The translations under genes and the position numbers were made by a program. A stretch of DNA of 49,797 nt from positions 1-49,797 of the IMG/VR virus record IMGVR_UViG_3300038548_000288. One strand, 5' to 3'. Positions within the stretch are counted from its first letter, which is position 1, and each line of letters starts with the position of its first letter. Positions 1 to 49,797 of the stretch are shown here, piece by piece. The notes under the pieces were generated by a model. The model was not told the DNA's origin. It saw nothing but the letters and a program-made list of their open reading frames with translations, and did no database searches. This DNA is from a virus.

Positions 1-66
1 TTCTTCATCGCGGTAAATGCTATCGCATTTATGCCGCTGTTCATCGCTTTCGTAGCGACGGCGTAA
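1..66 (+). CDS. 3' part of 30-aa membrane peptide (continues from 49644)
   Basis: The first 66 bases encode the last 21 residues and the stop codon of the small membrane peptide whose complete copy lies at 49644-49736. The gene is split only because the circular genome was cut here. The residues are mostly hydrophobic (FFIAVNAIAFMPLFIAFVATA). Confidence 0.75.
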   Translation, partial: FFIAVNAIAFMPLFIAFVATA

Positions 67-127
67 CCCCTACGGGGTGGGGCTGGTCAAACAGCCTCGC
101 CCCCATGCACGACGAAGTTCACGCAGG
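1..127. repeat. Terminal direct repeat, left copy (circular overlap)
   Basis: The first 127 bases are identical, base for base, to the last 127 (49671-49797). An exact overlap of 127, the largest k-mer commonly used by short-read assemblers, is the usual sign of a circular contig rather than a biological terminal repeat. The unique genome is therefore 49,670 bp. This fits a circularly permuted phage genome, or one whose true ends were lost in assembly. Confidence 0.95.
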
Positions 128-168
128 AGAGATCACACAAGCCACCCCGAAGGGGTGAGGGAGAGAAA
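67..168 (+). promoter_or_regulatory. Composite hairpin spacer module S1
   Basis: Between the stop at 64-66 and the ATG at 169 lie several elements. A small hairpin sits at 66-78 (ACCCC/GGGGT). A 12-bp stem with 6-nt loop GTCAAA sits at 74-103, its arms pairing throughout if two G-U pairs are allowed. The box CATGCACGACG..TTCACGCA follows, then a hairpin at 144-156 (ACCCC-GAA-GGGGT) and the Shine-Dalgarno GGGAGAG. The first hairpin and the 12-bp stem share bases 74-78, so they cannot form together. The same layout recurs in other early spacers. Confidence 0.7.
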
Positions 169-420
169 ATGGCTGGTCGAATCGAAGGCTCGCTCGCTGT
201 GCTCGTGGAAAACATCACGCACGAGGCAGAAACGAGAGCCAAAAGCGTTTCTCGCGAGGACCCAGAGCTTGCTCTGGACTACCTCGACGAAATGGCCGAT
301 CTCATGCAGCAGCAGGCGGTTTATCTACGCAGCGTGAGGCAGGAGATCAGCGTGCGAGAGAGAATCCGCCAGCAGGACAGCGAAGCTGAAGCCGAAGCGA
401 TCGACGATTTGAGGCTGTAA
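169..420 (+). CDS. Small early protein, unknown
   Basis: An 83-residue acidic, mostly helical protein with no recognised domain. It has alternating charged residues and a Gln-rich stretch (LMQQQAVYLRSVRQ) that could form a short amphipathic helix or coiled coil. The ATG at 169 follows a strong ribosome binding site (GGGAGAGAAA) that matches the other early genes, and a hairpin spacer lies on each side. It is the first gene of the rightward early array after the circular join. Its position suggests expression soon after infection; its function is unknown. Confidence 0.7.
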   Translation: MAGRIEGSLAVLVENITHEAETRAKSVSREDPELALDYLDEMADLMQQQAVYLRSVRQEISVRERIRQQDSEAEAEAIDDLRL

Positions 421-532
421 AAACAGCCCGAAGGGCTGGAGGGTGTCGAAGCCTTCCAGCCCATTGCCCCGAAGGGGCAGCAGGACAGCAGAAAAACGCA
501 AACACAGCCCTTTGGGCTGGGAGAGAATCGAA
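421..532 (+). promoter_or_regulatory. Composite hairpin spacer module S2
   Basis: The hairpin CAGCCC-GAA-GGGCTG lies at 424-438. It overlaps the 5' arm of a 12-bp stem-loop at 433-462 with loop GTCGAA, so the two are alternative structures. Further hairpins lie at 466-478 (GCCCC-GAA-GGGGC) and 505-519 (CAGCCC-TTT-GGGCTG), the latter running straight into the ribosome binding site GGGAGAGA before the ATG at 533. Confidence 0.7.
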
Positions 533-979
533 ATGAGTGGAGTTTACGAGCAAACGGTGGCCGAGCACACTTGGACGCCCACGATGGAAATCGCGGCCAT
601 GTGCGGTGATTGCCCCGAGTGCGGCGAGAGAGGCGAGCACCAACACACAGAGTTCTCCGGAGGAGACGGCGAGAGAGGCTACGTCGAGTACGCTTGCTGT
701 TCCTGTGGAACAGAGTGGACCGACAGCTACAACCTCGTGCAGCGCACGGTTTATCCACGCCTGAACGACGATCTCCTAGTGGAGATCGCGGCAGAGAAGG
801 CTCTTGAAGCTACGCTTCAAACTCCGCGTGATGATCGTGAAACGATCTGGATCGACGGTGTTGAGCAGCAGCTTTTCAGCGTGGATGAGGCGTATGAAAT
901 CTGGGCGAGCGAGCAAGAATACCTCGCGGAAAGGGACCACAAAGGGCTTGGTGGCGAAGTCGCTATCGTGATGGGTTAA
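533..979 (+). CDS. Zinc-ribbon-containing early protein
   Basis: A 148-residue protein. Near the N-terminus are two Cys pairs, CGDCPECGERGEH and, about 28 residues later, CCSCGTEW, spaced like a zinc ribbon that could bind nucleic acid or protein. The C-terminal half is acidic and helical with no recognised domain. The open frame extends upstream to 443, but the ATG at 533 is preferred: it follows GGGAGAGAATCGA, the conserved early ribosome binding site, and the upstream extension would cover the hairpin spacer. A role in host takeover or regulation is only a guess. Confidence 0.75.
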   Translation: MSGVYEQTVAEHTWTPTMEIAAMCGDCPECGERGEHQHTEFSGGDGERGYVEYACCSCGTEWTDSYNLVQRTVYPRLNDDLLVEIAAEKALEATLQTPRDDRETIWIDGVEQQLFSVDEAYEIWASEQEYLAERDHKGLGGEVAIVMG

Positions 980-1084
980 CAGCCCCAAAGGGGCTTCAGG
1001 GGCTCGCGGTGTCAAAGCCGCGAGCCTCCATGTACGACGCAGTTTCACGCAAAACAGCCCTATGGGCTGGGGAGAGAAAACGAG
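980..1084 (+). promoter_or_regulatory. Composite hairpin spacer module S3
   Basis: Right after the stop is a hairpin AGCCCC-AAA-GGGGCT at 981-995. A 12-bp stem-loop at 999-1028 follows, with loop GTCAAA and outermost wobble pairs. The 3' arm is followed directly by the box CATGTACGACG..TTTCACGCA, then the hairpin CAGCCC-TAT-GGGCTG (1055-1069) and GGGGAGAG. This is the cleanest example of the early spacer architecture. Confidence 0.72.
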
Positions 1085-1396
1085 ATGCTGACACACACCG
1101 AGGATCACCCGATCTGCGTAGCAGTTCACGAGGCAATCGTGAGATCGGAGAACTCTGCACTGTGCGCGGAGGGGAGAGAATTTGCGCTCGACTGCATCGA
1201 AGATGCACTGGCCCATTCGACGGCTGAGATGCTGGAGGCCGCACGCACGAGGCTCATCGAAGCTGCGGTCAAGGGGCTCACGGCCAGGATCGTGACGCAG
1301 GAAGAAAGCGCGTGGATGACCATGCTGGAGCAGGAATCTCGCAAGCGCGAGGAAATCAGAGCCGAAGCAGAGCTTTTCGAGGCTCACGGAATCTAG
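1085..1396 (+). CDS. Small early helical protein, unknown
   Basis: A 103-residue protein, predicted almost entirely helical, rich in Glu, Arg and Ala, with the C-terminal third (residues 75-98) strongly charged. No family is recognised. Two Cys residues early in the protein are not arranged as a metal site. The ATG at 1085 is set 9 nt after GGGGAGAG, which itself follows a hairpin. It is expressed with the other small early genes; each is separated by a hairpin module rather than overlapping its neighbour, which is unusual for this otherwise compact genome. Confidence 0.7.
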   Translation: MLTHTEDHPICVAVHEAIVRSENSALCAEGREFALDCIEDALAHSTAEMLEAARTRLIEAAVKGLTARIVTQEESAWMTMLEQESRKREEIRAEAELFEAHGI

Positions 1397-1502
1397 GCGG
1401 TCTAGGTGGCGCGGGATCAAACCCGCGCTACCTCATGCACTACGAGAGGTTGAGGCTGTTAAACCGACCCCGTTAGGGGTCACTTACGCAGGAGAAAACG
1501 CA
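1397..1502 (+). promoter_or_regulatory. Composite hairpin spacer module S4
   Basis: A 12-bp stem-loop at 1404-1433 (loop ATCAAA, one G-U pair) is followed by CATGCACTACGAGAG. A hairpin GACCCC-GTTA-GGGGTC lies at 1466-1481, then CACTTACGCAGGAGAAAACGC before the ATG at 1503. This spacer lacks the small hairpin that usually competes with the 12-bp stem. Confidence 0.7.
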
Positions 1503-1706
1503 ATGTCGAAGACTCACGAGAGTATCACTCTGGAGCGCGTGGAAGAGGCCGTGAAAGAGTCGATGTTTGGCCTTGGAAATCCCGGCTTTTGCCGTGCGTG
1601 CGGTGAAGACGCCGATGGATGCGAGCCTGACGCTCAGAACTACGAGTGCGAGGGCTGTGGGGAAAACGAAGTTTTCGGAGCCGAAGAGTTCCTGTTCTCC
1701 ATCTAG
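1503..1706 (+). CDS. Small zinc-ribbon phage protein
   Basis: A 67-residue acidic protein with four cysteines as CRACG, about 17 residues, CEGCG. The sequence between them (EDADGCEPDAQNYECEGCG) and the FGAEEFLF tail match a small zinc-ribbon protein that I recall as common in environmental and proteobacterial phages, usually annotated as hypothetical. The first 25 residues form a helix. The ribbon probably mediates protein or RNA contact. The start is fixed by the ribosome binding site AGGAGAAAA and by the hairpin module upstream. Confidence 0.78.
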   Translation: MSKTHESITLERVEEAVKESMFGLGNPGFCRACGEDADGCEPDAQNYECEGCGENEVFGAEEFLFSI

Positions 1707-1786
1707 CCCCAAAGGGGCTTCGCGGGTCAAACCGCGAGGCTCCCATTTACGAGAGAGAATCACACACTCAACCGGAGGTTGAAACG
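1705..1786 (+). promoter_or_regulatory. Composite hairpin spacer module S5
   Basis: The hairpin AGCCCC-AAA-GGGGCT (1705-1719) begins inside the stop codon. It shares GGGGCT with the 5' arm of a 12-bp stem-loop at 1714-1743 (loop GTCAAA), so the two exclude each other. CATTTACGAGAGAGAATCACACAC follows, then CAACC-GGA-GGTTG, which holds the Shine-Dalgarno GGAGG inside a small hairpin before the ATG at 1787. Confidence 0.7.
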
Positions 1787-1948
1787 ATGGAATCGAGAGG
1801 ATGCCAGGGCTGTGGATGGCCCATCGACACGACGGCGCTTCGCTTTTACTGCCGCATATGTGATCCCAAAGGGACACGAGAGGCAAACAGCCTGAAGGCT
1901 GAAAAGATGGAGGCAGAGTATCACGCCAACCGGAGGTTGGAAGGATGA
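1787..1948 (+). CDS. Small zinc-ribbon protein, 53 aa
   Basis: A 53-residue protein. Two Cys pairs (CQGCGWP and CRICDP) about 20 residues apart make a minimal zinc ribbon. The rest is a charged helix. The frame is open from 1646, but the ATG at 1787 follows GGAGGTTGAAACG and is the only start consistent with the hairpin spacer. Its stop overlaps the start of the next gene (ATGA), so translation of the lipoprotein gene is probably coupled to it. It is one of at least five tiny zinc-ribbon proteins in this genome. Confidence 0.7.
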   Translation: MESRGCQGCGWPIDTTALRFYCRICDPKGTREANSLKAEKMEAEYHANRRLEG

Positions 1949-2133
1949 AAAAACTGCTGATTTGCAGCCTGGTTTTTCTGGGCTGTGCGACTCAGCCCAT
2001 AGGGCTGGAAGAGAATTGCGACTATCGCATGAACCACAGCGGGATAGTCGAGTGCCACACCGGGTTTTACCCGGCGACGATTGACGCCATCGACCCCTCT
2101 AGGGTCGATCACAGAACCCATATCGACCTGTAA
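1945..2133 (+). CDS. Small predicted lipoprotein
   Basis: A 62-residue protein with a short signal peptide: a MKK charged start, a hydrophobic core LLICSLVF, then LGC, a plausible though not ideal lipobox with Cys14 as the lipidated residue. The mature part is only about 48 residues with two further cysteines (C25, C37), which may form a disulfide. Early phage lipoproteins of this size, such as Llp of phage T5, block the receptor and exclude superinfecting phage. That role is an inference from architecture and early position. The hairpins at 1994-2008 and 2092-2108 lie inside the coding sequence. Confidence 0.68.
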   Translation: MKKLLICSLVFLGCATQPIGLEENCDYRMNHSGIVECHTGFYPATIDAIDPSRVDHRTHIDL

Positions 2134-2151
2134 GGTCGGGAGAGAATCAAG

Positions 2152-2403
2152 ATGATTTTACCTACGGTACACAGCAACGGCACGAGCCGAGAGCAGCTTG
2201 TCCAGCTTAGGCTGGATGTGGTGGCGCCGCTCAGGGTAGCGATTTCGGCGCTGCAAATGGCGTGTCCTCATGCGAGAGACTTCTACCCGCAAGAGGACGG
2301 CGCTTACGATTTCGCTCGCGGTGTTTGGAAGGGGCGCCTGGATCAGCTTTTCAAGCTGATGGGGACGCTGGAGAAAGAGGCTCTGGAGATCCAGAACAGC
2401 TAG
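2152..2403 (+). CDS. Conserved small phage protein
   Basis: An 83-residue protein. The pattern PTVHSNGTS near the N-terminus followed by ARDFYPQEDGAY in the middle matches, from memory, a small family found in many phages of proteobacteria (PTVHLNGTS ... RDYYPQG). I know of no function for it. The rest is two helices, with a hydrophobic/charged repeat at the C-terminus. The start at 2152 follows GGGAGAGAATCAAG. The hairpin CGACCT-GTA-AGGTCG upstream (2125-2139) contains the previous gene's stop codon. Confidence 0.75.
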   Translation: MILPTVHSNGTSREQLVQLRLDVVAPLRVAISALQMACPHARDFYPQEDGAYDFARGVWKGRLDQLFKLMGTLEKEALEIQNS

Positions 2404-2505
2404 GGAGCCGAAGGCTCAGGACGCGCTCTAAGGGGCGCGGGGGGTCAAACCCTCGCTCTCCCATGTACGAGAGAGGCAAGCAGCACTCACGCAACGGAGG
2501 ACAGC
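2404..2505 (+). promoter_or_regulatory. Composite hairpin spacer module S6
   Basis: A first hairpin (GAGCC-GA-GGCTC) lies just after the stop. The hairpin GCGCTC/GGGCGC (2423-2438) overlaps a 12-bp stem-loop at 2432-2461 with loop GTCAAA and one C-T mismatch. CATGTACGAGAGAGG follows, then GCAGCACTCACGCAACGGAGG before the ATG at 2506. The GCAGCAC..ACGCAAC string is shared with the leaders of promoters P1 and P4. Confidence 0.68.
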
Positions 2506-2580
2506 ATGAAAGAGATTCTGATCCTCACCCTATGGGTGATTTTCCTTCACTTCCAGTATCGCAACAACCCGGAGGGTTGA
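2506..2580 (+). CDS. 24-aa single-pass membrane peptide
   Basis: The ATG at 2506 follows the strong ribosome binding site ACGGAGGACAGC and encodes 24 residues ending at the TGA at 2580. Residues 3-16 (EILILTLWVIFLHF) form one hydrophobic helix with a charged tail YRNNPEG. The gene is directly followed, 2 nt later, by the next ATG, whose ribosome binding site (GGAGGG) lies inside its last codons. Tiny membrane peptides are common among early phage genes and often tune host membrane enzymes. No function can be assigned here. Confidence 0.55.
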   Translation: MKEILILTLWVIFLHFQYRNNPEG

Positions 2581-2582
2581 CC

Positions 2583-2909
2583 ATGATTTTCGTATCGCAT
2601 CCCGAGACTCAGGAATGGCGAGTTTCGGTCCCCGTCGAAGACGGGGAAATCAACATCAAAATCAGCCCTGAAGGGCTGGTCATCGACTTCGTGGATATCG
2701 AAGGCGGCGAGTTCGAGCAGTCGTGGCGGACGTGGGATGATCTAGCCGAGAGCGCGAGAAGGCCGTGGTTTCCGGCAGATCCGCCTTCGGCGGCGAGGGA
2801 CGAGTACCGATTCTGGAAGGAGTTATCGGAGATCATGTACGCCTACCCACAGACCGCGCTGAACATAGCGCAGATGCGGATGGACGACACACGACCGGAC
2901 GACGCATAG
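2583..2909 (+). CDS. Early protein, unknown
   Basis: A 108-residue acidic protein. The first 45 residues alternate as short strands (IFVSHPETQEWRVSVPV, then EINIKISPEGLVIDFVDI), suggesting a small beta domain, followed by a helical tail with aromatic residues (W, Y, F). No family is recognised. The ATG at 2583 follows GGAGGGTTGACC; the longer open frame from 2262 would overlap two genes and is rejected. It is the last gene before promoter P1. Confidence 0.7.
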   Translation: MIFVSHPETQEWRVSVPVEDGEINIKISPEGLVIDFVDIEGGEFEQSWRTWDDLAESARRPWFPADPPSAARDEYRFWKELSEIMYAYPQTALNIAQMRMDDTRPDDA

Positions 2910-2937
2910 CGGCGCGGGGCTCTTGGTAAGAGCAGGG

Positions 2938-2966
2938 TTGACAGGGCAAAATTGCCGCTGTAGATT
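2938..2966 (+). promoter_or_regulatory. Promoter P1, sigma70-like, shared phage consensus
   Basis: TTGACA (2938-2943), a 17-nt spacer and TAGATT (2961-2966). The spacer contains GGCAA-AA-TTGCC, a perfect 5-bp inverted repeat that could be an operator. A hairpin GCTCTT-GGT-AAGAGC (2919-2933) lies just upstream. The leader shares TTGGAGGCAGGA and GCAGCAC with P4. It drives the gene at 3007. Confidence 0.82.
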
Positions 2967-3006
2967 GGAGGCAGGAAAGCAGCACTAACGCAAACCGGAG
3001 GTTTTA

Positions 3007-3399
3007 ATGGACAGCAAAGCTGTAGCAGAATTGGAGTCTGGTTTGGCCCACTACTACGGGTCGGAGACTTTCACCGGAATGGGTCCGCTTTTTCCTGGGA
3101 TCGTGATGTCCGAAGGCGCGTTGTTTCTCGCAGAGAAAGCCGGGGCTTACTGGCTTTTCGATGCGATAGCCTCGCATATCGTGACGAACAAGTCCCTTCG
3201 GGAGATGACCGGATACATGATGTTCTGGAACCTGAAGGTCGAAAACGGCGAAGCCGTTCTCACGGTGCGCCGTGATTCTGGCGAGCCTGTGCTGGTCACG
3301 CAGGAGATCGGTTACACCGATTTTCCGCTGGACGAGATCGACATTTGGGCAGGGCAGAACGGAGAGGGTTACACCCTCTATCTGCCGTCAGAGCACTAG
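3007..3399 (+). CDS. DUF6876-like protein
   Basis: A 130-residue single-domain protein. It matches my memory of the DUF6876 family, found in phages and mobile elements: an aromatic start (ALAHYYGSE type), then LAEKAGAYWLFDAIASH, then FWNLKVENGEAVLTV, and near the end TQEIGYTDFPLDEI followed by a final strand (YTLYL). The family has no established function that I know of. The length fits the family. It is the first gene after promoter P1, with the ribosome binding site CCGGAGGTTTTA, so it should be among the more strongly expressed early proteins. Confidence 0.8.
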   Translation: MDSKAVAELESGLAHYYGSETFTGMGPLFPGIVMSEGALFLAEKAGAYWLFDAIASHIVTNKSLREMTGYMMFWNLKVENGEAVLTVRRDSGEPVLVTQEIGYTDFPLDEIDIWAGQNGEGYTLYLPSEH

Positions 3400-3400
3400 A

Positions 3401-3488
3401 CACTGGTGAGGGACGCCCCGAAAGGGGCGTTAAACCGCAAGTCAGGTCCCAAGCCCTGACGCGATGGAATCACACAGGAGGGAGAGAA
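3401..3488 (+). promoter_or_regulatory. Hairpin spacer module S8 (short subtype)
   Basis: ACGCCCC-GAAA-GGGGCGT is followed by TTAAACCGCAA and then a 6-bp stem GTCAGG/CCTGAC with loop TCCCAAGC, then GGAATCACACAGGAGGGAGAG before the ATG at 3489. Spacers at 4223 and 4789 share this second layout: hairpin, TAAACCGCAA, short stem with CCAAGC loop, CACACA, ribosome binding site. Confidence 0.65.
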
Positions 3489-3800
3489 ATGGCGAAAAGC
3501 AGACCCCAGCGATGGGCCGAAGCGGCTGCAAATCTCAGACAGGCGCTAGACGCCATCGACACGCAGAACGTCGAGCACTATGGCGACGAGTTGGCCGCTA
3601 TCCGCGAGGAATACGAACAGTGGCACGCCGACCTTCCAGAGAATCTGGAAAACAGCCCAATGGCTGAAAAGCTGGAGGCCGTAGTCGATCTCGAACTTGA
3701 GTACATCGGCAGCAATATCACGGAAGCGATAGACGAGGCTCGTAGCCTCTGCGAAGACGCCGAAGGCGTCGAACTTCCTCTTGGATTCGGGAGAGACTAG
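3489..3800 (+). CDS. Conserved phage helical protein
   Basis: A 103-residue acidic helical protein. Residues about 40-65 (REEYEQWHADLPENLENSPMAEKLE) and the C-terminal ELPLGFGRD match a family I recall from many phages (EYxxWxDNLPENLxxSxxAEKLE ... LPLGFGRD), function unknown. The ATG at 3489 follows GGAGGGAGAGAA; the longer frame from 3345 overlaps the previous gene and is rejected. A GGCTGCAAA motif lies within it at 3524-3532, encoding Ala-Ala-Asn. Confidence 0.78.
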   Translation: MAKSRPQRWAEAAANLRQALDAIDTQNVEHYGDELAAIREEYEQWHADLPENLENSPMAEKLEAVVDLELEYIGSNITEAIDEARSLCEDAEGVELPLGFGRD

Positions 3801-3806
3801 GAGCCA

Positions 3807-4013
3807 ATGAGAATCGAAATTTCAGCACCCGTGGACGGCAACGGCAATAGCCGTTTTATGTCGGTCACGACCGAGGAATTGGCGAGCGCCATGCGTAGCC
3901 TACCCATGCTCGAAGTCACCGCGATGGAGTTCCGGAGACTTGCGACCGAGATGGGGAAGCCGCTGAACGACGAGGACGCCACTATCGTGGCTTCGGGAGA
4001 GGACTACGCATGA
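3807..4013 (+). CDS. Small early protein, unknown
   Basis: A 68-residue protein with an N-terminal beta strand (RIEISAPVDG), a second strand (RFMSV) and a helical C-terminal half (LASAMRSLPMLEVTAMEFRRLATEMG). No family is recognised. It starts 6 nt after the previous stop, with AGGAGCC as ribosome binding site, and its own stop overlaps the next start. It therefore belongs to a small translationally coupled trio (3489, 3807, 4010) between two hairpin spacers. Confidence 0.65.
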   Translation: MRIEISAPVDGNGNSRFMSVTTEELASAMRSLPMLEVTAMEFRRLATEMGKPLNDEDATIVASGEDYA

Positions 4014-4222
4014 TGAACTACACAGTAGTTTTCGCCTACTCGTCAACGGTGGACGGTGAGGGTCAGAAGGCCCGGCTACGGGTTGAGCAGGTTGAGGCCC
4101 CGAGTCACGCCGCTGCGATAGCGATGGTGGCGAGCAGGTGCCCAGCTACGCCACAGGACGCGGTTTCTATGTGCGCTGTGGGGATCGACAACATCGAGAT
4201 TTTGGTTGGTGAGCCCGAGTAG
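4010..4222 (+). CDS. Small early protein, unknown
   Basis: A 70-residue protein with a beta-alpha-beta layout: strand NYTVVFAYSS, strand KARLRVEQVEA, helix HAAAIAMVASRCP, strand NIEILVGE. The pattern resembles small phage proteins of the EVxAxSxxxAI type, but I cannot name a family. Two consecutive ATG codons (4010, 4013) overlap the previous stop; either may be used. Confidence 0.62.
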   Translation: MMNYTVVFAYSSTVDGEGQKARLRVEQVEAPSHAAAIAMVASRCPATPQDAVSMCAVGIDNIEILVGEPE

Positions 4223-4299
4223 GTGAGGGCAGCCCCTTTGGGGCTGTAAACCGCAAGCTAGGTCCCAAGCCCTAGCATCACACACCGAAGGTGGAGGAT
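4223..4299 (+). promoter_or_regulatory. Hairpin spacer module S9 (short subtype)
   Basis: CAGCCCC-TTT-GGGGCTG (4231-4247) is followed by TAAACCGCAA, then a 6-bp stem GCTAGG/CCTAGC with loop TCCCAAGC and ATCACACACCGAAGGTGGAGG. Loop and linker are almost identical to S8 and S10, while the stems differ by compensating changes (GTCAGG, GCTAGG, GCTGGG). That is evidence that the RNA structure is what is kept. Confidence 0.68.
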
Positions 4300-4788
4300 A
4301 TGAAACAAGCCGAAATGAGGGTGGGCCGTGAGTATGCACACCGGAGAGGCAAGGTGTACTACGCCACCGCCGTGAGGGTCAAGGTTCTCGAAACGAAGCT
4401 CCACCGGGACGATCGCTACGGCTACCCGATGGACAAGGCGGACGGCGTGCGTGTGGCCTTCCTGAACGCCGATGGCGGAGTGCGGCAAGAGCGGGTTGTT
4501 CCGAGCAGCCATATCGTGAGTACGTGGGCGGCAGAGAAAGCCCGCATAGCGGCCAAGGCTCAGGCGAACGAGGAACAGCAAGCCGAGAGGGAGAAGGCAC
4601 AGGAGAGGCTCAAGGCGGCAAAAGAGGCCGTTGGCCTAACCGTGGACTTCGGCAGCAGGATGGGAGTCGAGCAGCTTGAGCACTTCGGCGCGTTGTTGTC
4701 GGCGGCGCGGAAGGTGGTCAACGGCAAGCTGGAATTGGAAAAGGTCGAAGACCTACGGGAAGCGATTTACACGTTCGATTTCAGGTGA
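4300..4788 (+). CDS. Early protein with coiled-coil segment, unknown
   Basis: A 162-residue protein. Residues 1-70 look like a small beta barrel (GREYAHRRGKVYYATAVRV, VRVAFLNADGGV, RVVPSSHI), as in proteins that bind nucleic acid or act as SH3-like adapters. A charged helix of about 40 residues follows (AAEKARIAAKAQANEEQQ..), probably a coiled coil, then a short C-terminal helical domain. The ATG at 4300 is chosen although its GGAGG is only 2 nt away; an in-frame GTG at 4291 is the alternative. No family is recognised. Confidence 0.65.
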   Translation: MKQAEMRVGREYAHRRGKVYYATAVRVKVLETKLHRDDRYGYPMDKADGVRVAFLNADGGVRQERVVPSSHIVSTWAAEKARIAAKAQANEEQQAEREKAQERLKAAKEAVGLTVDFGSRMGVEQLEHFGALLSAARKVVNGKLELEKVEDLREAIYTFDFR

Positions 4789-4858
4789 GGACAGCCCTTC
4801 GGGGCTGTAAACCGCAAGCTGGGTTCCAAGCCCCAGCACACTCACACAGGAGAGAAAA
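4789..4858 (+). promoter_or_regulatory. Hairpin spacer module S10 (short subtype)
   Basis: CAGCCC-TTC-GGGGCTG is followed by TAAACCGCAA, the stem GCTGGG/CCCAGC with loop TTCCAAGC, and CACACAGGAGAGAAAA before the ATG at 4859. The TTCCAAGC loop is the most T-loop-like member of the set. Confidence 0.67.
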
Positions 4859-5146
4859 ATGGCGGACGTGACACAGGTGGCACAGGTCACCGAGGCACAG
4901 GCGAAGCGAAACGCCGAGATCAGAAAGGCGAATCGTCCGAAGGACGAGGCGTGGATCAAGTTTCAGGCTGCAACGAGAGTTCAGCACGAAGACTGGATCG
5001 AAGCGACAAACGCCGAAGGCGCTACGAAGCAGCAGGTTCAAGCCGCGTGGGGCGTGTATCACGAGGGCACAGGTGAGGCGTGGGACACGTACCTCACAGC
5101 CATCGGCGCCTACTCGTCACCCCCGAAGACGGGGAGGCGTGCGTAA
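4859..5146 (+). CDS. Small early helical protein, unknown
   Basis: A 95-residue protein, all helical, rich in Ala, Glu, Gln and Trp, with regularly spaced Trp residues (AWIKFQAATRVQHEDWIEA, AAWGVYHEGTGEAWDTY). The pattern of repeated 'AWxxY' segments resembles short helical hairpins, but no family is recognised. The ribosome binding site is GGAGAGAAAA. It ends just before the hairpin TTCCC-TTC-GGGAA (5148-5160) and promoter P2, so it probably closes the P1 transcription unit. Confidence 0.65.
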   Translation: MADVTQVAQVTEAQAKRNAEIRKANRPKDEAWIKFQAATRVQHEDWIEATNAEGATKQQVQAAWGVYHEGTGEAWDTYLTAIGAYSSPPKTGRRA

Positions 5147-5183
5147 ATTCCCTTCGGGAAAAATGTGGATTTGCACGTCGGAC

Positions 5184-5212
5184 TTGACAGGACAGAATTA
5201 CCGTTGTAACTT
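5184..5212 (+). promoter_or_regulatory. Promoter P2, sigma70-like, shared phage consensus
   Basis: TTGACA (5184-5189), a 17-nt spacer and TAACTT (5207-5212). The spacer GGACAGAATTACCG aligns with P1. The hairpin TTCCC-TTC-GGGAA at 5148-5160 upstream may end incoming transcripts, although it lacks a good T tract. The leader carries CAGCAGCAAAAATCGCAAAC, a relative of the GCAGCAC..ACGCAAAC box. It drives the AAA+ ATPase operon. Confidence 0.82.
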
Positions 5213-5256
5213 GGATCAGCAGCAAAAATCGCAAACCCGAAACAGGAGCAACCGAA

Positions 5257-7146
5257 ATGAACGTACCCTATGCAGCTTGGCCGAAGTACGGACCTTCCGT
5301 GCTGGGTCAAGCCGAGTACGATCGCCAGATCAGCGCATGGCAAGCGTACCAGGACAGTAACCAGCATCGGCGCCCAGCGGGCGAGGAAATGGAGTCCGGC
5401 GAAGCCGAGAGTATGGACAGCTTCACCTACACCAACAAGTACGTGAAGGCCGAGCAGTCTCGAAAGAGAATCTTTCGGGAGCAGAACATCAAAGCCACGT
5501 CGCCAGAGGACGCCATGAAGCAGGGGCGTGACGCGATGAAGGCCGAGCTTGGGCCGATGTACGACGACGACAACGTGAACCAGTACCGCCCCGTTCCGGG
5601 GTCCGAGAAGATCGCCAAGCCGCGTGGTAAGGCGTTCGAGGAAGGCGAGGACGAGCGCCGTAACGACGAGGGCACCAACGGCCACGAGAACGGCCAGGGT
5701 GACGGCCAGGGTGACGGTGACGGCGAAGGTGACGGTGACGGCGAGGGAGAGAATGACGGCGAAGCCGAGAACGACGATCAGCAGGACGATCAGCAGGACG
5801 GTGACGGCGAAGGCGCCGAAGGCGACGGTGACGGTGAGAGTCAGGACGAAGACGATACGCCGAAGATGCCTACGTGCCCCAAGTGCCAGCAGCCCAAGGG
5901 CTCGACCGAAGGTTGCTGCGCCCCGCCCGAGTCTGGCGACCTTCCGAAGCCGGAAGACGGACCCGAAACGGTGCCGAATTTGCAGCTACTTCGGACGGAC
6001 GGTGAAGCTCCCTACCAGGGAGAAGAGGCTGACCTGAAAATCCAGGTTGCCGCCCACCGCGAGATCGTGACCGTGCTGTCGAAGTCGCTGGCGGACGTGG
6101 ACGATTGGACTCGTGGCGTTGTGGACTACCACATTCACCAGCTTTCAACGGAGTTGTACGGCCAAATGACGGCCAGCCACCTGAGCCTCAAGGCTCTGAT
6201 CGCGAAGGGTGGCGGTGAAGGTGGCGTGAGCCGTAAGGCTCTGCAGGGTTTGGAACAGAAAATGAAGTCCATGATCGCCGCCCATGAGGCGAAGATCAAC
6301 GTGGCCGATATCGCAGAGCAGGTGGGCGAGATGCTGGCCGCTCCGAAGCGCATCGAGATCGTCTACGACGATAAGGTCATCGAGATCAAGGGGACGCCGC
6401 ACAAGGCTTTCGACGAGTGCCTTACAGGGCTCAAGCGTGGGCTGAACCTGTTCCTCGTGGGTCCCGCTGGAAGCGGAAAAGGCTTCCTGGCCCAGCACTT
6501 GGCCGAAGCGTTCGACCTTCGGTTCGGATTCCAGTCGTGCTCCGAGGGCATGAGCGAGGGCATGGTGCTTGGGAGAGGCGTGCCGCTGGCCGAAGAGTTC
6601 CTGTATCTGCAGAGCAGCTTTGTGGACTTCTACGAGAACGGTGGAGTGTTCCTGCTGGACGAGATTGACGCTGCAAATCCCAACGTGCTGCTGATAATCA
6701 ACGAGTGCTTGAGCAGCCCGCACCTAGCGATTCCGAACCGCGTGAAGAACCCGTATGCGGTTCGCCACAAGGATTTCCATGTGATCGTCGCCGCCAATAC
6801 GTGGGGCACAGGTCCGAACATGGAGTACGTGGGACGCAACAGGTTGGACGCAGCTTTCCTCAACAGGTTCATCGGATCTACGATCGAACTTGGCTACGAT
6901 GCGAGGATCGAAGGCGAGATCGCGAAGGCGTACCTGGGTAAAGAGGCCGCGATGCCGGTGCTCAAGAGATTCTGGGGCGTTCGTAAGAAGCTCGACGAAA
7001 TGAACATCCGTAGGATCTGGAGCACCAGAGGGCTGGAGAAAATGTGCATAGCCCTGGCCGATGGGGATGACATGGCGAAGGTGCTCGACGCCCACACGAG
7101 AGGCTGGACCGTGGACGAGAAGAACAAGGCGGGGGTGGCAGCATGA
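5257..7146 (+). CDS. MoxR-like AAA+ ATPase with acidic linker
   Basis: A 629-residue protein. The ATPase core is of the MoxR/AAA_5 type: Walker A GPAGSGKG at residues 402-409, Walker B FLLDEID with D468-E469, then a sensor-like AANTWG and the DAAFLNRF arginine-finger region. Residues about 144-201 are a low-complexity acidic linker of Gly/Asp/Glu, followed by a cysteine cluster (CPKCQ..GCC) that may bind zinc. MoxR ATPases usually remodel or load cofactors together with a VWA protein. The next gene, overlapping by ATGA, looks like such a partner. It is the first gene after promoter P2. The substrate is unknown. Confidence 0.88.
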   Translation: MNVPYAAWPKYGPSVLGQAEYDRQISAWQAYQDSNQHRRPAGEEMESGEAESMDSFTYTNKYVKAEQSRKRIFREQNIKATSPEDAMKQGRDAMKAELGPMYDDDNVNQYRPVPGSEKIAKPRGKAFEEGEDERRNDEGTNGHENGQGDGQGDGDGEGDGDGEGENDGEAENDDQQDDQQDGDGEGAEGDGDGESQDEDDTPKMPTCPKCQQPKGSTEGCCAPPESGDLPKPEDGPETVPNLQLLRTDGEAPYQGEEADLKIQVAAHREIVTVLSKSLADVDDWTRGVVDYHIHQLSTELYGQMTASHLSLKALIAKGGGEGGVSRKALQGLEQKMKSMIAAHEAKINVADIAEQVGEMLAAPKRIEIVYDDKVIEIKGTPHKAFDECLTGLKRGLNLFLVGPAGSGKGFLAQHLAEAFDLRFGFQSCSEGMSEGMVLGRGVPLAEEFLYLQSSFVDFYENGGVFLLDEIDAANPNVLLIINECLSSPHLAIPNRVKNPYAVRHKDFHVIVAANTWGTGPNMEYVGRNRLDAAFLNRFIGSTIELGYDARIEGEIAKAYLGKEAAMPVLKRFWGVRKKLDEMNIRRIWSTRGLEKMCIALADGDDMAKVLDAHTRGWTVDEKNKAGVAA

Positions 7147-8066
7147 ACATCGTGACACACAGGACAGAGATGGCCCACGGTGCGGAGAAACGCACCTGGG
7201 TCGTGGGCATGGACGTTCACGAGATCCCCGATCTCATGGACATAGAGACGCCCGATTTCAACGAGGCGGCGAGAGCCCAGCTTGACGGACATTGGGCTGG
7301 CACCGGGGACAATATGCCGCCGAAGTCGTTCTACCTGGGCAAAATCAAGAGCCTGGAGGCGCTCGAAAAGATACACCTCAAGGGCTGGGCGAAGGGTGCC
7401 GAGAAGGCAATGGCGCTGGCCGATGGGCTACTGGACAACGTGGCCCAGCCGAAGGGTATCCGGCGCAAGATCAAGTGGGGCGACGACGGCGACGAGTTCG
7501 ACAAAGAGCGCCTGTTGGACGGGCACCTAGAGACTGCGTGGCGGACGAGCACGAGGCAGTACGCCGTGGCTACTCCGATCATCAACATAGCCGTAGGCTG
7601 GGGTGGAAATTGCGACCTCAATCACGACCAGCTTTTCTGGTCCGGTGCTTCGGCGCTGGCCCTTTGCAGGGTGTTGGAGAACGCTGGCTACCAGACCAGC
7701 CTCACGGCCATCTGCGCGAACGACATACACAGCGAGGATATGCACATTGCCCTGTGCTGCAGAGTGAAACAGGCTGGGGAATATCTGAGGCCGGATGCGG
7801 TCGCGAGTATTATCTGCCTGGGCGCCACGTTCCGGACGTACCTGTTCGCTGCCTACGTGGCGAGCCCGTTCCGGATACCGGCTGGGCTGGGGCATAACTG
7901 CAGGGTGGACAGAGTGATTCCAGCGGCGATCGAATCGGGAGTGCTGGAGGCCCCGCAGGTGATCCTGCCTGACGCATACACTGAGGTGGACGCGAGGAAC
8001 TCAGTGGAAAATGCGCTGACCGAACTTGCGGCTGCAAATCTCGCGGCGCTACCGGAGATCAGGTGA
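7143..8066 (+). CDS. VWA-like partner of the MoxR ATPase (DUF7192-like)
   Basis: A 307-residue protein. The segment GWAKGAEKA ... KIKWGDDGDEFDKERLLDG near residues 75-130, and later IINIAVGWGGNCDLNHDQLFWSGASALALCRVLENAGY at about 140-180, follow the plan of a phage family I associate with DUF7192, which looks like a degenerate von Willebrand A fold. The strand that normally carries the DxSxS metal site reads GGNCDLNHD, so a classic MIDAS is not obvious. MoxR ATPases act with VWA proteins, so this is the likely partner, with translation coupled by ATGA. Function is inferred from context. Confidence 0.62.
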   Translation: MNIVTHRTEMAHGAEKRTWVVGMDVHEIPDLMDIETPDFNEAARAQLDGHWAGTGDNMPPKSFYLGKIKSLEALEKIHLKGWAKGAEKAMALADGLLDNVAQPKGIRRKIKWGDDGDEFDKERLLDGHLETAWRTSTRQYAVATPIINIAVGWGGNCDLNHDQLFWSGASALALCRVLENAGYQTSLTAICANDIHSEDMHIALCCRVKQAGEYLRPDAVASIICLGATFRTYLFAAYVASPFRIPAGLGHNCRVDRVIPAAIESGVLEAPQVILPDAYTEVDARNSVENALTELAAANLAALPEIR

Positions 8067-8755
8067 TGGACGGGGGAGAGGCCGTGAAAAAGATCGAGAA
8101 TCTCAGGGATCTTTTCGGCATGGATGAAACGCTGGACCGGGAGCTTGTCCCGTACCTGCAGGACATGGGCGAGCCGTTCGGCCAGTGCCTCAAGCACCCG
8201 CTGGTGTTCAGCGTGCCCTACATGGGCGAGAACGGGATGCTGAACCAGCGCCTAGACATGAAGCGGAGGGCGTGCGAGAAGGCGTGGGATAACAACGAGT
8301 GGGCCACGTATATGTGGCTACACGAGAGGCCCTACAGGCTGCAAGCTCTTCTCGAAATGGAGCCCTACGTGGACGACGATGCCGAGTATTGGGATCTGCT
8401 CGCGAGTGCGTGGGTGGACACCGAAAATGCGTGGCAGAATCTCGATGAATGGTACGAGCTATGGCAGTCGGATCGGGGTGACCGCCCCGAAGTCAAGCTG
8501 CCAGAGGGGTGCGGTGACGTGCTCACGATTTACCGTGGCGTGGAGAGCCCTGAGCGTGACGGGATTAGCTGGACTCTCTCTTACGAGAAGGCGAAGTGGT
8601 TCGCTCTGAGGCTCACGTATGGGGACGCGAAGGCATACGTGCTGACGGCCACGGTAGAGGCTAGGCGCGTGTGGTTTTATTCGGATGACAGGGGTGAGCA
8701 GGAGGTACTTGCTCACGTCCCTGCGTTTACGTCGGAGGAAGTGTCGAATGATTGA
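8066..8755 (+). CDS. Candidate mono-ADP-ribosyltransferase (R-S-E type)
   Basis: A 229-residue protein. The C-terminal 85 residues show the three signatures of an arginine-type ADP-ribosyltransferase fold: IYRG with R157, SWTLS (S168-W-T170) followed by KAKWFA, and RGEQEVL with E211-Q-E213 as the ExE pair. The N-terminal 150 residues are helical (repeated Trp/Tyr/Glu) and may bind the target. Phages such as T4 use ADP-ribosyltransferases to modify host RNA polymerase and ribosomes. Substrate and activity here are untested. The ATG at 8066 overlaps the previous stop; a GTG at 8084 with a better ribosome binding site (GGGGGAG) is an alternative. Confidence 0.62.
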   Translation: MDGGEAVKKIENLRDLFGMDETLDRELVPYLQDMGEPFGQCLKHPLVFSVPYMGENGMLNQRLDMKRRACEKAWDNNEWATYMWLHERPYRLQALLEMEPYVDDDAEYWDLLASAWVDTENAWQNLDEWYELWQSDRGDRPEVKLPEGCGDVLTIYRGVESPERDGISWTLSYEKAKWFALRLTYGDAKAYVLTATVEARRVWFYSDDRGEQEVLAHVPAFTSEEVSND

Positions 8756-9251
8756 GTGGACAGAGTTTGAAGAGATCGAACTGTTCGGTATAACCGAACC
8801 GGGCGAGAGGGTGTGGCTCAACAGCCGCTATCAAGTGAGGCAGAACGAGTTCCCCAATGGGATCACGTACCTGTCGATCAAGCGCGTGAAGAAAGAGCAC
8901 ATCCATGACTGGCGCGAGATCCTTCGGATCAAGAACGAGTTGTGTGGTCCGGATCGTGAGGCACTGGAGTTGTATCCTGGGATGTTCCGCGTGGTGGACA
9001 CGTCGAACCAGTACCACCTGTTCGTCATGCCTCTGGGCGTGGGGATCAACCTGGGATTCCTGGACCCGCACGTCGATGACGAGAGCCCCGACAAGTACGA
9101 GTTCGACAAGGCGAGGCAGCGCCCGCTCCCGTCTTGGATGACCCGCGTACCGCAGGACCCCCACACGAGGGCCATGTTCGCTTCTGGTGGGGATGGTGAG
9201 GGTGGGATAGTGCTGACTTTCCCGATGATACTGGAGGGTGTCGATGATTAA
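8748..9251 (+). CDS. DUF7694-like conserved phage protein
   Basis: A 167-residue protein. The core reads HLSI-like strand (YLSIKRV), then HDWREILRIKNELCGPDREALELYPG, then RVVDTSNQYHLFVMPLG. This matches the widely distributed phage family I know as DUF7694 (WRxLQxIKNExxGPExEAxELYPxxSRLVDxxNxYHL). No function is established to my knowledge. The ATG at 8748 overlaps the previous gene by 8 nt; the longer frame from 8685 is rejected. The C-terminal region is rich in Asp and Gly. Confidence 0.78.
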   Translation: MIEWTEFEEIELFGITEPGERVWLNSRYQVRQNEFPNGITYLSIKRVKKEHIHDWREILRIKNELCGPDREALELYPGMFRVVDTSNQYHLFVMPLGVGINLGFLDPHVDDESPDKYEFDKARQRPLPSWMTRVPQDPHTRAMFASGGDGEGGIVLTFPMILEGVDD

Positions 9252-9591
9252 CGAGGCAAAGGTACGACCACATAAAGACATGACTCCCAACGACTTAGTG
9301 CGTTGGCGAGCCCAGCAACCAGGGGACTACGCCTACAAGAACAACCAGCGTAAGCAGGGGTGGAGTCAGGTTCGGGCTGCAGACTGGTACGGTGTCAACG
9401 AGAGGCAATGGCGTAGGTACGAGACAGGAGCGAGCGCCATTCCCTTGCCGCTGGTGAAGCGGCTGATCGCATACGGGACGAGCTTCGACGATACGGTGGC
9501 TCGCCTCTGGGAAACGACCGACGAGAAGATCGAAGAGCAGGGAGGCAGCGTGTTCCCCGAGCTTGCCCACGAGGGCATAGGAGGTACGTGA
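9244..9591 (+). CDS. XRE-type helix-turn-helix protein
   Basis: A 115-residue protein. Residues 10-75 read as a Cro/CI-type HTH: MTPNDLVRWRAQQ, then WSQVRAADWYGVNERQWRRYETGASAIPLPLVKRL, where AADWYGVNERQWRRYE is the recognition unit. The C-terminal 35 residues are acidic. It overlaps the preceding gene by 8 nt. It is the only clear Cro-like protein in the genome, lies just before promoter P3, and could recognise the palindromic spacer of the P1-P4 promoters; that link is a guess. A GGCTGCAGA motif lies in the HTH at 9375-9383. Confidence 0.78.
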   Translation: MINEAKVRPHKDMTPNDLVRWRAQQPGDYAYKNNQRKQGWSQVRAADWYGVNERQWRRYETGASAIPLPLVKRLIAYGTSFDDTVARLWETTDEKIEEQGGSVFPELAHEGIGGT

Positions 9592-9719
9592 TGTGGGAGT
9601 GGATCTTTCTGGGCGTGGCGGTGCTGGGCGTGGCTGGAATCCTGGCCGTTGGGGTGCTTGGGATCGACGCCCAAGACGTGGCCCGATGGTGGCGGGGGAG
9701 AGGCACACCCCGGCTGTAG
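9591..9719 (+). CDS. 42-aa single-pass membrane protein
   Basis: The ATG at 9591 overlaps the stop of the HTH gene (TGATG), with GGAGG 6 nt upstream. Residues 2-24 form one hydrophobic helix (WEWIFLGVAVLGVAGILAVGVL), followed by a positively charged tail (RWWRGRGTPRL), so the N-terminus is probably outside. No family is recognised. It is the last gene of the P2 unit; promoter P3 follows after 35 nt. Confidence 0.55.
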   Translation: MWEWIFLGVAVLGVAGILAVGVLGIDAQDVARWWRGRGTPRL

Positions 9720-9754
9720 TTCCATGAACTAATCCGGACAGCTTTACGAGCTAC

Positions 9755-9783
9755 TTGACAGGCAAAGTTTCCGGACATAATTT
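9755..9783 (+). promoter_or_regulatory. Promoter P3, sigma70-like, shared phage consensus
   Basis: TTGACA (9755-9760), a 17-nt spacer and TAATTT (9778-9783). The spacer carries GGCAA-AG-TTTCC, a near-palindrome one base away from that in P1. It drives the replication and recombination operon that starts at 9816. Confidence 0.8.
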
Positions 9784-9815
9784 GAAAATGGATCTGGACA
9801 TAGGAGAGTAAAATT

Positions 9816-10298
9816 GTGAGCGACTTCAATCCTGTTTGGGATAAGGACAAGGAACCCTACGAGGATTTTCTGGAACGGATACCCGGCCACCTGCAAGAGA
9901 TGTTGGCGGACGGGAAGGCGTACTTGGCCGTGCCCCTCGACGGGTTCCACATCATGCAGAAGTACATGGACAGCGTGGCCGACGACAACGAGTTCGCTGA
10001 CTTCAAGGCATACGTCGAGGGCATTGAGACTGAGGACGAGGCGAAGCAAGCTGTCTCCGATATCGCCGCGCTGGAATCCGTGGCTACGGGTATCGCCAAC
10101 GCCCTGCTGGAGCGGAGGCACGAGCTACACATAGAGAACTGCGATACCTGCAAGGATCTCCAGTCCAAGGGGGGCACCGACAAGATCAAGAAGGCCCTGG
10201 ATAGGGCCAAGGCTGCGTTCATGGAGGCGATGCAGGACGACGAGGACGAAGACTGGCAGGACAACAGCGTGGACCCAGAGGCGTGGAGGAAAGCATGA
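9816..10298 (+). CDS. First gene of the replication operon, unknown
   Basis: A 160-residue acidic helical protein with GTG start behind TAGGAGAGTAAAATT. The C-terminal part carries a CDTC pair (ENCDTCKDL) and ends in a strongly acidic helix (AFMEAMQDDEDEDW). No family is recognised. It is the first gene after promoter P3 and is coupled (ATGATG) to the next. Its location in front of recombination genes suggests an accessory role in DNA metabolism, but nothing in the sequence proves it. Confidence 0.68.
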   Translation: MSDFNPVWDKDKEPYEDFLERIPGHLQEMLADGKAYLAVPLDGFHIMQKYMDSVADDNEFADFKAYVEGIETEDEAKQAVSDIAALESVATGIANALLERRHELHIENCDTCKDLQSKGGTDKIKKALDRAKAAFMEAMQDDEDEDWQDNSVDPEAWRKA

Positions 10299-10561
10299 TG
10301 ATCCAAGTGCAGTACACCGTGAAGGGCGCGGGGGAGTTCCCGATCGACATGATGCGCTACGACAATTCGCATCCCTTCTCCGAAGAGGACTCGCACAAAA
10401 TCGAACGGACGTTCGACCCAGCGGAGGGAGTTATGCTCGATCCGATCCGGCTTTGCCGGTGGGTTGAGGACCAACAGGCTGCAAACTACTGGAGTGCTCA
10501 CCGTCAACGGTGGCAATCCTTCGGATGGGAAGTGGTCTGGCATCACGAGGACGTAGCATGA
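10295..10561 (+). CDS. Small protein of replication operon, unknown
   Basis: An 88-residue protein: an N-terminal beta strand (MIQVQYTVKGAGEFPIDMMRYD), then a helix rich in Trp and His (RLCRWVEDQQAANYWSAHRQRWQSFGWEVVWHHE). No family is recognised. Consecutive ATG codons at 10295 and 10298 overlap the previous stop; GGAGGAAAGC is the ribosome binding site. Its stop overlaps the next start. A GGCTGCAAA motif is at 10477-10485. Confidence 0.65.
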   Translation: MMIQVQYTVKGAGEFPIDMMRYDNSHPFSEEDSHKIERTFDPAEGVMLDPIRLCRWVEDQQAANYWSAHRQRWQSFGWEVVWHHEDVA

Positions 10562-10734
10562 CCGAGCGAGGGAAGTGCGCCGAGTGCGGCAACGGGATGG
10601 ACGTGACCGACGTGATGAAGGCGCTGCGATCCAGGGTTGAGGCTGTAGAAGGGCCGAAGGCCGACGTGGCTTTCATCTGCGTCAAGTGCGAGCGGGTGCT
10701 GATGGGGATCAGCAACGACTCGCCGTTCAACTGA
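10558..10734 (+). CDS. 58-aa zinc-ribbon protein
   Basis: A 58-residue protein with CAECG near the start and CVKCE 36 residues later: a split zinc ribbon around a helix (MDVTDVMKALRSRVEAVEG). No family name can be given. It is translationally coupled on both sides (ATGA and TGATG). It is one of several tiny zinc-binding proteins in this genome; this one sits in the recombination operon and might contact DNA or RNA polymerase. Confidence 0.66.
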   Translation: MTERGKCAECGNGMDVTDVMKALRSRVEAVEGPKADVAFICVKCERVLMGISNDSPFN

Positions 10735-11087
10735 TGGAACCTGACCCCGTGAAGCTCCGGAAAATCAACGCCGAGATGGGGCGATGGGTCCTGCTGAAGC
10801 GACCGGGTGGCGTGGTCGTTCATCGGGCCACCATCGTGCCCGTGTACCCGAAGGGAAGGCAGGTCTACCCACATCTGGACTACGACCTGCATTGCGGGGG
10901 AAGCAGCGACAGGACGCGCGAGGTAGAGGGGAGCGTGCTCGACAACGCCCTCGTGACGTGCGAGGGGTGCCGCACGAAGCAATGGAACGGCGTCATCCAG
11001 AGTCAGGCCAGGGTGAAGGCGATCCGCGTCGAGATTTACCGACAGCAGGGCCATATGCTGGGCTTCACCACCGAGCCCAGGACGTGA
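10734..11087 (+). CDS. Unknown protein of replication operon
   Basis: A 117-residue basic protein. It has beta strands (RWVLLKRPGGVVVHRATIVPVYP), a histidine/aspartate segment (PHLDYDLHC) and one CEGC pair, with a single additional Cys that might complete a metal site. No family is recognised. The ATG at 10734 overlaps the previous stop; its own stop overlaps a GTG start downstream. Confidence 0.62.
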   Translation: MEPDPVKLRKINAEMGRWVLLKRPGGVVVHRATIVPVYPKGRQVYPHLDYDLHCGGSSDRTREVEGSVLDNALVTCEGCRTKQWNGVIQSQARVKAIRVEIYRQQGHMLGFTTEPRT

Positions 11088-11308
11088 TCCATCCGGACGA
11101 CTGGATGAGCGTGAACGAGGTCGCCAAGCGCACAGGCCACAGCCGCCAGTGGGTACACCAACGCATCCAGGCTGGCGCCTTCAATCACGAGCGGAACGGG
11201 CGCAGGATCGACGTGGACGGGCACTCCGTATCCGCATGGATGCTCAACGAACTGGACTACCTCCACCGGAGAGTCCAACACCTTTACGAGAACCTACCCT
11301 ACAAATGA
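11084..11308 (+). CDS. Small helix-turn-helix DNA-binding protein
   Basis: A 74-residue protein with GTG start (GTGA overlap). Residues 7-45 read WMSVNEVAKRTGHSRQWVHQRIQAGAFNHERNGRR, a winged-helix/MerR-excisionase type HTH with an IDVDGHSV strand as the wing. Proteins like this act as excisionases or as small repressors. No integrase is seen, so local regulation or a role in replication is more likely. Its stop overlaps the exonuclease start. Confidence 0.7.
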   Translation: MIHPDDWMSVNEVAKRTGHSRQWVHQRIQAGAFNHERNGRRIDVDGHSVSAWMLNELDYLHRRVQHLYENLPYK

Positions 11309-12345
11309 GATCAGAAGAACAGATCGAACGCGAAGCGTTCCTCAAGCGCAGACGGAAGGGCATCGGTGGGTCAGACGTAGGCCCCATCCTGGGCGTGGAT
11401 CGCTACCGGGATTCGCTCGACGTTTACATGGAGAAGACGCAGGACTTGGGGGATATCGACAACCCCGCGATGGAGCGGGGGCGCATGATGGAGGCCGTCG
11501 TGTCCCGCAAGTACATGGACGAGAGCGGGCGGAAGCTCAAGCCTGGGAAGTTCCGAAGGCACAAGAAATATCCCTGGCTGCAGGGCCATCCGGATCGGCT
11601 GATCGTGTCGCAGACGAAGCCCCCGTACAAGAACGTGACGGACGGGTACGGCGTGCTCGAACTCAAGACTGCGAACCAGTACGTGTTCAAGCAGATGCAA
11701 GCGGAGGGTCTGCCTCAGACGTACCTGCTGCAGTTGCAGCATTACATGGGGCTGTGCGGCCTGAATTGGGGAGCCTTCGGCGTGCTGTGCCCCGATCCGT
11801 GGGACTTCATCACGTTCGAGGTATCGTTCGAGCCCGAGCTATTCGAGCAGGTGGCCTACGTTCTGGAGAGATTCTGGAAGGACAACGTGGAGCGTGGGAT
11901 TCCCCCGCTGCCTGAGCCTGTAGACTGGACGGATGCGCCCAAGCTGGAGGACGAAGAGGTCGTCACGATCGACGACCCGGCCTGGGAAGGGGCTGTAGAT
12001 TTGTATCGAGAAGCGAAGCGGATGCTCAAGCTGGGGAAAGAGCACGAGGACTACGCCAAAGAGCAGTTGAAACTGCTGGCCGACTTCCAGCACGGCGTTT
12101 ACGAGGGAGCCGGGGCGCGCGTGTACTACCGGGAGCAGCAGGGGCGTAAGTCTTTCCTGCAGCGTGAGCTTGGGGCCATCCAACCCTTGGACCCGATCGC
12201 GATGGCTACCCTGCTGGAGCAAGCTGGCCTTGACCTGGACGTTATCGAGGTTCTCTTCGAGGAAGCTCGCCTGGACCTGACTAAGTTCCAGAAGCGGGGT
12301 GATCCCTTCAGCACGTTCAGGATGTACGATGCCAAAGAAGGGTGA
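11305..12345 (+). CDS. YqaJ-type viral exonuclease
   Basis: A 346-residue protein of the YqaJ/lambda-exonuclease superfamily. It shows RRKGIGGSDVGPILG (residues 16-30), E63 in a conserved helix, GHPDRLI with D97, and VLELKTA with E119 and K121, the PD-(D/E)xK catalytic set. Q143-LQHYM follows, as in the family. It degrades one strand of double-stranded DNA to leave an overhang for the RecT protein encoded two genes downstream. The longer frame from 11149 is rejected because the ATG at 11305 overlaps the previous stop exactly. Confidence 0.9.
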   Translation: MRSEEQIEREAFLKRRRKGIGGSDVGPILGVDRYRDSLDVYMEKTQDLGDIDNPAMERGRMMEAVVSRKYMDESGRKLKPGKFRRHKKYPWLQGHPDRLIVSQTKPPYKNVTDGYGVLELKTANQYVFKQMQAEGLPQTYLLQLQHYMGLCGLNWGAFGVLCPDPWDFITFEVSFEPELFEQVAYVLERFWKDNVERGIPPLPEPVDWTDAPKLEDEEVVTIDDPAWEGAVDLYREAKRMLKLGKEHEDYAKEQLKLLADFQHGVYEGAGARVYYREQQGRKSFLQRELGAIQPLDPIAMATLLEQAGLDLDVIEVLFEEARLDLTKFQKRGDPFSTFRMYDAKEG

Positions 12346-12565
12346 CCAGATCCCGATGTTTCCGGACGATGAACTGCGGCTCTGCGTTCGGTGCCGCACG
12401 AAGTATTACCCGATCAAAGAGCTATACAAGGGCGGGTGGTGCCCGACGTGTGGGGCTCACGACTACGAACTCGCGGTGCCCAGCGACTACCGTGCCCCCG
12501 AGATCGAAGAGCCCGAGATAGAACCTGAGCCATTACCTGGATCAACGGAGGACTACAAGACATGA
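12329..12565 (+). CDS. 78-aa zinc-ribbon protein between exonuclease and RecT
   Basis: A 78-residue protein with CVRCRTKY and CPTCGAH, 20 residues apart: a clear two-knuckle zinc ribbon. The C-terminal 30 residues are acidic and proline-rich (EIEEPEIEPEPLP). It overlaps the end of the exonuclease by 17 nt and the start of the RecT gene by 4 nt, so the three are made together. A role as accessory to the recombinase pair, or as a protein docking module, is plausible but unproven. Confidence 0.68.
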   Translation: MPKKGDQIPMFPDDELRLCVRCRTKYYPIKELYKGGWCPTCGAHDYELAVPSDYRAPEIEEPEIEPEPLPGSTEDYKT

Positions 12566-13362
12566 CCGACAAACCAAATCTACCGGCTCTCATTGAGCAG
12601 TCGGAAACCCGTATCGCTGACGTGCTGCCCGAAGGCTTGGACCCGAAGCGCGTGGTGCGGCTGGCGAAGTTCGCAGTCCACCGGAACCCGGCGCTGCTGA
12701 AGTGTGACCCGGTGAGCGTGATCGAAGCGATCGTCACAGCCAGCCAGCTAGGGCTGGAGATCAACAGCCCGATCGGTGGAGCCCATCTCGTACCCTACGG
12801 GAAGCGGTGCCAGATGATCCCTGATTACCGTGGCCTGATTAAGCTCGCCCTGCAAAATGACGACTGCATCAAGCTGGTGGCTCGTGAGGTCTACGACGGT
12901 GACCTGATCCACATCATCCAGGGGACTCAAGAGTCCATCGAGCACGTCCCGCTGCTGGGTGGAGAGGCACGCATGGACGGGGATATCACAGGCTTCTACG
13001 CCGTCGCCACACTGAAGGGCGGCGTGACCGTCCACGAGTACGCGCCCAAGGGTGACGTGGACAAGATCCGCGCTCGCTCAAGGGCGGGGAACAGTGGCCC
13101 TTGGGATACCGACTACGCAGCGATGGGCAAAAAAACTATCCTGAAGCGGGTCCTCAAGTGGCTCGATCTCTCTCCCCAGCTTGCCCTCGCCATCGAGATG
13201 GACAACAGGGGCGACACCGGCTTCGCCGGGAGCACCGTCGATGGGGACACAGAGGCCGACGTTGCCGCTGACATGGCCGAGAGGGCACGGGCCGACATGG
13301 AGCGCCTGAACGAGAACCTCGCAGACGAGAGGCGCACTGAGATCATAGGAGAAGAGGCGTGA
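12562..13362 (+). CDS. recT: RecT single-strand annealing protein
   Basis: A 266-residue RecT-family recombinase. Recognised by the family core: SVIEAIVTASQLGLEINSPIGGAHLVPYG followed by CQMIPDYRGLIKLALQ, then VYDGD and the later WDTDYAAMGKKTILKRVLKWL. Such proteins bind single-stranded DNA and anneal complementary strands. It pairs with the YqaJ exonuclease just upstream, giving recombination-dependent repair or replication, and helps form concatemers for packaging. The C-terminal 50 residues are acidic. The gene overlaps its neighbours on both sides. Confidence 0.92.
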   Translation: MTDKPNLPALIEQSETRIADVLPEGLDPKRVVRLAKFAVHRNPALLKCDPVSVIEAIVTASQLGLEINSPIGGAHLVPYGKRCQMIPDYRGLIKLALQNDDCIKLVAREVYDGDLIHIIQGTQESIEHVPLLGGEARMDGDITGFYAVATLKGGVTVHEYAPKGDVDKIRARSRAGNSGPWDTDYAAMGKKTILKRVLKWLDLSPQLALAIEMDNRGDTGFAGSTVDGDTEADVAADMAERARADMERLNENLADERRTEIIGEEA

Positions 13363-13460
13363 AGCTCTGGAAAGTAGCCCTCCTGGGGGTGGTGGTTTCG
13401 ATGGTGATCCTGGGGTTCGTTGCCTGGGTTGTGCTCACCCTATTCCAGCCACGGATGTGA
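13359..13460 (+). CDS. 33-aa single-pass membrane peptide
   Basis: GTG start at 13359 overlapping the RecT stop, with AGGAGAAGAGGC upstream. Residues 5-29 are one hydrophobic helix (KVALLGVVVSMVILGFVAWVVLTLF). It ends where the next gene begins (GTGA). Its presence between RecT and the helicase-loader-like gene, with exact overlaps on both sides, supports a real gene. Function unknown. Confidence 0.55.
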   Translation: MKLWKVALLGVVVSMVILGFVAWVVLTLFQPRM

Positions 13461-13909
13461 AGGCCACCGCAGCCTCGTGCCTGACCGCCGAGAACTTCGA
13501 TGTGCAAATGGCCGTGGAGTTCGACCTGTGCTGGGATGCGTACCCGAAGCGGGTGAACCCGCTCGAAGCGATCGCGTGCTACAGGGCCAGACGCAAGGAA
13601 GGCGTGGACTTCCGCACGCTCTACTCAGCCGTGATCGCCTACAAGGAAGAACGCAAGGGTGAGGACGCGAAGTTCACGATGCAGGGGAAGGTGTTCTTCG
13701 GGACCAACCACCGATGGAAGGACTACGACGGCAAGCAAACCAACGGCACGCGAAAGCGGAAGGACGGGAAGTGGGAGCCACCGATGAAGAACCTCCAGGA
13801 ACTAGCGAAGAGGGACCAAGCGGAGAGGGACGCGAAGACACCAGAGGCCCCGACGACGGACCCCAGCCCGACGATGGAGTCAGTGGAGGATCGGTTGAAG
13901 AATCTGTAA
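13457..13909 (+). CDS. Helicase-loader/replisome-organiser-like protein
   Basis: A 150-residue protein with GTG start. Residues 23-90 contain FDLCWDAYPKRVNPLEAIACYRARRK ... FTMQGKVFFGTNHRWKDY, the pattern (FWxAYPxKxxKxxAxxAWxK ... FxxxpxxxLxxxxWxDY) seen at the C-termini of phage and plasmid replication initiators and DnaD/DnaT-like loaders. The N-terminal DNA-binding domain of larger relatives is missing. The C-terminal 50 residues are disordered and charged. It lies directly before the DnaB-type helicase, the usual place of a loader. Confidence 0.65.
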   Translation: MKATAASCLTAENFDVQMAVEFDLCWDAYPKRVNPLEAIACYRARRKEGVDFRTLYSAVIAYKEERKGEDAKFTMQGKVFFGTNHRWKDYDGKQTNGTRKRKDGKWEPPMKNLQELAKRDQAERDAKTPEAPTTDPSPTMESVEDRLKNL

Positions 13910-13914
13910 CCGAA

Positions 13915-14895
13915 ATGATCGACAAGCAGGTGGCGATCCGCCGCCTGGAGTCGGACATGGAACAGCAGCAAGCTCTCGAACTACAGCAACAGGCTGCAGA
14001 TGAGGCCCCGGAGTTCGTCGAGATCCTGGGCTACGAACTCAACCTACTCGAACAAGCGAAGCTCGCCCCTCTCGATGTAGTTCCCACGCCGTACCCATCC
14101 TGGAACGCTATCTGCAGGGACGAAGGCGGGGGCAAGGGCCTCGCCCGTGGGTGGCACGTACTCCTGGGCGGGAACACCGGCCTGGGCAAGAGCTTGCTCG
14201 CCCTCAACATCGCGGCCCACGCCGTCAAGGAAGGGGAGAAGGTTGCGTTCATCTCCCTGGAGATGGGGAAGCACCAAGCGATGACCCGCTATATGTCGAT
14301 CTTCTCCGGTGCCAACATCCGACGCCTGGAGTGGGGCCACACCTACGACAAAGAGACTGCCTTCACGGCCAAGTCCCTGATCGAAGAGAACCACGAGCGC
14401 AACGGAGGGGTGCTGCTCGTGAACCAGAAGCCGATCTCAAAGCTCTCCGATATTGTCGCAGCCATGCGGTATCTTCACGAGTACGACGGCTGCAGGTACT
14501 TCATCACCGACTACCTCCAGCTTGCCTGGGCGGGCAACGCGCAGAACATTCACGATCGAATCACGGAAGTCTCGCACGCCATTCGTGGCGAGACTGTTGA
14601 CCTCAACGTGATATCCGTAGGCGTCAGCCAATTCAACCGGGGAGCATCAGGCTCCGACACACGCCCGATCGTCCAGGGACTCATGGGTGGCAGCGCCCTG
14701 GAGAACGACTCGAACCAAGTGCTGCTGCTCGATCACACCACGTACAAAGAGATCGGGGAGAGCGGCGCCCTGATTAAACTTCTGGCTGCAAAAAACCGAC
14801 ACGGGGCTCGCGCCGAGATCCCGCTTATGTGGGACTACTCAACACTCAGGGCCAAGGAAGTGGATGCCAGGGAATTTGAGGAGGGTGCTGATTAA
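13915..14895 (+). CDS. DnaB-type replicative helicase (ATPase domain)
   Basis: A 326-residue RecA-fold helicase. Walker A GGNTGLGKS (85-93), the SLEMGKHQ motif after strand 2, Walker B YFITDYLQL with D199, then VSQFNRG and GLMGGSALENDSNQVLLLD, all characteristic of the DnaB C-terminal domain. It lacks the N-terminal primase-interacting domain, and no primase is seen in the genome, so the host primase and polymerase must be used. The ATG at 13915 has a weak ribosome binding site; the frame is open further upstream without another good start. Confidence 0.85.
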   Translation: MIDKQVAIRRLESDMEQQQALELQQQAADEAPEFVEILGYELNLLEQAKLAPLDVVPTPYPSWNAICRDEGGGKGLARGWHVLLGGNTGLGKSLLALNIAAHAVKEGEKVAFISLEMGKHQAMTRYMSIFSGANIRRLEWGHTYDKETAFTAKSLIEENHERNGGVLLVNQKPISKLSDIVAAMRYLHEYDGCRYFITDYLQLAWAGNAQNIHDRITEVSHAIRGETVDLNVISVGVSQFNRGASGSDTRPIVQGLMGGSALENDSNQVLLLDHTTYKEIGESGALIKLLAAKNRHGARAEIPLMWDYSTLRAKEVDAREFEEGAD

Positions 14896-15262
14896 AAAGC
14901 GACCGCCGCCGCTGGAGAAGATTGAAGAGCGCCTCATCATCAAGCTATACGAACAGGTGGGGCTCATCGTCATCAAGTTCAGCCAAGCTCAGAAGGCCCA
15001 GCAGACTGCTGGAATCGCGGACCTTCTCGTGCTTGATACGAAGCGAGAATCCTCGTGGTGGCACGAAGTAAAGCGCCGCCAGGGACCCGAGTACCAGAAG
15101 GTTCAGTACGGCCAAACGCTTGAGCAAAGGATCTTCCAACAGAACGTCGAATCAGTGGGGCACACGTACATCTTAGGGCCTCTGACCCGAGCCACAAGCT
15201 ACCTGGAGGAAGTCGGGATTATCCGGGGGGTCTCCCCCGAAAGCGATCGTCCCTTGGGGTAG
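14864..15262 (+). CDS. VRR-NUC-like nuclease
   Basis: A 132-residue protein. Early helix EKIEERLIIKLYEQVGLIVIKFS, then QTAGIADLLVL with D53, then WWHEVKRRQG with E68 and K70, then QYGQTLEQ. This is the restriction-endonuclease-like (PD-(D/E)xK) plan of VRR-NUC domains in phages, which are thought to act on DNA junctions. The gene overlaps the helicase by 32 nt. The ATG at 14864 with AAGGA 5 nt upstream is chosen. It is the last gene of the rightward operon. Confidence 0.75.
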   Translation: MPGNLRRVLIKKRPPPLEKIEERLIIKLYEQVGLIVIKFSQAQKAQQTAGIADLLVLDTKRESSWWHEVKRRQGPEYQKVQYGQTLEQRIFQQNVESVGHTYILGPLTRATSYLEEVGIIRGVSPESDRPLG

Positions 15263-15384
15263 GTGGGACGCGCCCGCCAAACCTGCGGCGAAGCTCGATC
15301 GAAACCTGAGCACGGTGAAGCCCGTGAGCCCTCCGAGAAGCCCGCTGCCTAGCGATCTGCAGCCCCTTCTCTGCGGCGGTCGGC
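15263..15384. other. Convergent gap between early and late operons
   Basis: 122 bases between the end of the rightward operon and the end of the leftward late operon. Transcription must stop in both directions here, but I see no hairpin with a T tract. It contains one copy of the dispersed motif in reverse orientation, TCTGCAGCC at 15356-15364, the clearest copy outside a gene in this half of the genome. Confidence 0.5.
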
Positions 15385-15795
15385 CTAGCTCTCGCTGTCG
15401 TCATCGTGCCCGTGGTCGTGCTTGGGACGCTCGTGTTCCGGCACGTTCACTTCCACATTCGTGTCGCCCTCGTGGTGAACGTCGTCCCCGTTAGGCTTGT
15501 CCGCGATCTTCTTTACCTGCCAAGCCATGAACGCTGCGATGAGAACGAGCGCACCCTGGCCGACCCGCACCAAGTCGGAGCCCCCACAGGTGTTGCACTC
15601 CTGGGCTGCGATCTCAACCCGGAGTGCTTCCAGGTTCCTGTTGAGGTTGGCGATCATGGCGCTGTCCGTCATCACCGTGATCTCGTTGGTGATCTCCAGC
15701 GGTGGGAGGTTCACGTTCACGTCGGGCACGAGGGTTCTCTGTTCAACCTGGGCCGACAGCGGGGCGGCGAGCAACAGCAGAATTAGCAGCCTCAT
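15385..15795 (-). CDS. Exported/membrane protein with His-Asp-rich tail
   Basis: A 136-residue protein. The N-terminus MRLLILLLLAAPLSAQ is a signal peptide with a likely cleavage after the Ala-Gln region. Residues about 77-95 (VRVGQGALVLIAAFMAWQVKKI) form a membrane helix, and the C-terminal 30 residues are rich in His, Asp and Glu (KHDHGHDDDSES), which may bind metal. A CNTC pair lies before the helix. It is the last gene of the late operon and overlaps the holin-like gene (ATGA), so a lysis or envelope role is likely. Confidence 0.68.
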   Translation of the reverse strand: MRLLILLLLAAPLSAQVEQRTLVPDVNVNLPPLEITNEITVMTDSAMIANLNRNLEALRVEIAAQECNTCGGSDLVRVGQGALVLIAAFMAWQVKKIADKPNGDDVHHEGDTNVEVNVPEHERPKHDHGHDDDSES

Positions 15796-15956
15796 TCGAC
15801 ATCTCCTACGAAGTCACGGGCCATCTCCACGACGGCCATGATGGGCGTAAGAATCCACTCAGCAGTTTCAGGCGAGATCATGTAGGTCACGATCAGGAGC
15901 AGGACGAGCACCAGAAACAGCTTGGTGACGGTGAAGTTCTCGAAGAACTTCTTCAC
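15792..15956 (-). CDS. 54-aa membrane protein, holin candidate
   Basis: GTG start at 15956, directly after the stop of the upstream mini-gene; 54 residues. Residues 11-30 (TKLFLVLVLLLIVTYMISPE) form a strong membrane helix, and 34-45 (WILTPIMAVVEM) a weaker one. A short basic start (MKKFFENF) and acidic end suit a small holin or pinholin. Its position three genes after the endolysin and overlapping another membrane protein supports a lysis role. Too short and too general to be certain. Confidence 0.55.
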   Translation of the reverse strand: MKKFFENFTVTKLFLVLVLLLIVTYMISPETAEWILTPIMAVVEMARDFVGDVE

Positions 15957-16055
15957 TTACCTGCGCCGTGGACTCCGCCTCACGGGACGCTTCCGTGGTG
16001 CTGGCCGGGTCCGTGGCTTCGGTCGTGCCTTCTCTTTCGGCGTGTGCTTCGGCAT
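15957..16055 (-). CDS. 32-aa Arg/Pro-rich peptide
   Basis: ATG at 16055, four bases after the stop of the gene upstream, with AAGAAGAGG as ribosome binding site. It encodes 32 residues, about half Arg or Lys and a quarter Pro (MPKHTPKEKARPKPRTRPAP, then more of the same, ending SPRRR). The composition is protamine-like, so it could bind DNA, RNA or the cell membrane. The stop TAA is immediately followed by the GTG of the holin-like gene, so the tight fit supports expression. Confidence 0.5.
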   Translation of the reverse strand: MPKHTPKEKARPKPRTRPAPRKRPVRRSPRRR

Positions 16056-16058
16056 GGC

Positions 16059-16298
16059 TTACCTCTTCTTGGGGAACCCGGAGAGCCCGTCACTCGGGCC
16101 AGCGCCGCCCGTGTTCTGGCGAGGCCCCGGTCCCGGCCTTGGCCCGACTGTACGTGAGCCCGGTCGTGTGGCAGGCCCGCGACTCGTTGGCCCGCGACTC
16201 GTTGGCCCCGGCCTTTTGCTTGGCCCGCGCCGTGCTGGCCCCGGTGGCGTGGCGGGTCCCACCCTACGTGCTGGTAGATGTCCCGGTTTGTCTGACAT
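16059..16298 (-). CDS. 79-aa Gly/Pro/Arg-rich protein
   Basis: ATG at 16298 with the excellent ribosome binding site CGGAGGAGTTGAA. Low-complexity protein: repeats such as RRGPSKRPGPTSRGPTSRGP then PRPGPGPRQ, with a DGLSGFPKKR end. It is expected to be disordered and basic. The DNA carries a short tandem repeat encoding TSRGP twice. It lies between the endolysin and a 32-residue Arg/Pro peptide of similar composition, so the two may act together; a cationic role in lysis is a guess. Confidence 0.55.
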   Translation of the reverse strand: MSDKPGHLPARRVGPATPPGPARRGPSKRPGPTSRGPTSRGPATRPGSRTVGPRPGPGPRQNTGGAGPSDGLSGFPKKR

Positions 16299-16299
16299 T

Positions 16300-16791
16300 T
16301 CAACTCCTCCGTTCAAAGTGTGGTAGATCGTGAAACGTCTGGTCCTCCAGCGATCGGTCTCCATCCCAATCGCCACCCCAGCGTATGTCGTCACCCGTCT
16401 CACTCGCAACGCCGAGAACGTAGCCCCCGAAGTAGTACCACCGGGCGACCTCGCGGACGTAGCCTTCCACGAGTGACATGATCTCTGCGCCCTGCTCGTC
16501 GCTCATCAGGCCCGCGACGGTCTCGATACGTGACAGCAGCTTCGCTGCCTGGGGCCAGGAAAGGGGGTCAGGAGCCGCATCAACAGCCTCAGAGGGATCA
16601 GGCAGGTGCTTCGAGTTCATCGTCTTAGAGACGCCCTTCTCGACGTTCCTGCGCTGTTGCTCCTCAGACCTGTGCCCCTCAAGGATCGTGTTCGGGAATT
16701 TCTCCCCGACTTTCTTCATCAAAGCCTGGAGGTCTGGGTGTGCGGTCGCCAGTCTCTCAAGGCTCGTGGCCCCGTAGTTGTTGCCTGCCAT
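16300..16791 (-). CDS. Endolysin, M15 L-Ala-D-Glu/D-Ala peptidase
   Basis: A 163-residue peptidase of the M15 (VanY/Ply500-like) family. Zinc ligands: H62 and D71 in SKHLPDPSEAVD, and H158 in DLPHFE with D155 as the catalytic base. GHRS (39-42) and RWGGDWDGD (137-145) are also typical. It cuts the peptide stems of peptidoglycan. There is no cell-wall-binding domain or signal peptide, as usual for phages of Gram-negative hosts, so it needs a holin to reach the wall. The region GLMSDEQGAEIMSL to GYVLGVAS is a helical insertion in the middle. Confidence 0.9.
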   Translation of the reverse strand: MAGNNYGATSLERLATAHPDLQALMKKVGEKFPNTILEGHRSEEQQRRNVEKGVSKTMNSKHLPDPSEAVDAAPDPLSWPQAAKLLSRIETVAGLMSDEQGAEIMSLVEGYVREVARWYYFGGYVLGVASETGDDIRWGGDWDGDRSLEDQTFHDLPHFERRS

Positions 16792-16792
16792 G

Positions 16793-19700
16793 CTACCTCT
16801 CCTGCTCCTCTCTCCGCCTTCTCTGGAACGCAGATCCGATCGCCGTGTTGACGGCAGATGTCCAGGAGTTCGGGGGCTCCAGGTCGTTGTCCCGTAGCCG
16901 CCCTCGAACTTGGTTCGATAGGCTCCTCAGTGCTAGTTGCTTCCCGGCTGAGTCCAGGTCCCGGAACCGATCGCTGTCGAACATATCTGCAGCCGCTATC
17001 TGTAGCTCACGTCCCTCGATGCGGTTACGTCGCCGGAACCCGGCCTCTGATTCGTCACTTGCTCGCCGGGCTGTCGGGAAGACGAGGCCGAATCGCCTTG
17101 CAAGCCGCATCACCCGGTCAGTTGGCTCACGCCTCCGCATCGTCGGGTCGATCATGCGCCCGAGCCTATCATCGACATCTATGTCTCGACCAAGCGGGTC
17201 CTGAAGCCGAGCAGCAGCGCCCGTGAGCCCCGGTATGCGACGTGCGATGCCTTCGCCTACACCCTCGCCCCTTCGCAGCGCGGGATCTACAGCCTGAGCA
17301 ATGTCAGCCACGATGGTGGGCACGAAGCTACCGGCTGCACGCCCAAGGATTCTCTGGGGGTTCGACTGCTCCTCGGTCAACCCGTTTATCACTTCCTTGA
17401 AGCCGCGCAGAAAGCTCTGCTCGACGATGGTTCTGGGGACGCTGGCCCCAGCCGCGATGCCAGCCCTAATTTCGTTCCCACCTTCCTCTTCGAGCCTCTG
17501 GAGATATGAAGCCCCGAAGGCCATGAGGTTTCCGGTCGGGCTGATCCCAGTGATACGGTGCCAAGCACCGTTGAATAGGATCGAGTCGGGGGTCTTGCCC
17601 TGCTGACGCCATAAGGCTTTCTCGCGAGAACTCGACGGCCACCCGCCGCTCATCAGCCCCATCTCGGCCAGCTTGTAGCCAAGGAAGGTCATCAAGGCGC
17701 CACCGGCCATACGACTGGCGGACGTGGCGAACTTCTTTTGCAGCCTCGCGAGTTCGGCTACATCGAAAGCCGAATCTGCGTCGATCGTCTTCAGGAAACT
17801 TATGAGGTCGAAGGCCCTCTTCCCCGTGAACAGGATGGCGGTCGGAGGGAGCCGTTCGGCAAGGCGGGCAACCACGTTCAATGGGGTGCGGCGGAACGGA
17901 ACGATGAACGTGAGCGCATCCCTGGCGAACGCAGCCGTGGTGCTCTTCACGCCACCCTCTCCCGCTGCCCTCCTCGCCAGGAAGCCCTCCATCTTGTTCA
18001 GGGCCTCGGCTATGACGTTCTTCTGGAGGAAGACAGCCTCTTCGGAGTCAACCTTCGCGAGTTGGATCATGTCGTCGGAGGGATTATCCACGAGCTTTCT
18101 CACGGCGGCGTCAACTTCGTTCGAGGCCGTGCCCAGCCTCTTGTGTAGTATTACCGCCTGCTCTTGGATCGACTCCCAGAAGGCAGCGAACCTGAACGGC
18201 GCATCTGCAGCCCCTTGCAGCCTGAAGATCCCGCTGACCACGGATTCCAGGAACGGGTTCTCGAACTCCTGTGCCCGCCCGCTCGCGAGTTCATCCCACT
18301 TCCGCTTCCAGACATCGACCCCTGCACCGCCAGCTTCGATGCCGGTGTCCAGTGTGTCCCTACCGCTCATTACGCGGATCGCTTTCCTGAGCCCGCCCTT
18401 CGCACCCCTGGCACTTGCCCTTCCCATTCCCTGGTTCCAGCCCAAGCGGGTCCGGATCACGGCATCGCTGCGTCCTCCGGTCATGGCCGACGCCACCAGG
18501 CTGGCGAGCCTGTCCGCTCCCGCTGCTGCTGGCCGTTCGATGTGCCGAAGCCCTCCCTCTGCAGCGTTGGATAGGAAGTTTCTGGCCTGCGTTCTTCCTC
18601 CAGTTAGCAGCCCCGCGCGTCGAAGGCGGTTGATGCCCACGGCTCCGTTCAAGGCTATGCCGCCGCCGAGCACCGCCCCCGTGAGAGCGCCCGTAACCCA
18701 GTCGTCCTCGGATGTGGCAGCGCCGACGACCGCGCCTGTCGTGGCCGTGATGAGGGGGTTACCGAGAGCAGCCCAGGCTGTTACCGGCTTCGCTCCGAAG
18801 CTGCGGAACACCTTGATCGACGGCGCGAGTTCCTCACCCAACGCGATAAGCAGGGACCTGTCCGCCTCCTGCTCGACCGCCTTCAGGGCGATCTGCATAC
18901 GACCCCTCTCGTCGATCGTGAGCGCACGCCCCGCGATCTTCGACAGCTTGTATTCCCAGAAGAGTGGGTCAACGGTCTGGTTTGCAGTCTGTTTCAGCGA
19001 GGCCAAGTTACGACCGAACTGGGACGCGCCGCTCACGTAGATCCGAGCATACGTGTCCTGCTCGACGTTCCACCGTGCGATGTTCTGCTCGATCGCATCG
19101 GCCTGGGCAATGAGACGCTTGCCCTCCGCGATGGGGGTCCGTGGGGCGTTCGCTACATGGCGGATCTCCTCCATGAGAACGATGGCGTTCTCCAGCTTCC
19201 TGGCGTTGTCCATGAAGTTCGTCGCCAGCGACTTCATCATAATGTCGTCGAGGTTCGGATTCAGCAGGGCCTTGGTGATCTCATCGAAGCCCATCAGCTT
19301 CCCGGCGTTGGTCGTTGCTTCGGCCCCAACTTCGACCTTAGCGGGGATGGCTCCTGACGCCAGCCCCTCCTCGTATCGGCGGAAGATTCGGGCCAGCATC
19401 CCGTTGTCTGCGCCGAAGGCTTTGAACTGGATGGCGTAGCCTGCTGGATCAGGGACTCCCTTGGGCCTACGGCCCCCTCGACCTCTCAGGATGGCGCTGT
19501 CTTCTCCCAGGATGTCTTCGAGCGTTTGCTGTGCGTTCTCCCTGTTGTTGGGGAGCCGTTCCGATACCCCACCCCTGAACCTCTTCGCCTCGTCCAGTTC
19601 GATGTCGGCCAACCGCGCCCGAAAGGGTAGCTCGACCTCACCCAGCGCGTCCGAGCCCGCAGCAAGCGGGCGATCCTGGATCTCTCGAAGCGTAGCGAGT

Positions 19701-20548
19701 GGGTCGATCTCCGTTTTTGGGGGTGCAAGCTGGCGTTCTGGGCCAAGCGGTGTACGCTCGATCCCCGTCTCTGCTGCCAAGATCCCATCCGGAGGATCAG
19801 CACCCTGGTTCCTGAACCTGGCGGCGTCAGCGATTACCTCGTCGGCCTTTCTGAGCCTGCTAATCGCCCTGCCTGCCACGTCGAGAACTCCGCCCAACAC
19901 AACGTCTAGGCCGAACTCCGACGCCACCCGGAGGGGCGTGCTTCGTGCGATCGTCTCCGTGACCTCTCGGGTGCGCGACCCCTCTGGGGCAAACTGGCCG
20001 AGAGCGCCAACGGTGGACGCCTCCTCCCCCGCGAAAGCCTGAATCACAGCAGTCGGTGTAGAGGAGAGTATCGCGCCCCTCCTGGTGAGTTCTACGCCTG
20101 GGCGAATGGTACGGCCAGCCGTCGTCACCCCTCCAGCAACACCCCTCGTGAGCCCCGTCGCAGCAGCGGTACGCCCCACGACGGACGACCCTCTCGCCAC
20201 CCCGATTGGGGCTGCAATTCCTACGGCTTCAGCGGCCAGCCGTGAGCCCAGCGCGATCGGTGCGCTCGCCCTAAACCCCTGACGACTGACTAATTCTGAC
20301 CTACGGGCAAGGCCCGTCTGCACGTCCTTGAGAATCTGCGGCTCGAACCTGCTGGGTATAGCAGCGCGAGTGATACCAGCGAGACCGGCACCGATCGAAG
20401 TCACGAAGGCTGCAGGGCCAGATCCCGCAGCCACGAGAGCGTCGGCCAGGAAACTACGGCCAGTGCGCTGACGCCTACGCTCGAAGAAGCCGGGGCGGTC
20501 GGGGTCGCGCGGCGTCGAGAAGCTGGCTAGGTCCCTATCGTGGGGCAT
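16793..20548 (-). CDS. Giant internal virion/ejection protein
   Basis: A 1251-residue protein, the largest here. It is rich in Ala, Gly, Arg and long helices. Several Gly/Ala-rich hydrophobic stretches, such as TGALTGAVLGGGIALNGAVG near residue 620 and earlier ones at 40-60 and 110-150, could insert in membranes. The C-terminal third (FIVPFRRTPLNVVARL, then GSFVPTIVADIAQAVDP) resembles the LPD38 'large polyvalent protein' domain. Such proteins sit inside podovirus heads and are ejected to build a channel across the envelope. Its place downstream of tail genes and next to two other ejection-like proteins supports this. Confidence 0.68.
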   Translation of the reverse strand: MPHDRDLASFSTPRDPDRPGFFERRRQRTGRSFLADALVAAGSGPAAFVTSIGAGLAGITRAAIPSRFEPQILKDVQTGLARRSELVSRQGFRASAPIALGSRLAAEAVGIAAPIGVARGSSVVGRTAAATGLTRGVAGGVTTAGRTIRPGVELTRRGAILSSTPTAVIQAFAGEEASTVGALGQFAPEGSRTREVTETIARSTPLRVASEFGLDVVLGGVLDVAGRAISRLRKADEVIADAARFRNQGADPPDGILAAETGIERTPLGPERQLAPPKTEIDPLATLREIQDRPLAAGSDALGEVELPFRARLADIELDEAKRFRGGVSERLPNNRENAQQTLEDILGEDSAILRGRGGRRPKGVPDPAGYAIQFKAFGADNGMLARIFRRYEEGLASGAIPAKVEVGAEATTNAGKLMGFDEITKALLNPNLDDIMMKSLATNFMDNARKLENAIVLMEEIRHVANAPRTPIAEGKRLIAQADAIEQNIARWNVEQDTYARIYVSGASQFGRNLASLKQTANQTVDPLFWEYKLSKIAGRALTIDERGRMQIALKAVEQEADRSLLIALGEELAPSIKVFRSFGAKPVTAWAALGNPLITATTGAVVGAATSEDDWVTGALTGAVLGGGIALNGAVGINRLRRAGLLTGGRTQARNFLSNAAEGGLRHIERPAAAGADRLASLVASAMTGGRSDAVIRTRLGWNQGMGRASARGAKGGLRKAIRVMSGRDTLDTGIEAGGAGVDVWKRKWDELASGRAQEFENPFLESVVSGIFRLQGAADAPFRFAAFWESIQEQAVILHKRLGTASNEVDAAVRKLVDNPSDDMIQLAKVDSEEAVFLQKNVIAEALNKMEGFLARRAAGEGGVKSTTAAFARDALTFIVPFRRTPLNVVARLAERLPPTAILFTGKRAFDLISFLKTIDADSAFDVAELARLQKKFATSASRMAGGALMTFLGYKLAEMGLMSGGWPSSSREKALWRQQGKTPDSILFNGAWHRITGISPTGNLMAFGASYLQRLEEEGGNEIRAGIAAGASVPRTIVEQSFLRGFKEVINGLTEEQSNPQRILGRAAGSFVPTIVADIAQAVDPALRRGEGVGEGIARRIPGLTGAAARLQDPLGRDIDVDDRLGRMIDPTMRRREPTDRVMRLARRFGLVFPTARRASDESEAGFRRRNRIEGRELQIAAADMFDSDRFRDLDSAGKQLALRSLSNQVRGRLRDNDLEPPNSWTSAVNTAIGSAFQRRRREEQER

Positions 20549-20552
20549 TGCC

Positions 20553-22016
20553 CTACCTGATTGGGTTCAGGATTTGATCCAGAATGTCCTGCGGACTGCG
20601 CGCCTCCGCAAATATATCCCCACCACGGCGACCACCCGAGACCGTGAAGCCAACCCCCGGCCTGTTCGCCGGGTCACTCCAAGGATTCTCCGGGTCGTTC
20701 CACCTGGCGGTGATCTCCTCCAGGATGAGCGGCTCCAGCAGGCGAATCTCCCGGCGCGGACGTAGCTCCAAGTCCTCTTGGATTCCACGCAGACTCCTGG
20801 TGTTCTCAAAAATCTCCTCGATGATGCTCGTCGCCTCGCTCGTTATGCTGTCTATCTGCTGCTGGGTCATCCCCTCTAAATCTGCAGCCCGAGAAACCTC
20901 CCCTGTGGTGATGGATGTGTCGGGCTCAAACTCCCCTGACGCATCCACAAAACGCTCCGCGTTCGCCCTGAAGCGGGCACGTTGGTCCTCCCCTGCCTCT
21001 CCCGTTGAGAAGTCCGAGATCCCCGCCGCGTCCATCTGGTCGCGCATATTCCGCAGAATTGCCTGCTCCCTCTGACGGCCAGCCGTGCTACCGAGTCCTC
21101 GGTTCTGCTCGATCAGGCGTTCACGGTTCTCCAGTATCTCACCGAACCTGACCCTCTCGATGACGTTCGCCGGGTTGATATCTCCCATCTCTTCTGGGAA
21201 CGCCCGCGTGAAGGCGTCAGCCTGTCCCTGCAGCAGCTTCCGATCCGTTGGGCTCATGTTGTTGAACTCGTCAATCTCCCGAAGCTCCGCCGCCGCATCC
21301 CTCTCGCCTGCTGGGGTTCTCGCTTCCGCTGCGCCTACGGCGAAGATATCCTCACCCTCCTCCTCCCTCAGTCGTGCCCGACGCAAGCTCTGGGAGAACA
21401 TCCGCCCGCCTGGGAGCAGGACTGCATCCTCTGGTATATCGCCTCGGGGCAGGAAGCCTGGCTCCAACTGCTCGTCTGCGGTCGGCTCCGTGATTACTTG
21501 GGTGCCACCCACCCCGAACTCGGGGGGCGTTACGACCTCCGGTGCCCCGCCGACGCCTGCGATGAGTCTTGGTTGGGCACCGGCTGGGGAGGGAGTCTCT
21601 TGCCCTGCCTGAGCGAAGACGTTCTGGACATTCGGATCAAGAGCAGGCGCGAGAAGCCTGGGTTGCCCTTCGGTCGGCCCTCGGTCGGGGACCTGGCCCT
21701 CGAAGATATTGCGCTCGTCCAATGGCTTACGACCAGACAGCGCGGCTGCGATATCTTGGCCTCCGACAACACCTGGCCTTTGCCCCGTGAACCTCCCTGG
21801 ATCGAACGTACCTGCCTGCCCGCTCCTAACAGCAGCGTCGAACTCGCGGTCTTCGATGTCCCGCTCTCTCGATCTGGTCTCCTGCTCGAATTGAAGCCGC
21901 GCTCGCTTGTCGGCCTGATCCTGGCGGACGAGATTGCGGGCGGACTCGAAGCTCCGAGTGAAGGTCGAGATGATGTCGTTGTCGCGGTCAGGAACTACAC
22001 TTGGGCGGAAGGTCAC
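20553..22016 (-). CDS. Probable internal virion protein
   Basis: A 487-residue protein with GTG start (TAGTG overlap with the gene upstream). Residues 20-60 are a highly charged helix (RSFESARNLVRQDQADKRARLQF), probably a coiled coil; a long Pro/Gly-rich middle (100-200) looks disordered; the C-terminal part is helical with acidic stretches. No enzymatic motif is visible. Together with the 189-residue gene upstream and the 1251-residue gene downstream it forms a trio resembling the three ejection proteins of P22 or T7 in position and size order. Confidence 0.6.
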   Translation of the reverse strand: MTFRPSVVPDRDNDIISTFTRSFESARNLVRQDQADKRARLQFEQETRSRERDIEDREFDAAVRSGQAGTFDPGRFTGQRPGVVGGQDIAAALSGRKPLDERNIFEGQVPDRGPTEGQPRLLAPALDPNVQNVFAQAGQETPSPAGAQPRLIAGVGGAPEVVTPPEFGVGGTQVITEPTADEQLEPGFLPRGDIPEDAVLLPGGRMFSQSLRRARLREEEGEDIFAVGAAEARTPAGERDAAAELREIDEFNNMSPTDRKLLQGQADAFTRAFPEEMGDINPANVIERVRFGEILENRERLIEQNRGLGSTAGRQREQAILRNMRDQMDAAGISDFSTGEAGEDQRARFRANAERFVDASGEFEPDTSITTGEVSRAADLEGMTQQQIDSITSEATSIIEEIFENTRSLRGIQEDLELRPRREIRLLEPLILEEITARWNDPENPWSDPANRPGVGFTVSGGRRGGDIFAEARSPQDILDQILNPIR

Positions 22017-22585
22017 TAGAACGCCTCCCCTATCTTATCACCCAGCGCCTCACCTATCCCGCTGCCGATGCCCGGCAAGACGAGTCCGCCAGCAAAGCCT
22101 AGAGCCTTGCTGAAGAATCCGCCGCCCTCGGCGTTCTCCTCTGCGACTCCTCGGTCGAAGGCTCCGCCGAGAACGTCCGCCTGCTGACTGAGCAGGTTGG
22201 CCCCGAAACCCTGAAGACCCTGCAGATTTTGGAGACGCTGACGAGACGCTTCGAGAGACTGCTGGGCGATGGCGTTCGAGACCCGCCGATTGAAGTCCTG
22301 GAAGAGACGGCCTGCGTCCTGCTGGAAGAAACCTGTACGTAGTCTACCCCGGCCCACGGAGCCACCAACGAGTGAATCGAAATCCTGCCCGAGCCCTTCC
22401 CGTGCGTCACTTAGGAAGCCCTGGCCGAACTCATCTACAGCCCGAGACGGGTCGAAGTCGAGGGATTGCTGGAGCCCGGCCCGTGTCGCCGTTCCACCCG
22501 CATCGCCAAGGGTGCGCCTGAGACCCCCGAAGTCCCGTTGAAGCTGCTGTTGCGTACCTTCGCTGGAAAAGAAACTCTCAGCCAT
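22016..22585 (-). CDS. Small internal virion/ejection protein
   Basis: A 189-residue protein. Gln/Leu/Arg-rich helices (residues 10-140) precede a C-terminal Gly-rich hydrophobic segment at about 150-185 (FFSKALGFAGGLVLPGIGSGIGEALGDKIGE), a glycine-zipper-like membrane segment. That pairing is typical of podovirus ejection proteins that enter the host envelope. It starts by TGATG overlap with the gene upstream. Confidence 0.62.
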   Translation of the reverse strand: MAESFFSSEGTQQQLQRDFGGLRRTLGDAGGTATRAGLQQSLDFDPSRAVDEFGQGFLSDAREGLGQDFDSLVGGSVGRGRLRTGFFQQDAGRLFQDFNRRVSNAIAQQSLEASRQRLQNLQGLQGFGANLLSQQADVLGGAFDRGVAEENAEGGGFFSKALGFAGGLVLPGIGSGIGEALGDKIGEAF

Positions 22586-23088
22586 CAGGGTGCCTCCGCT
22601 ACGACCGACTCGCGCACGACCTCGTATTCTAGTTCGGTCTGGTCAAATATCAAATCACCTGCAGCTAGTGGAGCTAACGCTTCGGCCTGCAGTTGGAACC
22701 AAGCTCCTCGTAAAGCATTACGGAATCTCTCCGTCCCCGTGAGGGGGAACGGCAAGCTCAAGCCCATCTCGAACCTCTCCGTCAGGCGAGCCCCCAGCGG
22801 GGGAAGCGTGATGACGAGGCGCTCGTCGGGCTGTCCTCCAGTGCCATCCAGGGCCACGAAGTCCACGATCGGAGTGAACCGCACGTCCACCCCCATGCTG
22901 TGCGTGAGCGTGATGTACACGTTCGTGAAGATGCACTCGCCCGAAGCCCCTGCAGGCGCGACCGGGTTCGACTTCGCCAGGGGCACGTAGTCCACCGTGT
23001 TGTCCTGGAAGCCGGTGTTCGTTTGCAGGACGCTGGCCTCGGTGTCTCTGCCCCCGTAGAAGAGGGTCGGGATCGGGGTGCCAGTCAT
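22585..23088 (-). CDS. Virion-associated beta-rich protein
   Basis: A 167-residue protein of mainly beta strands (NTVDYVPLAKSNPVAPAG, CIFTNVYITLTHSMGVDV, ERLVITLPPLGARLTERFEMG), like a single jelly-roll or immunoglobulin-type domain. The frame is open to 23136, but the ATG at 23088 overlaps the stop of the gene upstream (ATGA). No family is recognised. Its place between the nozzle-like protein and the ejection proteins suggests a tail-tip or nozzle accessory protein. Confidence 0.65.
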   Translation of the reverse strand: MTGTPIPTLFYGGRDTEASVLQTNTGFQDNTVDYVPLAKSNPVAPAGASGECIFTNVYITLTHSMGVDVRFTPIVDFVALDGTGGQPDERLVITLPPLGARLTERFEMGLSLPFPLTGTERFRNALRGAWFQLQAEALAPLAAGDLIFDQTELEYEVVRESVVAEAP

Positions 23089-25811
23089 ATTACGACAGTA
23101 TCCACGAACCGGACGTTGCCAGCGTTGACGGCCCAATCACTGTCGAAGCGGTTCCCGAAAAACAGGCCACCGAAGCAACGCACCTTGTGTCTGATCGCGA
23201 CCCGAATTGAGTCCCCAACTATCATGGCGGTGTTTTCAATGACCCGTGAATTTACGCTCGACGTGTTGGGTAACGCGGTGAACTCGAAGGTCCAGGGCGA
23301 GCCTGTGCTAAGGTTCCTGAGATAGACCGTGCTGCTGTGGCCTCCTGGGGGTAGCCCCCCAGCGTTGGGCCTCGGACAGACCCGCAGGCCACCACTCTCA
23401 GCAGTTCCGTCCGGTGTGATCGTGTTTTGCCAGTGCAACACCAGAAAGGCCAAATTCTGAGGCTTGATGATACCGAACCCGCTGATGGCTTCCTCGGGTT
23501 GCGCGTCAGGCCCAGCGTAGCACTGTAGGAGGTTGCTGAAGCCGTCCCGGTTCGCGCCCTTTATGAAGTTCATTTGGTAGGAGTTCATCTTCTCATTTTC
23601 GGGCGCGGGCAGAGGGTCACCGTCCTCGTAGTCGTCTCGGAATCGGAGCGGGTAATCGGGATCTGAAGCGTTGTAGATCGCCCGGAAAAACGGACCCGTA
23701 ACCCCCGGAACGAAGGAACCCCTGGCGGGCGGCGTTGGGTCCGTCGCGAGTGCGCTGCTGTCCGGGGACGTAGCAGGCCCCGCCTCCTGAATCGTCAAGA
23801 AGACTTCGATGTCCAGTAGCTCGTGGCCGGGAGGTATCTCTGTATCGACGTTGATTCGGGCGTCGGCGTCGTTGAGCTTTTCCCACAGCCCGCTGTTGTC
23901 ACCTGTTCTCTCACGGAGCACGATGTCATCTGCTGTCGTGGTGGTGGAGCCCTGGCTGGCTACGGGCCAGTCGTCTGGTTGGGAGGAGGTGTAGCCAGGC
24001 GAGAATTGCCCGCCCAGGATGTAGCGCATACTGAACTTGTAGTCCGTGATGGGCTGGATCTTCTTCCCCGAAGACTGGCTCTCTAAGGTGACCGTGATGA
24101 GTTGTGGAACAGGGAACAGACCATTGGCCGGGACACGGCCAACGAGTGTGTAGTTCGCCCCACCGTCACTTGAGACGTGGATCTCAATATCTTCAGCGCC
24201 GATCTGGTCGATGTTGTCAATCGCGATCTCCACCTCAATGGAGCCGGTCGGGCCTACACCGCCCGCCAGGGTAGTCACGGGCTCGTTAGGTCTGGTGAAG
24301 TTGATAACGTCGCCGGTCGTGGCCTGGCTGAGTGGGATGAGGTTACCCGCTGAACCTGACACCAACGCTTGAAGAACTGAGGAATTGGGGATCTGTGCCG
24401 TGATCGTGAGGTCGGGATTCGCCGTGGTCGAGGCTGCATACAGTATCCCGGCCTGCAAAAGCTGGAGGGTGACGGCGTTGAACAGGTTCACCCCTGACTG
24501 TTCGGAGTCCACCCCGATCAGCACATTGCCGTCCACGTCCGTCAACACGGTCTGCCAGGTGTAGGTCTTCGCACCCAGCGTGATCGTATCGCCGTCCGAT
24601 ACCTGGCCGGTGAAGTTTGCACGAGCACCGGCCTTCGCATCGAACACCAGATTCTCGGGGGCTCCAATGGGTGGCCCGCCGCCGCCTGCCTGGGACTGAG
24701 TGGAGAAGAACAGGCCAGAGGACTGTGCCGTCTCACCTAGCTCGTAGTAGCTCCACCGGGGCCTGTTGGGATCTCGGATCGAGAGCGCGTAGACGCGCTG
24801 CCCCCAGACGAACTGCACGACTCGGGTACGCGGGTCATACGCTGCGAACGCATCCTGGGGGTCAGACTCAGCCACCAGTGTAGCCGGGTCAGGACCGCCG
24901 ATGTCGAGCGGGACCGCGATGTCAACGGAGGGTCCGCCGCTGGTGAGTCTCGGACCCTGAGTAGACCAGAAGAAAACCGTGCCAGCTATGCTCACGGCCA
25001 GCCTGCTACCCACGGCCCCGAAGAGCGAGTCGGCCAGACGGATGCCGAAGGTGTCAGGCGAGTAGCCGAAGATTTCGTAGGTCTCGGTTTCCTTGAAGAC
25101 CATGAGGGTTGGGCCTGCAGATCGGCAAACCATGATCGTCTCGCCCTGCTGGCCCGCCTCGAAGAAAGCGAAGTCCTCGAAGATCCTGCTGTCGCCTGAG
25201 TTGCTGACCCTGACCACATCCCCGCGCACCGGGTCATCGAAGTTCCCGTAGCCCCAGCCGAAGATGTAGCTCAGGTGACGGACGACGCCCCTGAAGAACA
25301 CGTCGTTCTGCCCACTCCCGTCGAGGTTGGCTTGGAGGTTGGTGAGTTGCGGGAAGTCCTCCGGGTCGTAGACCTGGGTGACGATCCGAGAGGTCGGGTT
25401 CGGCTCATCGTGGGCGATGAAGAACTTGTTGTCGGAGTCGGCCCCGATGATGATCGGCGGCTCGAACGTGACACCCCCGTCGAGCGTCCCGAGAAGGCCG
25501 ACTGCGATTGGGGAAGTCCCATCGACCAGCATCCGGTTGAGCCACACTTCCCGGTTGCCGGTGGCGTAGCCCACGCCCATAGCTGCGCTCTCGGAGCGGA
25601 GCGGTTCGAGCATGACCGTCACGTCGAGGGCTACGGGCTGGTCGTCCACGAGTACGCTTTGCAGCCCGAGTCCCTGCCGAAGCTGGGCCTTACCGTCAAA
25701 CAGGAACACGTTCCTGAGATCCTCGAAGCTGGTTGGCTGGACAACCATTATGCCCTTGGCTCTCTCCAAGCCCTCCCCGAAGGGGAGCGTGACGATTCTA
25801 CGTTCAGCCAT
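23085..25811 (-). CDS. Tail nozzle/stabilisation-like protein
   Basis: A 908-residue beta-rich protein. The start ERRIVTLPFGEGLERAKG followed by FEDLRNVFLFDGKAQLRQGL resembles podovirus tail nozzle proteins (T7 gp12 and P22 gp10 types), which form the lower tail tube. Residues 70-330 hold repeated strands such as FFIAHDEPN and FFWSTQGPRL, compatible with a beta propeller. An inserted module at about 410-540 (GDTITLGAKTYTWQTVL ... LLQAGILYAASTT) recurs in the gene at 40792. The ATG at 25811 (TGATG) is preferred over the frame's earlier start at 25856. Confidence 0.7.
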   Translation of the reverse strand: MAERRIVTLPFGEGLERAKGIMVVQPTSFEDLRNVFLFDGKAQLRQGLGLQSVLVDDQPVALDVTVMLEPLRSESAAMGVGYATGNREVWLNRMLVDGTSPIAVGLLGTLDGGVTFEPPIIIGADSDNKFFIAHDEPNPTSRIVTQVYDPEDFPQLTNLQANLDGSGQNDVFFRGVVRHLSYIFGWGYGNFDDPVRGDVVRVSNSGDSRIFEDFAFFEAGQQGETIMVCRSAGPTLMVFKETETYEIFGYSPDTFGIRLADSLFGAVGSRLAVSIAGTVFFWSTQGPRLTSGGPSVDIAVPLDIGGPDPATLVAESDPQDAFAAYDPRTRVVQFVWGQRVYALSIRDPNRPRWSYYELGETAQSSGLFFSTQSQAGGGGPPIGAPENLVFDAKAGARANFTGQVSDGDTITLGAKTYTWQTVLTDVDGNVLIGVDSEQSGVNLFNAVTLQLLQAGILYAASTTANPDLTITAQIPNSSVLQALVSGSAGNLIPLSQATTGDVINFTRPNEPVTTLAGGVGPTGSIEVEIAIDNIDQIGAEDIEIHVSSDGGANYTLVGRVPANGLFPVPQLITVTLESQSSGKKIQPITDYKFSMRYILGGQFSPGYTSSQPDDWPVASQGSTTTTADDIVLRERTGDNSGLWEKLNDADARINVDTEIPPGHELLDIEVFLTIQEAGPATSPDSSALATDPTPPARGSFVPGVTGPFFRAIYNASDPDYPLRFRDDYEDGDPLPAPENEKMNSYQMNFIKGANRDGFSNLLQCYAGPDAQPEEAISGFGIIKPQNLAFLVLHWQNTITPDGTAESGGLRVCPRPNAGGLPPGGHSSTVYLRNLSTGSPWTFEFTALPNTSSVNSRVIENTAMIVGDSIRVAIRHKVRCFGGLFFGNRFDSDWAVNAGNVRFVDTVVI

Positions 25812-27475
25812 CAGTTTGGCGTCCAGGTCGTGGAGGGTGGAACCTGCGGTGCCCACTTCCGGAGGAAGTCGAAGCCGAAGGTGTCATGCAGAAACCGCTC
25901 CATCTCCAGAATCTCGTCGTTCGTAGCGGCGGCGGAGTAGCCACCGATCCAGGCGATCAGCCGATCCAGGCCCCATATCGTCCCACCCGGCAAGCCTAGC
26001 TCTGGACTGCCGGTGTTCTGGCTGCGTCCGATGGCCCCCTGCTGGATGCCTCCCGCCCCAACTACGTTGATTGGGGGTGTCACGAAGTTGGTCGCTGACG
26101 CCACCTGTTGGCCGTTCAACCGAATCAACATCCCTTCGGGGTCCACGCCCGCGCTGCCACCCGTGCTCCTGACCGTGATAAGGAGTTTCTCGCCCTCCTT
26201 CACGGTGCCGGGGGCCGTGATGATGTTCGTCTGAACCGCCGTGGGGATCGTCTCGGTGCCGAACCCGAACAGGATTTCCCCAGTGGGGAAGACGCACACG
26301 TCAATCTCTCGCGGAGGGGTGGCCCCCGTTCGGGTGCCGACGAACGCACCCCCTTCCGAGAGGTCGATGATCCGACCCACGATGAAGATGGTCAACTCAG
26401 CACCCCTGTATGGGGTCTGCGCGTCGTAGTCCATCGCCTCTTCGCGGCTGGGAGGGCCGGTGCCGAAATCCAGGAACTCCACGGACGGAATCCCCGACCC
26501 CGGAGCCCAACGGTCAAGCCGCAACGTGGGCTGTTCGGCGGGCGCTGGTGCATCCACGGCGTCGTTGCCGTTGCCGGATTGGTCGGCCCAGGTCACCACG
26601 GGATCGCCGTCGTTCAGGATCAGGGGAAGAGTGCGGGCGTCGTACTCGACCTCCGGATTGGCGAGGTCAGGCTTATCCGCTACTACTGGCGCTGCAAAGT
26701 CGAACTGCTTACCGGACGGCACCCAGGGACCGGGAAACCAGACCTCCTCCAGAAACGCCTCCATCTGGAGGATCTCTTCGTCTGAGGCTGCAGACCCATA
26801 TTCGATCAGGTGAGCATACAGGCCGTCTGCTCCCTCAATGTCACCGGGGAAGCCAAAATTAGACTGGAGATTGCATCGGTGCATCCGTTTGCTGGGCCAT
26901 GAACCCACAAGCCCAGAGTTTGAACTGCTGGACACTTCCACGCCATTCACCCGGAGGAGGGCCGGGCCTTGGGTGGCGATCCTCCTGGCCGTGATGATGA
27001 CCCGATCCCCTTCGCCCACCAAGCCCGGCTGGGAGAGTAGGAGGGTGACGTTTATGGCACCGATGACGAGCCCAACAGCGCCATCTGTCCCGATGAACAG
27101 ATAGATGCCCAGCGGTCCAGTCGGGATGACGGTCCCGTCCAGGGAGCCCCAGAAGGCCATACCCGACTGAAGGAGGTCGGTCGCTTCGGCCACAGCGAAC
27201 AGCGTGAAGGCGCTGCCCGCGCCACCGAAGTTGCCGACGCCTCCGAACTGGTCGTTGGCTGGGGAGTCATCCATCCTGACCGCTGGGAGGGTGTCGCTCC
27301 AGGGAGTTCCAACACCGCCTACCGCCTGGTAGGTCGGGGCTCCTCCGGTGGGTGTCATATCGTTGTTCGCACCGGATATGTCGGGCCAACCGTTGAGGAT
27401 TTCCTGGTCCGCTAGAACGAGACTCCGTGCGTCCCACTCACCGCGAGGGGTGGAGATGATGGGCTTGTCAGCCAT
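25811..27475 (-). CDS. Virion protein with two LamG/ConA-like domains
   Basis: A 554-residue protein made of two related halves. Each begins with a linker plus 'YDARTL' type strand, a Trp-Asp-Gly/Ser turn (GWPDISGANND in the first, TWADQSGNGND in the second), then strands typical of concanavalin-like jelly rolls (FTLFAVAEATD; ELTIFIVGRIID; a 'LLRVNG' strand) and ends with DEEILQMEAFLEEVW or DEILEMERFLHDTFG. These domains bind carbohydrate in many phage tail proteins. The order in the operon suggests a tail or head appendage that contacts the host surface. Confidence 0.75.
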   Translation of the reverse strand: MADKPIISTPRGEWDARSLVLADQEILNGWPDISGANNDMTPTGGAPTYQAVGGVGTPWSDTLPAVRMDDSPANDQFGGVGNFGGAGSAFTLFAVAEATDLLQSGMAFWGSLDGTVIPTGPLGIYLFIGTDGAVGLVIGAINVTLLLSQPGLVGEGDRVIITARRIATQGPALLRVNGVEVSSSSNSGLVGSWPSKRMHRCNLQSNFGFPGDIEGADGLYAHLIEYGSAASDEEILQMEAFLEEVWFPGPWVPSGKQFDFAAPVVADKPDLANPEVEYDARTLPLILNDGDPVVTWADQSGNGNDAVDAPAPAEQPTLRLDRWAPGSGIPSVEFLDFGTGPPSREEAMDYDAQTPYRGAELTIFIVGRIIDLSEGGAFVGTRTGATPPREIDVCVFPTGEILFGFGTETIPTAVQTNIITAPGTVKEGEKLLITVRSTGGSAGVDPEGMLIRLNGQQVASATNFVTPPINVVGAGGIQQGAIGRSQNTGSPELGLPGGTIWGLDRLIAWIGGYSAAATNDEILEMERFLHDTFGFDFLRKWAPQVPPSTTWTPN

Positions 27476-27478
27476 TGC

Positions 27479-28174
27479 CTACTGCCTCTGGGTGCCGACG
27501 ACACTCCCGAATCGAGACACCTGCGCCCCTGCGTAGTCAGCCACTTCGGTCAGGAAGGTGCTGTCCATTTGACCCTGTTCTTGGACGATGACCTCGATCG
27601 CTGCAGCCTTGGCCTGGGTGTCCATCGAGATCGTCTGCTTCAGCATCCACTTGACCAGATCGAGGACCAGTAGCTCCTGATAAACTGCAGGTAGTTCAGC
27701 AACCTCAGAGCCGTCGAGGGGCTGGGTTTTGTTCTCTGGCCTGTAGCCGTAGAACGCGCAGACCGACACGACGCCAGCCAGGTCGGTTCCCACCTGTTGC
27801 AAGACGAAGTTCCTCAACGTCATCCGTGGGGGAAAGGCAACATCCACATCGTTGATGGGGACCAGCTTGATCTCGTTGCCCGCAATCAGCGTGGGGTGGG
27901 TGCCTGGGTCTTCGACCTCGACGCGAGTGATGTTCGCTGCCGGGTCTACGTTCACCGACGCCTGCTGGTCCTTGATGTCTGCAGCCCCATTCGCATCGAG
28001 CGTCCCAGTCGCGGACTTGCCGAAGTAATCCGGGTTCACCCGCGCGGCCTTGGTGAATAGCTCCTGCTGGTGAATCTCGATACGACGGTAGAGCACACGC
28101 TTGGTGCTGGGGAACGTGGCCCCGAAATCTACAGCCCGAGCCTTGGCGTTATCTACGATCTCGTCGAACGTCAT
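27479..28174 (-). CDS. Adaptor-like virion protein, paralogue 1 of 3
   Basis: A 231-residue protein. The N-terminal helical part reads TFPSTKRVLYRRIEIHQQE then TKAARVNPDYFG (motif at 43-48), a middle beta domain follows, and a helical C-terminal domain (VYQELLVLDLVKWMLKQTI). The same plan, with AARVNP or VARVNP, occurs in the next two genes upstream, so the three are tandem paralogues. Proteins of this size and place usually link portal and nozzle (adaptor or tail-tube A type), but the sequence identity to known adaptors is not visible by eye. ATG at 28174 by TGATG. Confidence 0.65.
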   Translation of the reverse strand: MTFDEIVDNAKARAVDFGATFPSTKRVLYRRIEIHQQELFTKAARVNPDYFGKSATGTLDANGAADIKDQQASVNVDPAANITRVEVEDPGTHPTLIAGNEIKLVPINDVDVAFPPRMTLRNFVLQQVGTDLAGVVSVCAFYGYRPENKTQPLDGSEVAELPAVYQELLVLDLVKWMLKQTISMDTQAKAAAIEVIVQEQGQMDSTFLTEVADYAGAQVSRFGSVVGTQRQ

Positions 28175-28857
28175 CACGCGCCTCCGGTGAGCATCGGTAG
28201 GAGCGAGTCCACGTTGATGATCCGCTTGTGGCCGAAGCGTCTCTGCTCATTGGCGGTCGAGTGCTGCAGGTAGCTCCCGAATATCTGAGCCCACTGATTC
28301 CGTTCGGCCTTCAGCGAGGCGACCTCGGTGTCCCGGTTGTCCTTCATCGACAAGTAGATCGCGACCTCGAAGATCAGCAGATCGTTGTAACCGTCATCCC
28401 AGTCAGGGTCGAGCACGCCGGTCAGGTCGAACGGGTCAGGATCGTCGGGCCTCTTCGAGAACCAGAACGTAAGATCGTCCGTGTCGCCGGGAGGGAGGCT
28501 CTGGCCGGGGCTCACGGTGAAGCCCCCACCAAACTCGTACACCGCAGGCACCGGCTCTGCAGCCAGGCGATCATCGAAGGGCACGACGACCACTTCCACG
28601 AAGCTGGCGTCCTCGATCCGGATGATGGCGTTCGCAGCTTCAGGCCGCTCCCACACACCAGCCACGCCGGTTACATCCAGGGTGTCCGCGAAGTGCAGGG
28701 GGTTCACTCGGGCTGCAAAGGCGTAGATCCCCTGGAGCTTCCGCTTCACGACTTCGAGAAGCTCGACCCCGCTCGTGGCGATGGTGCCTGGCTGGTTCTT
28801 CGTGCTGGTCGCGAAAGCGGCGTCCAGGATATCCTGTACGATGGTCGTAGCAGCCAT
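28174..28857 (-). CDS. Adaptor-like virion protein, paralogue 2 of 3
   Basis: A 227-residue protein with AARVNP at residues 48-53 after the helix VELLEVVKRKLQGIYAF. The beta middle contains VVVVPFDDR and YEFGGGFTV; the C-terminus has DGYNDLLIFEVAIYLSMKD, equivalent to the third helical part of the neighbours. It overlaps both neighbours by TGATG. Function as in its paralogues: a probable ring component between head and tail. Confidence 0.65.
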   Translation of the reverse strand: MAATTIVQDILDAAFATSTKNQPGTIATSGVELLEVVKRKLQGIYAFAARVNPLHFADTLDVTGVAGVWERPEAANAIIRIEDASFVEVVVVPFDDRLAAEPVPAVYEFGGGFTVSPGQSLPPGDTDDLTFWFSKRPDDPDPFDLTGVLDPDWDDGYNDLLIFEVAIYLSMKDNRDTEVASLKAERNQWAQIFGSYLQHSTANEQRRFGHKRIINVDSLLPMLTGGA

Positions 28858-30047
28858 CAGAAGCCCCCAGGAAACACGTCGCGGGTGTGGGAGGCTTCCG
28901 CTCCCTTCTGCTGGGCTACGGTCGTTAGGAAGTCAACCTCGTCCGCGTTCCCGGCCAAGTGCTGGATGGGCGGCGTCTCACGCAGCGCCATCTTCGATAC
29001 CAGATGCCCCGTGTAGGTGTCTTCGGCGTAATCCGGAAGCACCAGGGGGTCGTCCAGCGTGACGAGATCCGGGGGCGTGAGGACCAACTGCAGCCTCAAC
29101 TGAGTGTACGCCTGGTAGTTCTCCGCGCGCCTTCCCAGGAAAAGCTGGTTGCCCTGCAGGTAAGCGAACTTTCTGGGCTGCTCGAAGTCCGACTGGAGGG
29201 TGGCGTTGATGAGATCAATCGGCTCCCGGATCTGGTTGTTCTCGGTGATGAGGGTCGGATGAGGGAGCACGTAGATGAAGGACGGCAGGGTCACGCCCCC
29301 CGCGAAGTCCGCCAGGGGTAGCGTGACGAACAGGTTCGAGGCGCACAGTGCGGGGTTCACCCGAGCGACCTTGGCGACGATGCTCCTCTGGTAGCTGGAC
29401 AGCAGCCTGAACAGGGTCCGGTCTGGGTGGCGCCTGTCATCGAAGGTGGTGTGGTGGTCCCTCGCCTCGGTGATGATGCTGCCAGTCGTGAGGCTTCCCA
29501 GGCTGCAGGCTTCCACGAGAACAGCAGGGACGCAGGAGAGCACTTCGATCCATGAGATTTCGGGGAAGATCGAGTCCTGTCCGCTGTCATCGAACGTCAT
29601 CTCGATGTAGATGCCGAAGGCAGCAGCGTTCCCGCTGAAGTCCTCGTAGTCGAACACCACCTTAAATTCCTGGAACTCAAGCAGGGTGTCGGCACCGAAG
29701 TTGAAAATCTCAGTGCCGAGCAGCGACTTCTCGAAGAGGAGCGGTGGGTTGTCGAGGGCCAGATCGACGGCATTGCCCAAGCCGATGCGAACCGTGATCG
29801 GAACGGCGTCAAGCTCCACCGGACTCCACCGCATGACCACCTTAACTTCGATCCGACCGGACGACCCGTAGGGTATCTCCAGGTCGCCAAGGCCGAACGA
29901 GACCTGGGGGTCCTGTGCAGCAGGCTCCCGCCCGATGATGAACGTGGCATCATCACGCTCAACTGAGTTCACCTTCTCGAACAGGGGCGCAGTCGTCCAG
30001 GGAGACGGGAAACTGGCGATGTCCGATATCGGCCTGACCAACGCCAT
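28857..30047 (-). CDS. Adaptor-like virion protein, paralogue 3 of 3 with extra N-terminal beta domain
   Basis: A 396-residue protein. Residues 1-180 form an additional beta-rich domain (RIEVKVVMRWSPVEL, FKVVFDYEDF, FGIYIEMTFDD) that the two downstream paralogues lack. Residues about 190-390 match them: ARDHHTTFDDRRHPDR, then the helix LLSSYQRSIVAKVARVNPAL (motif 228-232), then strands, then the helical end. The fusion suggests that this copy also contacts another virion partner. Starts at the ATG at 30047. Confidence 0.65.
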   Translation of the reverse strand: MALVRPISDIASFPSPWTTAPLFEKVNSVERDDATFIIGREPAAQDPQVSFGLGDLEIPYGSSGRIEVKVVMRWSPVELDAVPITVRIGLGNAVDLALDNPPLLFEKSLLGTEIFNFGADTLLEFQEFKVVFDYEDFSGNAAAFGIYIEMTFDDSGQDSIFPEISWIEVLSCVPAVLVEACSLGSLTTGSIITEARDHHTTFDDRRHPDRTLFRLLSSYQRSIVAKVARVNPALCASNLFVTLPLADFAGGVTLPSFIYVLPHPTLITENNQIREPIDLINATLQSDFEQPRKFAYLQGNQLFLGRRAENYQAYTQLRLQLVLTPPDLVTLDDPLVLPDYAEDTYTGHLVSKMALRETPPIQHLAGNADEVDFLTTVAQQKGAEASHTRDVFPGGF

Positions 30048-30051
30048 GTGC

Positions 30052-30525
30052 CTACCCCTCTGGGTTCAACGCAGCCTCAATGTCCGCCTTGCGATCCTCT
30101 CGGTCCTCGTGCTCCATCTCGAACACCAGGAACAGCCTGAGCGCCGACTTCCTGGGTCCCGAAGGACGTGCGAACTCGGACGCATACAGGCCCTCGTAGA
30201 ACGCGGCGTTGCCTTCGAGCGCCTCCGCAAGCTCCTGCAGATTCGTGGTCACCGGGGCCTCGATCGTCTCGATATCCTCCTCCGCCGTCACGGTTGCCCG
30301 TTTTTCTGCAGCCTCTTCAGCGGCCTTCGCTCTCTTCGCGATCTTCGTTGCTGGATCTGAACGAGCGTCCTTGGCTCCGTCGTCCTCTCTCGCCTCAAGT
30401 CTGCGCTTGGCGAGAACGTCCCCGATCACCCTATGCCCAAAGTGGACCGCACGGGTCTCCTCTAGGATGGACTCTTCCTCCGCCTTCTGGTGACCGATCA
30501 CCCGATTCCCGAAATGTCCTGTCAT
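30052..30525 (-). CDS. Charged protein with repeated GxRVIG motif
   Basis: A 157-residue strongly charged, mostly helical protein. Near the N-terminus it carries two copies of one motif, HFGNRVIGHQ and HFGHRVIGDV, about 25 residues apart, followed by a long Ala/Glu/Lys helix (AKRAKAAEEAAEKRA). A variant of the motif occurs at 42333 and 44110. No family is recognised. It overlaps the gene upstream by ATGA. It may be a small virion or assembly protein that docks through the repeated motif. Confidence 0.6.
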   Translation of the reverse strand: MTGHFGNRVIGHQKAEEESILEETRAVHFGHRVIGDVLAKRRLEAREDDGAKDARSDPATKIAKRAKAAEEAAEKRATVTAEEDIETIEAPVTTNLQELAEALEGNAAFYEGLYASEFARPSGPRKSALRLFLVFEMEHEDREDRKADIEAALNPEG

Positions 30526-31046
30526 TGCAAGTCCACCCCCACCGGCACAGGGGCCGGATTCTGTCGCACAAGGCGACTGAACAGATACCTGTTATCGGCC
30601 TTGATCCTCTCGATCGTAGCCGCACGAGCCTTCAATTTGATCTCGTCTTCTAGCACCCCGGAATCCTGAATCTGGGCCTCGACGGCTGGGTTGGAAGTCC
30701 CCCAATTCCTGTAGACGAAATCCGCAAAGCGGAAGTCCTCGACAAGCGCACCGAAATCTGCACCCTCTTCGCCAAACCTATACTTACCACAGAGTCCGAA
30801 GCCCTGCGACTTCAGAAGCTCCAGGCGCATCACGGGCCACGACTGTTCGAGCCCTTTGTCCGCCCAGTGGTTCAGCCACTTTTTCCCTTCCTCGACTCGT
30901 GGGGCATCCGGCTTCACCACCCCCATCCACCACCACCCGGAGCCAGCGTAGAAGAGTTCGGCCATCGGGTCGATCTCCCGCAGACGCAAGAGCACGTCTT
31001 CGGGCGTATCCTTCTCCACCCAGATATCAATGAACCGTTCGATCAT
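30522..31046 (-). CDS. Virion-region protein, unknown
   Basis: A 174-residue protein. The first half is rich in Trp and Tyr (FYAGSGWWWMGVVKPDAPRVEEG, then WLNHWADKGLEQSW), the second half is helical with charged residues (IKLKARAATIERIKADNRYLFSRLVRQNP). No family is recognised. It is coupled by ATGA to both neighbours, between the paralogous decoration-like genes and the adaptors, so a structural or assembly role is likely. Confidence 0.6.
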   Translation of the reverse strand: MIERFIDIWVEKDTPEDVLLRLREIDPMAELFYAGSGWWWMGVVKPDAPRVEEGKKWLNHWADKGLEQSWPVMRLELLKSQGFGLCGKYRFGEEGADFGALVEDFRFADFVYRNWGTSNPAVEAQIQDSGVLEDEIKLKARAATIERIKADNRYLFSRLVRQNPAPVPVGVDLQ

Positions 31047-31972
31047 GGCACGAAGGTTGAGGGAGTCTGAGACACCGACACGTCACCCAAGCCCTCACCG
31101 CCCACCGGCCAGGGCCGATAGTCCACCGTGACGTAGCACCTGGCGTCGTCGATCTGGGTCACACCGCCACCGACCTCCCTCATGGTCGCCACGAGCAGGT
31201 CCCCGCTGAAATCCGTGGCGACTATATCACTGGCACCAGCCAGCCCTCTCCCCTGGAGGATGGGCCTTCCCGCAGGGTCCTTCAGGAAGCTGGCAGCGCC
31301 AGCATTTTGATAGCCGAACCCAGTGTGCGTAGCCGGGGTCTGCAGTTGGAAGCCGTACTGGTCGAACGTGTTGAACGCTGCTACCAGGGCGGCATCCGTG
31401 TTGGTCGTCCCGGCGATGAAGTCGCCGCCCACGGCCTGGATCGTACCGATGGCAACCCTCCCGAAGCCGTCAGGAATCTGGGGGCAGTTGTCGAGGGCGA
31501 TCTGCTCCGTGGGGAACTCCATGAGCAGGGAACGTGCGATGTTCGAGAAGTTCCCGGTGTTGTCGATGATGACCACGAACACGCCCCAGAACCCATCCGA
31601 GATCGTGAACGCTTCACTGAACGCCCGAGCGGTGGGACCGTTGTGGTTCCGCAGTAGATCGTTGTCCGCCACATCCAGCCGTCGATGCCAGAACTCGTCC
31701 GTCAGGAAGGTCACCGCCGCTGGGTTCGGAGCCAGACCAGGACTCCCGATGGCATCCAAGAACTTCACAGCGCCCGCCGCGATCCGCAGCGGGAAAGAGG
31801 CGATCCGGTCGAAGGAGAAACTCAGACCCGTGAGCCGCCAACCCCACTCAGGTTGGACACAGAAAATAGGGACATCCTTGTCGAACTGCGAGTCCCCAGT
31901 CTCGATCGAAAAACTGTGCGTTCGACGCAGAAACTTCGAGTCCCGATGGACGTTGCGATCTTGAACACTCAT
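31043..31972 (-). CDS. Virion protein, tandem paralogue B
   Basis: A 309-residue beta-rich protein closely related to its upstream neighbour (31984-32922). Shared segments include the start MSVQDRN.HRD, WRL..LS, FWGV.V.IIDN, TEQIALDNCP / TEEIALQNCP, VGGDFIAGTTNTDA..VAAFNT, and the end YRPWPV.GEGLGD.SVSQ...TFVP. The pair lies directly after the major capsid gene; abundant head decoration or fibre proteins are the likeliest roles. No database family is recognised. The ribosome binding site is GGAGACTGAGCT. Confidence 0.7.
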   Translation of the reverse strand: MSVQDRNVHRDSKFLRRTHSFSIETGDSQFDKDVPIFCVQPEWGWRLTGLSFSFDRIASFPLRIAAGAVKFLDAIGSPGLAPNPAAVTFLTDEFWHRRLDVADNDLLRNHNGPTARAFSEAFTISDGFWGVFVVIIDNTGNFSNIARSLLMEFPTEQIALDNCPQIPDGFGRVAIGTIQAVGGDFIAGTTNTDAALVAAFNTFDQYGFQLQTPATHTGFGYQNAGAASFLKDPAGRPILQGRGLAGASDIVATDFSGDLLVATMREVGGGVTQIDDARCYVTVDYRPWPVGGEGLGDVSVSQTPSTFVP

Positions 31973-31983
31973 AGCTCAGTCTC

Positions 31984-32922
31984 CTACGGGACGAACGAAG
32001 GACGGACCTGGCTCACGGACGTGTCGCCCAGACCCTCACCGGCCACCGGCCACGGACGGTACTCCACCGTCGCCAAGACTCCCGTAAGGGTCGGAGCGCC
32101 AGCAGTCCGCACGGTCACGGCCAGCATCGCCCCACTGAAGTCTTGGTCTATCGAAAGAACAGTCTGTCCCCGGCTACCCTGGCCCTGCAAGATGTTGGCC
32201 CCCGAAGCATCCTTGAGCGCCTGGCCGCGCACGGAGTTGAAGTGTTGTGGGCTGCTGCTGTTGTTCAGCGTTACGACGTGCCCGTCTTGGGGTGCCGTGT
32301 TGAACGCGGCCACGAGGCCAGCGTCCGTGTTTGTGGTGCCCGCGATGAAGTCTCCTCCGACCGCGTTGATCGTGAGGATCGCAAGCCGCCCGATCTGGTC
32401 GAAGGACCCGGAGCCGGAGAACTCCCTGGGCTTCGGACAATTTTGCAGCGCGATTTCCTCGGTCGCGAAGGCCATGATCGGAGCTTGCCGTAGCACACCG
32501 ATGTTGTTGGAGTTGTCTATGACCAAGAGCCACACACCCCAGAACCCATCCAGGACCGTCGCTATGCCATCGACGGCGAACGGCTCTGCCGCTTGAGCGG
32601 CGATGTTCAAGAGAGCAGGGCTATTCCCCTCTCCCCTGCGCCAGAACTCTTCGATTCCGAAGGTCGCCGCAGCGTTCGGGGAGAGTTGGGGACTCCCCGC
32701 CACCGCAGACCGTTCAACCGCTTGAGCCTTCACGATTATTGGCCCGCCTGAGAGGGCTTGGCTGAAGATACTCAGGTCACTCAGCCGCCAGTTGTGGCGG
32801 GGGAAAGTGATGTACTGGGGCTCGTCCTGGTTGGTGCCGAAAGCGGGAACGATGAGTGGCACAGTGACGGACTTGCGAAGAGCCTGGGCATCGCGATGGA
32901 TGTTGCGGTCTTGGACGGACAT
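31984..32922 (-). CDS. Virion protein, tandem paralogue A
   Basis: A 312-residue protein, paralogue of the gene downstream. It is the first gene after the major capsid gene and has a strong ribosome binding site (GGGGGAAATC). The N-terminal 60 residues differ most from its paralogue (here FGTNQDEPQYITFPRHNWRL), while the central IDN and GGDFIAGTTNTDA regions and the C-terminus are nearly the same. Divergence in only one part suggests that one region binds a common site on the capsid or tail and the other has specialised. Confidence 0.7.
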   Translation of the reverse strand: MSVQDRNIHRDAQALRKSVTVPLIVPAFGTNQDEPQYITFPRHNWRLSDLSIFSQALSGGPIIVKAQAVERSAVAGSPQLSPNAAATFGIEEFWRRGEGNSPALLNIAAQAAEPFAVDGIATVLDGFWGVWLLVIDNSNNIGVLRQAPIMAFATEEIALQNCPKPREFSGSGSFDQIGRLAILTINAVGGDFIAGTTNTDAGLVAAFNTAPQDGHVVTLNNSSSPQHFNSVRGQALKDASGANILQGQGSRGQTVLSIDQDFSGAMLAVTVRTAGAPTLTGVLATVEYRPWPVAGEGLGDTSVSQVRPSFVP

Positions 32923-32956
32923 GATTTCCCCCTGCTAAATGAGCAATGATGTGGCG

Positions 32957-32982
32957 CTGGGGGAGGCCGAAACCTCCCCCAG
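32957..32982 (-). terminator. 10-bp hairpin downstream of the capsid gene
   Basis: CTGGGGGAGG (32957-32966), loop CCGAAA, and CCTCCCCCAG (32973-32982) form a perfect 10-bp stem, 26 nt after the capsid stop on the coding strand. There is no T tract on the minus strand, so it is more likely a partial terminator or a block to 3' exonucleases. Either would raise capsid messenger relative to the genes downstream. Confidence 0.65.
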
Positions 32983-33008
32983 TTTATCCACCTGCTGCTT
33001 CCTTCCGC

Positions 33009-34358
33009 CTAGAACGACGAGTCGAGATTGTCGATCCGGACGTTCTTCCGGGGGTGCGTGCAGAAAAGCTGCTCGTACATATTCCCCGTCGCAAAGAACG
33101 CATCCTTCCGTCCAATGCTGTCGATCACACGGTTCCAGATGGAGCCCGTCCGATCGTCCCAGTCCCACGTACCCAACGTCAGCCGACGCCAGGTGTCAGA
33201 CTGCAGGCAGAACACCACTTCAGGCGGCAGCTTCCGAGCGACCTTCAGAGACACTTCCCGGTCGCCCAGGATGATGCTCAGGCCGTTCCGACCACCAGTG
33301 AAGTTCCTCGGGTCGTTGAAGACCCGATCGCCCTTGAGCGACTGCCAGTAGCCCCGCGCTGCGGAGCGTGAGGCCACGATGGTGTCGATCTTACCGGCAC
33401 CCTTCACGGAGACCTCATCGTCCGCGAACGACAGCAACTCTTCGGTCAGTTGCCCGCCCCACACAGCGTCCGAACCGTCGATGATGATCGACTTCCACTG
33501 TCTGGAGAGAGTTCCCGAACGGGAGATGTTGTTGTACGTGGCGATGATCCCTCCGTCGTCCGCCCCGGCCATGAGGCCCGCGATCTCGCGGTCTGTGCCT
33601 GAAGCGTTCTGGGAGGAGGCTCCTGCCTCGTCGCCGGGGAACATATAGAGGTCCGCTCCCGCTGCCACGATGGCGTCCACGAGGGTGTCGTTCCCAGCGA
33701 ACGAAATCGTGTCGCTGTCCTCGTCGATGTCGATCACCTGCAGGGCGCGGAACCCGCCGCCCGTGATGAGTGACTGTCCATCTGCAGCCGTATCGAAGAC
33801 GATTCGCTCGCCCTCCAAGAACTGCAGCCACGCATCCGTGAAGCCATCCACTCCGAGAGAGCGATTGACCTGGATATCCACGAGGCCCGCACCCGGCTTG
33901 ACTGGCGTGAGTTCCGCCCGAGCCTTGATTCCGGCCCCAAAACCAATGTACATCCGGTCGATTTCGTTGACCAAACGGGTGACCAAATCCGGGAGTGCGC
34001 GCTCCATATAATTGATAAACGCACCTTCATCGCCAACGACACGACGCATCGTGTCACCTGTCATCTCCACGGTCCCCTGAATCTTCCGGAGGAAGAGCCT
34101 GGAGTTCTTGAAGACAGGATCATCGGCCTCTGGGATGTACTCGTTCTCACCCCTGGCACCCACTCCAGCAGGAAGCTGGAAGTAGTGCGCCATCTCGATG
34201 AACCGACCGCCCGTGGTGTCGTCCACGTTGACGTTCATGTCCACCTGGAAAATCGAGAGAAGCTCTGAATCCTCGACAATGTTGACGATGAGGGGGTCCG
34301 AGAAGATGATTTTCATCGCCTCGGTAATGGCATCCGTGGTGGTAGTCACGCTGCTCAT
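33009..34358 (-). CDS. Major capsid protein, HK97 fold
   Basis: A 449-residue protein in the canonical order portal, scaffold, capsid. It contains an N-terminal arm with a helix (TDAITEAMKIIFSDPLIVNIVE), then FRLFL-type strands (NSRLFLRKIQGTVEMTGDTMRRV), a spine-like helix with MERALPDLVTRLVNEIDRMYIGFG, and near the C-terminus repeated strands (DREVSLKVARKLPPEVVFCL). No separate maturation protease is seen. Assignment rests on position, size and fold-like pattern rather than a clear sequence match. Confidence 0.8.
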   Translation of the reverse strand: MSSVTTTTDAITEAMKIIFSDPLIVNIVEDSELLSIFQVDMNVNVDDTTGGRFIEMAHYFQLPAGVGARGENEYIPEADDPVFKNSRLFLRKIQGTVEMTGDTMRRVVGDEGAFINYMERALPDLVTRLVNEIDRMYIGFGAGIKARAELTPVKPGAGLVDIQVNRSLGVDGFTDAWLQFLEGERIVFDTAADGQSLITGGGFRALQVIDIDEDSDTISFAGNDTLVDAIVAAGADLYMFPGDEAGASSQNASGTDREIAGLMAGADDGGIIATYNNISRSGTLSRQWKSIIIDGSDAVWGGQLTEELLSFADDEVSVKGAGKIDTIVASRSAARGYWQSLKGDRVFNDPRNFTGGRNGLSIILGDREVSLKVARKLPPEVVFCLQSDTWRRLTLGTWDWDDRTGSIWNRVIDSIGRKDAFFATGNMYEQLFCTHPRKNVRIDNLDSSF

Positions 34359-34386
34359 AACCCAACCTCACTTTAGCTGAAAAGGA

Positions 34387-35658
34387 TCAAGTACCAAGGA
34401 ACTTGCCCAGACCCCCTTCCTTCCGGACGAGAGCTAGACGTTCCTTGATCGACTGACCCGCAGGCAGCTTCGTTGGTTGGGTGGGCGCGGTCTTTCTGCC
34501 GGGTCCCGGCGCCGCCGCCACCTTCCGCCTCTTGGCACTGGCCTTAACGAGTTCCTTCCCGGATTTTGGCTTTTTCCTCGCACCTTTCTTGGTGGAAGGC
34601 TTGCCCCGGCTCCGAGTGCCGTCCTTAATCGACTTCCTCGCATCGAGGGGGTCGATCCCGTTTGTTTCCAAACGCTGGGCCACAATCGTCGGAAGATCCT
34701 TCACTTCCAAAGTCTGCAGCTTGTTCCGATCAATATGCTCAACAACGTCGCGAGTCAAGTCTTGGATGAGTTGGGTCCTGGCAGCAGCCTCGATAGTGTC
34801 GGGGACGATCAGGTCGATCGCATCCTTCAACTGCCGCCCATTCTCGCTCTGCTGTGCCCGCGCCTCCCTCGTTTTCGTGAGGGCTACTGAGGTTTCCAGC
34901 CGCGCCGCCTTTGCTTCGGCCTGCAAAGTTCTGAGTTCTTTAGGGTCCCCGATGAGCTTGTCTACGACCTTCTCCAGCGTCTCCCAAACGCCAGGTTCGA
35001 CGAGCAGGGAGAGTGCCACCTGGGGGAGTTCCTTCGCGTCCGTGTACTGCATGACGAAGCCTGCGGGATCGACCTCGAAGGACTCTGAGATGTTCGCCAA
35101 TTCGTTCTGCGAAGTCTGCAGTAGAATCTGCTGCTCTCGTATCTCCTCGCCGTTCATGTAGCCGTTACGCATCTGGTTCAGGCGTGCAGCGGTTTCCTCG
35201 TCATCGACCTCGATCTCTACTTCATCACCACCAACCTCACGGGGCGGGAGCTTGACGGTGTGGCGTTTCTTTTCTTCCTCCTCTTCCTCTTCCTCCTTTT
35301 CGTCTTCGTCTTCGTCACCGTCTACCTCATCGTCGGCATCGTCGGCATCGTCGGCATCGCCTTCTGCAGCCTCTTCGTCCTCATCGCCCTCGCCCTCCTT
35401 ATCCCCCTCCTCTTCAGCTTCCTCCTCATCCCCCTCTTTTTCTTCTGCGTCTGACTCACCCTGATCTTCGGCATCCTCTTCCTCCTTATCGGCATCGCCA
35501 CCTTCGTCCTGATCGGCATCCGCCATCATCGTACCCTTCTTTTCTAACGTCTCCCGTGCCCGCTCAAGGGCCTGTGCGATCGTCGGGGGGCCGTCGTCTT
35601 TCTTGTCGTCGTCACCGGCACCGTCATCGGTCGCGGTGGCGTCGTCTGTGTCTGCCAC
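34387..35658 (-). CDS. Scaffold protein with extreme acidic N-terminal region
   Basis: A 423-residue protein. Residues 1-135 are mostly Asp and Glu, including a run of eight Glu before KKRH; residues 140-320 form helices (RLNQMRNGYMNGEEIREQQI, LETSVALTKTREARAQ); the C-terminal 70 residues are basic and Pro/Lys-rich (RSRGKPSTKKGARKKPKSG) and end in a short helix (LALVRKEGGLGKFLG). Scaffolds between portal and capsid genes commonly have such acidic/basic polarity; the basic end usually binds the capsid. The GAT/GAG repeats give unusual base composition at 35,260-35,460. Confidence 0.8.
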   Translation of the reverse strand: MADTDDATATDDGAGDDDKKDDGPPTIAQALERARETLEKKGTMMADADQDEGGDADKEEEDAEDQGESDAEEKEGDEEEAEEEGDKEGEGDEDEEAAEGDADDADDADDEVDGDEDEDEKEEEEEEEEKKRHTVKLPPREVGGDEVEIEVDDEETAARLNQMRNGYMNGEEIREQQILLQTSQNELANISESFEVDPAGFVMQYTDAKELPQVALSLLVEPGVWETLEKVVDKLIGDPKELRTLQAEAKAARLETSVALTKTREARAQQSENGRQLKDAIDLIVPDTIEAAARTQLIQDLTRDVVEHIDRNKLQTLEVKDLPTIVAQRLETNGIDPLDARKSIKDGTRSRGKPSTKKGARKKPKSGKELVKASAKRRKVAAAPGPGRKTAPTQPTKLPAGQSIKERLALVRKEGGLGKFLGT

Positions 35659-35676
35659 TTCTCTACCTCCTGTGGG

Positions 35677-38061
35677 TTATTGGCCTGCTGCTCCTGGTGC
35701 TTGTGCTTGGCTCTGGGGTTGGCCCCCGACCGCATCTCCCGCCGCCGCCTCAGACGTGGGCGCTCCCTCTGGGGAGCCTGCCGCGCCGCCGCCTTCGGGG
35801 CTGCTGTTTCCGCTGAACTGATTGTCCCCGGCCTCGCCGCCTTCGGGGTCCGCCTCTGCGGCCTGCCCGGTCTTGATGAAGATGTTCATAATGTGCATCT
35901 GGCGGTGGTTCGCGAATCCCTGCTGGATGACCGGATCGACCTTCAGGAACTCCGGAGAGGACATGAACTCTTCGTGAGACAGGAGATGCACCATGTCGTT
36001 GTACCAGTCGAAGACTGGGATCTGATGGAATGGAACACCCTGCAGAAGTTGTCCGTTCTCCTGGTCCGCCGTGATCCTGTGGACACCGCCGAACTTCCCT
36101 GCCCTCCCGAGATGGGGGAACTGGCTCAACTCGAAGAACGTCGATATCGCCTGGGGCGTCCCCGGAGCCCCGAAGAGACCGTTGGAGTAGAGCGCCGTGA
36201 TGTTCTTCTGGCGCTCTCCACGTCCCTCTGGGAGCATGGATTCCACGTCAGCCAGGGCGTTGACGGAGCCTTCCGCGAACATCTCCGGTTTCACCATGAT
36301 CGTGCGGGCCACGTTGTCGGCACCCGCGTAGGATAGGATCTGCTCCTCATCGTAGATGACCGGGAGAATGACCTTCCAGTCTTCCGCCATGCGTGCGAAC
36401 TCCTCTGCAGCCCGACGCATCGTGGGGCCAAGGAAGCGATCGGAGTTGAAGCGAAGCTCTTTTACAAGCTCTCCGGATGCGTCCTCGGTGGGTGCGTCCC
36501 CCTCGGTGCCCGCGAGGTTTCCGGTGTCGTCGATCTCCTGACGCAAGAACTGAAGCGTCCGGTAAGCGTCCTGCGAAAGCGGGGGTGGAGCGACCCACTC
36601 GAATGGGGGAATCCGGTCCCGACGATTCACCTTCAGGTTGAGGCCGGGGCGGTTCGTAATCATCGACTCTTCAATCCCGCTCTGGGTGTCGATGATCTTG
36701 ATGGGGTTGGCCGTCAGGTTCGTGTGCTCAATGATGAGCGCAGACACTTTGTTGTACGCACGCTGGGACTGGTTCATGGCCTCCTGCGGCGTGGTCCCGC
36801 TCGCGGGCCTACCGGGGAGCCTGACGAACTCGAAGCGCCGTATGGGGCTCGCGCTGGGATATCGAACCGGCCTCGTGGTGTCGTGGAGAACCTCTTTCCG
36901 GGTGAGGATCAGCAGCCTGCCGCCCGCCTCTTCTGGGCTCTCTTCCATTCCCGCGTAGGGGGCTGGTCTGTGCCAAAGGGTGAAGGTCTCGATGGTCGGA
37001 TCTGGGATGCTTATGTCTGCAGAGAAGTCGGCGCCGAACACACTCGGATCTGCAGCCCCGAAGTATCCGTCTCCGTAGGTGAGACGCTCCGCGACCCCGG
37101 TGTCTCCGCCAGTGTTGCTGCCACCCTTCGGGGCCTGCTGCCCCTCGATCTTCACGCCGTAGGTCTCGAAAATCTCCGCCTGAGTCAGAAAGCTCCGGAT
37201 CATGTGCCAATCTTTGTCGTGCCACGGTGCTGGACCCCACTGTCCACGAACCTGCACAGGGTTTAGGACTTCGACGGCCAAGTCCCCTTTCCGCTCCGCG
37301 TGTGCAGCTTCGGGACCCATTACCTGGCCGGTCTCCTCGTCGAACTGGGGAAGTCCAGCTTCATCGAACCCGATGTTGCCCGCATCCTCCCCCTGGAACC
37401 CGCGCAGAACTTCCTGCTGCTCAGGATCAAACCCCTGCAGATCCTCCTCGCCCGGCTGGCCCTCGAACCGGATGAACGGCCCTTTGTTCATGTCGATCGT
37501 GCTCTGCAGGTAGACCATACCGGCTGGGATCAGCCACGCGCTCGCACGATCCCAAACCTCCTGCATTTTCGTCTCACGCCACTTCGTCTTGAAGATCACG
37601 TCCATCGTCTCAGACAGCAGGGCGTCTACCCGATCGGGGCCGGGGGTGAAGGTGATGATCGGGGGGTTCTCGGTCATGCGTGCGTGCGTGATGATGAACC
37701 ACGTCAGCAGCCTGTTGAAGACCGGCCTCTGCCGCCACCGCTTCTCTTCGGCGGTCATCCACTGGGTCACGTCGATGAAGCGGCCCATGCGGGGGTTGAA
37801 GACCGACCATTGTTGTCCAGCCAACATTCTGACGTTCTCCTCGACCTGTCGCATCCAGCGCCGCAGAACGTCATCCTGGGAGTCGTAGAGGAAGGTCGCC
37901 CAGTCGATCCTGTCCTGGTCTCTCTCGTCCGCCGCACCGTGGCCGCTCTCGTCCGCCTCACGGATGCCGGGGATCTTGTCGAACTCGAACCGCTTCCCAC
38001 CCAGCGCGAGGGTCGTGGAGCCTCCTGTTCCGCCTGCAAATCTCGATGATGCGAGGGCCAT
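35677..38061 (-). CDS. Portal protein, P22-like
   Basis: A 794-residue protein. N-terminal WMRQVEENVRMLAGQQW, PVFNRLLTWFIITHARMTENPP and later WRETKMQEVWDRASAW..PAGMVYLQ correspond to the wing and clip region of P22-type portals. A long helical C-terminal part with Asn/Gln/Gly/Pro-rich end (from about residue 745) follows. The length, well above the 430-500 of siphovirus portals, is typical of podoviruses. It forms the dodecameric ring through which DNA enters and leaves the head. It lies upstream of scaffold and capsid in the late operon. Confidence 0.85.
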   Translation of the reverse strand: MALASSRFAGGTGGSTTLALGGKRFEFDKIPGIREADESGHGAADERDQDRIDWATFLYDSQDDVLRRWMRQVEENVRMLAGQQWSVFNPRMGRFIDVTQWMTAEEKRWRQRPVFNRLLTWFIITHARMTENPPIITFTPGPDRVDALLSETMDVIFKTKWRETKMQEVWDRASAWLIPAGMVYLQSTIDMNKGPFIRFEGQPGEEDLQGFDPEQQEVLRGFQGEDAGNIGFDEAGLPQFDEETGQVMGPEAAHAERKGDLAVEVLNPVQVRGQWGPAPWHDKDWHMIRSFLTQAEIFETYGVKIEGQQAPKGGSNTGGDTGVAERLTYGDGYFGAADPSVFGADFSADISIPDPTIETFTLWHRPAPYAGMEESPEEAGGRLLILTRKEVLHDTTRPVRYPSASPIRRFEFVRLPGRPASGTTPQEAMNQSQRAYNKVSALIIEHTNLTANPIKIIDTQSGIEESMITNRPGLNLKVNRRDRIPPFEWVAPPPLSQDAYRTLQFLRQEIDDTGNLAGTEGDAPTEDASGELVKELRFNSDRFLGPTMRRAAEEFARMAEDWKVILPVIYDEEQILSYAGADNVARTIMVKPEMFAEGSVNALADVESMLPEGRGERQKNITALYSNGLFGAPGTPQAISTFFELSQFPHLGRAGKFGGVHRITADQENGQLLQGVPFHQIPVFDWYNDMVHLLSHEEFMSSPEFLKVDPVIQQGFANHRQMHIMNIFIKTGQAAEADPEGGEAGDNQFSGNSSPEGGGAAGSPEGAPTSEAAAGDAVGGQPQSQAQAPGAAGQ

Positions 38062-38076
38062 TGTCGTAGCTCCTGG

Positions 38077-38727
38077 TTACGTTCTGAGGCCCGCTTGGGC
38101 CACTTCTGGTTCGATCTCGAAGCCACGCGCCAAGGCGTCGTAGCCGTCCACGCCCGTGGTGTTATCTCGTACTGTGATCCTCAGAACCTCGTCGCTGCCC
38201 GCCGCGAGCCTGATCCCCCAGGGCAACCCGAAAATGAGTTGGAAGTCCAGTAGTGGTAGGTACGCCTCAGACGTGCCGAGCACGTTGCTGGCCCGAAACG
38301 CAGCCGTGCCGTCACCGAAGGCAGGTTGGCCCCCCGCCAGACGGACGTGATCGTAGTTCGAGATCATGGTGGCAAGCTCGACTGTCTCCCCGAGACGGTC
38401 CCACTCAAAGAGGGTTCCGTTGGCGAGGTTGCCGATGTTGCCGAACTGCGTCAGGGTGGCGTTCTGATCCACGATGGTGAACTGCACCGTCTTGATGTAG
38501 CGGTCGCGATCCGTGTCGGGACGGATCTCGAAAAACTCCGGCGTGACCGATCCGTCCACCCTCATATCGGTCACGCCGTTCAGGTCGCTGAAGAACTCAT
38601 TGAAAGGGATCGCCTGGACCGTGTTGCCGAACGGCGGCAGGCCGGTGTCCCTCGTTCTAAGGGCACCGAAGATGTCTATGCCAGCCGACCGCTTAGTCAG
38701 GAAATCGCGAAGACCAAACCCGAGCAT
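38077..38727 (-). CDS. Structural-region protein, unknown
   Basis: A 216-residue beta-rich protein (KTVQFTIVDQNATL, ETVELATMISNYDHVRLAG, LLDFQLIFGLPWGIRLAAG, VLRITVRDNTT). No family is recognised. The order of genes (fibre, coiled coil, this pair, portal) suggests a virion component such as a decoration or fibre-attachment protein. It begins where the previous stop ends (TAAATG). Confidence 0.6.
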   Translation of the reverse strand: MLGFGLRDFLTKRSAGIDIFGALRTRDTGLPPFGNTVQAIPFNEFFSDLNGVTDMRVDGSVTPEFFEIRPDTDRDRYIKTVQFTIVDQNATLTQFGNIGNLANGTLFEWDRLGETVELATMISNYDHVRLAGGQPAFGDGTAAFRASNVLGTSEAYLPLLDFQLIFGLPWGIRLAAGSDEVLRITVRDNTTGVDGYDALARGFEIEPEVAQAGLRT

Positions 38728-39321
38728 TTACGTGAAGACCTCGATGTCTTCCATGTGGAAGCGGAAGGCCATCGACGCTGGGATGGGTCCGCCAGTCGGG
38801 TTCTGGTACGCGAAGTACGCGCTGTCCAGACGGCCCAAGCGAACCGCGTTCTTCAGGTCCAACGTCGCCGCTGGGATCGACCGGATGAACGACGCGACCT
38901 CTTCGCCACCCGTGAGCCCCGTGATCCCCACCACGCCGGTCTCGTCCCAGATATGAGCCTCTACGTCCGCATCTCTGGTCGAGGAGAAGTTCCGGTTCGA
39001 CGAGACGATGGGGACGTTGGCACCGATGACCCCCAGGACCGGATTCTTCACGAGATACAAGATCATCCCAGCCCCGCCCTCGGTGGCGGTGAAGCCGTCC
39101 GCGACCAGGATCTTCGACTCCGACAGATTCCTGACGTACATGATCGGGCCGTCATCTGCAGCCGCGAACGTGAGGGTGCGCTGGCTCTGGGATGTAGCGA
39201 GCGTAAACGCCTCGCCGTTACGTGAGGCGTCGGCCTCCAGGGACTCCTGGATGCCCTGCGTCCGCAGCCGACCGCCAGCTACCCGTGCGCCCTGTTCGGT
39301 GAGTGGGTCTCTAATGAACAT
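38728..39321 (-). CDS. Structural-region protein, unknown
   Basis: A 197-residue protein, beta-rich with Gly/Ser/Thr (TLTFAAADDGPIMYVRNLSESKIL, GGAGMILYLVKNPVLG, ASMAFRFHMEDIEV). It ends directly before the gene at 38077. The ATG at 39321, after GAGGAGATGGAAAACG, is chosen; the open frame from 39366 overlaps the coiled-coil gene further. The pair 38077/38728 share size and strand-rich composition and may be distant relatives. A GGCTGCAGA motif lies in the coding strand at 39155-39163. Confidence 0.6.
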   Translation of the reverse strand: MFIRDPLTEQGARVAGGRLRTQGIQESLEADASRNGEAFTLATSQSQRTLTFAAADDGPIMYVRNLSESKILVADGFTATEGGAGMILYLVKNPVLGVIGANVPIVSSNRNFSSTRDADVEAHIWDETGVVGITGLTGGEEVASFIRSIPAATLDLKNAVRLGRLDSAYFAYQNPTGGPIPASMAFRFHMEDIEVFT

Positions 39322-39475
39322 CGTTTTCCATCTCCTCGTCGGTTGCGACCTCCCAGTGCTTCTCAATCCTGAGTAGCACCTTCAGAATCTCCTCCAGCAG
39401 AGCCCTGGTTTTGTTCTCCTGTTCTGCGATCCCCTGCAGTACCTCAAGCGCGTCGGCTCCGGGATCGAAGCTCAC
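39311..39475 (-). CDS. 54-aa coiled-coil protein
   Basis: GTG start at 39475, overlapping the stop of the fibre gene (GTGA), ending at the TAG at 39311-39313, overlapping the next gene by 11 nt. Residues 8-45 form one charged amphipathic helix with heptad spacing (ALEVLQGIAEQENKTRALLEEILKVLLRIEKHW). Such small coiled coils often trimerise and assist fibre folding or attachment. It is fully framed by two genes, which supports it. Confidence 0.58.
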   Translation of the reverse strand: MSFDPGADALEVLQGIAEQENKTRALLEEILKVLLRIEKHWEVATDEEMENDVH

Positions 39476-40785
39476 TGAATCCACCAGTCCGATCCGTCAC
39501 TCACGAGCGTGAACGACAGCTTGCTCCTCCGCATAATTGCAGCCTCAAACGTGTCGATCAACTGGCCTGGCACAGAGGGGGTTAGAGTGACAAAAGGATC
39601 ACCGAATCCCTCCCCGATGATCTTGAAGTGTAGCTGGTCGGTGAATCCGGCTGCAAAATGGGCCACCGCGTCGGGTATCAGAACCTCCACAGAGCCCAGT
39701 GAGATATCTACGTTCAGGTGCCAGTCCGTGGCAACCAGGGTGTACGGCGAATCTGCAGCCGTAAGCGTGCGAATCCCGCGACGGGTCTGGTTCTCCAGGG
39801 TTGTGATCCCCACCACGCCGAGCGTGGATTCCATCACCACCGCCGCCTGGAACGTGGCGAGAGCCTGGAAGATCGACGCTGCCTCGGCGGTGAAGAGGCC
39901 CTCCACGTTGAGGGTATCTTCCATGACCACCGCTGCCTGGAACGTGGCGAGAGCCTGGAAGAGCGTCTGGGCCTCGAACGTCGCGAGGGCCTGCACGTTG
40001 AGCGTGGATTCCATCACCACCGCTGCCTCGAACGTCGCGAGGGCCTCGAACACCGCTGCGCCCAGGAAGAACGACAGACTCTCCGCTGTGAAGGTCCCGC
40101 CGACCATCAGGGTCTCGATGACCTGGAGGTCTTCGTTGATGATCGCATCGCCGCCCACGAATAGATCCTGGACGATATCCAGGTCCCTCGGGAACTCGTA
40201 GTCGCCCGTGAGCGTGGGGTTGCAGGTTCCTAGATTACCGAAGGTCCCCGGCAGGATGTTGCCAGCGAAGTTGCATAGCTGGAACTGGTACTGCTGGACG
40301 GCTGTGAGCGGGACCTGGCTGTCGAGGATTTCCCCAATGATCTCGGGGAAGGAGATGGCACCGCCACCCGCAGTTGGAGCGCCTCCGATCTCGGGGCGCC
40401 TGTCGATGTAGGTGTTGCCGACGAAGGCCCCGTTCCTGGCTTCGATCTGGGCCATCGGGATGGATGCGAGGTAGGTGAATCCGGCCTGGTTCACGGTCAC
40501 CTGGCCCGCATCCGAGCGTTGGATGAAGTTGGGTTCTGACCCCTCCGTCAGCGTGACGAACCCGTTCGGAATCAGGAGCCACCTATCCCCCGCGTCGATG
40601 TAGCCGCCGTGGTAGGCGTAGCGCAGGCCCAGGCTGTTAAATCGGTCCCAGGAGAAGGGCCTGAAGACCATCGCCTCCAGGAGCCGCGTGATGCGGAAGA
40701 CGCGCTGCGAGGTCGCGTCTTCAGCGGGTGTCTCCCAACCACTGGGGAACCCTTTCTCTGATACTTCTGCCCCAGAAAACGGCAT
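39472..40785 (-). CDS. Tail fibre/spike protein with tandem repeats
   Basis: A 437-residue protein. Residues 1-200 include an N-terminal virion-binding region and beta strands. From about 240 to 330 it has tandem repeats: ALATFEAAVVMESTLNVQ, ALATFQAAVVMEDTLNVEG and ALATFQAAVVMESTLGVVG, plus shorter ALATFEA units. These are expected to form a triple-stranded beta helix. The C-terminal 100 residues (SLGSVEVLIPDAVAHFAAGFTD ... FTLVSDGSDWWIQ) look like a receptor-binding or folding cap. The coding strand starts after AGGGAACG. Confidence 0.75.
   Translation of the reverse strand: MPFSGAEVSEKGFPSGWETPAEDATSQRVFRITRLLEAMVFRPFSWDRFNSLGLRYAYHGGYIDAGDRWLLIPNGFVTLTEGSEPNFIQRSDAGQVTVNQAGFTYLASIPMAQIEARNGAFVGNTYIDRRPEIGGAPTAGGGAISFPEIIGEILDSQVPLTAVQQYQFQLCNFAGNILPGTFGNLGTCNPTLTGDYEFPRDLDIVQDLFVGGDAIINEDLQVIETLMVGGTFTAESLSFFLGAAVFEALATFEAAVVMESTLNVQALATFEAQTLFQALATFQAAVVMEDTLNVEGLFTAEAASIFQALATFQAAVVMESTLGVVGITTLENQTRRGIRTLTAADSPYTLVATDWHLNVDISLGSVEVLIPDAVAHFAAGFTDQLHFKIIGEGFGDPFVTLTPSVPGQLIDTFEAAIMRRSKLSFTLVSDGSDWWIQ
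39815..40060 (-). repeat. Tandem coding repeats in the fibre gene
   Basis: Three related units, each about 110 bases apart, share CACCGC(C/T)GCCT(G/C)GAACGT and GCGAGAGCCTGGAAGA segments. They encode the ALATF(E/Q)AAVVME repeats. High identity at DNA level implies recent duplication or gene conversion and may allow repeat-number change. Confidence 0.7.
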
Positions 40786-40791
40786 CGTTCC

Positions 40792-41598
40792 CTAGTGGTA
40801 GAGGCCGAGAAGTTCGCCGCTGATGTCGAGGATGCCGATGACCGCATTACTCGCTTCGGAATCGACGGACATCTTCAGCCAATTCTCACCGATGTGTTCC
40901 GCAGCCGTGATCTCCAAGCTCTGCTCGACTCCATCCACAAGGGCTGTCGGACCCACCACGGCGGGCTGATCGACAGTGTAGATTTCTGCAAGACCAGTGG
41001 ACGCCACTTTGTTACGGGCGGGTCGAGCGAACTGCAGCGTGAGCCCTCCGTCCGCTCCGTCGAGTCTGACCCGAACCCGCATCTGACCCCATTGGACGAT
41101 GGGCACGAACTGAATGGCCGCGTCTGGGTCCACACCACCGGACAGTGTGGCTCCAGTCCAGACTGATCCAGCGTCCGCGATGCCATCCACGGTGGTGATC
41201 GCATCGCCAGCGGAGCCGGTGAACTTCGCCGTTACCTCCATCGTGCTGCCTATCTCGTCGGTGGCTGAGACGGTCGGATGGATCGTGGTTGCGGCTGCGT
41301 ACAGAATCCCGGCCTGGGCAGGGTCGAGGTTGATGGCAGCGACCAGGGCGTCCAGCGAAGCGTCTCCGTTGATGCCGATGATGAGGTCCCCGTCACCAAC
41401 GCCGAGCACGGTGTTCCAGGTGTAGAGCTTGCCGTCGATGGTGACAGTCTCGCCGTTCAGGATGTTGGGGACGAGGGAGAGGGTGCCAACCGCTCCAAGT
41501 CCACCTACTCCGAAGGGGTCGTTCTTGCCTCCGAAGGGGCTCCGCGCCACTCTGGCGTCGGGGGAGGGCAGCGTCAGTCTGGTCGGTTCTTCAGCCAT
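40792..41598 (-). CDS. Virion appendage protein with a shared YTW module
   Basis: A 268-residue protein. Residues about 45-150 hold a module (NGETVTIDGKLYTWNTVL ... AGILYAAATTIHPT ... GSAGDAI) that recurs in the nozzle-like protein at about its residue 410-540. The C-terminal 110 residues are beta-rich (QMRVRVRLDGADGGLTLQF, VEQSLEITAAEHIG). It precedes the fibre gene and may be its partner or a head fibre. The ribosome binding site is weak. Confidence 0.62.
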   Translation of the reverse strand: MAEEPTRLTLPSPDARVARSPFGGKNDPFGVGGLGAVGTLSLVPNILNGETVTIDGKLYTWNTVLGVGDGDLIIGINGDASLDALVAAINLDPAQAGILYAAATTIHPTVSATDEIGSTMEVTAKFTGSAGDAITTVDGIADAGSVWTGATLSGGVDPDAAIQFVPIVQWGQMRVRVRLDGADGGLTLQFARPARNKVASTGLAEIYTVDQPAVVGPTALVDGVEQSLEITAAEHIGENWLKMSVDSEASNAVIGILDISGELLGLYH

Positions 41599-41674
41599 GA
41601 TGATACGCTCAGTTTTGTGGGTGGGTGGGAGTTAGCGTATGGCCTACTTATACAACACTTCGCTCAAAAGCGCA

Positions 41675-41947
41675 TCATTGTGCAGGTGACCTCGGCATCC
41701 AGCCGTCTCCCGTTAGCTGGTGCAGACGTGCTCCGCGTGCCCAAAACTGCAGCTTCGTTCTGGGTTTGAGGATGGTGTCTCCGGGGATCTTGTTCGCTGC
41801 GTTCTTGGCGTGGAAGTTCACCGTGGAACGCTTGATACTCAGGCGCTTTCCGATCTGGGTGTAGCCATCTCCGCGTATCACCATCGCGGCGACCAGCGAC
41901 TCCATCGTCGTGAACTTTTTTAGCAGCTTGATTCTCTCGCGCCTCAT
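41675..41947 (-). CDS. LuxR/GerE-type helix-turn-helix protein
   Basis: A 90-residue protein. Residues 15-55 read MESLVAAMVIRGDGYTQIG then KRLSIKRSTVNFHAKNAANK, the pattern of the LuxR/GerE HTH (GxSxxEIAxxLxISxxTVxxHxxNxxxKL). No receiver or ligand domain is attached. The N-terminus is basic (MRRERIKLLKKF). It overlaps the gene upstream by ATGA and is followed by a 76-nt gap before the appendage gene. It may regulate late transcription; within a structural operon this is unexpected. Confidence 0.72.
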   Translation of the reverse strand: MRRERIKLLKKFTTMESLVAAMVIRGDGYTQIGKRLSIKRSTVNFHAKNAANKIPGDTILKPRTKLQFWARGARLHQLTGDGWMPRSPAQ

Positions 41948-42336
41948 AGCATATCCGGCCCTTCAGCGTTCAGCATTTTCTCGACCTCTTCTCTGGCTTG
42001 GTCCCTACTCAACTGCTGCCCCTCCTCTCTGGCGACCTCCAGCAAGTAGTCGATCCCGTTCTCAACCGTGTCGGCCTCGTACTCGACCTTACCGTTGTCC
42101 CCAGGCCCCGACCTGACCCGCGTGCCCATGATGCTTGAGAGTTCGTCGATCGTCTCGTTGAGGCGGGTTTCGGGGTCATCGTCGGGCCATGACGTAGCCT
42201 TCGAGGGCTCCCCGGAGCCGTAGGCTCTGTAGTTCGACACAAAGATTCTTGTGCGCCTCTCCGCCATCCATCCCGAGGCTGCAAACGCAGCGCCCACCCA
42301 CCCCACGAACGCGAGCGCCGTTACCCAAGCGATCAT
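41944..42336 (-). CDS. Membrane-anchored protein of late operon
   Basis: A 130-residue protein. Residues 2-24 (IAWVTALAFVGWVGAAFAASGWM) form a membrane helix; the rest is charged and helical, with a C-terminal helix (QQLSRDQAREEVEKMLNAEG). Topology suggests an inner-membrane anchor with a cytoplasmic or periplasmic tail. It could be an i-spanin-like or virion-assembly protein; neither is proven. Coupled by ATGA on both sides. Confidence 0.6.
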   Translation of the reverse strand: MIAWVTALAFVGWVGAAFAASGWMAERRTRIFVSNYRAYGSGEPSKATSWPDDDPETRLNETIDELSSIMGTRVRSGPGDNGKVEYEADTVENGIDYLLEVAREEGQQLSRDQAREEVEKMLNAEGPDML

Positions 42337-42614
42337 GGCTCGATGATGAGCTTTCTGGCCTCACTCTTCATGGTTTCCTCCAGGGCCTCTTTCTCCTCCA
42401 CGAGCATCACCCGGAGTGCCCGTCGCAGTCCGAAGTCGAGCACCTTCATGGCCTCGTGAACGTCAGGCTTTGTGGTGTACAGGGCTAAAACCTGAACAAG
42501 CTCCTGCCGGGTGACTCGATGCCCCATTTTTGCAGGGCTGAAAAACTCGTTGAGCGGTACGCCCCCCACCATTAACTGGGGCTCTCCCTCGCCGTTCGGC
42601 TTACCGTCACTCAT
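42333..42614 (-). CDS. Small protein with GHRVT motif downstream of terminase
   Basis: A 93-residue protein. After a Gly/Pro-rich start it has KMGHRVTRQELVQVL, then a helical region (LRRALRVMLVEEKEALEETMKSEARK). The GHRV motif is shared with the genes at 44110 and 30052. It lies directly after the large terminase gene and overlaps it by ATGA. It may be a packaging accessory protein; function is unknown. Confidence 0.6.
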   Translation of the reverse strand: MSDGKPNGEGEPQLMVGGVPLNEFFSPAKMGHRVTRQELVQVLALYTTKPDVHEAMKVLDFGLRRALRVMLVEEKEALEETMKSEARKLIIEP

Positions 42615-44113
42615 GTCATCATCCCATCCACGTAAAAGTCGTGATCCTTGGCGATCCGGTCTTTGTCTAGGATACGAGAACTCGTGTGCCGACGCGACTG
42701 CTCCATCTCGTACAGGAGGGTTTCGCGGCTGAACACCCGCACTTCCTGGTCCGCCCAGTTGGATTTTGCACGCCCAGGACGGGACGCCAGGGCGTACCGA
42801 GTCTCGTCGTAGAAGTCATCACCACCCTCGCCCGTGATCGGGTCCGCATGAACCTTCAGGGCGTCCTCTGGGTCATCCGGATTGATGATGATGTTCTGCA
42901 GGTTCTCGAAGCACTTCATATTCCCCGGCGTGTCCATCATGTAGAAGTTCGGCTCGCCGTCGCCCCCAGCGTTGCGCCCCTTGAAGGCTACCTGCTCCCT
43001 GAAGTTTCGGAGTCCCGCGTAGCGGGCGATAGAAGCCCGTGTGAGGTAGATATCCTGCTGGGCGAACCTCTCCTCCGTCGAGGGCGTCGTGTCGTCCCTA
43101 CGGGCTCCGTGGTGCGCCCAGCAGTCATGCCCAGCCACGATGTACCGAAGGTCAGCGACGTTGACGTGGTGGTTGATGGCCTCCGCGATCAGGCGGTCAG
43201 ACTGCAGCCTCCCGGAGTAGGTGTTGACCTTGAAGACCACGCCGTCCTCGTTCACGGCGTAATGGCCGAAGACCCACGGGTGGCTGAAGCCCCAGTCGAA
43301 GGCTCCGAACTGAATCCAGTTGGGGGGAATCCGGAACTCCCGCACGACATGAACGTCCTCGTCCAACTCGTCGAGAGCCATCCCGAAGCCCGCATCCCAG
43401 TCCCCGTAGAGAAGCTGTCTCCGAAGCATCTCTGGGAGGCTGAACAGGTGCGCCATGTAGGTGGCGTCGTTCGCGTAGACCGGGTTGTCCGTGACCCGAG
43501 CGGGGATGAATCGGCGGCTCATTACAGCCTCCATTCCACCCGGCATCTTGTACCTGTACCTGTAGATTTTCTCGCCCTTCTTTCCGCATTTGTCGATGAA
43601 CCGGCGCTTGACCCACGGGTGCCCTGGCTTGCCGGGGTTGGCCGTCCCGCGCATCATGCGGATGACCTCCGGGTTCGGGCAGCGGTTCTCGGCCATGAGC
43701 ATGACCCACACGCGCTCGTCTTGCACGTCACCGACCTCATCGAAGCCGATGTAGGCCCATTCCTGCCCGTGGTAACGCTGAACCTCGTCCTTGGTTTTAC
43801 AATAACCGAACTGCAGAATACCCCCTCCAGGAAAAATCCAACGCTTGAGATCGCCCTTCCAGTCGGGTGGGTTCGACATTTGAGGAAAGCTGCGCTGGGA
43901 TCTGTCGATGAGTTCCTGGACTTCGGGGAAAGTCTGCCTGAGAATCAGGGCCTTGTACCTGTCCAGGTGGATCTGGCCCAAGGCTGCAAACAGGATGGCG
44001 TCGGACTTCGCGCAGCCCTTCGCGCCGCCGTACAAGACCTCCGTTTCGGTGGACGCGCAGAACTCCGTCTGGGGTGCGCTGTTGGGCTCCCAGACGACCT
44101 TCTCTTCGCTCAT
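42611..44113 (-). CDS. terL: Terminase large subunit
   Basis: A 500-residue packaging ATPase/nuclease. The ATPase domain shows a variant Walker A GGAKGCAKS (29-37), ALILRQTFPEV, the segment RGTANPGKPGHPWVKRRF, and Walker B YIGFDEVGD with D125-E126. The nuclease domain starts with FDWGFSHPW (D273) and ends with DDFYDETRYAL. It pumps DNA into the head and cuts the concatemer. It is coupled by ATGA to the gene at 44110. The genome has no obvious cos site. Confidence 0.92.
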   Translation of the reverse strand: MSEEKVVWEPNSAPQTEFCASTETEVLYGGAKGCAKSDAILFAALGQIHLDRYKALILRQTFPEVQELIDRSQRSFPQMSNPPDWKGDLKRWIFPGGGILQFGYCKTKDEVQRYHGQEWAYIGFDEVGDVQDERVWVMLMAENRCPNPEVIRMMRGTANPGKPGHPWVKRRFIDKCGKKGEKIYRYRYKMPGGMEAVMSRRFIPARVTDNPVYANDATYMAHLFSLPEMLRRQLLYGDWDAGFGMALDELDEDVHVVREFRIPPNWIQFGAFDWGFSHPWVFGHYAVNEDGVVFKVNTYSGRLQSDRLIAEAINHHVNVADLRYIVAGHDCWAHHGARRDDTTPSTEERFAQQDIYLTRASIARYAGLRNFREQVAFKGRNAGGDGEPNFYMMDTPGNMKCFENLQNIIINPDDPEDALKVHADPITGEGGDDFYDETRYALASRPGRAKSNWADQEVRVFSRETLLYEMEQSRRHTSSRILDKDRIAKDHDFYVDGMMT

Positions 44114-44547
44114 TCCGCCAAGCTCCGGAGAACTTCACGTTGGTCGTCATCCAGCCACGACTCAGACGCCTCGATCTTGGCCTTTCTCTTGACCTCTTTC
44201 TCTTTCCGGTGCCGAAACCGGGCCATGTCGATGAGTCCGTGGCCGTAGGCGCGTAGGAAGTCCTCTGGGCTGTCGTCGATGAGGCCAGGATCGGAGATGA
44301 AGCGCAATTTGCGTATCTCGTCGATGTGGAACGACCGGCTCTTCCCTTCCTTCATCAGAAAGGCGACAACCCCGGAGACTCTCCCGTCAGCGTTCCGTTC
44401 GATCTTGACGTGATCTCCGGGTGCGGGCGGGGGCTCTACGATCTTCGCGAACGGCGACTTCTCACCCGTGACCCGGTGACCCAGCTTATCGTCACCGTAC
44501 ATCATTGCCTCCTGGTTCCTCTTCATCTTTTCGAGGAGCCTGCTCAT
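44110..44547 (-). CDS. Protein upstream of terminase, GHRVTG motif
   Basis: A 145-residue protein. Near the start it has YGDDKLGHRVTGEKSPF, the same motif as in 42333 and 30052. The middle is beta-like (PGDHVKIERNADGRVSGVVAFLMKEG); the C-terminus is basic and helical (MARFRHRKEKEVKRKAKIE). The position before the terminase large subunit is that of a small terminase subunit, but the sequence does not look like one. The ATG at 44547 after GGTGACCAGA is chosen over the frame's start at 44640. Confidence 0.6.
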   Translation of the reverse strand: MSRLLEKMKRNQEAMMYGDDKLGHRVTGEKSPFAKIVEPPPAPGDHVKIERNADGRVSGVVAFLMKEGKSRSFHIDEIRKLRFISDPGLIDDSPEDFLRAYGHGLIDMARFRHRKEKEVKRKAKIEASESWLDDDQREVLRSLAE

Positions 44548-44552
44548 TCTGG

Positions 44553-44843
44553 TCACCGATGACTGATCCCCTGGTTCGCCCAGAACATGGCTTCCGCCAC
44601 GGCCTTGAGGGCGTTGTCTTTTGCAGCCCCGTTCGGGCACCGCTCCGAGATCGTGAGCGCCATCACGCGAGCGCGGTCACGCACCGTCAGGATGGCTTCG
44701 GCCTGTTGGGTCCCCGGAGGTACGGCCACCGGCTTGAAGAACTTGTCGATGGTCTGGATCTCACCACGCCTCGTCGCAGCCGGGTGGCTGGCCGGGGCGG
44801 CGGGCATCATCTGTTCGCTGATTGCTACCTCTCCATCGCTCAC
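44553..44843 (-). CDS. Candidate Acb2-like anti-CBASS sponge
   Basis: A 96-residue protein with GTG start (GTGA overlap, ribosome binding site GGGAGAAAAAAG). Residues 30-96 match the pattern I know for the Acb2/Tad1 hairpin domain: IDKFFKPVAVP, then a helix with R55, R57 and R59, then ISERCPNG, then ALKAVAEAMFWANQGISHR, ending in a helix with W88-A-N90. Acb2 proteins form hexamers and sequester cyclic oligonucleotides, blocking CBASS defence. Recognition is by pattern only. The expression with late genes is unusual for an anti-defence protein, although some sit near structural genes. Confidence 0.55.
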   Translation of the reverse strand: MSDGEVAISEQMMPAAPASHPAATRRGEIQTIDKFFKPVAVPPGTQQAEAILTVRDRARVMALTISERCPNGAAKDNALKAVAEAMFWANQGISHR

Positions 44844-45058
44844 CTTTTTTCTCCCAAGTAGGGGTGGAAGGTCGGGGGGCCATCCTTCTCTGCTGTCTGC
44901 AGCGGGATGGCGATCTCGTTGTGGTGGATATCGTTCAGCACCGGGATGTACGCTTCCTCGCGCGTGTAGCGTCCCGCCTCGTGCAGATTCGGCGTGTAGC
45001 CCATCGAATCGGGCCTCCACCACTGGTCATGTTCATGGCTCCAAATGACGTATTCCAT
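44840..45058 (-). CDS. Conserved small phage protein (WSHEHDxWWRP)
   Basis: A 72-residue protein starting MEYVIWSHEHDQWWRPDSMGYTP, followed by LHEAGRYTREEA. This N-terminal pattern is common, as I recall, in many phages and prophages and has no known function. The ribosome binding site GGAGGTAACG is strong. Its stop overlaps the start of the Acb2-like gene, so the two are coupled. Confidence 0.75.
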   Translation of the reverse strand: MEYVIWSHEHDQWWRPDSMGYTPNLHEAGRYTREEAYIPVLNDIHHNEIAIPLQTAEKDGPPTFHPYLGEKR

Positions 45059-45067
45059 CGTTACCTC

Positions 45068-45700
45068 CTAGTTCACGGCAAGGACAATCGCGACGGCTAC
45101 CAAAGCCGCCCTCCCTTGCCGCCAAATCTGGGTCAGGGCTCCTGGACTTGCAGCCCGTTCCCATGCGTCCGACTCGTCCATCGAGATCCGCAGGGACTCC
45201 CTGAGACCGTCGATCACGAGATCGCTGGCGCTTCTTTCCGTGAGAAGTTGCATCCCGAGTGTACGTTCCCGCTGCTGGGACTCGAAGAGTGCAGCCGCGC
45301 TCACGGCCCGCTCTTCCTGGCGCGCACCCTCTGAGGCTGCAAGGGCGACCTCCGCTCGCTGCAGGGCCTCCTGAACGACCGGCATACCAGCAGCAGCCTC
45401 TCTGGCTTCTGCCAGCGCCCTGGCGGTCTCCGTGGCAGTCGCATCCGACACGATCGCCACCGCGTTGACTGCCGCCGTGTCTGCCGCCTGAGCCGAATCC
45501 TGGGCTGCAATCAGGTCGTCACTCACGTCCCGCACGACCAGGAGGGAGTCCGTGACCACGGCCACGCTATCCAGCGCGGCGTCGAGCAGGTCGTCCAGCA
45601 TCCGCGCCTCGGCACTGGCCGTGAAGTAGCTGTAGGCAACCCACCCGAGCAGACTCAGGACTCCGATCTGCCAGAGCCACCCGCCACGAGAGCTTGGCAT
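45068..45700 (-). CDS. Spanin-like or envelope coiled-coil protein
   Basis: A 210-residue protein. An N-terminal membrane helix (residues 8-26, LWQIGVLSLLGWVAYSYFT) is followed by a long Ala-rich helical region (DDLLDAALDSVAVVTDSLLVV ... ARALAEAREAAAG ... ALQRAEVALAASE) and a second hydrophobic stretch at the C-terminus (AALVAVAIVLAVN). That fits an i-spanin or unimolecular spanin that spans the periplasm. The start at 45700 overlaps the stop of the holin-like gene (TGATG). No overlapping o-spanin gene is found. Confidence 0.6.
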   Translation of the reverse strand: MPSSRGGWLWQIGVLSLLGWVAYSYFTASAEARMLDDLLDAALDSVAVVTDSLLVVRDVSDDLIAAQDSAQAADTAAVNAVAIVSDATATETARALAEAREAAAGMPVVQEALQRAEVALAASEGARQEERAVSAAALFESQQRERTLGMQLLTERSASDLVIDGLRESLRISMDESDAWERAASPGALTQIWRQGRAALVAVAIVLAVN

Positions 45701-46002
45701 CAGTCCTCTTTGCCGCCCCGCCCGATCAGGCCCTTGGCGATATCCCCGGCCTCTTTGACGTTGATGAAGCCGAAGCCGATCAGGGCCACCACGAAGCCGA
45801 GTACGGTCATCCAGATGAACCCGGTCACGAGGCCCGAGTACGCCGCGACCACTGTGCCCACGGCCCCGAGCCCAAGTCCCGTCCACGTCTGAATCCGAGC
45901 CCGCCTTCGAGCATCATCGCGCTTCGCGATCTTGTCCTGGACCTCTGCCTCGGTGAGTTCGCGGTGGTTGTTGCGTCGGTCTGAGGGGGGCTGCGACGGC
46001 AT
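45700..46002 (-). CDS. Two-helix membrane protein, holin candidate
   Basis: A 100-residue protein. Residues 1-40 are charged (RELTEAEVQDKIAKRDDARRRARIQ), then two hydrophobic helices at about 43-62 and 65-82 (LGAVGTVVAAYSGLVTGF, IWMTVLGFVVALIGFGFI), then a basic end. The layout and size suit a class II holin. It is the first gene of the late operon, next to the spanin-like gene, and opposite the endolysin at the far end of the operon. ATG at 46002 after TGGAGTCGCCA; a GTG at 46014 is possible. Confidence 0.6.
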   Translation of the reverse strand: MPSQPPSDRRNNHRELTEAEVQDKIAKRDDARRRARIQTWTGLGLGAVGTVVAAYSGLVTGFIWMTVLGFVVALIGFGFINVKEAGDIAKGLIGRGGKED

Positions 46003-46090
46003 TGGCGACTCCACGGTTGGGTGATTTTCCCTGAATACAGTACGGGGAAAGGGTGGGCGCGCAAGGCGTGATGCCAGCGGGCTCGCCTCG

Positions 46091-46110
46091 CTGTGTCAGG
46101 GCCGACACAG
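46091..46110 (-). promoter_or_regulatory. 7-bp hairpin in the late-operon leader
   Basis: CTGTGTC, a 6-nt loop AGGGCC, and GACACAG form a perfect 7-bp stem. It lies 88-107 nt upstream of the first late gene. It may be an antiterminator or protein-binding site in the late leader, or simply an operator in DNA. Confidence 0.45.
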
Positions 46111-46481
46111 CCCACGAGACTCTGCCCTGGCAGACCCGCTGACCCTACCATCCAGGGATGAACGACAAACAACGCAAGGCGCCGTGCTGCTCCCCCGACC
46201 GTCCAGGTGAGTCAACTGCCTCCCTGAATGGCCGGGGTGAGGCCACGACGCCCCGCACTTGCAACCCGGCGCCAGGAAGGTGGGCCGCAGCACAGGCCAC
46301 GCAAATAGCCTGGGAGCCATGCCTTGAGAGGCAATTCCGCTCCGGGTGTCCTGGCTCACACAGGGCCAGATCCACCAAAACCCGTTGATCCTTCCTGACG
46401 CCGAAACTCTGGGGGGCGCTCTTAAATCCTGTTTCCAATCTATACACAGTCGGGGAGAATATGCAAGCCTTTTCTTCCTGT

Positions 46482-46510
46482 TTGCGTTTCAGCCTTATGG
46501 CTGCTACACT
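46482..46510 (+). promoter_or_regulatory. Candidate promoter of the 46.6-kb operon
   Basis: TTGCGT (46482-46487), a 17-nt spacer and TACACT (46505-46510). It does not contain the GG..A...TT.CCG spacer of P1-P4. The spacer holds CAGCC-TTAT-GGCTG, a small inverted repeat. About 105 nt of leader follow before the ATG at 46616. Confidence 0.5.
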
Positions 46511-46615
46511 GTCGAGGGACCGGGATTCCAGGACGCTGGATATAAAAAACCCTCGGGGAAGGTCGCCACGCCGACTCCCGGTTCCTTTTTTTCGCCTGTG
46601 TGGAGGTTGGTAGCA

Positions 46616-46873
46616 ATGGCCTATGACAGCGGGGGAGTTCACTTTCCAGTCTCCTGGAGCCCCGCAGTCCTCGGCCATGAGGTATCCTGGCTCGGTGAGC
46701 GAGGACCCATCTATCCGAACCTCCCCCCAGAAACAGTCGTGAAGATGCACTGGCGTAAGAGCCGGTACACCGTCACCTACGCGGACGGGTCACGCTGGTG
46801 CAGCATTAAGGATCTCGAACTATTCGGACACGAGGAGGAACGAGGATGGCTACAATCGCAGAACAAGCCGTAA
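46616..46873 (+). CDS. Small protein with VVKMxWxK motif
   Basis: An 85-residue protein. The segment TVVKMHWRKSRYTVTYADGS then RW is similar to a segment of the 41-residue protein at 47262 (YVVKMKWSKGQFEVIYRDGQKF). The motif could be a small beta-hairpin that binds nucleic acid or protein. It begins at the ATG at 46616 after GGAGGTTGGTAGCA, the first gene of a short rightward operon. The longer frame from 46346 is rejected. Confidence 0.65.
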   Translation: MAYDSGGVHFPVSWSPAVLGHEVSWLGERGPIYPNLPPETVVKMHWRKSRYTVTYADGSRWCSIKDLELFGHEEERGWLQSQNKP

Positions 46874-47064
46874 GCGTCACCGCAGACATGGTGCTCGGCA
46901 CCCTCATTGAGCTTGGACCCATGACCATCGTGGGCCTGTGGGACGAAGGGTTTCCGCGCGGGAAGCCCCTGCACGAAGCCCTCCGCGCCCTAGAGGCGGA
47001 AGGCCACATCACGAACCGGCTCGAACGCGCCGACAGCCGCCATCGGATCTACAGGGCGAAATGA
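46846..47064 (+). CDS. Winged-helix-like protein
   Basis: A 72-residue protein. The pattern VLGTLIELGPMTIVGLWDE, then LHEALRALEAEGHITNRLER, then HRIYRAK is that of a small winged-helix DNA-binding domain (helix, helix, recognition helix, wing ending in Y). It overlaps the previous gene by 28 nt, with GAGGAGGAACGAGG as ribosome binding site, and the next gene by ATGA. It may regulate the operon or its late neighbours. Confidence 0.68.
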   Translation: MATIAEQAVSVTADMVLGTLIELGPMTIVGLWDEGFPRGKPLHEALRALEAEGHITNRLERADSRHRIYRAK

Positions 47065-47261
47065 AGTACATGATCCTGATGGGTGAGGATTGGGACAACA
47101 GCCCCAAGCACGTAGGCGAGGGCATGACCCTGGCCGACGCCATCGCGGATCTAGTCGAGGGCGTGCGGGACAACGGGACCGAGTTCGAGAAGGACGTGAT
47201 GATAGAGGAACACCGCCTGATCGCGGAAGGCATCCACCGCTACGAAGCAGAGCAGAACTGA
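47061..47261 (+). CDS. Small acidic protein, unknown
   Basis: A 66-residue protein: strand KYMILMGEDWD, then the helix LADAIADLVEGVRDNG and a second helix (VMIEEHRLIAEGIHRYEAEQ). No family is recognised. ATG at 47061 overlaps the previous stop. The following gene begins one base after its stop. Confidence 0.6.
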   Translation: MKYMILMGEDWDNSPKHVGEGMTLADAIADLVEGVRDNGTEFEKDVMIEEHRLIAEGIHRYEAEQN

Positions 47262-47387
47262 ATGACTGATCCCAAGCCCAGAATCGTGGAGTGGGAGAAT
47301 TACGTCGTGAAGATGAAGTGGAGCAAAGGCCAATTCGAGGTCATCTACCGGGACGGCCAGAAATTCACGGAGAAGTGCGATGGCTGA
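47262..47387 (+). CDS. 41-aa protein related to the operon's first gene
   Basis: The ATG at 47262 directly follows a TGA; 41 residues end at 47387. YVVKMKWSKGQFEVIYRDG matches VVKMHWRKSRYTVTYADG in the protein at 46616, so the two share one short domain, here almost alone. The ribosome binding site is poor, so translation probably depends on the gene before. It overlaps the DUF1376 gene by 8 nt. Confidence 0.52.
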   Translation: MTDPKPRIVEWENYVVKMKWSKGQFEVIYRDGQKFTEKCDG

Positions 47388-48048
47388 TCTCCAGTGGTTC
47401 CCGCTCTACCCAGCCGACTTCCTCACCTCACGCAAGGTCCGCAAGATGAGCGCCGAGCAGGTGGGGATCTTCTTCCTCCTGCTGATGGAGCAATTCCTGG
47501 GAGGCCCGCTCCCGGATGACGAAGCCGAACTGTGCGAGATGGCCCGCGCTCCCTGGTCTCGAACCCATGTAATTTTGCAGGACCATTTCGTTCTGACGGA
47601 CGAAGGCTGGATCAATACGAGGCTCTGGGAAGAGCAGTCGAGAGCCCAATCCAAGGTCGAATCCCGCTCCCGAGCCGGAAAAGCCGGTGCAGCCGCTCGC
47701 TGGGGTACGAAACCCAAGCCCGTGAAGGATGAAGATGGCAACCGCAATGCGACCGCAATACCAGAGGATATGCCATCGCAATCCGAACCCAATGGCCTTT
47801 TAGAAGACAGGACAATACACGACAAAGAAGAGAGTACAAGTGAGCCGAAGAAAAAGCGGAAGCGAAAAGATGGTCAGGAGAACGTGATCCTGATTCGTTG
47901 GGAACTGCTGACTCCGGGGAAACGGGGCTACAAAAAGATCAAGAGGGAATACTTCGACGACGTGATGTTCGTCTGCAAGGATGACGTGCCGTGGCAGGAG
48001 AACCTCGTGATCGAGACTCAAGAGGAACTCGAAGCATGGAAGTCGTAA
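47380..48048 (+). CDS. DUF1376-type replication protein
   Basis: A 222-residue protein. Residues 1-110 follow the DUF1376 (YdaU-like) pattern: LQWFPLYPADFLTSRKVRKMSAEQVGIFFLLLMEQ, PLPDDEAELCEMA, FVLTDEGWIN, then SRAGKAGAAARWG. These occur in phage replication initiators or helicase loaders, usually with a winged helix that binds the origin. The C-terminal half is basic and charged (PKKKRKRKDGQ) and then VILIRWELLTPGKRG. It lies more than 30 kb (shorter around the circle, about 16 kb) from the helicase gene. Confidence 0.78.
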   Translation: MADLQWFPLYPADFLTSRKVRKMSAEQVGIFFLLLMEQFLGGPLPDDEAELCEMARAPWSRTHVILQDHFVLTDEGWINTRLWEEQSRAQSKVESRSRAGKAGAAARWGTKPKPVKDEDGNRNATAIPEDMPSQSEPNGLLEDRTIHDKEESTSEPKKKRKRKDGQENVILIRWELLTPGKRGYKKIKREYFDDVMFVCKDDVPWQENLVIETQEELEAWKS

Positions 48049-48278
48049 AGAAGTTCAGGGTGCAGATGAAGATCGAGGATCGGGTTTATACGGGAATCCA
48101 TGAGACGCTCCACGGAGCCCTCTCCCTCCTGCTGGAGAAGGTTCTACTGCTTGGGATCGAGAACGACCTGTGGGCGGTAGGGAAGAGCCTCTCGACTCTC
48201 CACGAGGAGACTGAGGATATGGGACCGCCTGACGGTCTCTTCGAGGCATGGGAGGCCGAGAAGAAATCTGAGGAGTAA
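48036..48278 (+). CDS. Small protein, last of the 46.6-kb operon
   Basis: An 80-residue protein: VVKKFRVQMKIEDRVYTGI as two strands, then helices (GALSLLLEKVLLLGIENDLW). The first 20 residues (VKKFRVQMKIEDRVYTG) have the same strand-turn-strand feel as the VVKM proteins of the operon, but no clear match. The ATG at 48036 overlaps the preceding gene. A run of eight T follows the stop (48279-48286). Confidence 0.62.
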   Translation: MEVVKKFRVQMKIEDRVYTGIHETLHGALSLLLEKVLLLGIENDLWAVGKSLSTLHEETEDMGPPDGLFEAWEAEKKSEE

Positions 48279-48532
48279 TTTTTTTTCAGAGGATCTGGAG
48301 AAAGTTTGCAACCCTAGTCGCGTGAAGGGGGGCTACGTATGGGTCCCGTAGCAGCATAACCGCCATGCGTGCAGAGGTCCCCCCACATAGGACGCGCACA
48401 CACCCGCGATTCAATCGCACACGCCATGCGTAAGTATGTGTGTGGCTTCGACTTAGCTACGATTTGCGTGCTCAGGTTAACATAATACATATTATACGCA
48501 CCCCCGCACGGAAGTAAAAGGGGGACAACGAC
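48279..48532. other. AT-rich, repeat-bearing gap, possible origin
   Basis: Between two convergent genes. A T8 run opens the gap. CGCCATGCGT occurs twice (about 48361 and 48423), GCACACxC twice (about 48397 and 48416), and near 48480-48500 lies ATAATA-CA-TATTAT, a perfect inverted repeat in an AT-rich island in an otherwise GC-rich genome. The minus strand of that island reads TATAAT. Directly repeated words and an AT-rich palindrome next to a DUF1376 replication protein would suit a replication origin. Confidence 0.45.
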
Positions 48533-48877
48533 TTACGGCTCAAGGCCATCCGCGCCCGCGCCCTTGGTCAACCGCTTGACAGCATCAGCAGCCTCAAGGC
48601 CGCGCGCCTCCGCGCCTTGCTCGTCGTCGTGTGGCGGTGGGTTCAACTCCGGAAGCCTCACGACCCCTATGACTTGCGCGCCCTCGCCAGCGTGGATATG
48701 GACCGCGCCCTGGTCCGCTGTCCCCATCCCAAAAGCTCCTAACTCGTGTATTGCCTTGATCTTATCGCTGTTTCGCGCATCCGGGTCGATCGCGATTTGT
48801 GAGAGTTCCTCCAGAGCATCGTAAAACCTGGCTCGACAGGCCGCGCGGATGATCCCAGGCGTGGGTAATTGTCCCAT
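48533..48877 (-). CDS. Terminase small-subunit-like protein (tentative)
   Basis: A 114-residue protein: IIRAACRARFYDALEELSQIAIDPDARNSDKIKAIHELGAFGMG, then a beta-like VHIHAGEGAQVIGVVRLP, then a Pro/Asp/Glu-rich tail. The first half follows the helical plan of small terminase subunits (R..A...L..IA.D.....DKI.AI.LLG..G.G). It stands alone, facing left, far (about 4.4 kb) from the large subunit. Ribosome binding site GGGGGGACA. It could instead be a regulator, since a palindrome lies upstream of its start. Confidence 0.42.
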   Translation of the reverse strand: MGQLPTPGIIRAACRARFYDALEELSQIAIDPDARNSDKIKAIHELGAFGMGTADQGAVHIHAGEGAQVIGVVRLPELNPPPHDDEQGAEARGLEAADAVKRLTKGAGADGLEP

Positions 48878-48916
48878 TGTCCCCCCAAATGTTGAGCTAC
48901 GCTCAGTTCTGTGCCT

Positions 48917-48935
48917 GCGATCGCATGACGATCGC
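48917..48935. promoter_or_regulatory. Inverted repeat in divergent control region
   Basis: GCGATCG-CATGA-CGATCGC: perfect 7-bp arms with a 5-nt centre, 40 bp upstream of the leftward gene at 48877 and about 110 bp upstream of promoter P4. Position and symmetry suit an operator of the divergent pair. Confidence 0.5.
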
Positions 48936-49042
48936 TATGCGGGCGCATGAGAAATCCTACTTTCAAGGCTGCAAATTGGCAACCCCCTACCTCCAGAAAA
49001 TGGCTTCAACGCTGGGTTTCCGAGGGGTAGAAAAGAAAGTTC

Positions 49043-49071
49043 TTGACAGGACCAGCTTGCCGGTTTAGGTT
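49043..49071 (+). promoter_or_regulatory. Promoter P4, sigma70-like, shared phage consensus
   Basis: TTGACA (49043-49048), a 17-nt spacer and TAGGTT (49066-49071). The leader TTGGAGGCAGGACCAGCAGCAC is almost the same as that of P1 (TTGGAGGCAGGAAAGCAGCAC), so both make transcripts with nearly identical 5' ends. It drives the early genes through the circular join. Confidence 0.82.
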
Positions 49072-49121
49072 GGAGGCAGGACCAGCAGCACCACGCAAAC
49101 CAGAACACGAGGAAAACGAAA

Positions 49122-49532
49122 ATGAAAAACTCACACGCTCTCACGCACGACACTTCGACGATCATCGGCTTCGACGAGATCCCGCCCGCAGGATATAACT
49201 ACACGCTCCCGCGACTAGTTGCCGCACCCGAGGCAGAGTGCTGGGAACGAACGATTTTGGGGATGGACGATTGCCCGCCCGCTGACTACGACGCGGAGGT
49301 GCGCTACTTAGACCCGCAGGAGAGAATCGGGGCGGACGAAAACGCAGTTTTCGCGGTGCTTGACGAAACCAGCGAAGCTGGCGTCGAGAGTACGCAAGTC
49401 TTGATCGCTCGCTTGGAGGCGCTAAGTATCCCCGAGCACGAGGCTTTCAAGCTCGTTTCGATCTGGCGTCAAGGCCATGCGGACCCGTGGATTAGGGCGC
49501 ACGATGACCAGCTTGAGATGTGGTGCAAATAA
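49122..49532 (+). CDS. First early gene, unknown
   Basis: A 136-residue acidic protein. The first 60 residues (STIIGFDEIPPAGYNYTLPRLV, then MDDCPPADYDAEVRYLDP) have repeated short motifs PPAGY and PPADY; the rest is helical (GVESTQVLIARLEALSIPEHE) with a tryptophan-rich end. No family is recognised. It is the first gene after promoter P4, so it should be among the earliest and most abundant phage proteins. The start at 49122 follows ACGAGGAAAACGAAA. Confidence 0.68.
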   Translation: MKNSHALTHDTSTIIGFDEIPPAGYNYTLPRLVAAPEAECWERTILGMDDCPPADYDAEVRYLDPQERIGADENAVFAVLDETSEAGVESTQVLIARLEALSIPEHEAFKLVSIWRQGHADPWIRAHDDQLEMWCK

Positions 49533-49643
49533 CGCGGGATTAGTCACCTCCGCGCGGTGTCAAAGCCGCGTGAGAGGCTTGCCCAAATGGGCAGCACGAC
49601 GCAGTTAACACGCAAACAGCCCGAAGGGCTGGAAGGTTGGAGA
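49533..49643 (+). promoter_or_regulatory. Composite hairpin spacer module S12
   Basis: A stem with core CGCGGT / GCCGCG and loop GTCAAA (49553-49570), then an inserted hairpin TGCCC-AAAT-GGGCA, the box GCACGACGCAGTTAACACGCAAA, and CAGCCC-GAA-GGGCTG before GGAGA. The same elements as in S1-S6 with an extra hairpin inserted between stem and box. Confidence 0.65.
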
Positions 49644-49736
49644 ATGACGAACACCGCACGCAGGATCGAGTTCTTCATCGCGGTAAATGCTATCGCATTT
49701 ATGCCGCTGTTCATCGCTTTCGTAGCGACGGCGTAA
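49644..49736 (+). CDS. 30-aa membrane peptide crossing the circular join
   Basis: ATG at 49644 after GGTTGGAGA; 30 residues with one membrane helix (IEFFIAVNAIAFMPLFIAFV) behind a basic start (MTNTARR). Its 3' part is repeated at positions 1-66. It is followed by spacer S1. The composition and placement in the early array suit a small membrane-acting early peptide; function unknown. Confidence 0.6.
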   Translation: MTNTARRIEFFIAVNAIAFMPLFIAFVATA

Positions 49737-49797
49737 CCCCTACGGGGTGGGGCTGGTCAAACAGCCTCGCCCCCATGCACGACGAAGTTCACGCAGG
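49671..49797. repeat. Terminal direct repeat, right copy
   Basis: Identical to positions 1-127. It contains the end of the 30-residue membrane peptide gene and most of spacer S1. It closes the genome into a circle. Confidence 0.95.

Follow-up and report, generated by a model that had tools for sequence, protein, structure and literature searches.

Putative tRNA mimics in the spacers of a viral early operon as predicted substrates of host RNase P

Introduction

The early polycistronic mRNA of phage T7 is divided at intercistronic RNase III sites, with one hairpin at each junction. A few mRNAs are known substrates of RNase P as well. This enzyme gauges the distance from the T-loop to the cleavage site, prefers that the base before the cut (N-1) not be G and that the base after it (N+1) usually be G and, in Bacteria, relies on an unpaired 3' RCCA as a major determinant. 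Non-tRNA RNAs described as being cut by RNase P include T4 gene 32 mRNA, phage C4 RNA, his operon mRNA and tmRNA (PMC11143913), and the mascRNA/menRNA of MALAT1 and MEN beta (RF01684) are matured by the same enzyme (PMC11693755). In phages, theta ribozymes adjoin tRNAs and have been reported together with tRNA-based recoding (PMC10879173).

The window considered here, namely the whole 49,797-nucleotide stretch of IMG/VR virus record IMGVR_UViG_3300038548_000288, contains seven candidate tRNA mimics in one operon and three Twister ribozymes in the next.

Results

Seven early spacers carry a similar element

Examination of the early spacers revealed a sense-strand element in seven of them (S0-S6) rather than six. 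The seventh, S0, was recognized because a 127-bp end repeat shows the record to be circular. Each element is directly preceded by the upstream stop codon and consists of a 12-bp stem, seen in S3 and S4 as in the others, a 6-nt loop (GUCRAA; AUCAAA in S4) and a tail such as CAUGYA.

S0: 49547..49600, + strand; stem and loop 49547-49577, 12-bp stem with one bulged A, loop GUCAAA at 49559-49564
S0 tail region: + strand; extra hairpin 49580-49593, tail GCACGAC
S1: 74..113, + strand; stem 74-85/92-103, loop GUCAAA at 86-91, tail CAUGCACGAC
S2: 433..486, + strand; stem 433-444/451-462, loop GUCGAA, extra hairpin 465-479, tail GCAGGAC
S3: 999..1038, + strand; stem 999-1010/1017-1028, loop GUCAAA, tail CAUGUACGAC
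S4: 1404..1445, + strand; stem 1404-1415/1422-1433, loop AUCAAA, tail CAUGCACUACGA
S5: 1714..1752, + strand; stem 1714-1725/1732-1743, loop GUCAAA, tail CAUUUACGA
S6: 2432..2470, + strand; stem 2432-2443/2450-2461 (11/12 pairs), loop GUCAAA, tail CAUGUACGA

A copy of S1 lies at 49744-49783, within the end repeat, and orthologs of S0 and S6 (R5a and R5b, respectively) are found in the related contig L005. On the + strand, hairpins with an NUCRA loop and no more than one of the 12 pairs missing numbered 6, as opposed to 5 in total over 20 shuffles; as a control for the NUCRA class, 127 other loop classes yielded a mean of 0.02. The 12-bp stems are, as such, well beyond chance expectation. When S0-S6 were compared with Rfam, no match to any known RNA family was obtained.

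In the next operon, the spacer slots equivalent to those of the S elements are filled by ribozymes (T1-T3), with a promoter-like sequence lying upstream of each operon. T1-T3 match a twister model, and the S elements do not at E up to 1.

Promoter-like sequence: 49044..49072, + strand; upstream of the S operon, similar to 2938..2966, read by eye
Sigma-70-like promoter: 2938..2966, + strand; 10/12 matches, consensus only, separating the S operon from the Twister operon
T1, Twister-P5 ribozyme: 3405..3458, + strand; 60.4 bits (gathering 37.6), in spacer 3400-3488
T2, Twister-P5 ribozyme: 4222..4274, + strand; 52.7 bits
T3, Twister-P5 ribozyme: 4784..4835, + strand; 46.5 bits

Distribution among relatives and cultured viruses

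Relatives were sought by terminase and ATPase searches, which returned eight and four loci, respectively. Across 11 other virus records, model R1 gave convincing matches only in G002 (L005; E 2.3e-8 to 6.8e-7), with G006, G007, G001 and G010 appearing at E 0.33-2.97 only. The elements of G006 and G007, first found in a 12-bp scan, were then returned at E 0.005 by R1, a model constructed from the elements of the window and L005 alone, which in the same 126.5 kb also found L085 (E 1.5e-4). G010 and G011, both distant relatives, are without elements, and absence from G003 and G009 is little informative because both contigs end inside the early region. Few close relatives have a known early region, and multiple copies were found in one of them besides the window.

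Six pattern searches of the collection were also performed. The first returned no loci and the second seven, one of them true (the already known L005 contig). Among the 29 loci of the third, all 12 pairs could form in five (L065, L066, L067, L082, and L085), three of which (L065-L067) were again found with 12/12 pairs among the 23 loci of the fourth. The fifth search (27 loci) gave nothing above 8/12 pairs, and the sixth two genome loci, each with 7/12. As a side observation, L076, L077, and L073/L083 include sequences of tRNA-like appearance containing an insert, and the remaining spacers of L083 contain, as read by eye, plain hairpins without a T-loop.

In the cultured Gordonia phages VanLee and ObLaDi, counted as independent cases, a 12-bp acceptor/T-arm mimic occupies 22 of 24 long spacers, with 12/12 pairs in 21 of the 22 when the acceptor/T split is picked per element for maximal pairing. 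Pairing of the T-stem was 1.00, relative to 0.64 upon swapping, and seven control loop motifs gave 0-1 elements. The UUCRANN T-loop is present in all 22 by definition of the search. The haloviruses HF2, HHTV-2, and SH1 contain one tRNA-mimic copy each.

The elements resemble an acceptor/T-arm minihelix

Among 13 elements from the window and its relatives, all 12 stem pairs show two-sided changes, and the stem alignment (A5, from which S0 and L085b were excluded because of bulges) was 98.1% paired, scoring 0.877, as compared to 0.217 when shuffled and at most 0.23 when slid. A 12-position stem is present in each of 15 elements, with 177 of 180 cells being paired. Among these 180 cells, 28 were G-U as against a single A-C, pointing to selection at the RNA level. 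In the loop, the UCRA of UUCRA is conserved in 15/15 elements. The canonical T-loop (UUCGACU/UUCGAUU) appears only in R5c, G006, G007, and L085 (L085a); U54 is absent from 11 of the 15 and the loop is 6 nt long in 10. Given the canonical T-loop in equivalent spacers, the element resembles a tRNA acceptor plus T-arm minihelix (7 + 5 bp). The sequence itself shows the structure and its covariation, the strand bias and position of the elements, and the change to canonical T-loops among relatives.

Further tRNA-like traits were considered. The best Rfam family for three of the T-loop copies was mascRNA-menRNA (RF01684), at 25.1, 19.8, and 20.6 bits, i.e., below gathering (42.5). For S5, with its hexaloop, relaxing the Rfam cutoff to E 10 still brought up no tRNA-like family. 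ARAGORN detected no tRNAs in the window or in L004-L015, nor do the elements form a cloverleaf with an anticodon arm. At the predicted RNase P cut, N-1 is G in none of 37 elements (the 15 together with the 22 from Gordonia phages) and N+1 is G in 34. No unpaired 3' RCCA is found in the 15 elements, in which positions 74-76 read AUG, UUG, or AUU. RNase P has been described as fitting the stack formed by the T-stem-loop and the acceptor stem, with the D-loop being dispensable (PMC4919913), and this was counted in favor of the S elements being read by RNase P. The conserved CAUGYA-like tail and its optional hairpin are not accounted for by RNase P.

Alternative readings of the S elements

The same tRNA mimic could be read mainly by a different enzyme, be it RNase Z, whose cut would fall behind position 73, or another T-arm binder. 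Positions 74-76 lack CCA, an antideterminant for RNase Z (PMC4919913), and the sequence after position 73 is conserved (AUG in 9, UUG in 4, and AUU in 2, with U75 in 15/15). However, the tail of the Gordonia elements differs (RCG, ACG-type, in 21 of 22, with no RCCA), and the 3' side is therefore not common to both groups, whereas the N-1/N+1 pattern on the 5' side of both is RNase P-like. We thus regard this reading as unlikely.

A protein-binding site, recognized through its loop and 12-bp helix by a phage or host protein acting in antitermination or mRNA protection, would agree with the conserved loop, the constant helix length and the repetition within one operon. Yet neither the canonical T-loop in equivalent spacers nor the equivalence to the Twister slots would be predicted, making such a site quite unlikely.

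According to the first-pass annotation, the early spacers follow the logic of attenuators or riboswitches, in which a small hairpin located directly after the stop codon shares bases with the 12-bp stem, such that only one can form. This pairing was confirmed in four spacers.

S1 small hairpin: 66..78, + strand; 5 bp, 74-78 common to the 12-bp stem
S2 small hairpin: 424..438, + strand; 6 bp, 433-438 common to the 12-bp stem
S5 small hairpin: 1705..1719, + strand; 6 bp, 1714-1719 common to the 12-bp stem
S6 small hairpin: 2422..2439, + strand; 7 bp, overlapping the 12-bp stem from 2432, predicted to beat the stem

In S6, however, the small hairpin starts 18 nt past the stop codon (TAG, 2401-2403), with a hairpin at 2405-2417 intervening. 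Mutual exclusivity thus stands, but switching does not in most spacers, where fold energies overwhelmingly prefer the 12-bp stem, the outcome named beforehand as counting against the idea; S6 presents the opposite. Forcing the small hairpin costs 7.2, 4.8, and 2.2 kcal/mol relative to the 12-bp stem in S1, S2, and S5, respectively, with S6 (-3.2 kcal/mol) offering the only reversal, and the 12-bp stem prevails in S0, S1, S3, S4, and S5. When the folds of 15 elements were sampled, the leader hairpin exceeded a population of 0.05 only in S6 (0.99), R5d (0.11), and R5a (0.051); R5b, the S6 ortholog, prefers the 12-bp stem (0.995), and S6 and R5b have one three-way change in common, as read by eye. 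In S2, the acceptor stem is largely disrupted (P 0.12) by a downstream palindrome rather than by the leader hairpin. Leaders do pair better with their own 5' arm than with those of other elements (permutation p 0.004-0.07, varying with leader length; 14 elements, G7 being excluded as a near copy of G6), and they may play a modulating role, above all in S6.

At the same time, the small hairpins are part of a region-wide excess of short palindromes: the 5.8-kb early region, coding and non-coding, holds 66 perfect mini-hairpins, as compared to 11.4 ± 3.0 in shuffles, with no RNA-strand bias (one G-U in 11 and one A-C in 11). Copies in G006, G007, and L085 are without a competing leader hairpin. 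No terminator was found in any S spacer, the sole + strand terminator-like site in positions 1-8000 (2525-2539) being intragenic. A transcription attenuator would require two competing folds of comparable stability, of which one terminates transcription. This is not seen: only in S6 do folds compete strongly with the leader, and no terminator-like site is present there. Nor did any S element match an Rfam riboswitch family; an aptamer of an undescribed family is conceivable. A switch is, as such, improbable in most spacers, though one may operate in S6. Two further candidates were rejected, namely a pseudoknot in which GUC of the loop would pair with GAC of the tail (by eye), which fails in S4, S5, S6, R5b, and R5d, and a leader peptide from the AUG after the stem, whose frames, also read by eye, are inconsistent across spacers.

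An undescribed class of self-cleaving ribozyme would be in keeping with spacer positions matching those of T1-T3 and with a single-stranded conserved tail and optional hairpin. Still, invariant bases outside the T-loop are few, versions with a canonical T-loop exist, and stem length is accounted for by an RNase P substrate. We hold this to be highly improbable. Lastly, remnants of tRNA or tmRNA genes, such as attachment sites, would explain the likeness to a tRNA 3' half. Against them stand the seven copies, which have diverged, show compensatory changes and occupy one spacer each, and the fact that no tRNAs were found; such remnants are scarcely credible.

Discussion

S0-S6 are best read as tRNA mimics that lie between cistrons and are cut by the RNase P of the host, a reading to which we assign a probability of roughly 0.6. 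Present on the transcribed strand after a stop codon, each element would stack an acceptor (7 bp) and a T-stem (5 bp) coaxially beneath a T-loop-like cap, and host RNase P would most likely cleave immediately 5' of the 12-bp stem. Such cleavage would turn the early transcript, which is polycistronic, into a set of shorter mRNAs, leaving a stable 12-bp hairpin on every downstream 5' end, and self-cleavage by Twister-P5 would do an equivalent job in the slots of the next operon. Cleavage, the enzyme involved and the effect on expression are what we infer from the sequence.

More broadly, viruses of Bacteria and Archaea may have repeatedly evolved minimal intercistronic tRNA mimics, reaching roughly one in each spacer of some operons, for division of their mRNAs into single-gene messages by the host's RNase P, an essential enzyme, with mimics and self-cleaving ribozymes being interchangeable; we consider the odds of this to be even. 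If true, a tRNA mimic at nearly every junction would represent a general, host-dependent route to monocistronic messages. Long halovirus transcripts show as short RNAs on Northern blots, for which the relevant passages of the source give no RNase P mechanism (PMC8707807); tRNA mimics cut by RNase P, if real, could help account for these. The Gordonia phages VanLee and ObLaDi and the halovirus HF2 offer testable cultured cases. The present findings suggest that anticodon-less tRNA mimics in viral spacers are missed by annotation.

Comparison with known systems places the S elements as follows. Theta ribozymes similarly link phage ribozymes to tRNAs, whereas the S-element tRNA mimics lie between protein genes. 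The RNase III sites of T7 work comparably, with a hairpin per junction splitting the early mRNA, but RNase III requires longer duplexes than the 12 bp plus T-loop seen here. Although mascRNA/menRNA is the top Rfam family for three T-loop copies, it derives from eukaryotic lncRNA, scores are sub-gathering and the copies in the window are without a D-like connector. Type-P5 twister (RF02684) occupies equivalent slots in the next operon (T1-T3), yet is self-cleaving and without a match to the S elements. Finally, in the non-tRNA substrates of RNase P, as proposed here, a tRNA-like fold within a longer transcript recruits the enzyme; by contrast, the S elements, for which cleavage is predicted only, are without an anticodon arm or CCA and are minimal mimics, with one in almost all spacers of the operon.

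Early-spacer elements and their conservation

The window is a complete circular phage record with a 127-bp end repeat, in which early genes lie on the plus strand and late genes (terminase, portal and major head protein) on the minus strand. Elements S0-S6, each followed 3' of the stem by a tail (e.g., CAUGYACGA), occupy all seven spacers of at least 50 nt between the promoter-like sites at 49044 and 2938, according to the gene calls of this analysis.

Early-spacer elements of the window (each with a 12-position stem)
S0, start 49547, +, loop GUCAAA, additional hairpin within the tail
S1, start 74, +, loop GUCAAA
S2, start 433, +, loop GUCGAA, additional hairpin within the tail
S3, start 999, +, loop GUCAAA
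S4, start 1404, +, loop AUCAAA
S5, start 1714, +, loop GUCAAA
S6, start 2432, +, loop GUCAAA

The hairpin within the tail is common to S0, S2 and R5a, the S0 ortholog in the relative L005. On the plus strand of the window, six hairpins with a NUCRA loop and no more than one of the 12 pairs missing were found, versus five in total over 20 shuffles; 127 other loop classes averaged 0.02 such hairpins (maximum 1), versus six for NUCRA.

When 13 elements were compared, two-sided changes were seen at all 12 stem pairs, 98.1% of stem cells were paired and the covariation score was 0.877, versus 0.217 ± 0.041 upon shuffling. In 15 elements from the window and its relatives, stems contained 28 G-U but a single A-C apposition, indicating that the transcribed strand is the target of selection. 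What these spacers hold is a conserved acceptor/T-arm minihelix, on the sense strand and a short distance 3' of stop codons. In the same 15 elements, the three bases beyond the first post-stem base (positions 74-76) read AUG, UUG or AUU throughout, with U75 being invariant.

Copies in relatives and a similar design in other viruses

L005, the terminase of which is 85% identical to that of the window, contains four elements, including one in the S0-equivalent and one in the S6-equivalent spacer. Judged by sequence, the copy at 1958-1928 (minus strand; GGGGCGC GGGGG UUCGACU CCCUC GCGCUCC A) corresponds to a tRNA acceptor (7 bp) and T-stem (5 bp) with a canonical T-loop. G006 and G007 each present a single element with loop UUCGACU, while L085, for which a distant DnaB-like protein (37%) was the sole match to the window detected, offers two (loops UUCGAUU and GUCAAA) 3' of two adjacent genes. 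A covariance model built solely from window and L005 copies retrieved, in a search of 126,515 bases, L085 (E 1.5e-4) and G006/G007 (E 0.005), with the second L085 copy being a weak match (E 0.13). For three T-loop copies, the top Rfam family was mascRNA-menRNA, below gathering; an Rfam search with the hexaloop element S5 gave no tRNA-like match. In L077 (~4220-4140, minus), L076 (minus) and L083 (3741-3790), additional tRNA-like spacer elements carry an insert separating acceptor from T-arm and are followed by (C)AUGCA.

BLAST queries with the G006 and L085 elements matched unannotated spacers of Gordonia phages and haloviruses, plus some annotated tRNA genes. Elements occupy 15 of 17 spacers of at least 50 nt in the leftward operon of Gordonia phage VanLee and all seven in that of Gordonia phage ObLaDi. 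Across these 22 elements, 262 of 264 stem cells are paired, 19 connectors contain a D-loop-like GG and the tail is RCG in 21. Twenty of them start 2-37 nt after the stop codon, and the remaining two 88 and 303 nt after it. A control search of both phages with seven other loop motifs returned none for six and one for the seventh. None of these anticodon-less tRNA mimics appears in the annotation shown for those stretches.

Among haloviruses, sampled as 11 regions chosen by similarity plus HRPV-1, an acceptor-connector-T-arm arrangement with 5 or 6 acceptor pairs was found at one site each in HF2, HHTV-2, SH1, HRTV-27 and seven HF2-like viruses; in HRPV-1, the T-arm alone is clear. Similar DNA was listed in 47 records. 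In Tortoise microvirus 74, two T-arm-like hairpins lie within a long stem in an unannotated region (~370-480).

Small hairpins and the proposed switch

The first-pass annotation had noted that in four spacers a small hairpin (S1, 66-78; S2, 424-438; S5, 1705-1719; S6, 2423-2438) uses as its 3' arm the 5' arm of the 12-bp stem, and had proposed a switch. The shared arm stands; as for the switch, the 12-bp fold is energetically favored except in S6, the forced-fold difference (small hairpin minus 12-bp stem) being +7.2 (S1), +4.8 (S2), +11.0 (S3), +2.2 (S5) and -3.2 kcal/mol (S6). Upon structure sampling, acceptor stem probability was at least 0.86 in 13 of 15 elements; the stem is outcompeted by a downstream palindrome in S2 (0.12) and by the leader hairpin in S6 (0.01). 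S2 is flanked by near-identical palindromes (424-438 and 505-519), mutual pairing of which (~14 bp) would break the acceptor stem. Leaders paired with their own arms somewhat better than with those of others (p 0.004-0.07; 14 elements, five leader lengths).

The small hairpins are part of a marked excess of such structures. Perfect mini-hairpins number 66 in the early 5.8 kb, versus 11.4 ± 3.0 in shuffles, as compared to 44 versus 23 in the middle and 84 versus 72 in the late region. The palindrome excess (stem at least 5 bp, loop 3-4) is six-fold solely in the early region (49100-49670 and 1-5256), where it spans both coding and spacer DNA and is without strand bias; the L005 early region presents a lesser excess (17 versus 6.8). 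One-G-U and one-A-C mini-hairpin stems are equally frequent (11 and 11), such that RNA-strand selection is not visible. The excess possibly arose by template-switch mutation. Mini-hairpins also lie before or around early-gene Shine-Dalgarno sequences (143-157, 505-519, 1055-1069, 1466-1481, 1768-1782, 2565-2579 and 49617-49631), in some cases with GGAGG in the loop or adjoining it.

Possible processing and comparison with known systems

Host RNase P probably cuts 5' of the stem. In support of this reading, the base preceding the predicted cut (N-1) is G in none of 37 elements, while that following it (N+1) is G in 34; in the 22 VanLee and ObLaDi elements, N-1 is A in 14, C in six, U in two and G in none, and N+1 is always G. 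Against it, RCCA is absent, every window copy has an unusual loop and the conserved tail is left unexplained. In the next operon of the window, Twister-P5 ribozymes occupy all three spacers of at least 50 nt, consecutively; searches of 11 related virus records for Twister-P5 returned none.

Twister-P5 ribozymes of the window (gathering threshold, 37.6 bits)
T1, 3405-3458, +, 60.4 bits
T2, 4222-4274, +, 52.7 bits
T3, 4784-4835, +, 46.5 bits

No report of tRNA mimics in nearly all spacers of one phage operon was found among the matches of full-text searches, mainly of open-access journal articles. For HF2-like viruses, one paper notes a hammerhead ribozyme along with tRNA-like sequences that it leaves unexplained (PMC7230728), and another suggests processing of long primary transcripts (PMC8707807); neither contains the term RNase P. 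According to PMC4919913, RNase P recognizes the stacked T-loop and acceptor and tolerates loss of the D-loop. Cleavage of individual mRNAs by RNase P is already known (PMC11143913).

Follow-up and report, generated by a model that had tools for sequence, protein, structure and literature searches.

Hairpins and ribozymes in the early-gene spacers

The window, that is, the whole stretch of 49,797 nt analysed here, is IMG/VR record IMGVR_UViG_3300038548_000288. Because the record carries a direct terminal repeat of 127 bp, the phage genome is circular, with a length of 49,670 bp. The host of this bacterial virus is probably a member of the Gemmatimonadota, as indicated by just two MAG contigs. 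Seven of the spacers between early genes contain a hairpin with a stem of 12 positions, while three others contain twister ribozymes. ARAGORN found no tRNA or tmRNA gene (a cloverleaf with an anticodon arm) in the window, L074, L051 or L054.

All seven hairpins, referred to here as minihelices, lie on the plus strand. Five of them have 12 of 12 positions paired: those at 74..103 (loop GTCAAA, followed by CATGCACGACG; it recurs at 49744-49773, within the terminal repeat), 433..462 (GTCGAA, then ATTGCCCC..GGGGCAGC), 999..1028 (GTCAAA, then CATGTACGACG), 1404..1433 (ATCAAA, then CATGCACTACG) and 1714..1743 (GTCAAA, then CATTTACGAG). The copy at 2432..2461 (GTCAAA, then CATGTACGAG) has 11 of 12 pairs, and its predicted minimum-free-energy fold prefers a competing structure over the hairpin. 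Finally, the copy at 49547..49577 (GTCAAA) has 12 base pairs and one bulged A. It occupies the spacer between genes 49122-49532 and 49644-66, across the circle, and, the genome being circular, this spacer sits just upstream of the copy at 74. An earlier note on this DNA had described at least seven such hairpins, and the seven it listed were all recovered with the loops it gave (GTCAAA in five, GTCGAA in one and ATCAAA in one). Its 12-pair stem held for the first five and fell one pair short at 2432, and the "partial copy" that it placed at 49553-49570 is indeed a hairpin, but one with a full stem.

The minihelices are stable, GC-rich stems that lie past a stop codon and ahead of a ribosome site. 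The 13th stem position is unpaired throughout the window copies. Their 6-nt loops, in which TCRA is intact, depart from the canonical 7-nt T-loop and have G or A where it has U54. Directly 3' of the stem, five copies carry CATGYA or CATTTA; the copies at 433 and 49547 have a short extra hairpin (TTGCCCCGAAGGGGC, TTGCCCAAATGGGC) in the place of this tail. None of the six hairpins within positions 1-5400 was listed by a terminator scan, and none of the seven stems is followed by the T run of an intrinsic terminator.

The three remaining spacers, with a CCAAGC loop, contain type-P5 twister ribozymes (Rfam RF02684) on the plus strand, at 3405..3458 (60.4 bits, E 3.5e-10), 4222..4274 (52.7 bits, E 3.3e-8) and 4784..4835 (46.5 bits, E 1.2e-6), all above the Rfam gathering score of 37.6 bits. 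The conserved twister core aligns in all three, and self-cleavage is predicted. The earlier note had taken these spacers (3401, 4223 and 4789) for shorter-stem versions of an element that had not been described; they belong instead to a known ribozyme class. The GTCRAA hairpins are not members of it: at a cutoff as loose as E 10 they matched neither the twisters nor any other Rfam family.

Rarity, pairing and covariation

Searching both strands of the whole window for perfect 12-bp hairpins with 6-7-nt loops returned only five of the minihelix copies. T-loop-type hairpins in which 11 or all 12 positions pair were counted on both strands; the genome contained seven (six on the plus strand and one on the minus strand), a count that leaves out the bulged copy at 49547. 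Dinucleotide shuffles yielded 0.36 such hairpins per genome, again on both strands, with a maximum of three in 100 shuffles. The recurrence of T-loop-type hairpins in the window is thus not due to chance.

We then aligned 13 copies from the window and its relatives. The stem comprises 12 positions in every copy, with 10-12 standard pairs in each of the 13 and 97.4% of cells paired. Double changes occur at all 12 pairs, and the covariation score was 0.827, compared with 0.212 after shuffling and at most 0.224 on sliding, in agreement with the earlier claim that pairing is conserved across differing arms. The 13th position is unpaired in 12 of the 13 copies, and TCRA is unbroken in every loop. 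The stem opens with G1-C72 in 11 copies, with C-G in one and with A-U in another. The nucleotide preceding it, N-1, is A or C in 12 of 13 copies and not the U that E. coli RNase P has been found to favour. No RCCA follows the stem on its 3' side; a tail close to NWTGY stands there instead.

The element in related phages

The same 12-bp hairpin is present in related phages, where it is kept in spacers whose flanking related genes share only 51-80% identity. In L074, the copy at 4448 lies between genes related to both neighbours of the window copy 49547..49577, and the copy at 6176 precedes a gene related to 2506-2580, making it the counterpart of window copy 2432..2461. Three copies from relatives (L074:4634, G006 and G010) carry the canonical tRNA T-loop TTCGACT. 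We also found larger, tRNA-like versions comprising an acceptor-like stem, an 11-nt insert and a T-arm, six of them in G006 and G010 and one in another contig. The insert is D-loop-like, with GG at positions 4-5 in 7/7 cases; since MAFFT misplaced gaps in these elements, the counts come from a manual layout. Together with the covarying pairs, the T-loop and the GG-containing insert bear out the likeness to an acceptor/T-arm minihelix proposed in the earlier note. The twisters of relatives are often located at a stop codon.

The earlier note had also made its reading depend on related phages keeping the pairing and showing covariation. Both hold in the relatives that carry the element, and the hairpin model search gave no match in most other, more distant relatives, several of which are fragments. 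A first hairpin model (R1) matched only the window and G004. Of 15 matches to the pattern GTCGAA..CATGCAG, 12/12 pairs were found only in G004, a known relative, while the exact pattern GTCAAA-N11-13-CATGYACGACG had 19 matches over IMG/VR, none with a stem. The acceptor-insert-T-arm pattern returned 14 stretches, among which only those of the two known relatives fold. Model matches in G022 and G028 (E ~1e-3), located in sequence that lacks the setting of a spacer, are apparently fortuitous. In the hairpin-model search of two Gemmatimonadota MAGs, 150 of thousands of candidates were scored, too few to speak for the element's absence there.

A leader shared with phage promoters

Downstream of the minihelices, the spacers continue into a leader. 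After the copy at 74, this leader (104..168, plus strand) consists of CATGCACGACG, ACRCA boxes, a short hairpin and a GGGAGAG ribosome site ahead of the start of gene 169; after the copy at 999 (1029..1084, plus strand), it consists of CATGTACGACGCAGTTTCACGCA, a short hairpin and GGGGAGAG ahead of the start of gene 1085. Three sigma70-like promoters on the plus strand are likewise followed by a leader: TTGACA-17-TAGGTT at 49043..49071 (with GCAGCACCACGCAAACC), TTGACA-17-TAGATT at 2938..2966 (with GCAGCACTAACGCAAACC) and TTGACA-17-TAACTT at 5184..5212 (AGCAGCAAAAATCGCAAACC). The leader box and ribosome site are common to the hairpin and twister spacers and to the regions just downstream of the phage promoters. 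Of the 13 genes led by one of these devices or by a promoter, 12 have ACRCA boxes in the 60 nt before them, with 0.11 expected for each.

Discussion

We somewhat favour the reading that the seven hairpins are minimal mimics of the tRNA acceptor/T-arm that are cut by host RNase P and punctuate the early transcript; the cleavage, the enzyme and the benefit are what we infer here. The continuous 12-bp helix would correspond to 7 bp of acceptor-like and 5 bp of T-stem-like pairing, capped by a T-loop-type loop. Recognising the T-loop together with the 12-bp stack, host RNase P would cut just 5' of the stem, and host RNase Z, expected to mature the CCA-less host tRNAs, may cut 3' of it too. This would fit the role as a processing site that the earlier note had considered. 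The early polycistronic RNA would thereby be split into pieces whose first element is a stable hairpin, or which begin immediately past one; the ACRCA leader box and a ribosome site come next, as at promoter-derived 5' ends. In the three other spacers, the type-P5 twisters may do the equivalent job through self-cleavage.

The 12-bp acceptor plus T-stem has been suggested to be the measuring device of RNase P, and efficient cleavage at the canonical site is described for hairpins made of acceptor, T-stem and T-loop (PMC11143913). The phage hairpins resemble such model substrates (McClain/Altman AT1 type, PMC11143913) in their continuous 12-bp helix, T-loop-type loop, unpaired N-1 and N73 and mostly G1-C72 pair; unlike them, they are natural, repeated in mRNA spacers and lack RCCA, and the window loops have 6 nt. 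Since RCCA is absent, our claim is that the element behaves as an RNase P substrate would, and not that it is a canonical one. In the two Gemmatimonadota MAGs with capsid relatives, the RNase P RNA is of class A and contains GGGUAGG; the tRNA 3' ends that were readable are not followed by CCA, so the CCA-less phage hairpin resembles a host pre-tRNA.

Stems of this kind could also serve stability or insulation, or act as RNase III sites, protecting or separating mRNAs uncut by tRNA enzymes, with the T-loop likeness being secondary. Their placement as GC-rich stems between stop codons and ribosome sites fits this, as does the fact that pairing is what the copies keep most, and a 12-bp stem could block exonucleases. 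RNase III, however, usually wants longer duplexes, and neither the fixed 12-bp length with its open 13th position, nor the invariant TCRA and the relatives' canonical T-loops, nor the larger versions with their invariant-GG insert would be explained. We consider this unlikely. It is quite unlikely, in our view, that the hairpins instead remain uncut and regulate how each early gene is translated by binding a protein of phage or host, or a host tRNA-arm enzyme (e.g. TruB or TrmA). Enzymes that modify the T-loop accept T-arm hairpins as minimal substrates, and the conserved loop and 3' tail adjoin the ribosome site; against this, the window copies lack the U54 required by TrmA, a search for a candidate regulator came up empty, and self-cleaving twisters occupy equivalent spacers, which indicates cutting.

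A cut made solely or mainly by RNase Z, 3' of the discriminator, would have the downstream message begin at or near AUGYACGACG. RNase Z clamps the elbow and matures CCA-less pre-tRNAs, being blocked by CCA (PMC4919913), which suits the tRNA genes read in the two MAGs, and the conserved tail adjoining the stem, together with the promoter-like leader behind it, points to a new 5' end on the 3' side of the stem. The conservation of G1-C72 nevertheless favours RNase P, and an additional 5' cut is compatible with the data; we regard RNase Z as the sole or main enzyme as quite improbable. Three further readings were rejected. The CATG of the tail does not act as a leader-peptide or leaderless start, several copies having no ATG and the frame to the gene not being kept; a pseudoknot between loop GTC and tail GAC would require a GAC that only some copies have; and an attachment site derived from a tRNA 3' end is ruled out because the T-arm is directly flanked by both acceptor strands.

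RNase P is known to cleave phage and polycistronic RNAs, among them phage M3 RNA, C4 antisense RNA, T4 gene 32 mRNA and operon mRNAs (PMC11143913). As in those cases, host RNase P would here cut a non-tRNA structure within a transcript; unlike those individual sites, the phage element recurs across seven spacers, sharing its job with ribozymes. In mitochondrial tRNA punctuation (PMC8601606), intergenic tRNA structures likewise mark cuts in polycistronic RNA, but the phage hairpin mimics one arm of a tRNA and is not a functional tRNA. The start-associated repeats of Cluster K mycobacteriophages (SAS/ESAS, PMC3203893), which the earlier note considered the nearest parallel, also consist of repeats and inverted repeats that closely precede the start codons of a subset of genes. 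They remain an analogy only, as they conserve sequence and the phage hairpins conserve pairing; the 13-bp SAS GGGATAGGAGCCC has one two-mismatch match in the window, where 1.54 are expected by chance, and is not enriched.

Taken as a whole, there is close to an even chance that this phage lineage uses mini-tRNA punctuation, in which host RNase P, perhaps along with RNase Z, cuts repeated acceptor/T-arm mimics and so splits the early operon into shorter messages with a common leader, the mimics being evolutionarily interchangeable with self-cleaving twisters. The literature searched contained no case of recurrent mini-tRNA punctuation that alternates with ribozymes. If this reading is true, the classic minimal substrate of RNase P would be employed naturally, and repeatedly, as an operon-cutting signal, and two unrelated RNA-cutting devices would serve one kind of spacer within a single operon. 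It would also suggest a phage role for twister ribozymes, whose biological function is largely open, and offer a ready system to test how RNase P chooses its mRNA targets. It also offers compact punctuation marks that run on host enzymes.

Genome context and host

The first 127 bases of the record recur at its end, and the record holds a complete circular phage genome of 49,670 bp. Early genes run rightward from about 49.1 kb over the circle join to 5 kb and beyond, and the minus strand holds the capsid, portal and terminase genes. The INPHARED phage set contained no near relative; about 30 relatives were found in IMG/VR through the major capsid protein. Relatives of this protein also sit on two contigs of Gemmatimonadota MAGs (70% and 53% identity), so the host, judged from sequence, is probably a member of Gemmatimonadota.

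Minihelices in the early spacers

All seven hairpins of the earlier note were located in the window, and its partial copy at 49553-49570 turned out to be a full one (starting at 49547), with 12 pairs and one bulged A. Five copies, named like the others by their starts (74, 433, 999, 1404, 1714), have 12/12 positions paired, and copy 2432 has 11/12. Across both strands of the whole window, there are five perfect 12-bp hairpins with a 6- or 7-nt loop, all among the named copies, each having GTCRAA or ATCAAA as its loop and an unpaired 13th position. Dinucleotide shuffles gave 0.36 T-loop-type 12-bp hairpins per genome (maximum 3). The stem formed in predicted RNA folds of 6/7 copies, copy 2432 being predicted to adopt a different fold. 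Minihelices start 7-28 nt downstream of the preceding gene's stop codon, and the GTCRAA hairpins had no match in Rfam, even at E 10.

Many early spacers also carry a short hairpin at or near the ribosome-binding site (505-519, 1055-1069, 424-438, 1769-1781, 1927-1939), either GCCC-NNN-GGGC or CAACCGGAGGTTG enclosing the ribosome site, with a possible role in translation control. A reading frame from the CATG after the sixth copy (2463-2909) continues into the gene that ends at 2909, overlapping a small gene (2506-2580); this open frame is probably coincidental.

Conservation in related phages

The nearest relative (G004, capsid 94% identical) has four hairpin copies, flanked by genes whose proteins are 51-80% identical to their window counterparts. 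By flanking genes, L074:4448 and L074:6176 (positions in sequence stretch L074) correspond to copies 49547 and 2432, while L074:4634, with the canonical tRNA T-loop TTCGACT, lies between counterparts of the genes flanking copies 74 and 433. Three further relatives (G006, G009 and G010; capsid 88%) carry GCCTGGCCGGGG-TTCGACT-CCCCGGCYGGGC followed by CATGCA, again with a 12-bp stem. In searches with exact patterns, the element appears confined to the lineage of the window phage. Two other virus contigs (L094, L095) contain GGTTCGACTCC T-arms whose outer pairs are acceptor-like and which CATGCAG follows; they may belong to the class as distant members.

The claim that pairing is kept was borne out in the 13 plain, continuous copies, many of them paralogous, so that counts refer to copies and not to independent events: both-sided changes occur in 12/12 pairs, 97.4% of cells are paired, and 0/500 shuffles attained any of five covariation measures. 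Shifting the partner by one column lowers pairing to about 54%.

A larger form occupies six spacers of G006 and G010, with a seventh element in virus contig G039. Its acceptor-like stem (5-6 bp) is followed by 11 nt inserted on the 5' side, a T-stem (6-7 bp) and TTCGANN. All seven elements have GG at positions 4 and 5 of the insert, as would fit the need of a D-loop G18-G19 mimic docking on the T-loop. Descriptors matched 9 plain elements in real versus 0 in reversed sequence, and 17 versus 3 of the insert type, whose other, mixed-form matches are probably due to chance. Repeated spacers of G039 (L150:10686-10738, L096:3440-4400) start with GCGGAGTC, two also having TTGTGAGGG, and contain hairpins, one being a tRNA-like T-loop element.

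Twister ribozymes

Three spacers with a CCAAGC loop, previously read as shorter-stem versions of the hairpin, are instead type-P5 twister ribozymes (RF02684; 60.4, 52.7 and 46.5 bits, gathering score 37.6). Further twisters occur in G019, G025 and the MAG G042, and those of relative G021 start mostly right at the stop codon. Related phages have three or four per stretch (L073:11132-15603, minus strand; G042:C89:30989-32150), those of L073 mostly beginning at the upstream gene's stop codon.

Interpretation

The stem is 12 positions long in all copies, the -1/73 position is unpaired in 12/13, G1-C72 is found in 11/13, and all loops preserve TCRA. The minihelix lacks a 3' RCCA, and CCA is encoded at none of the readable tRNA 3' ends of the two relative-holding Gemmatimonadota MAGs (14 lines, one misaligned); several of these ends continue with ATG or ATT, resembling the tail that follows the phage hairpin. 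Both MAGs possess a class-A RNase P RNA with a GGGUAGG stretch. We slightly favor the reading that the hairpins are tRNA-mimic processing sites at which RNase P, perhaps together with RNase Z, would cut. Its main rivals are that the hairpin serves plainly for stability, that it is a protein-binding site, or that RNase Z alone cuts there.

Some phage and operon RNAs are known RNase P substrates (PMC11143913), mitochondrial transcripts are punctuated by tRNAs (PMC8601606), and self-cleaving ribozymes are frequent near phage genes (PMC4604425). The open-access literature searched yielded no case of an early operon in which recurring mini-tRNA mimics and twisters alternate, which does not prove novelty.

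Minihelix, twister and promoter share a downstream arrangement, an ACRCA box followed by the ribosome site. ACRCA lies within 60 nt upstream of 12/13 genes led by a promoter or by one of these RNA devices (0.11 expected per gene), and in G006 GCAGGACCCCTCGAAAGGA, after the minihelix, closely matches GCAGGACCCTCTCTCTCTCGAAAGGA, the leader directly after its promoter. On the simplest reading of these sequences, the devices would generate new 5' ends that resemble the primary 5' end.
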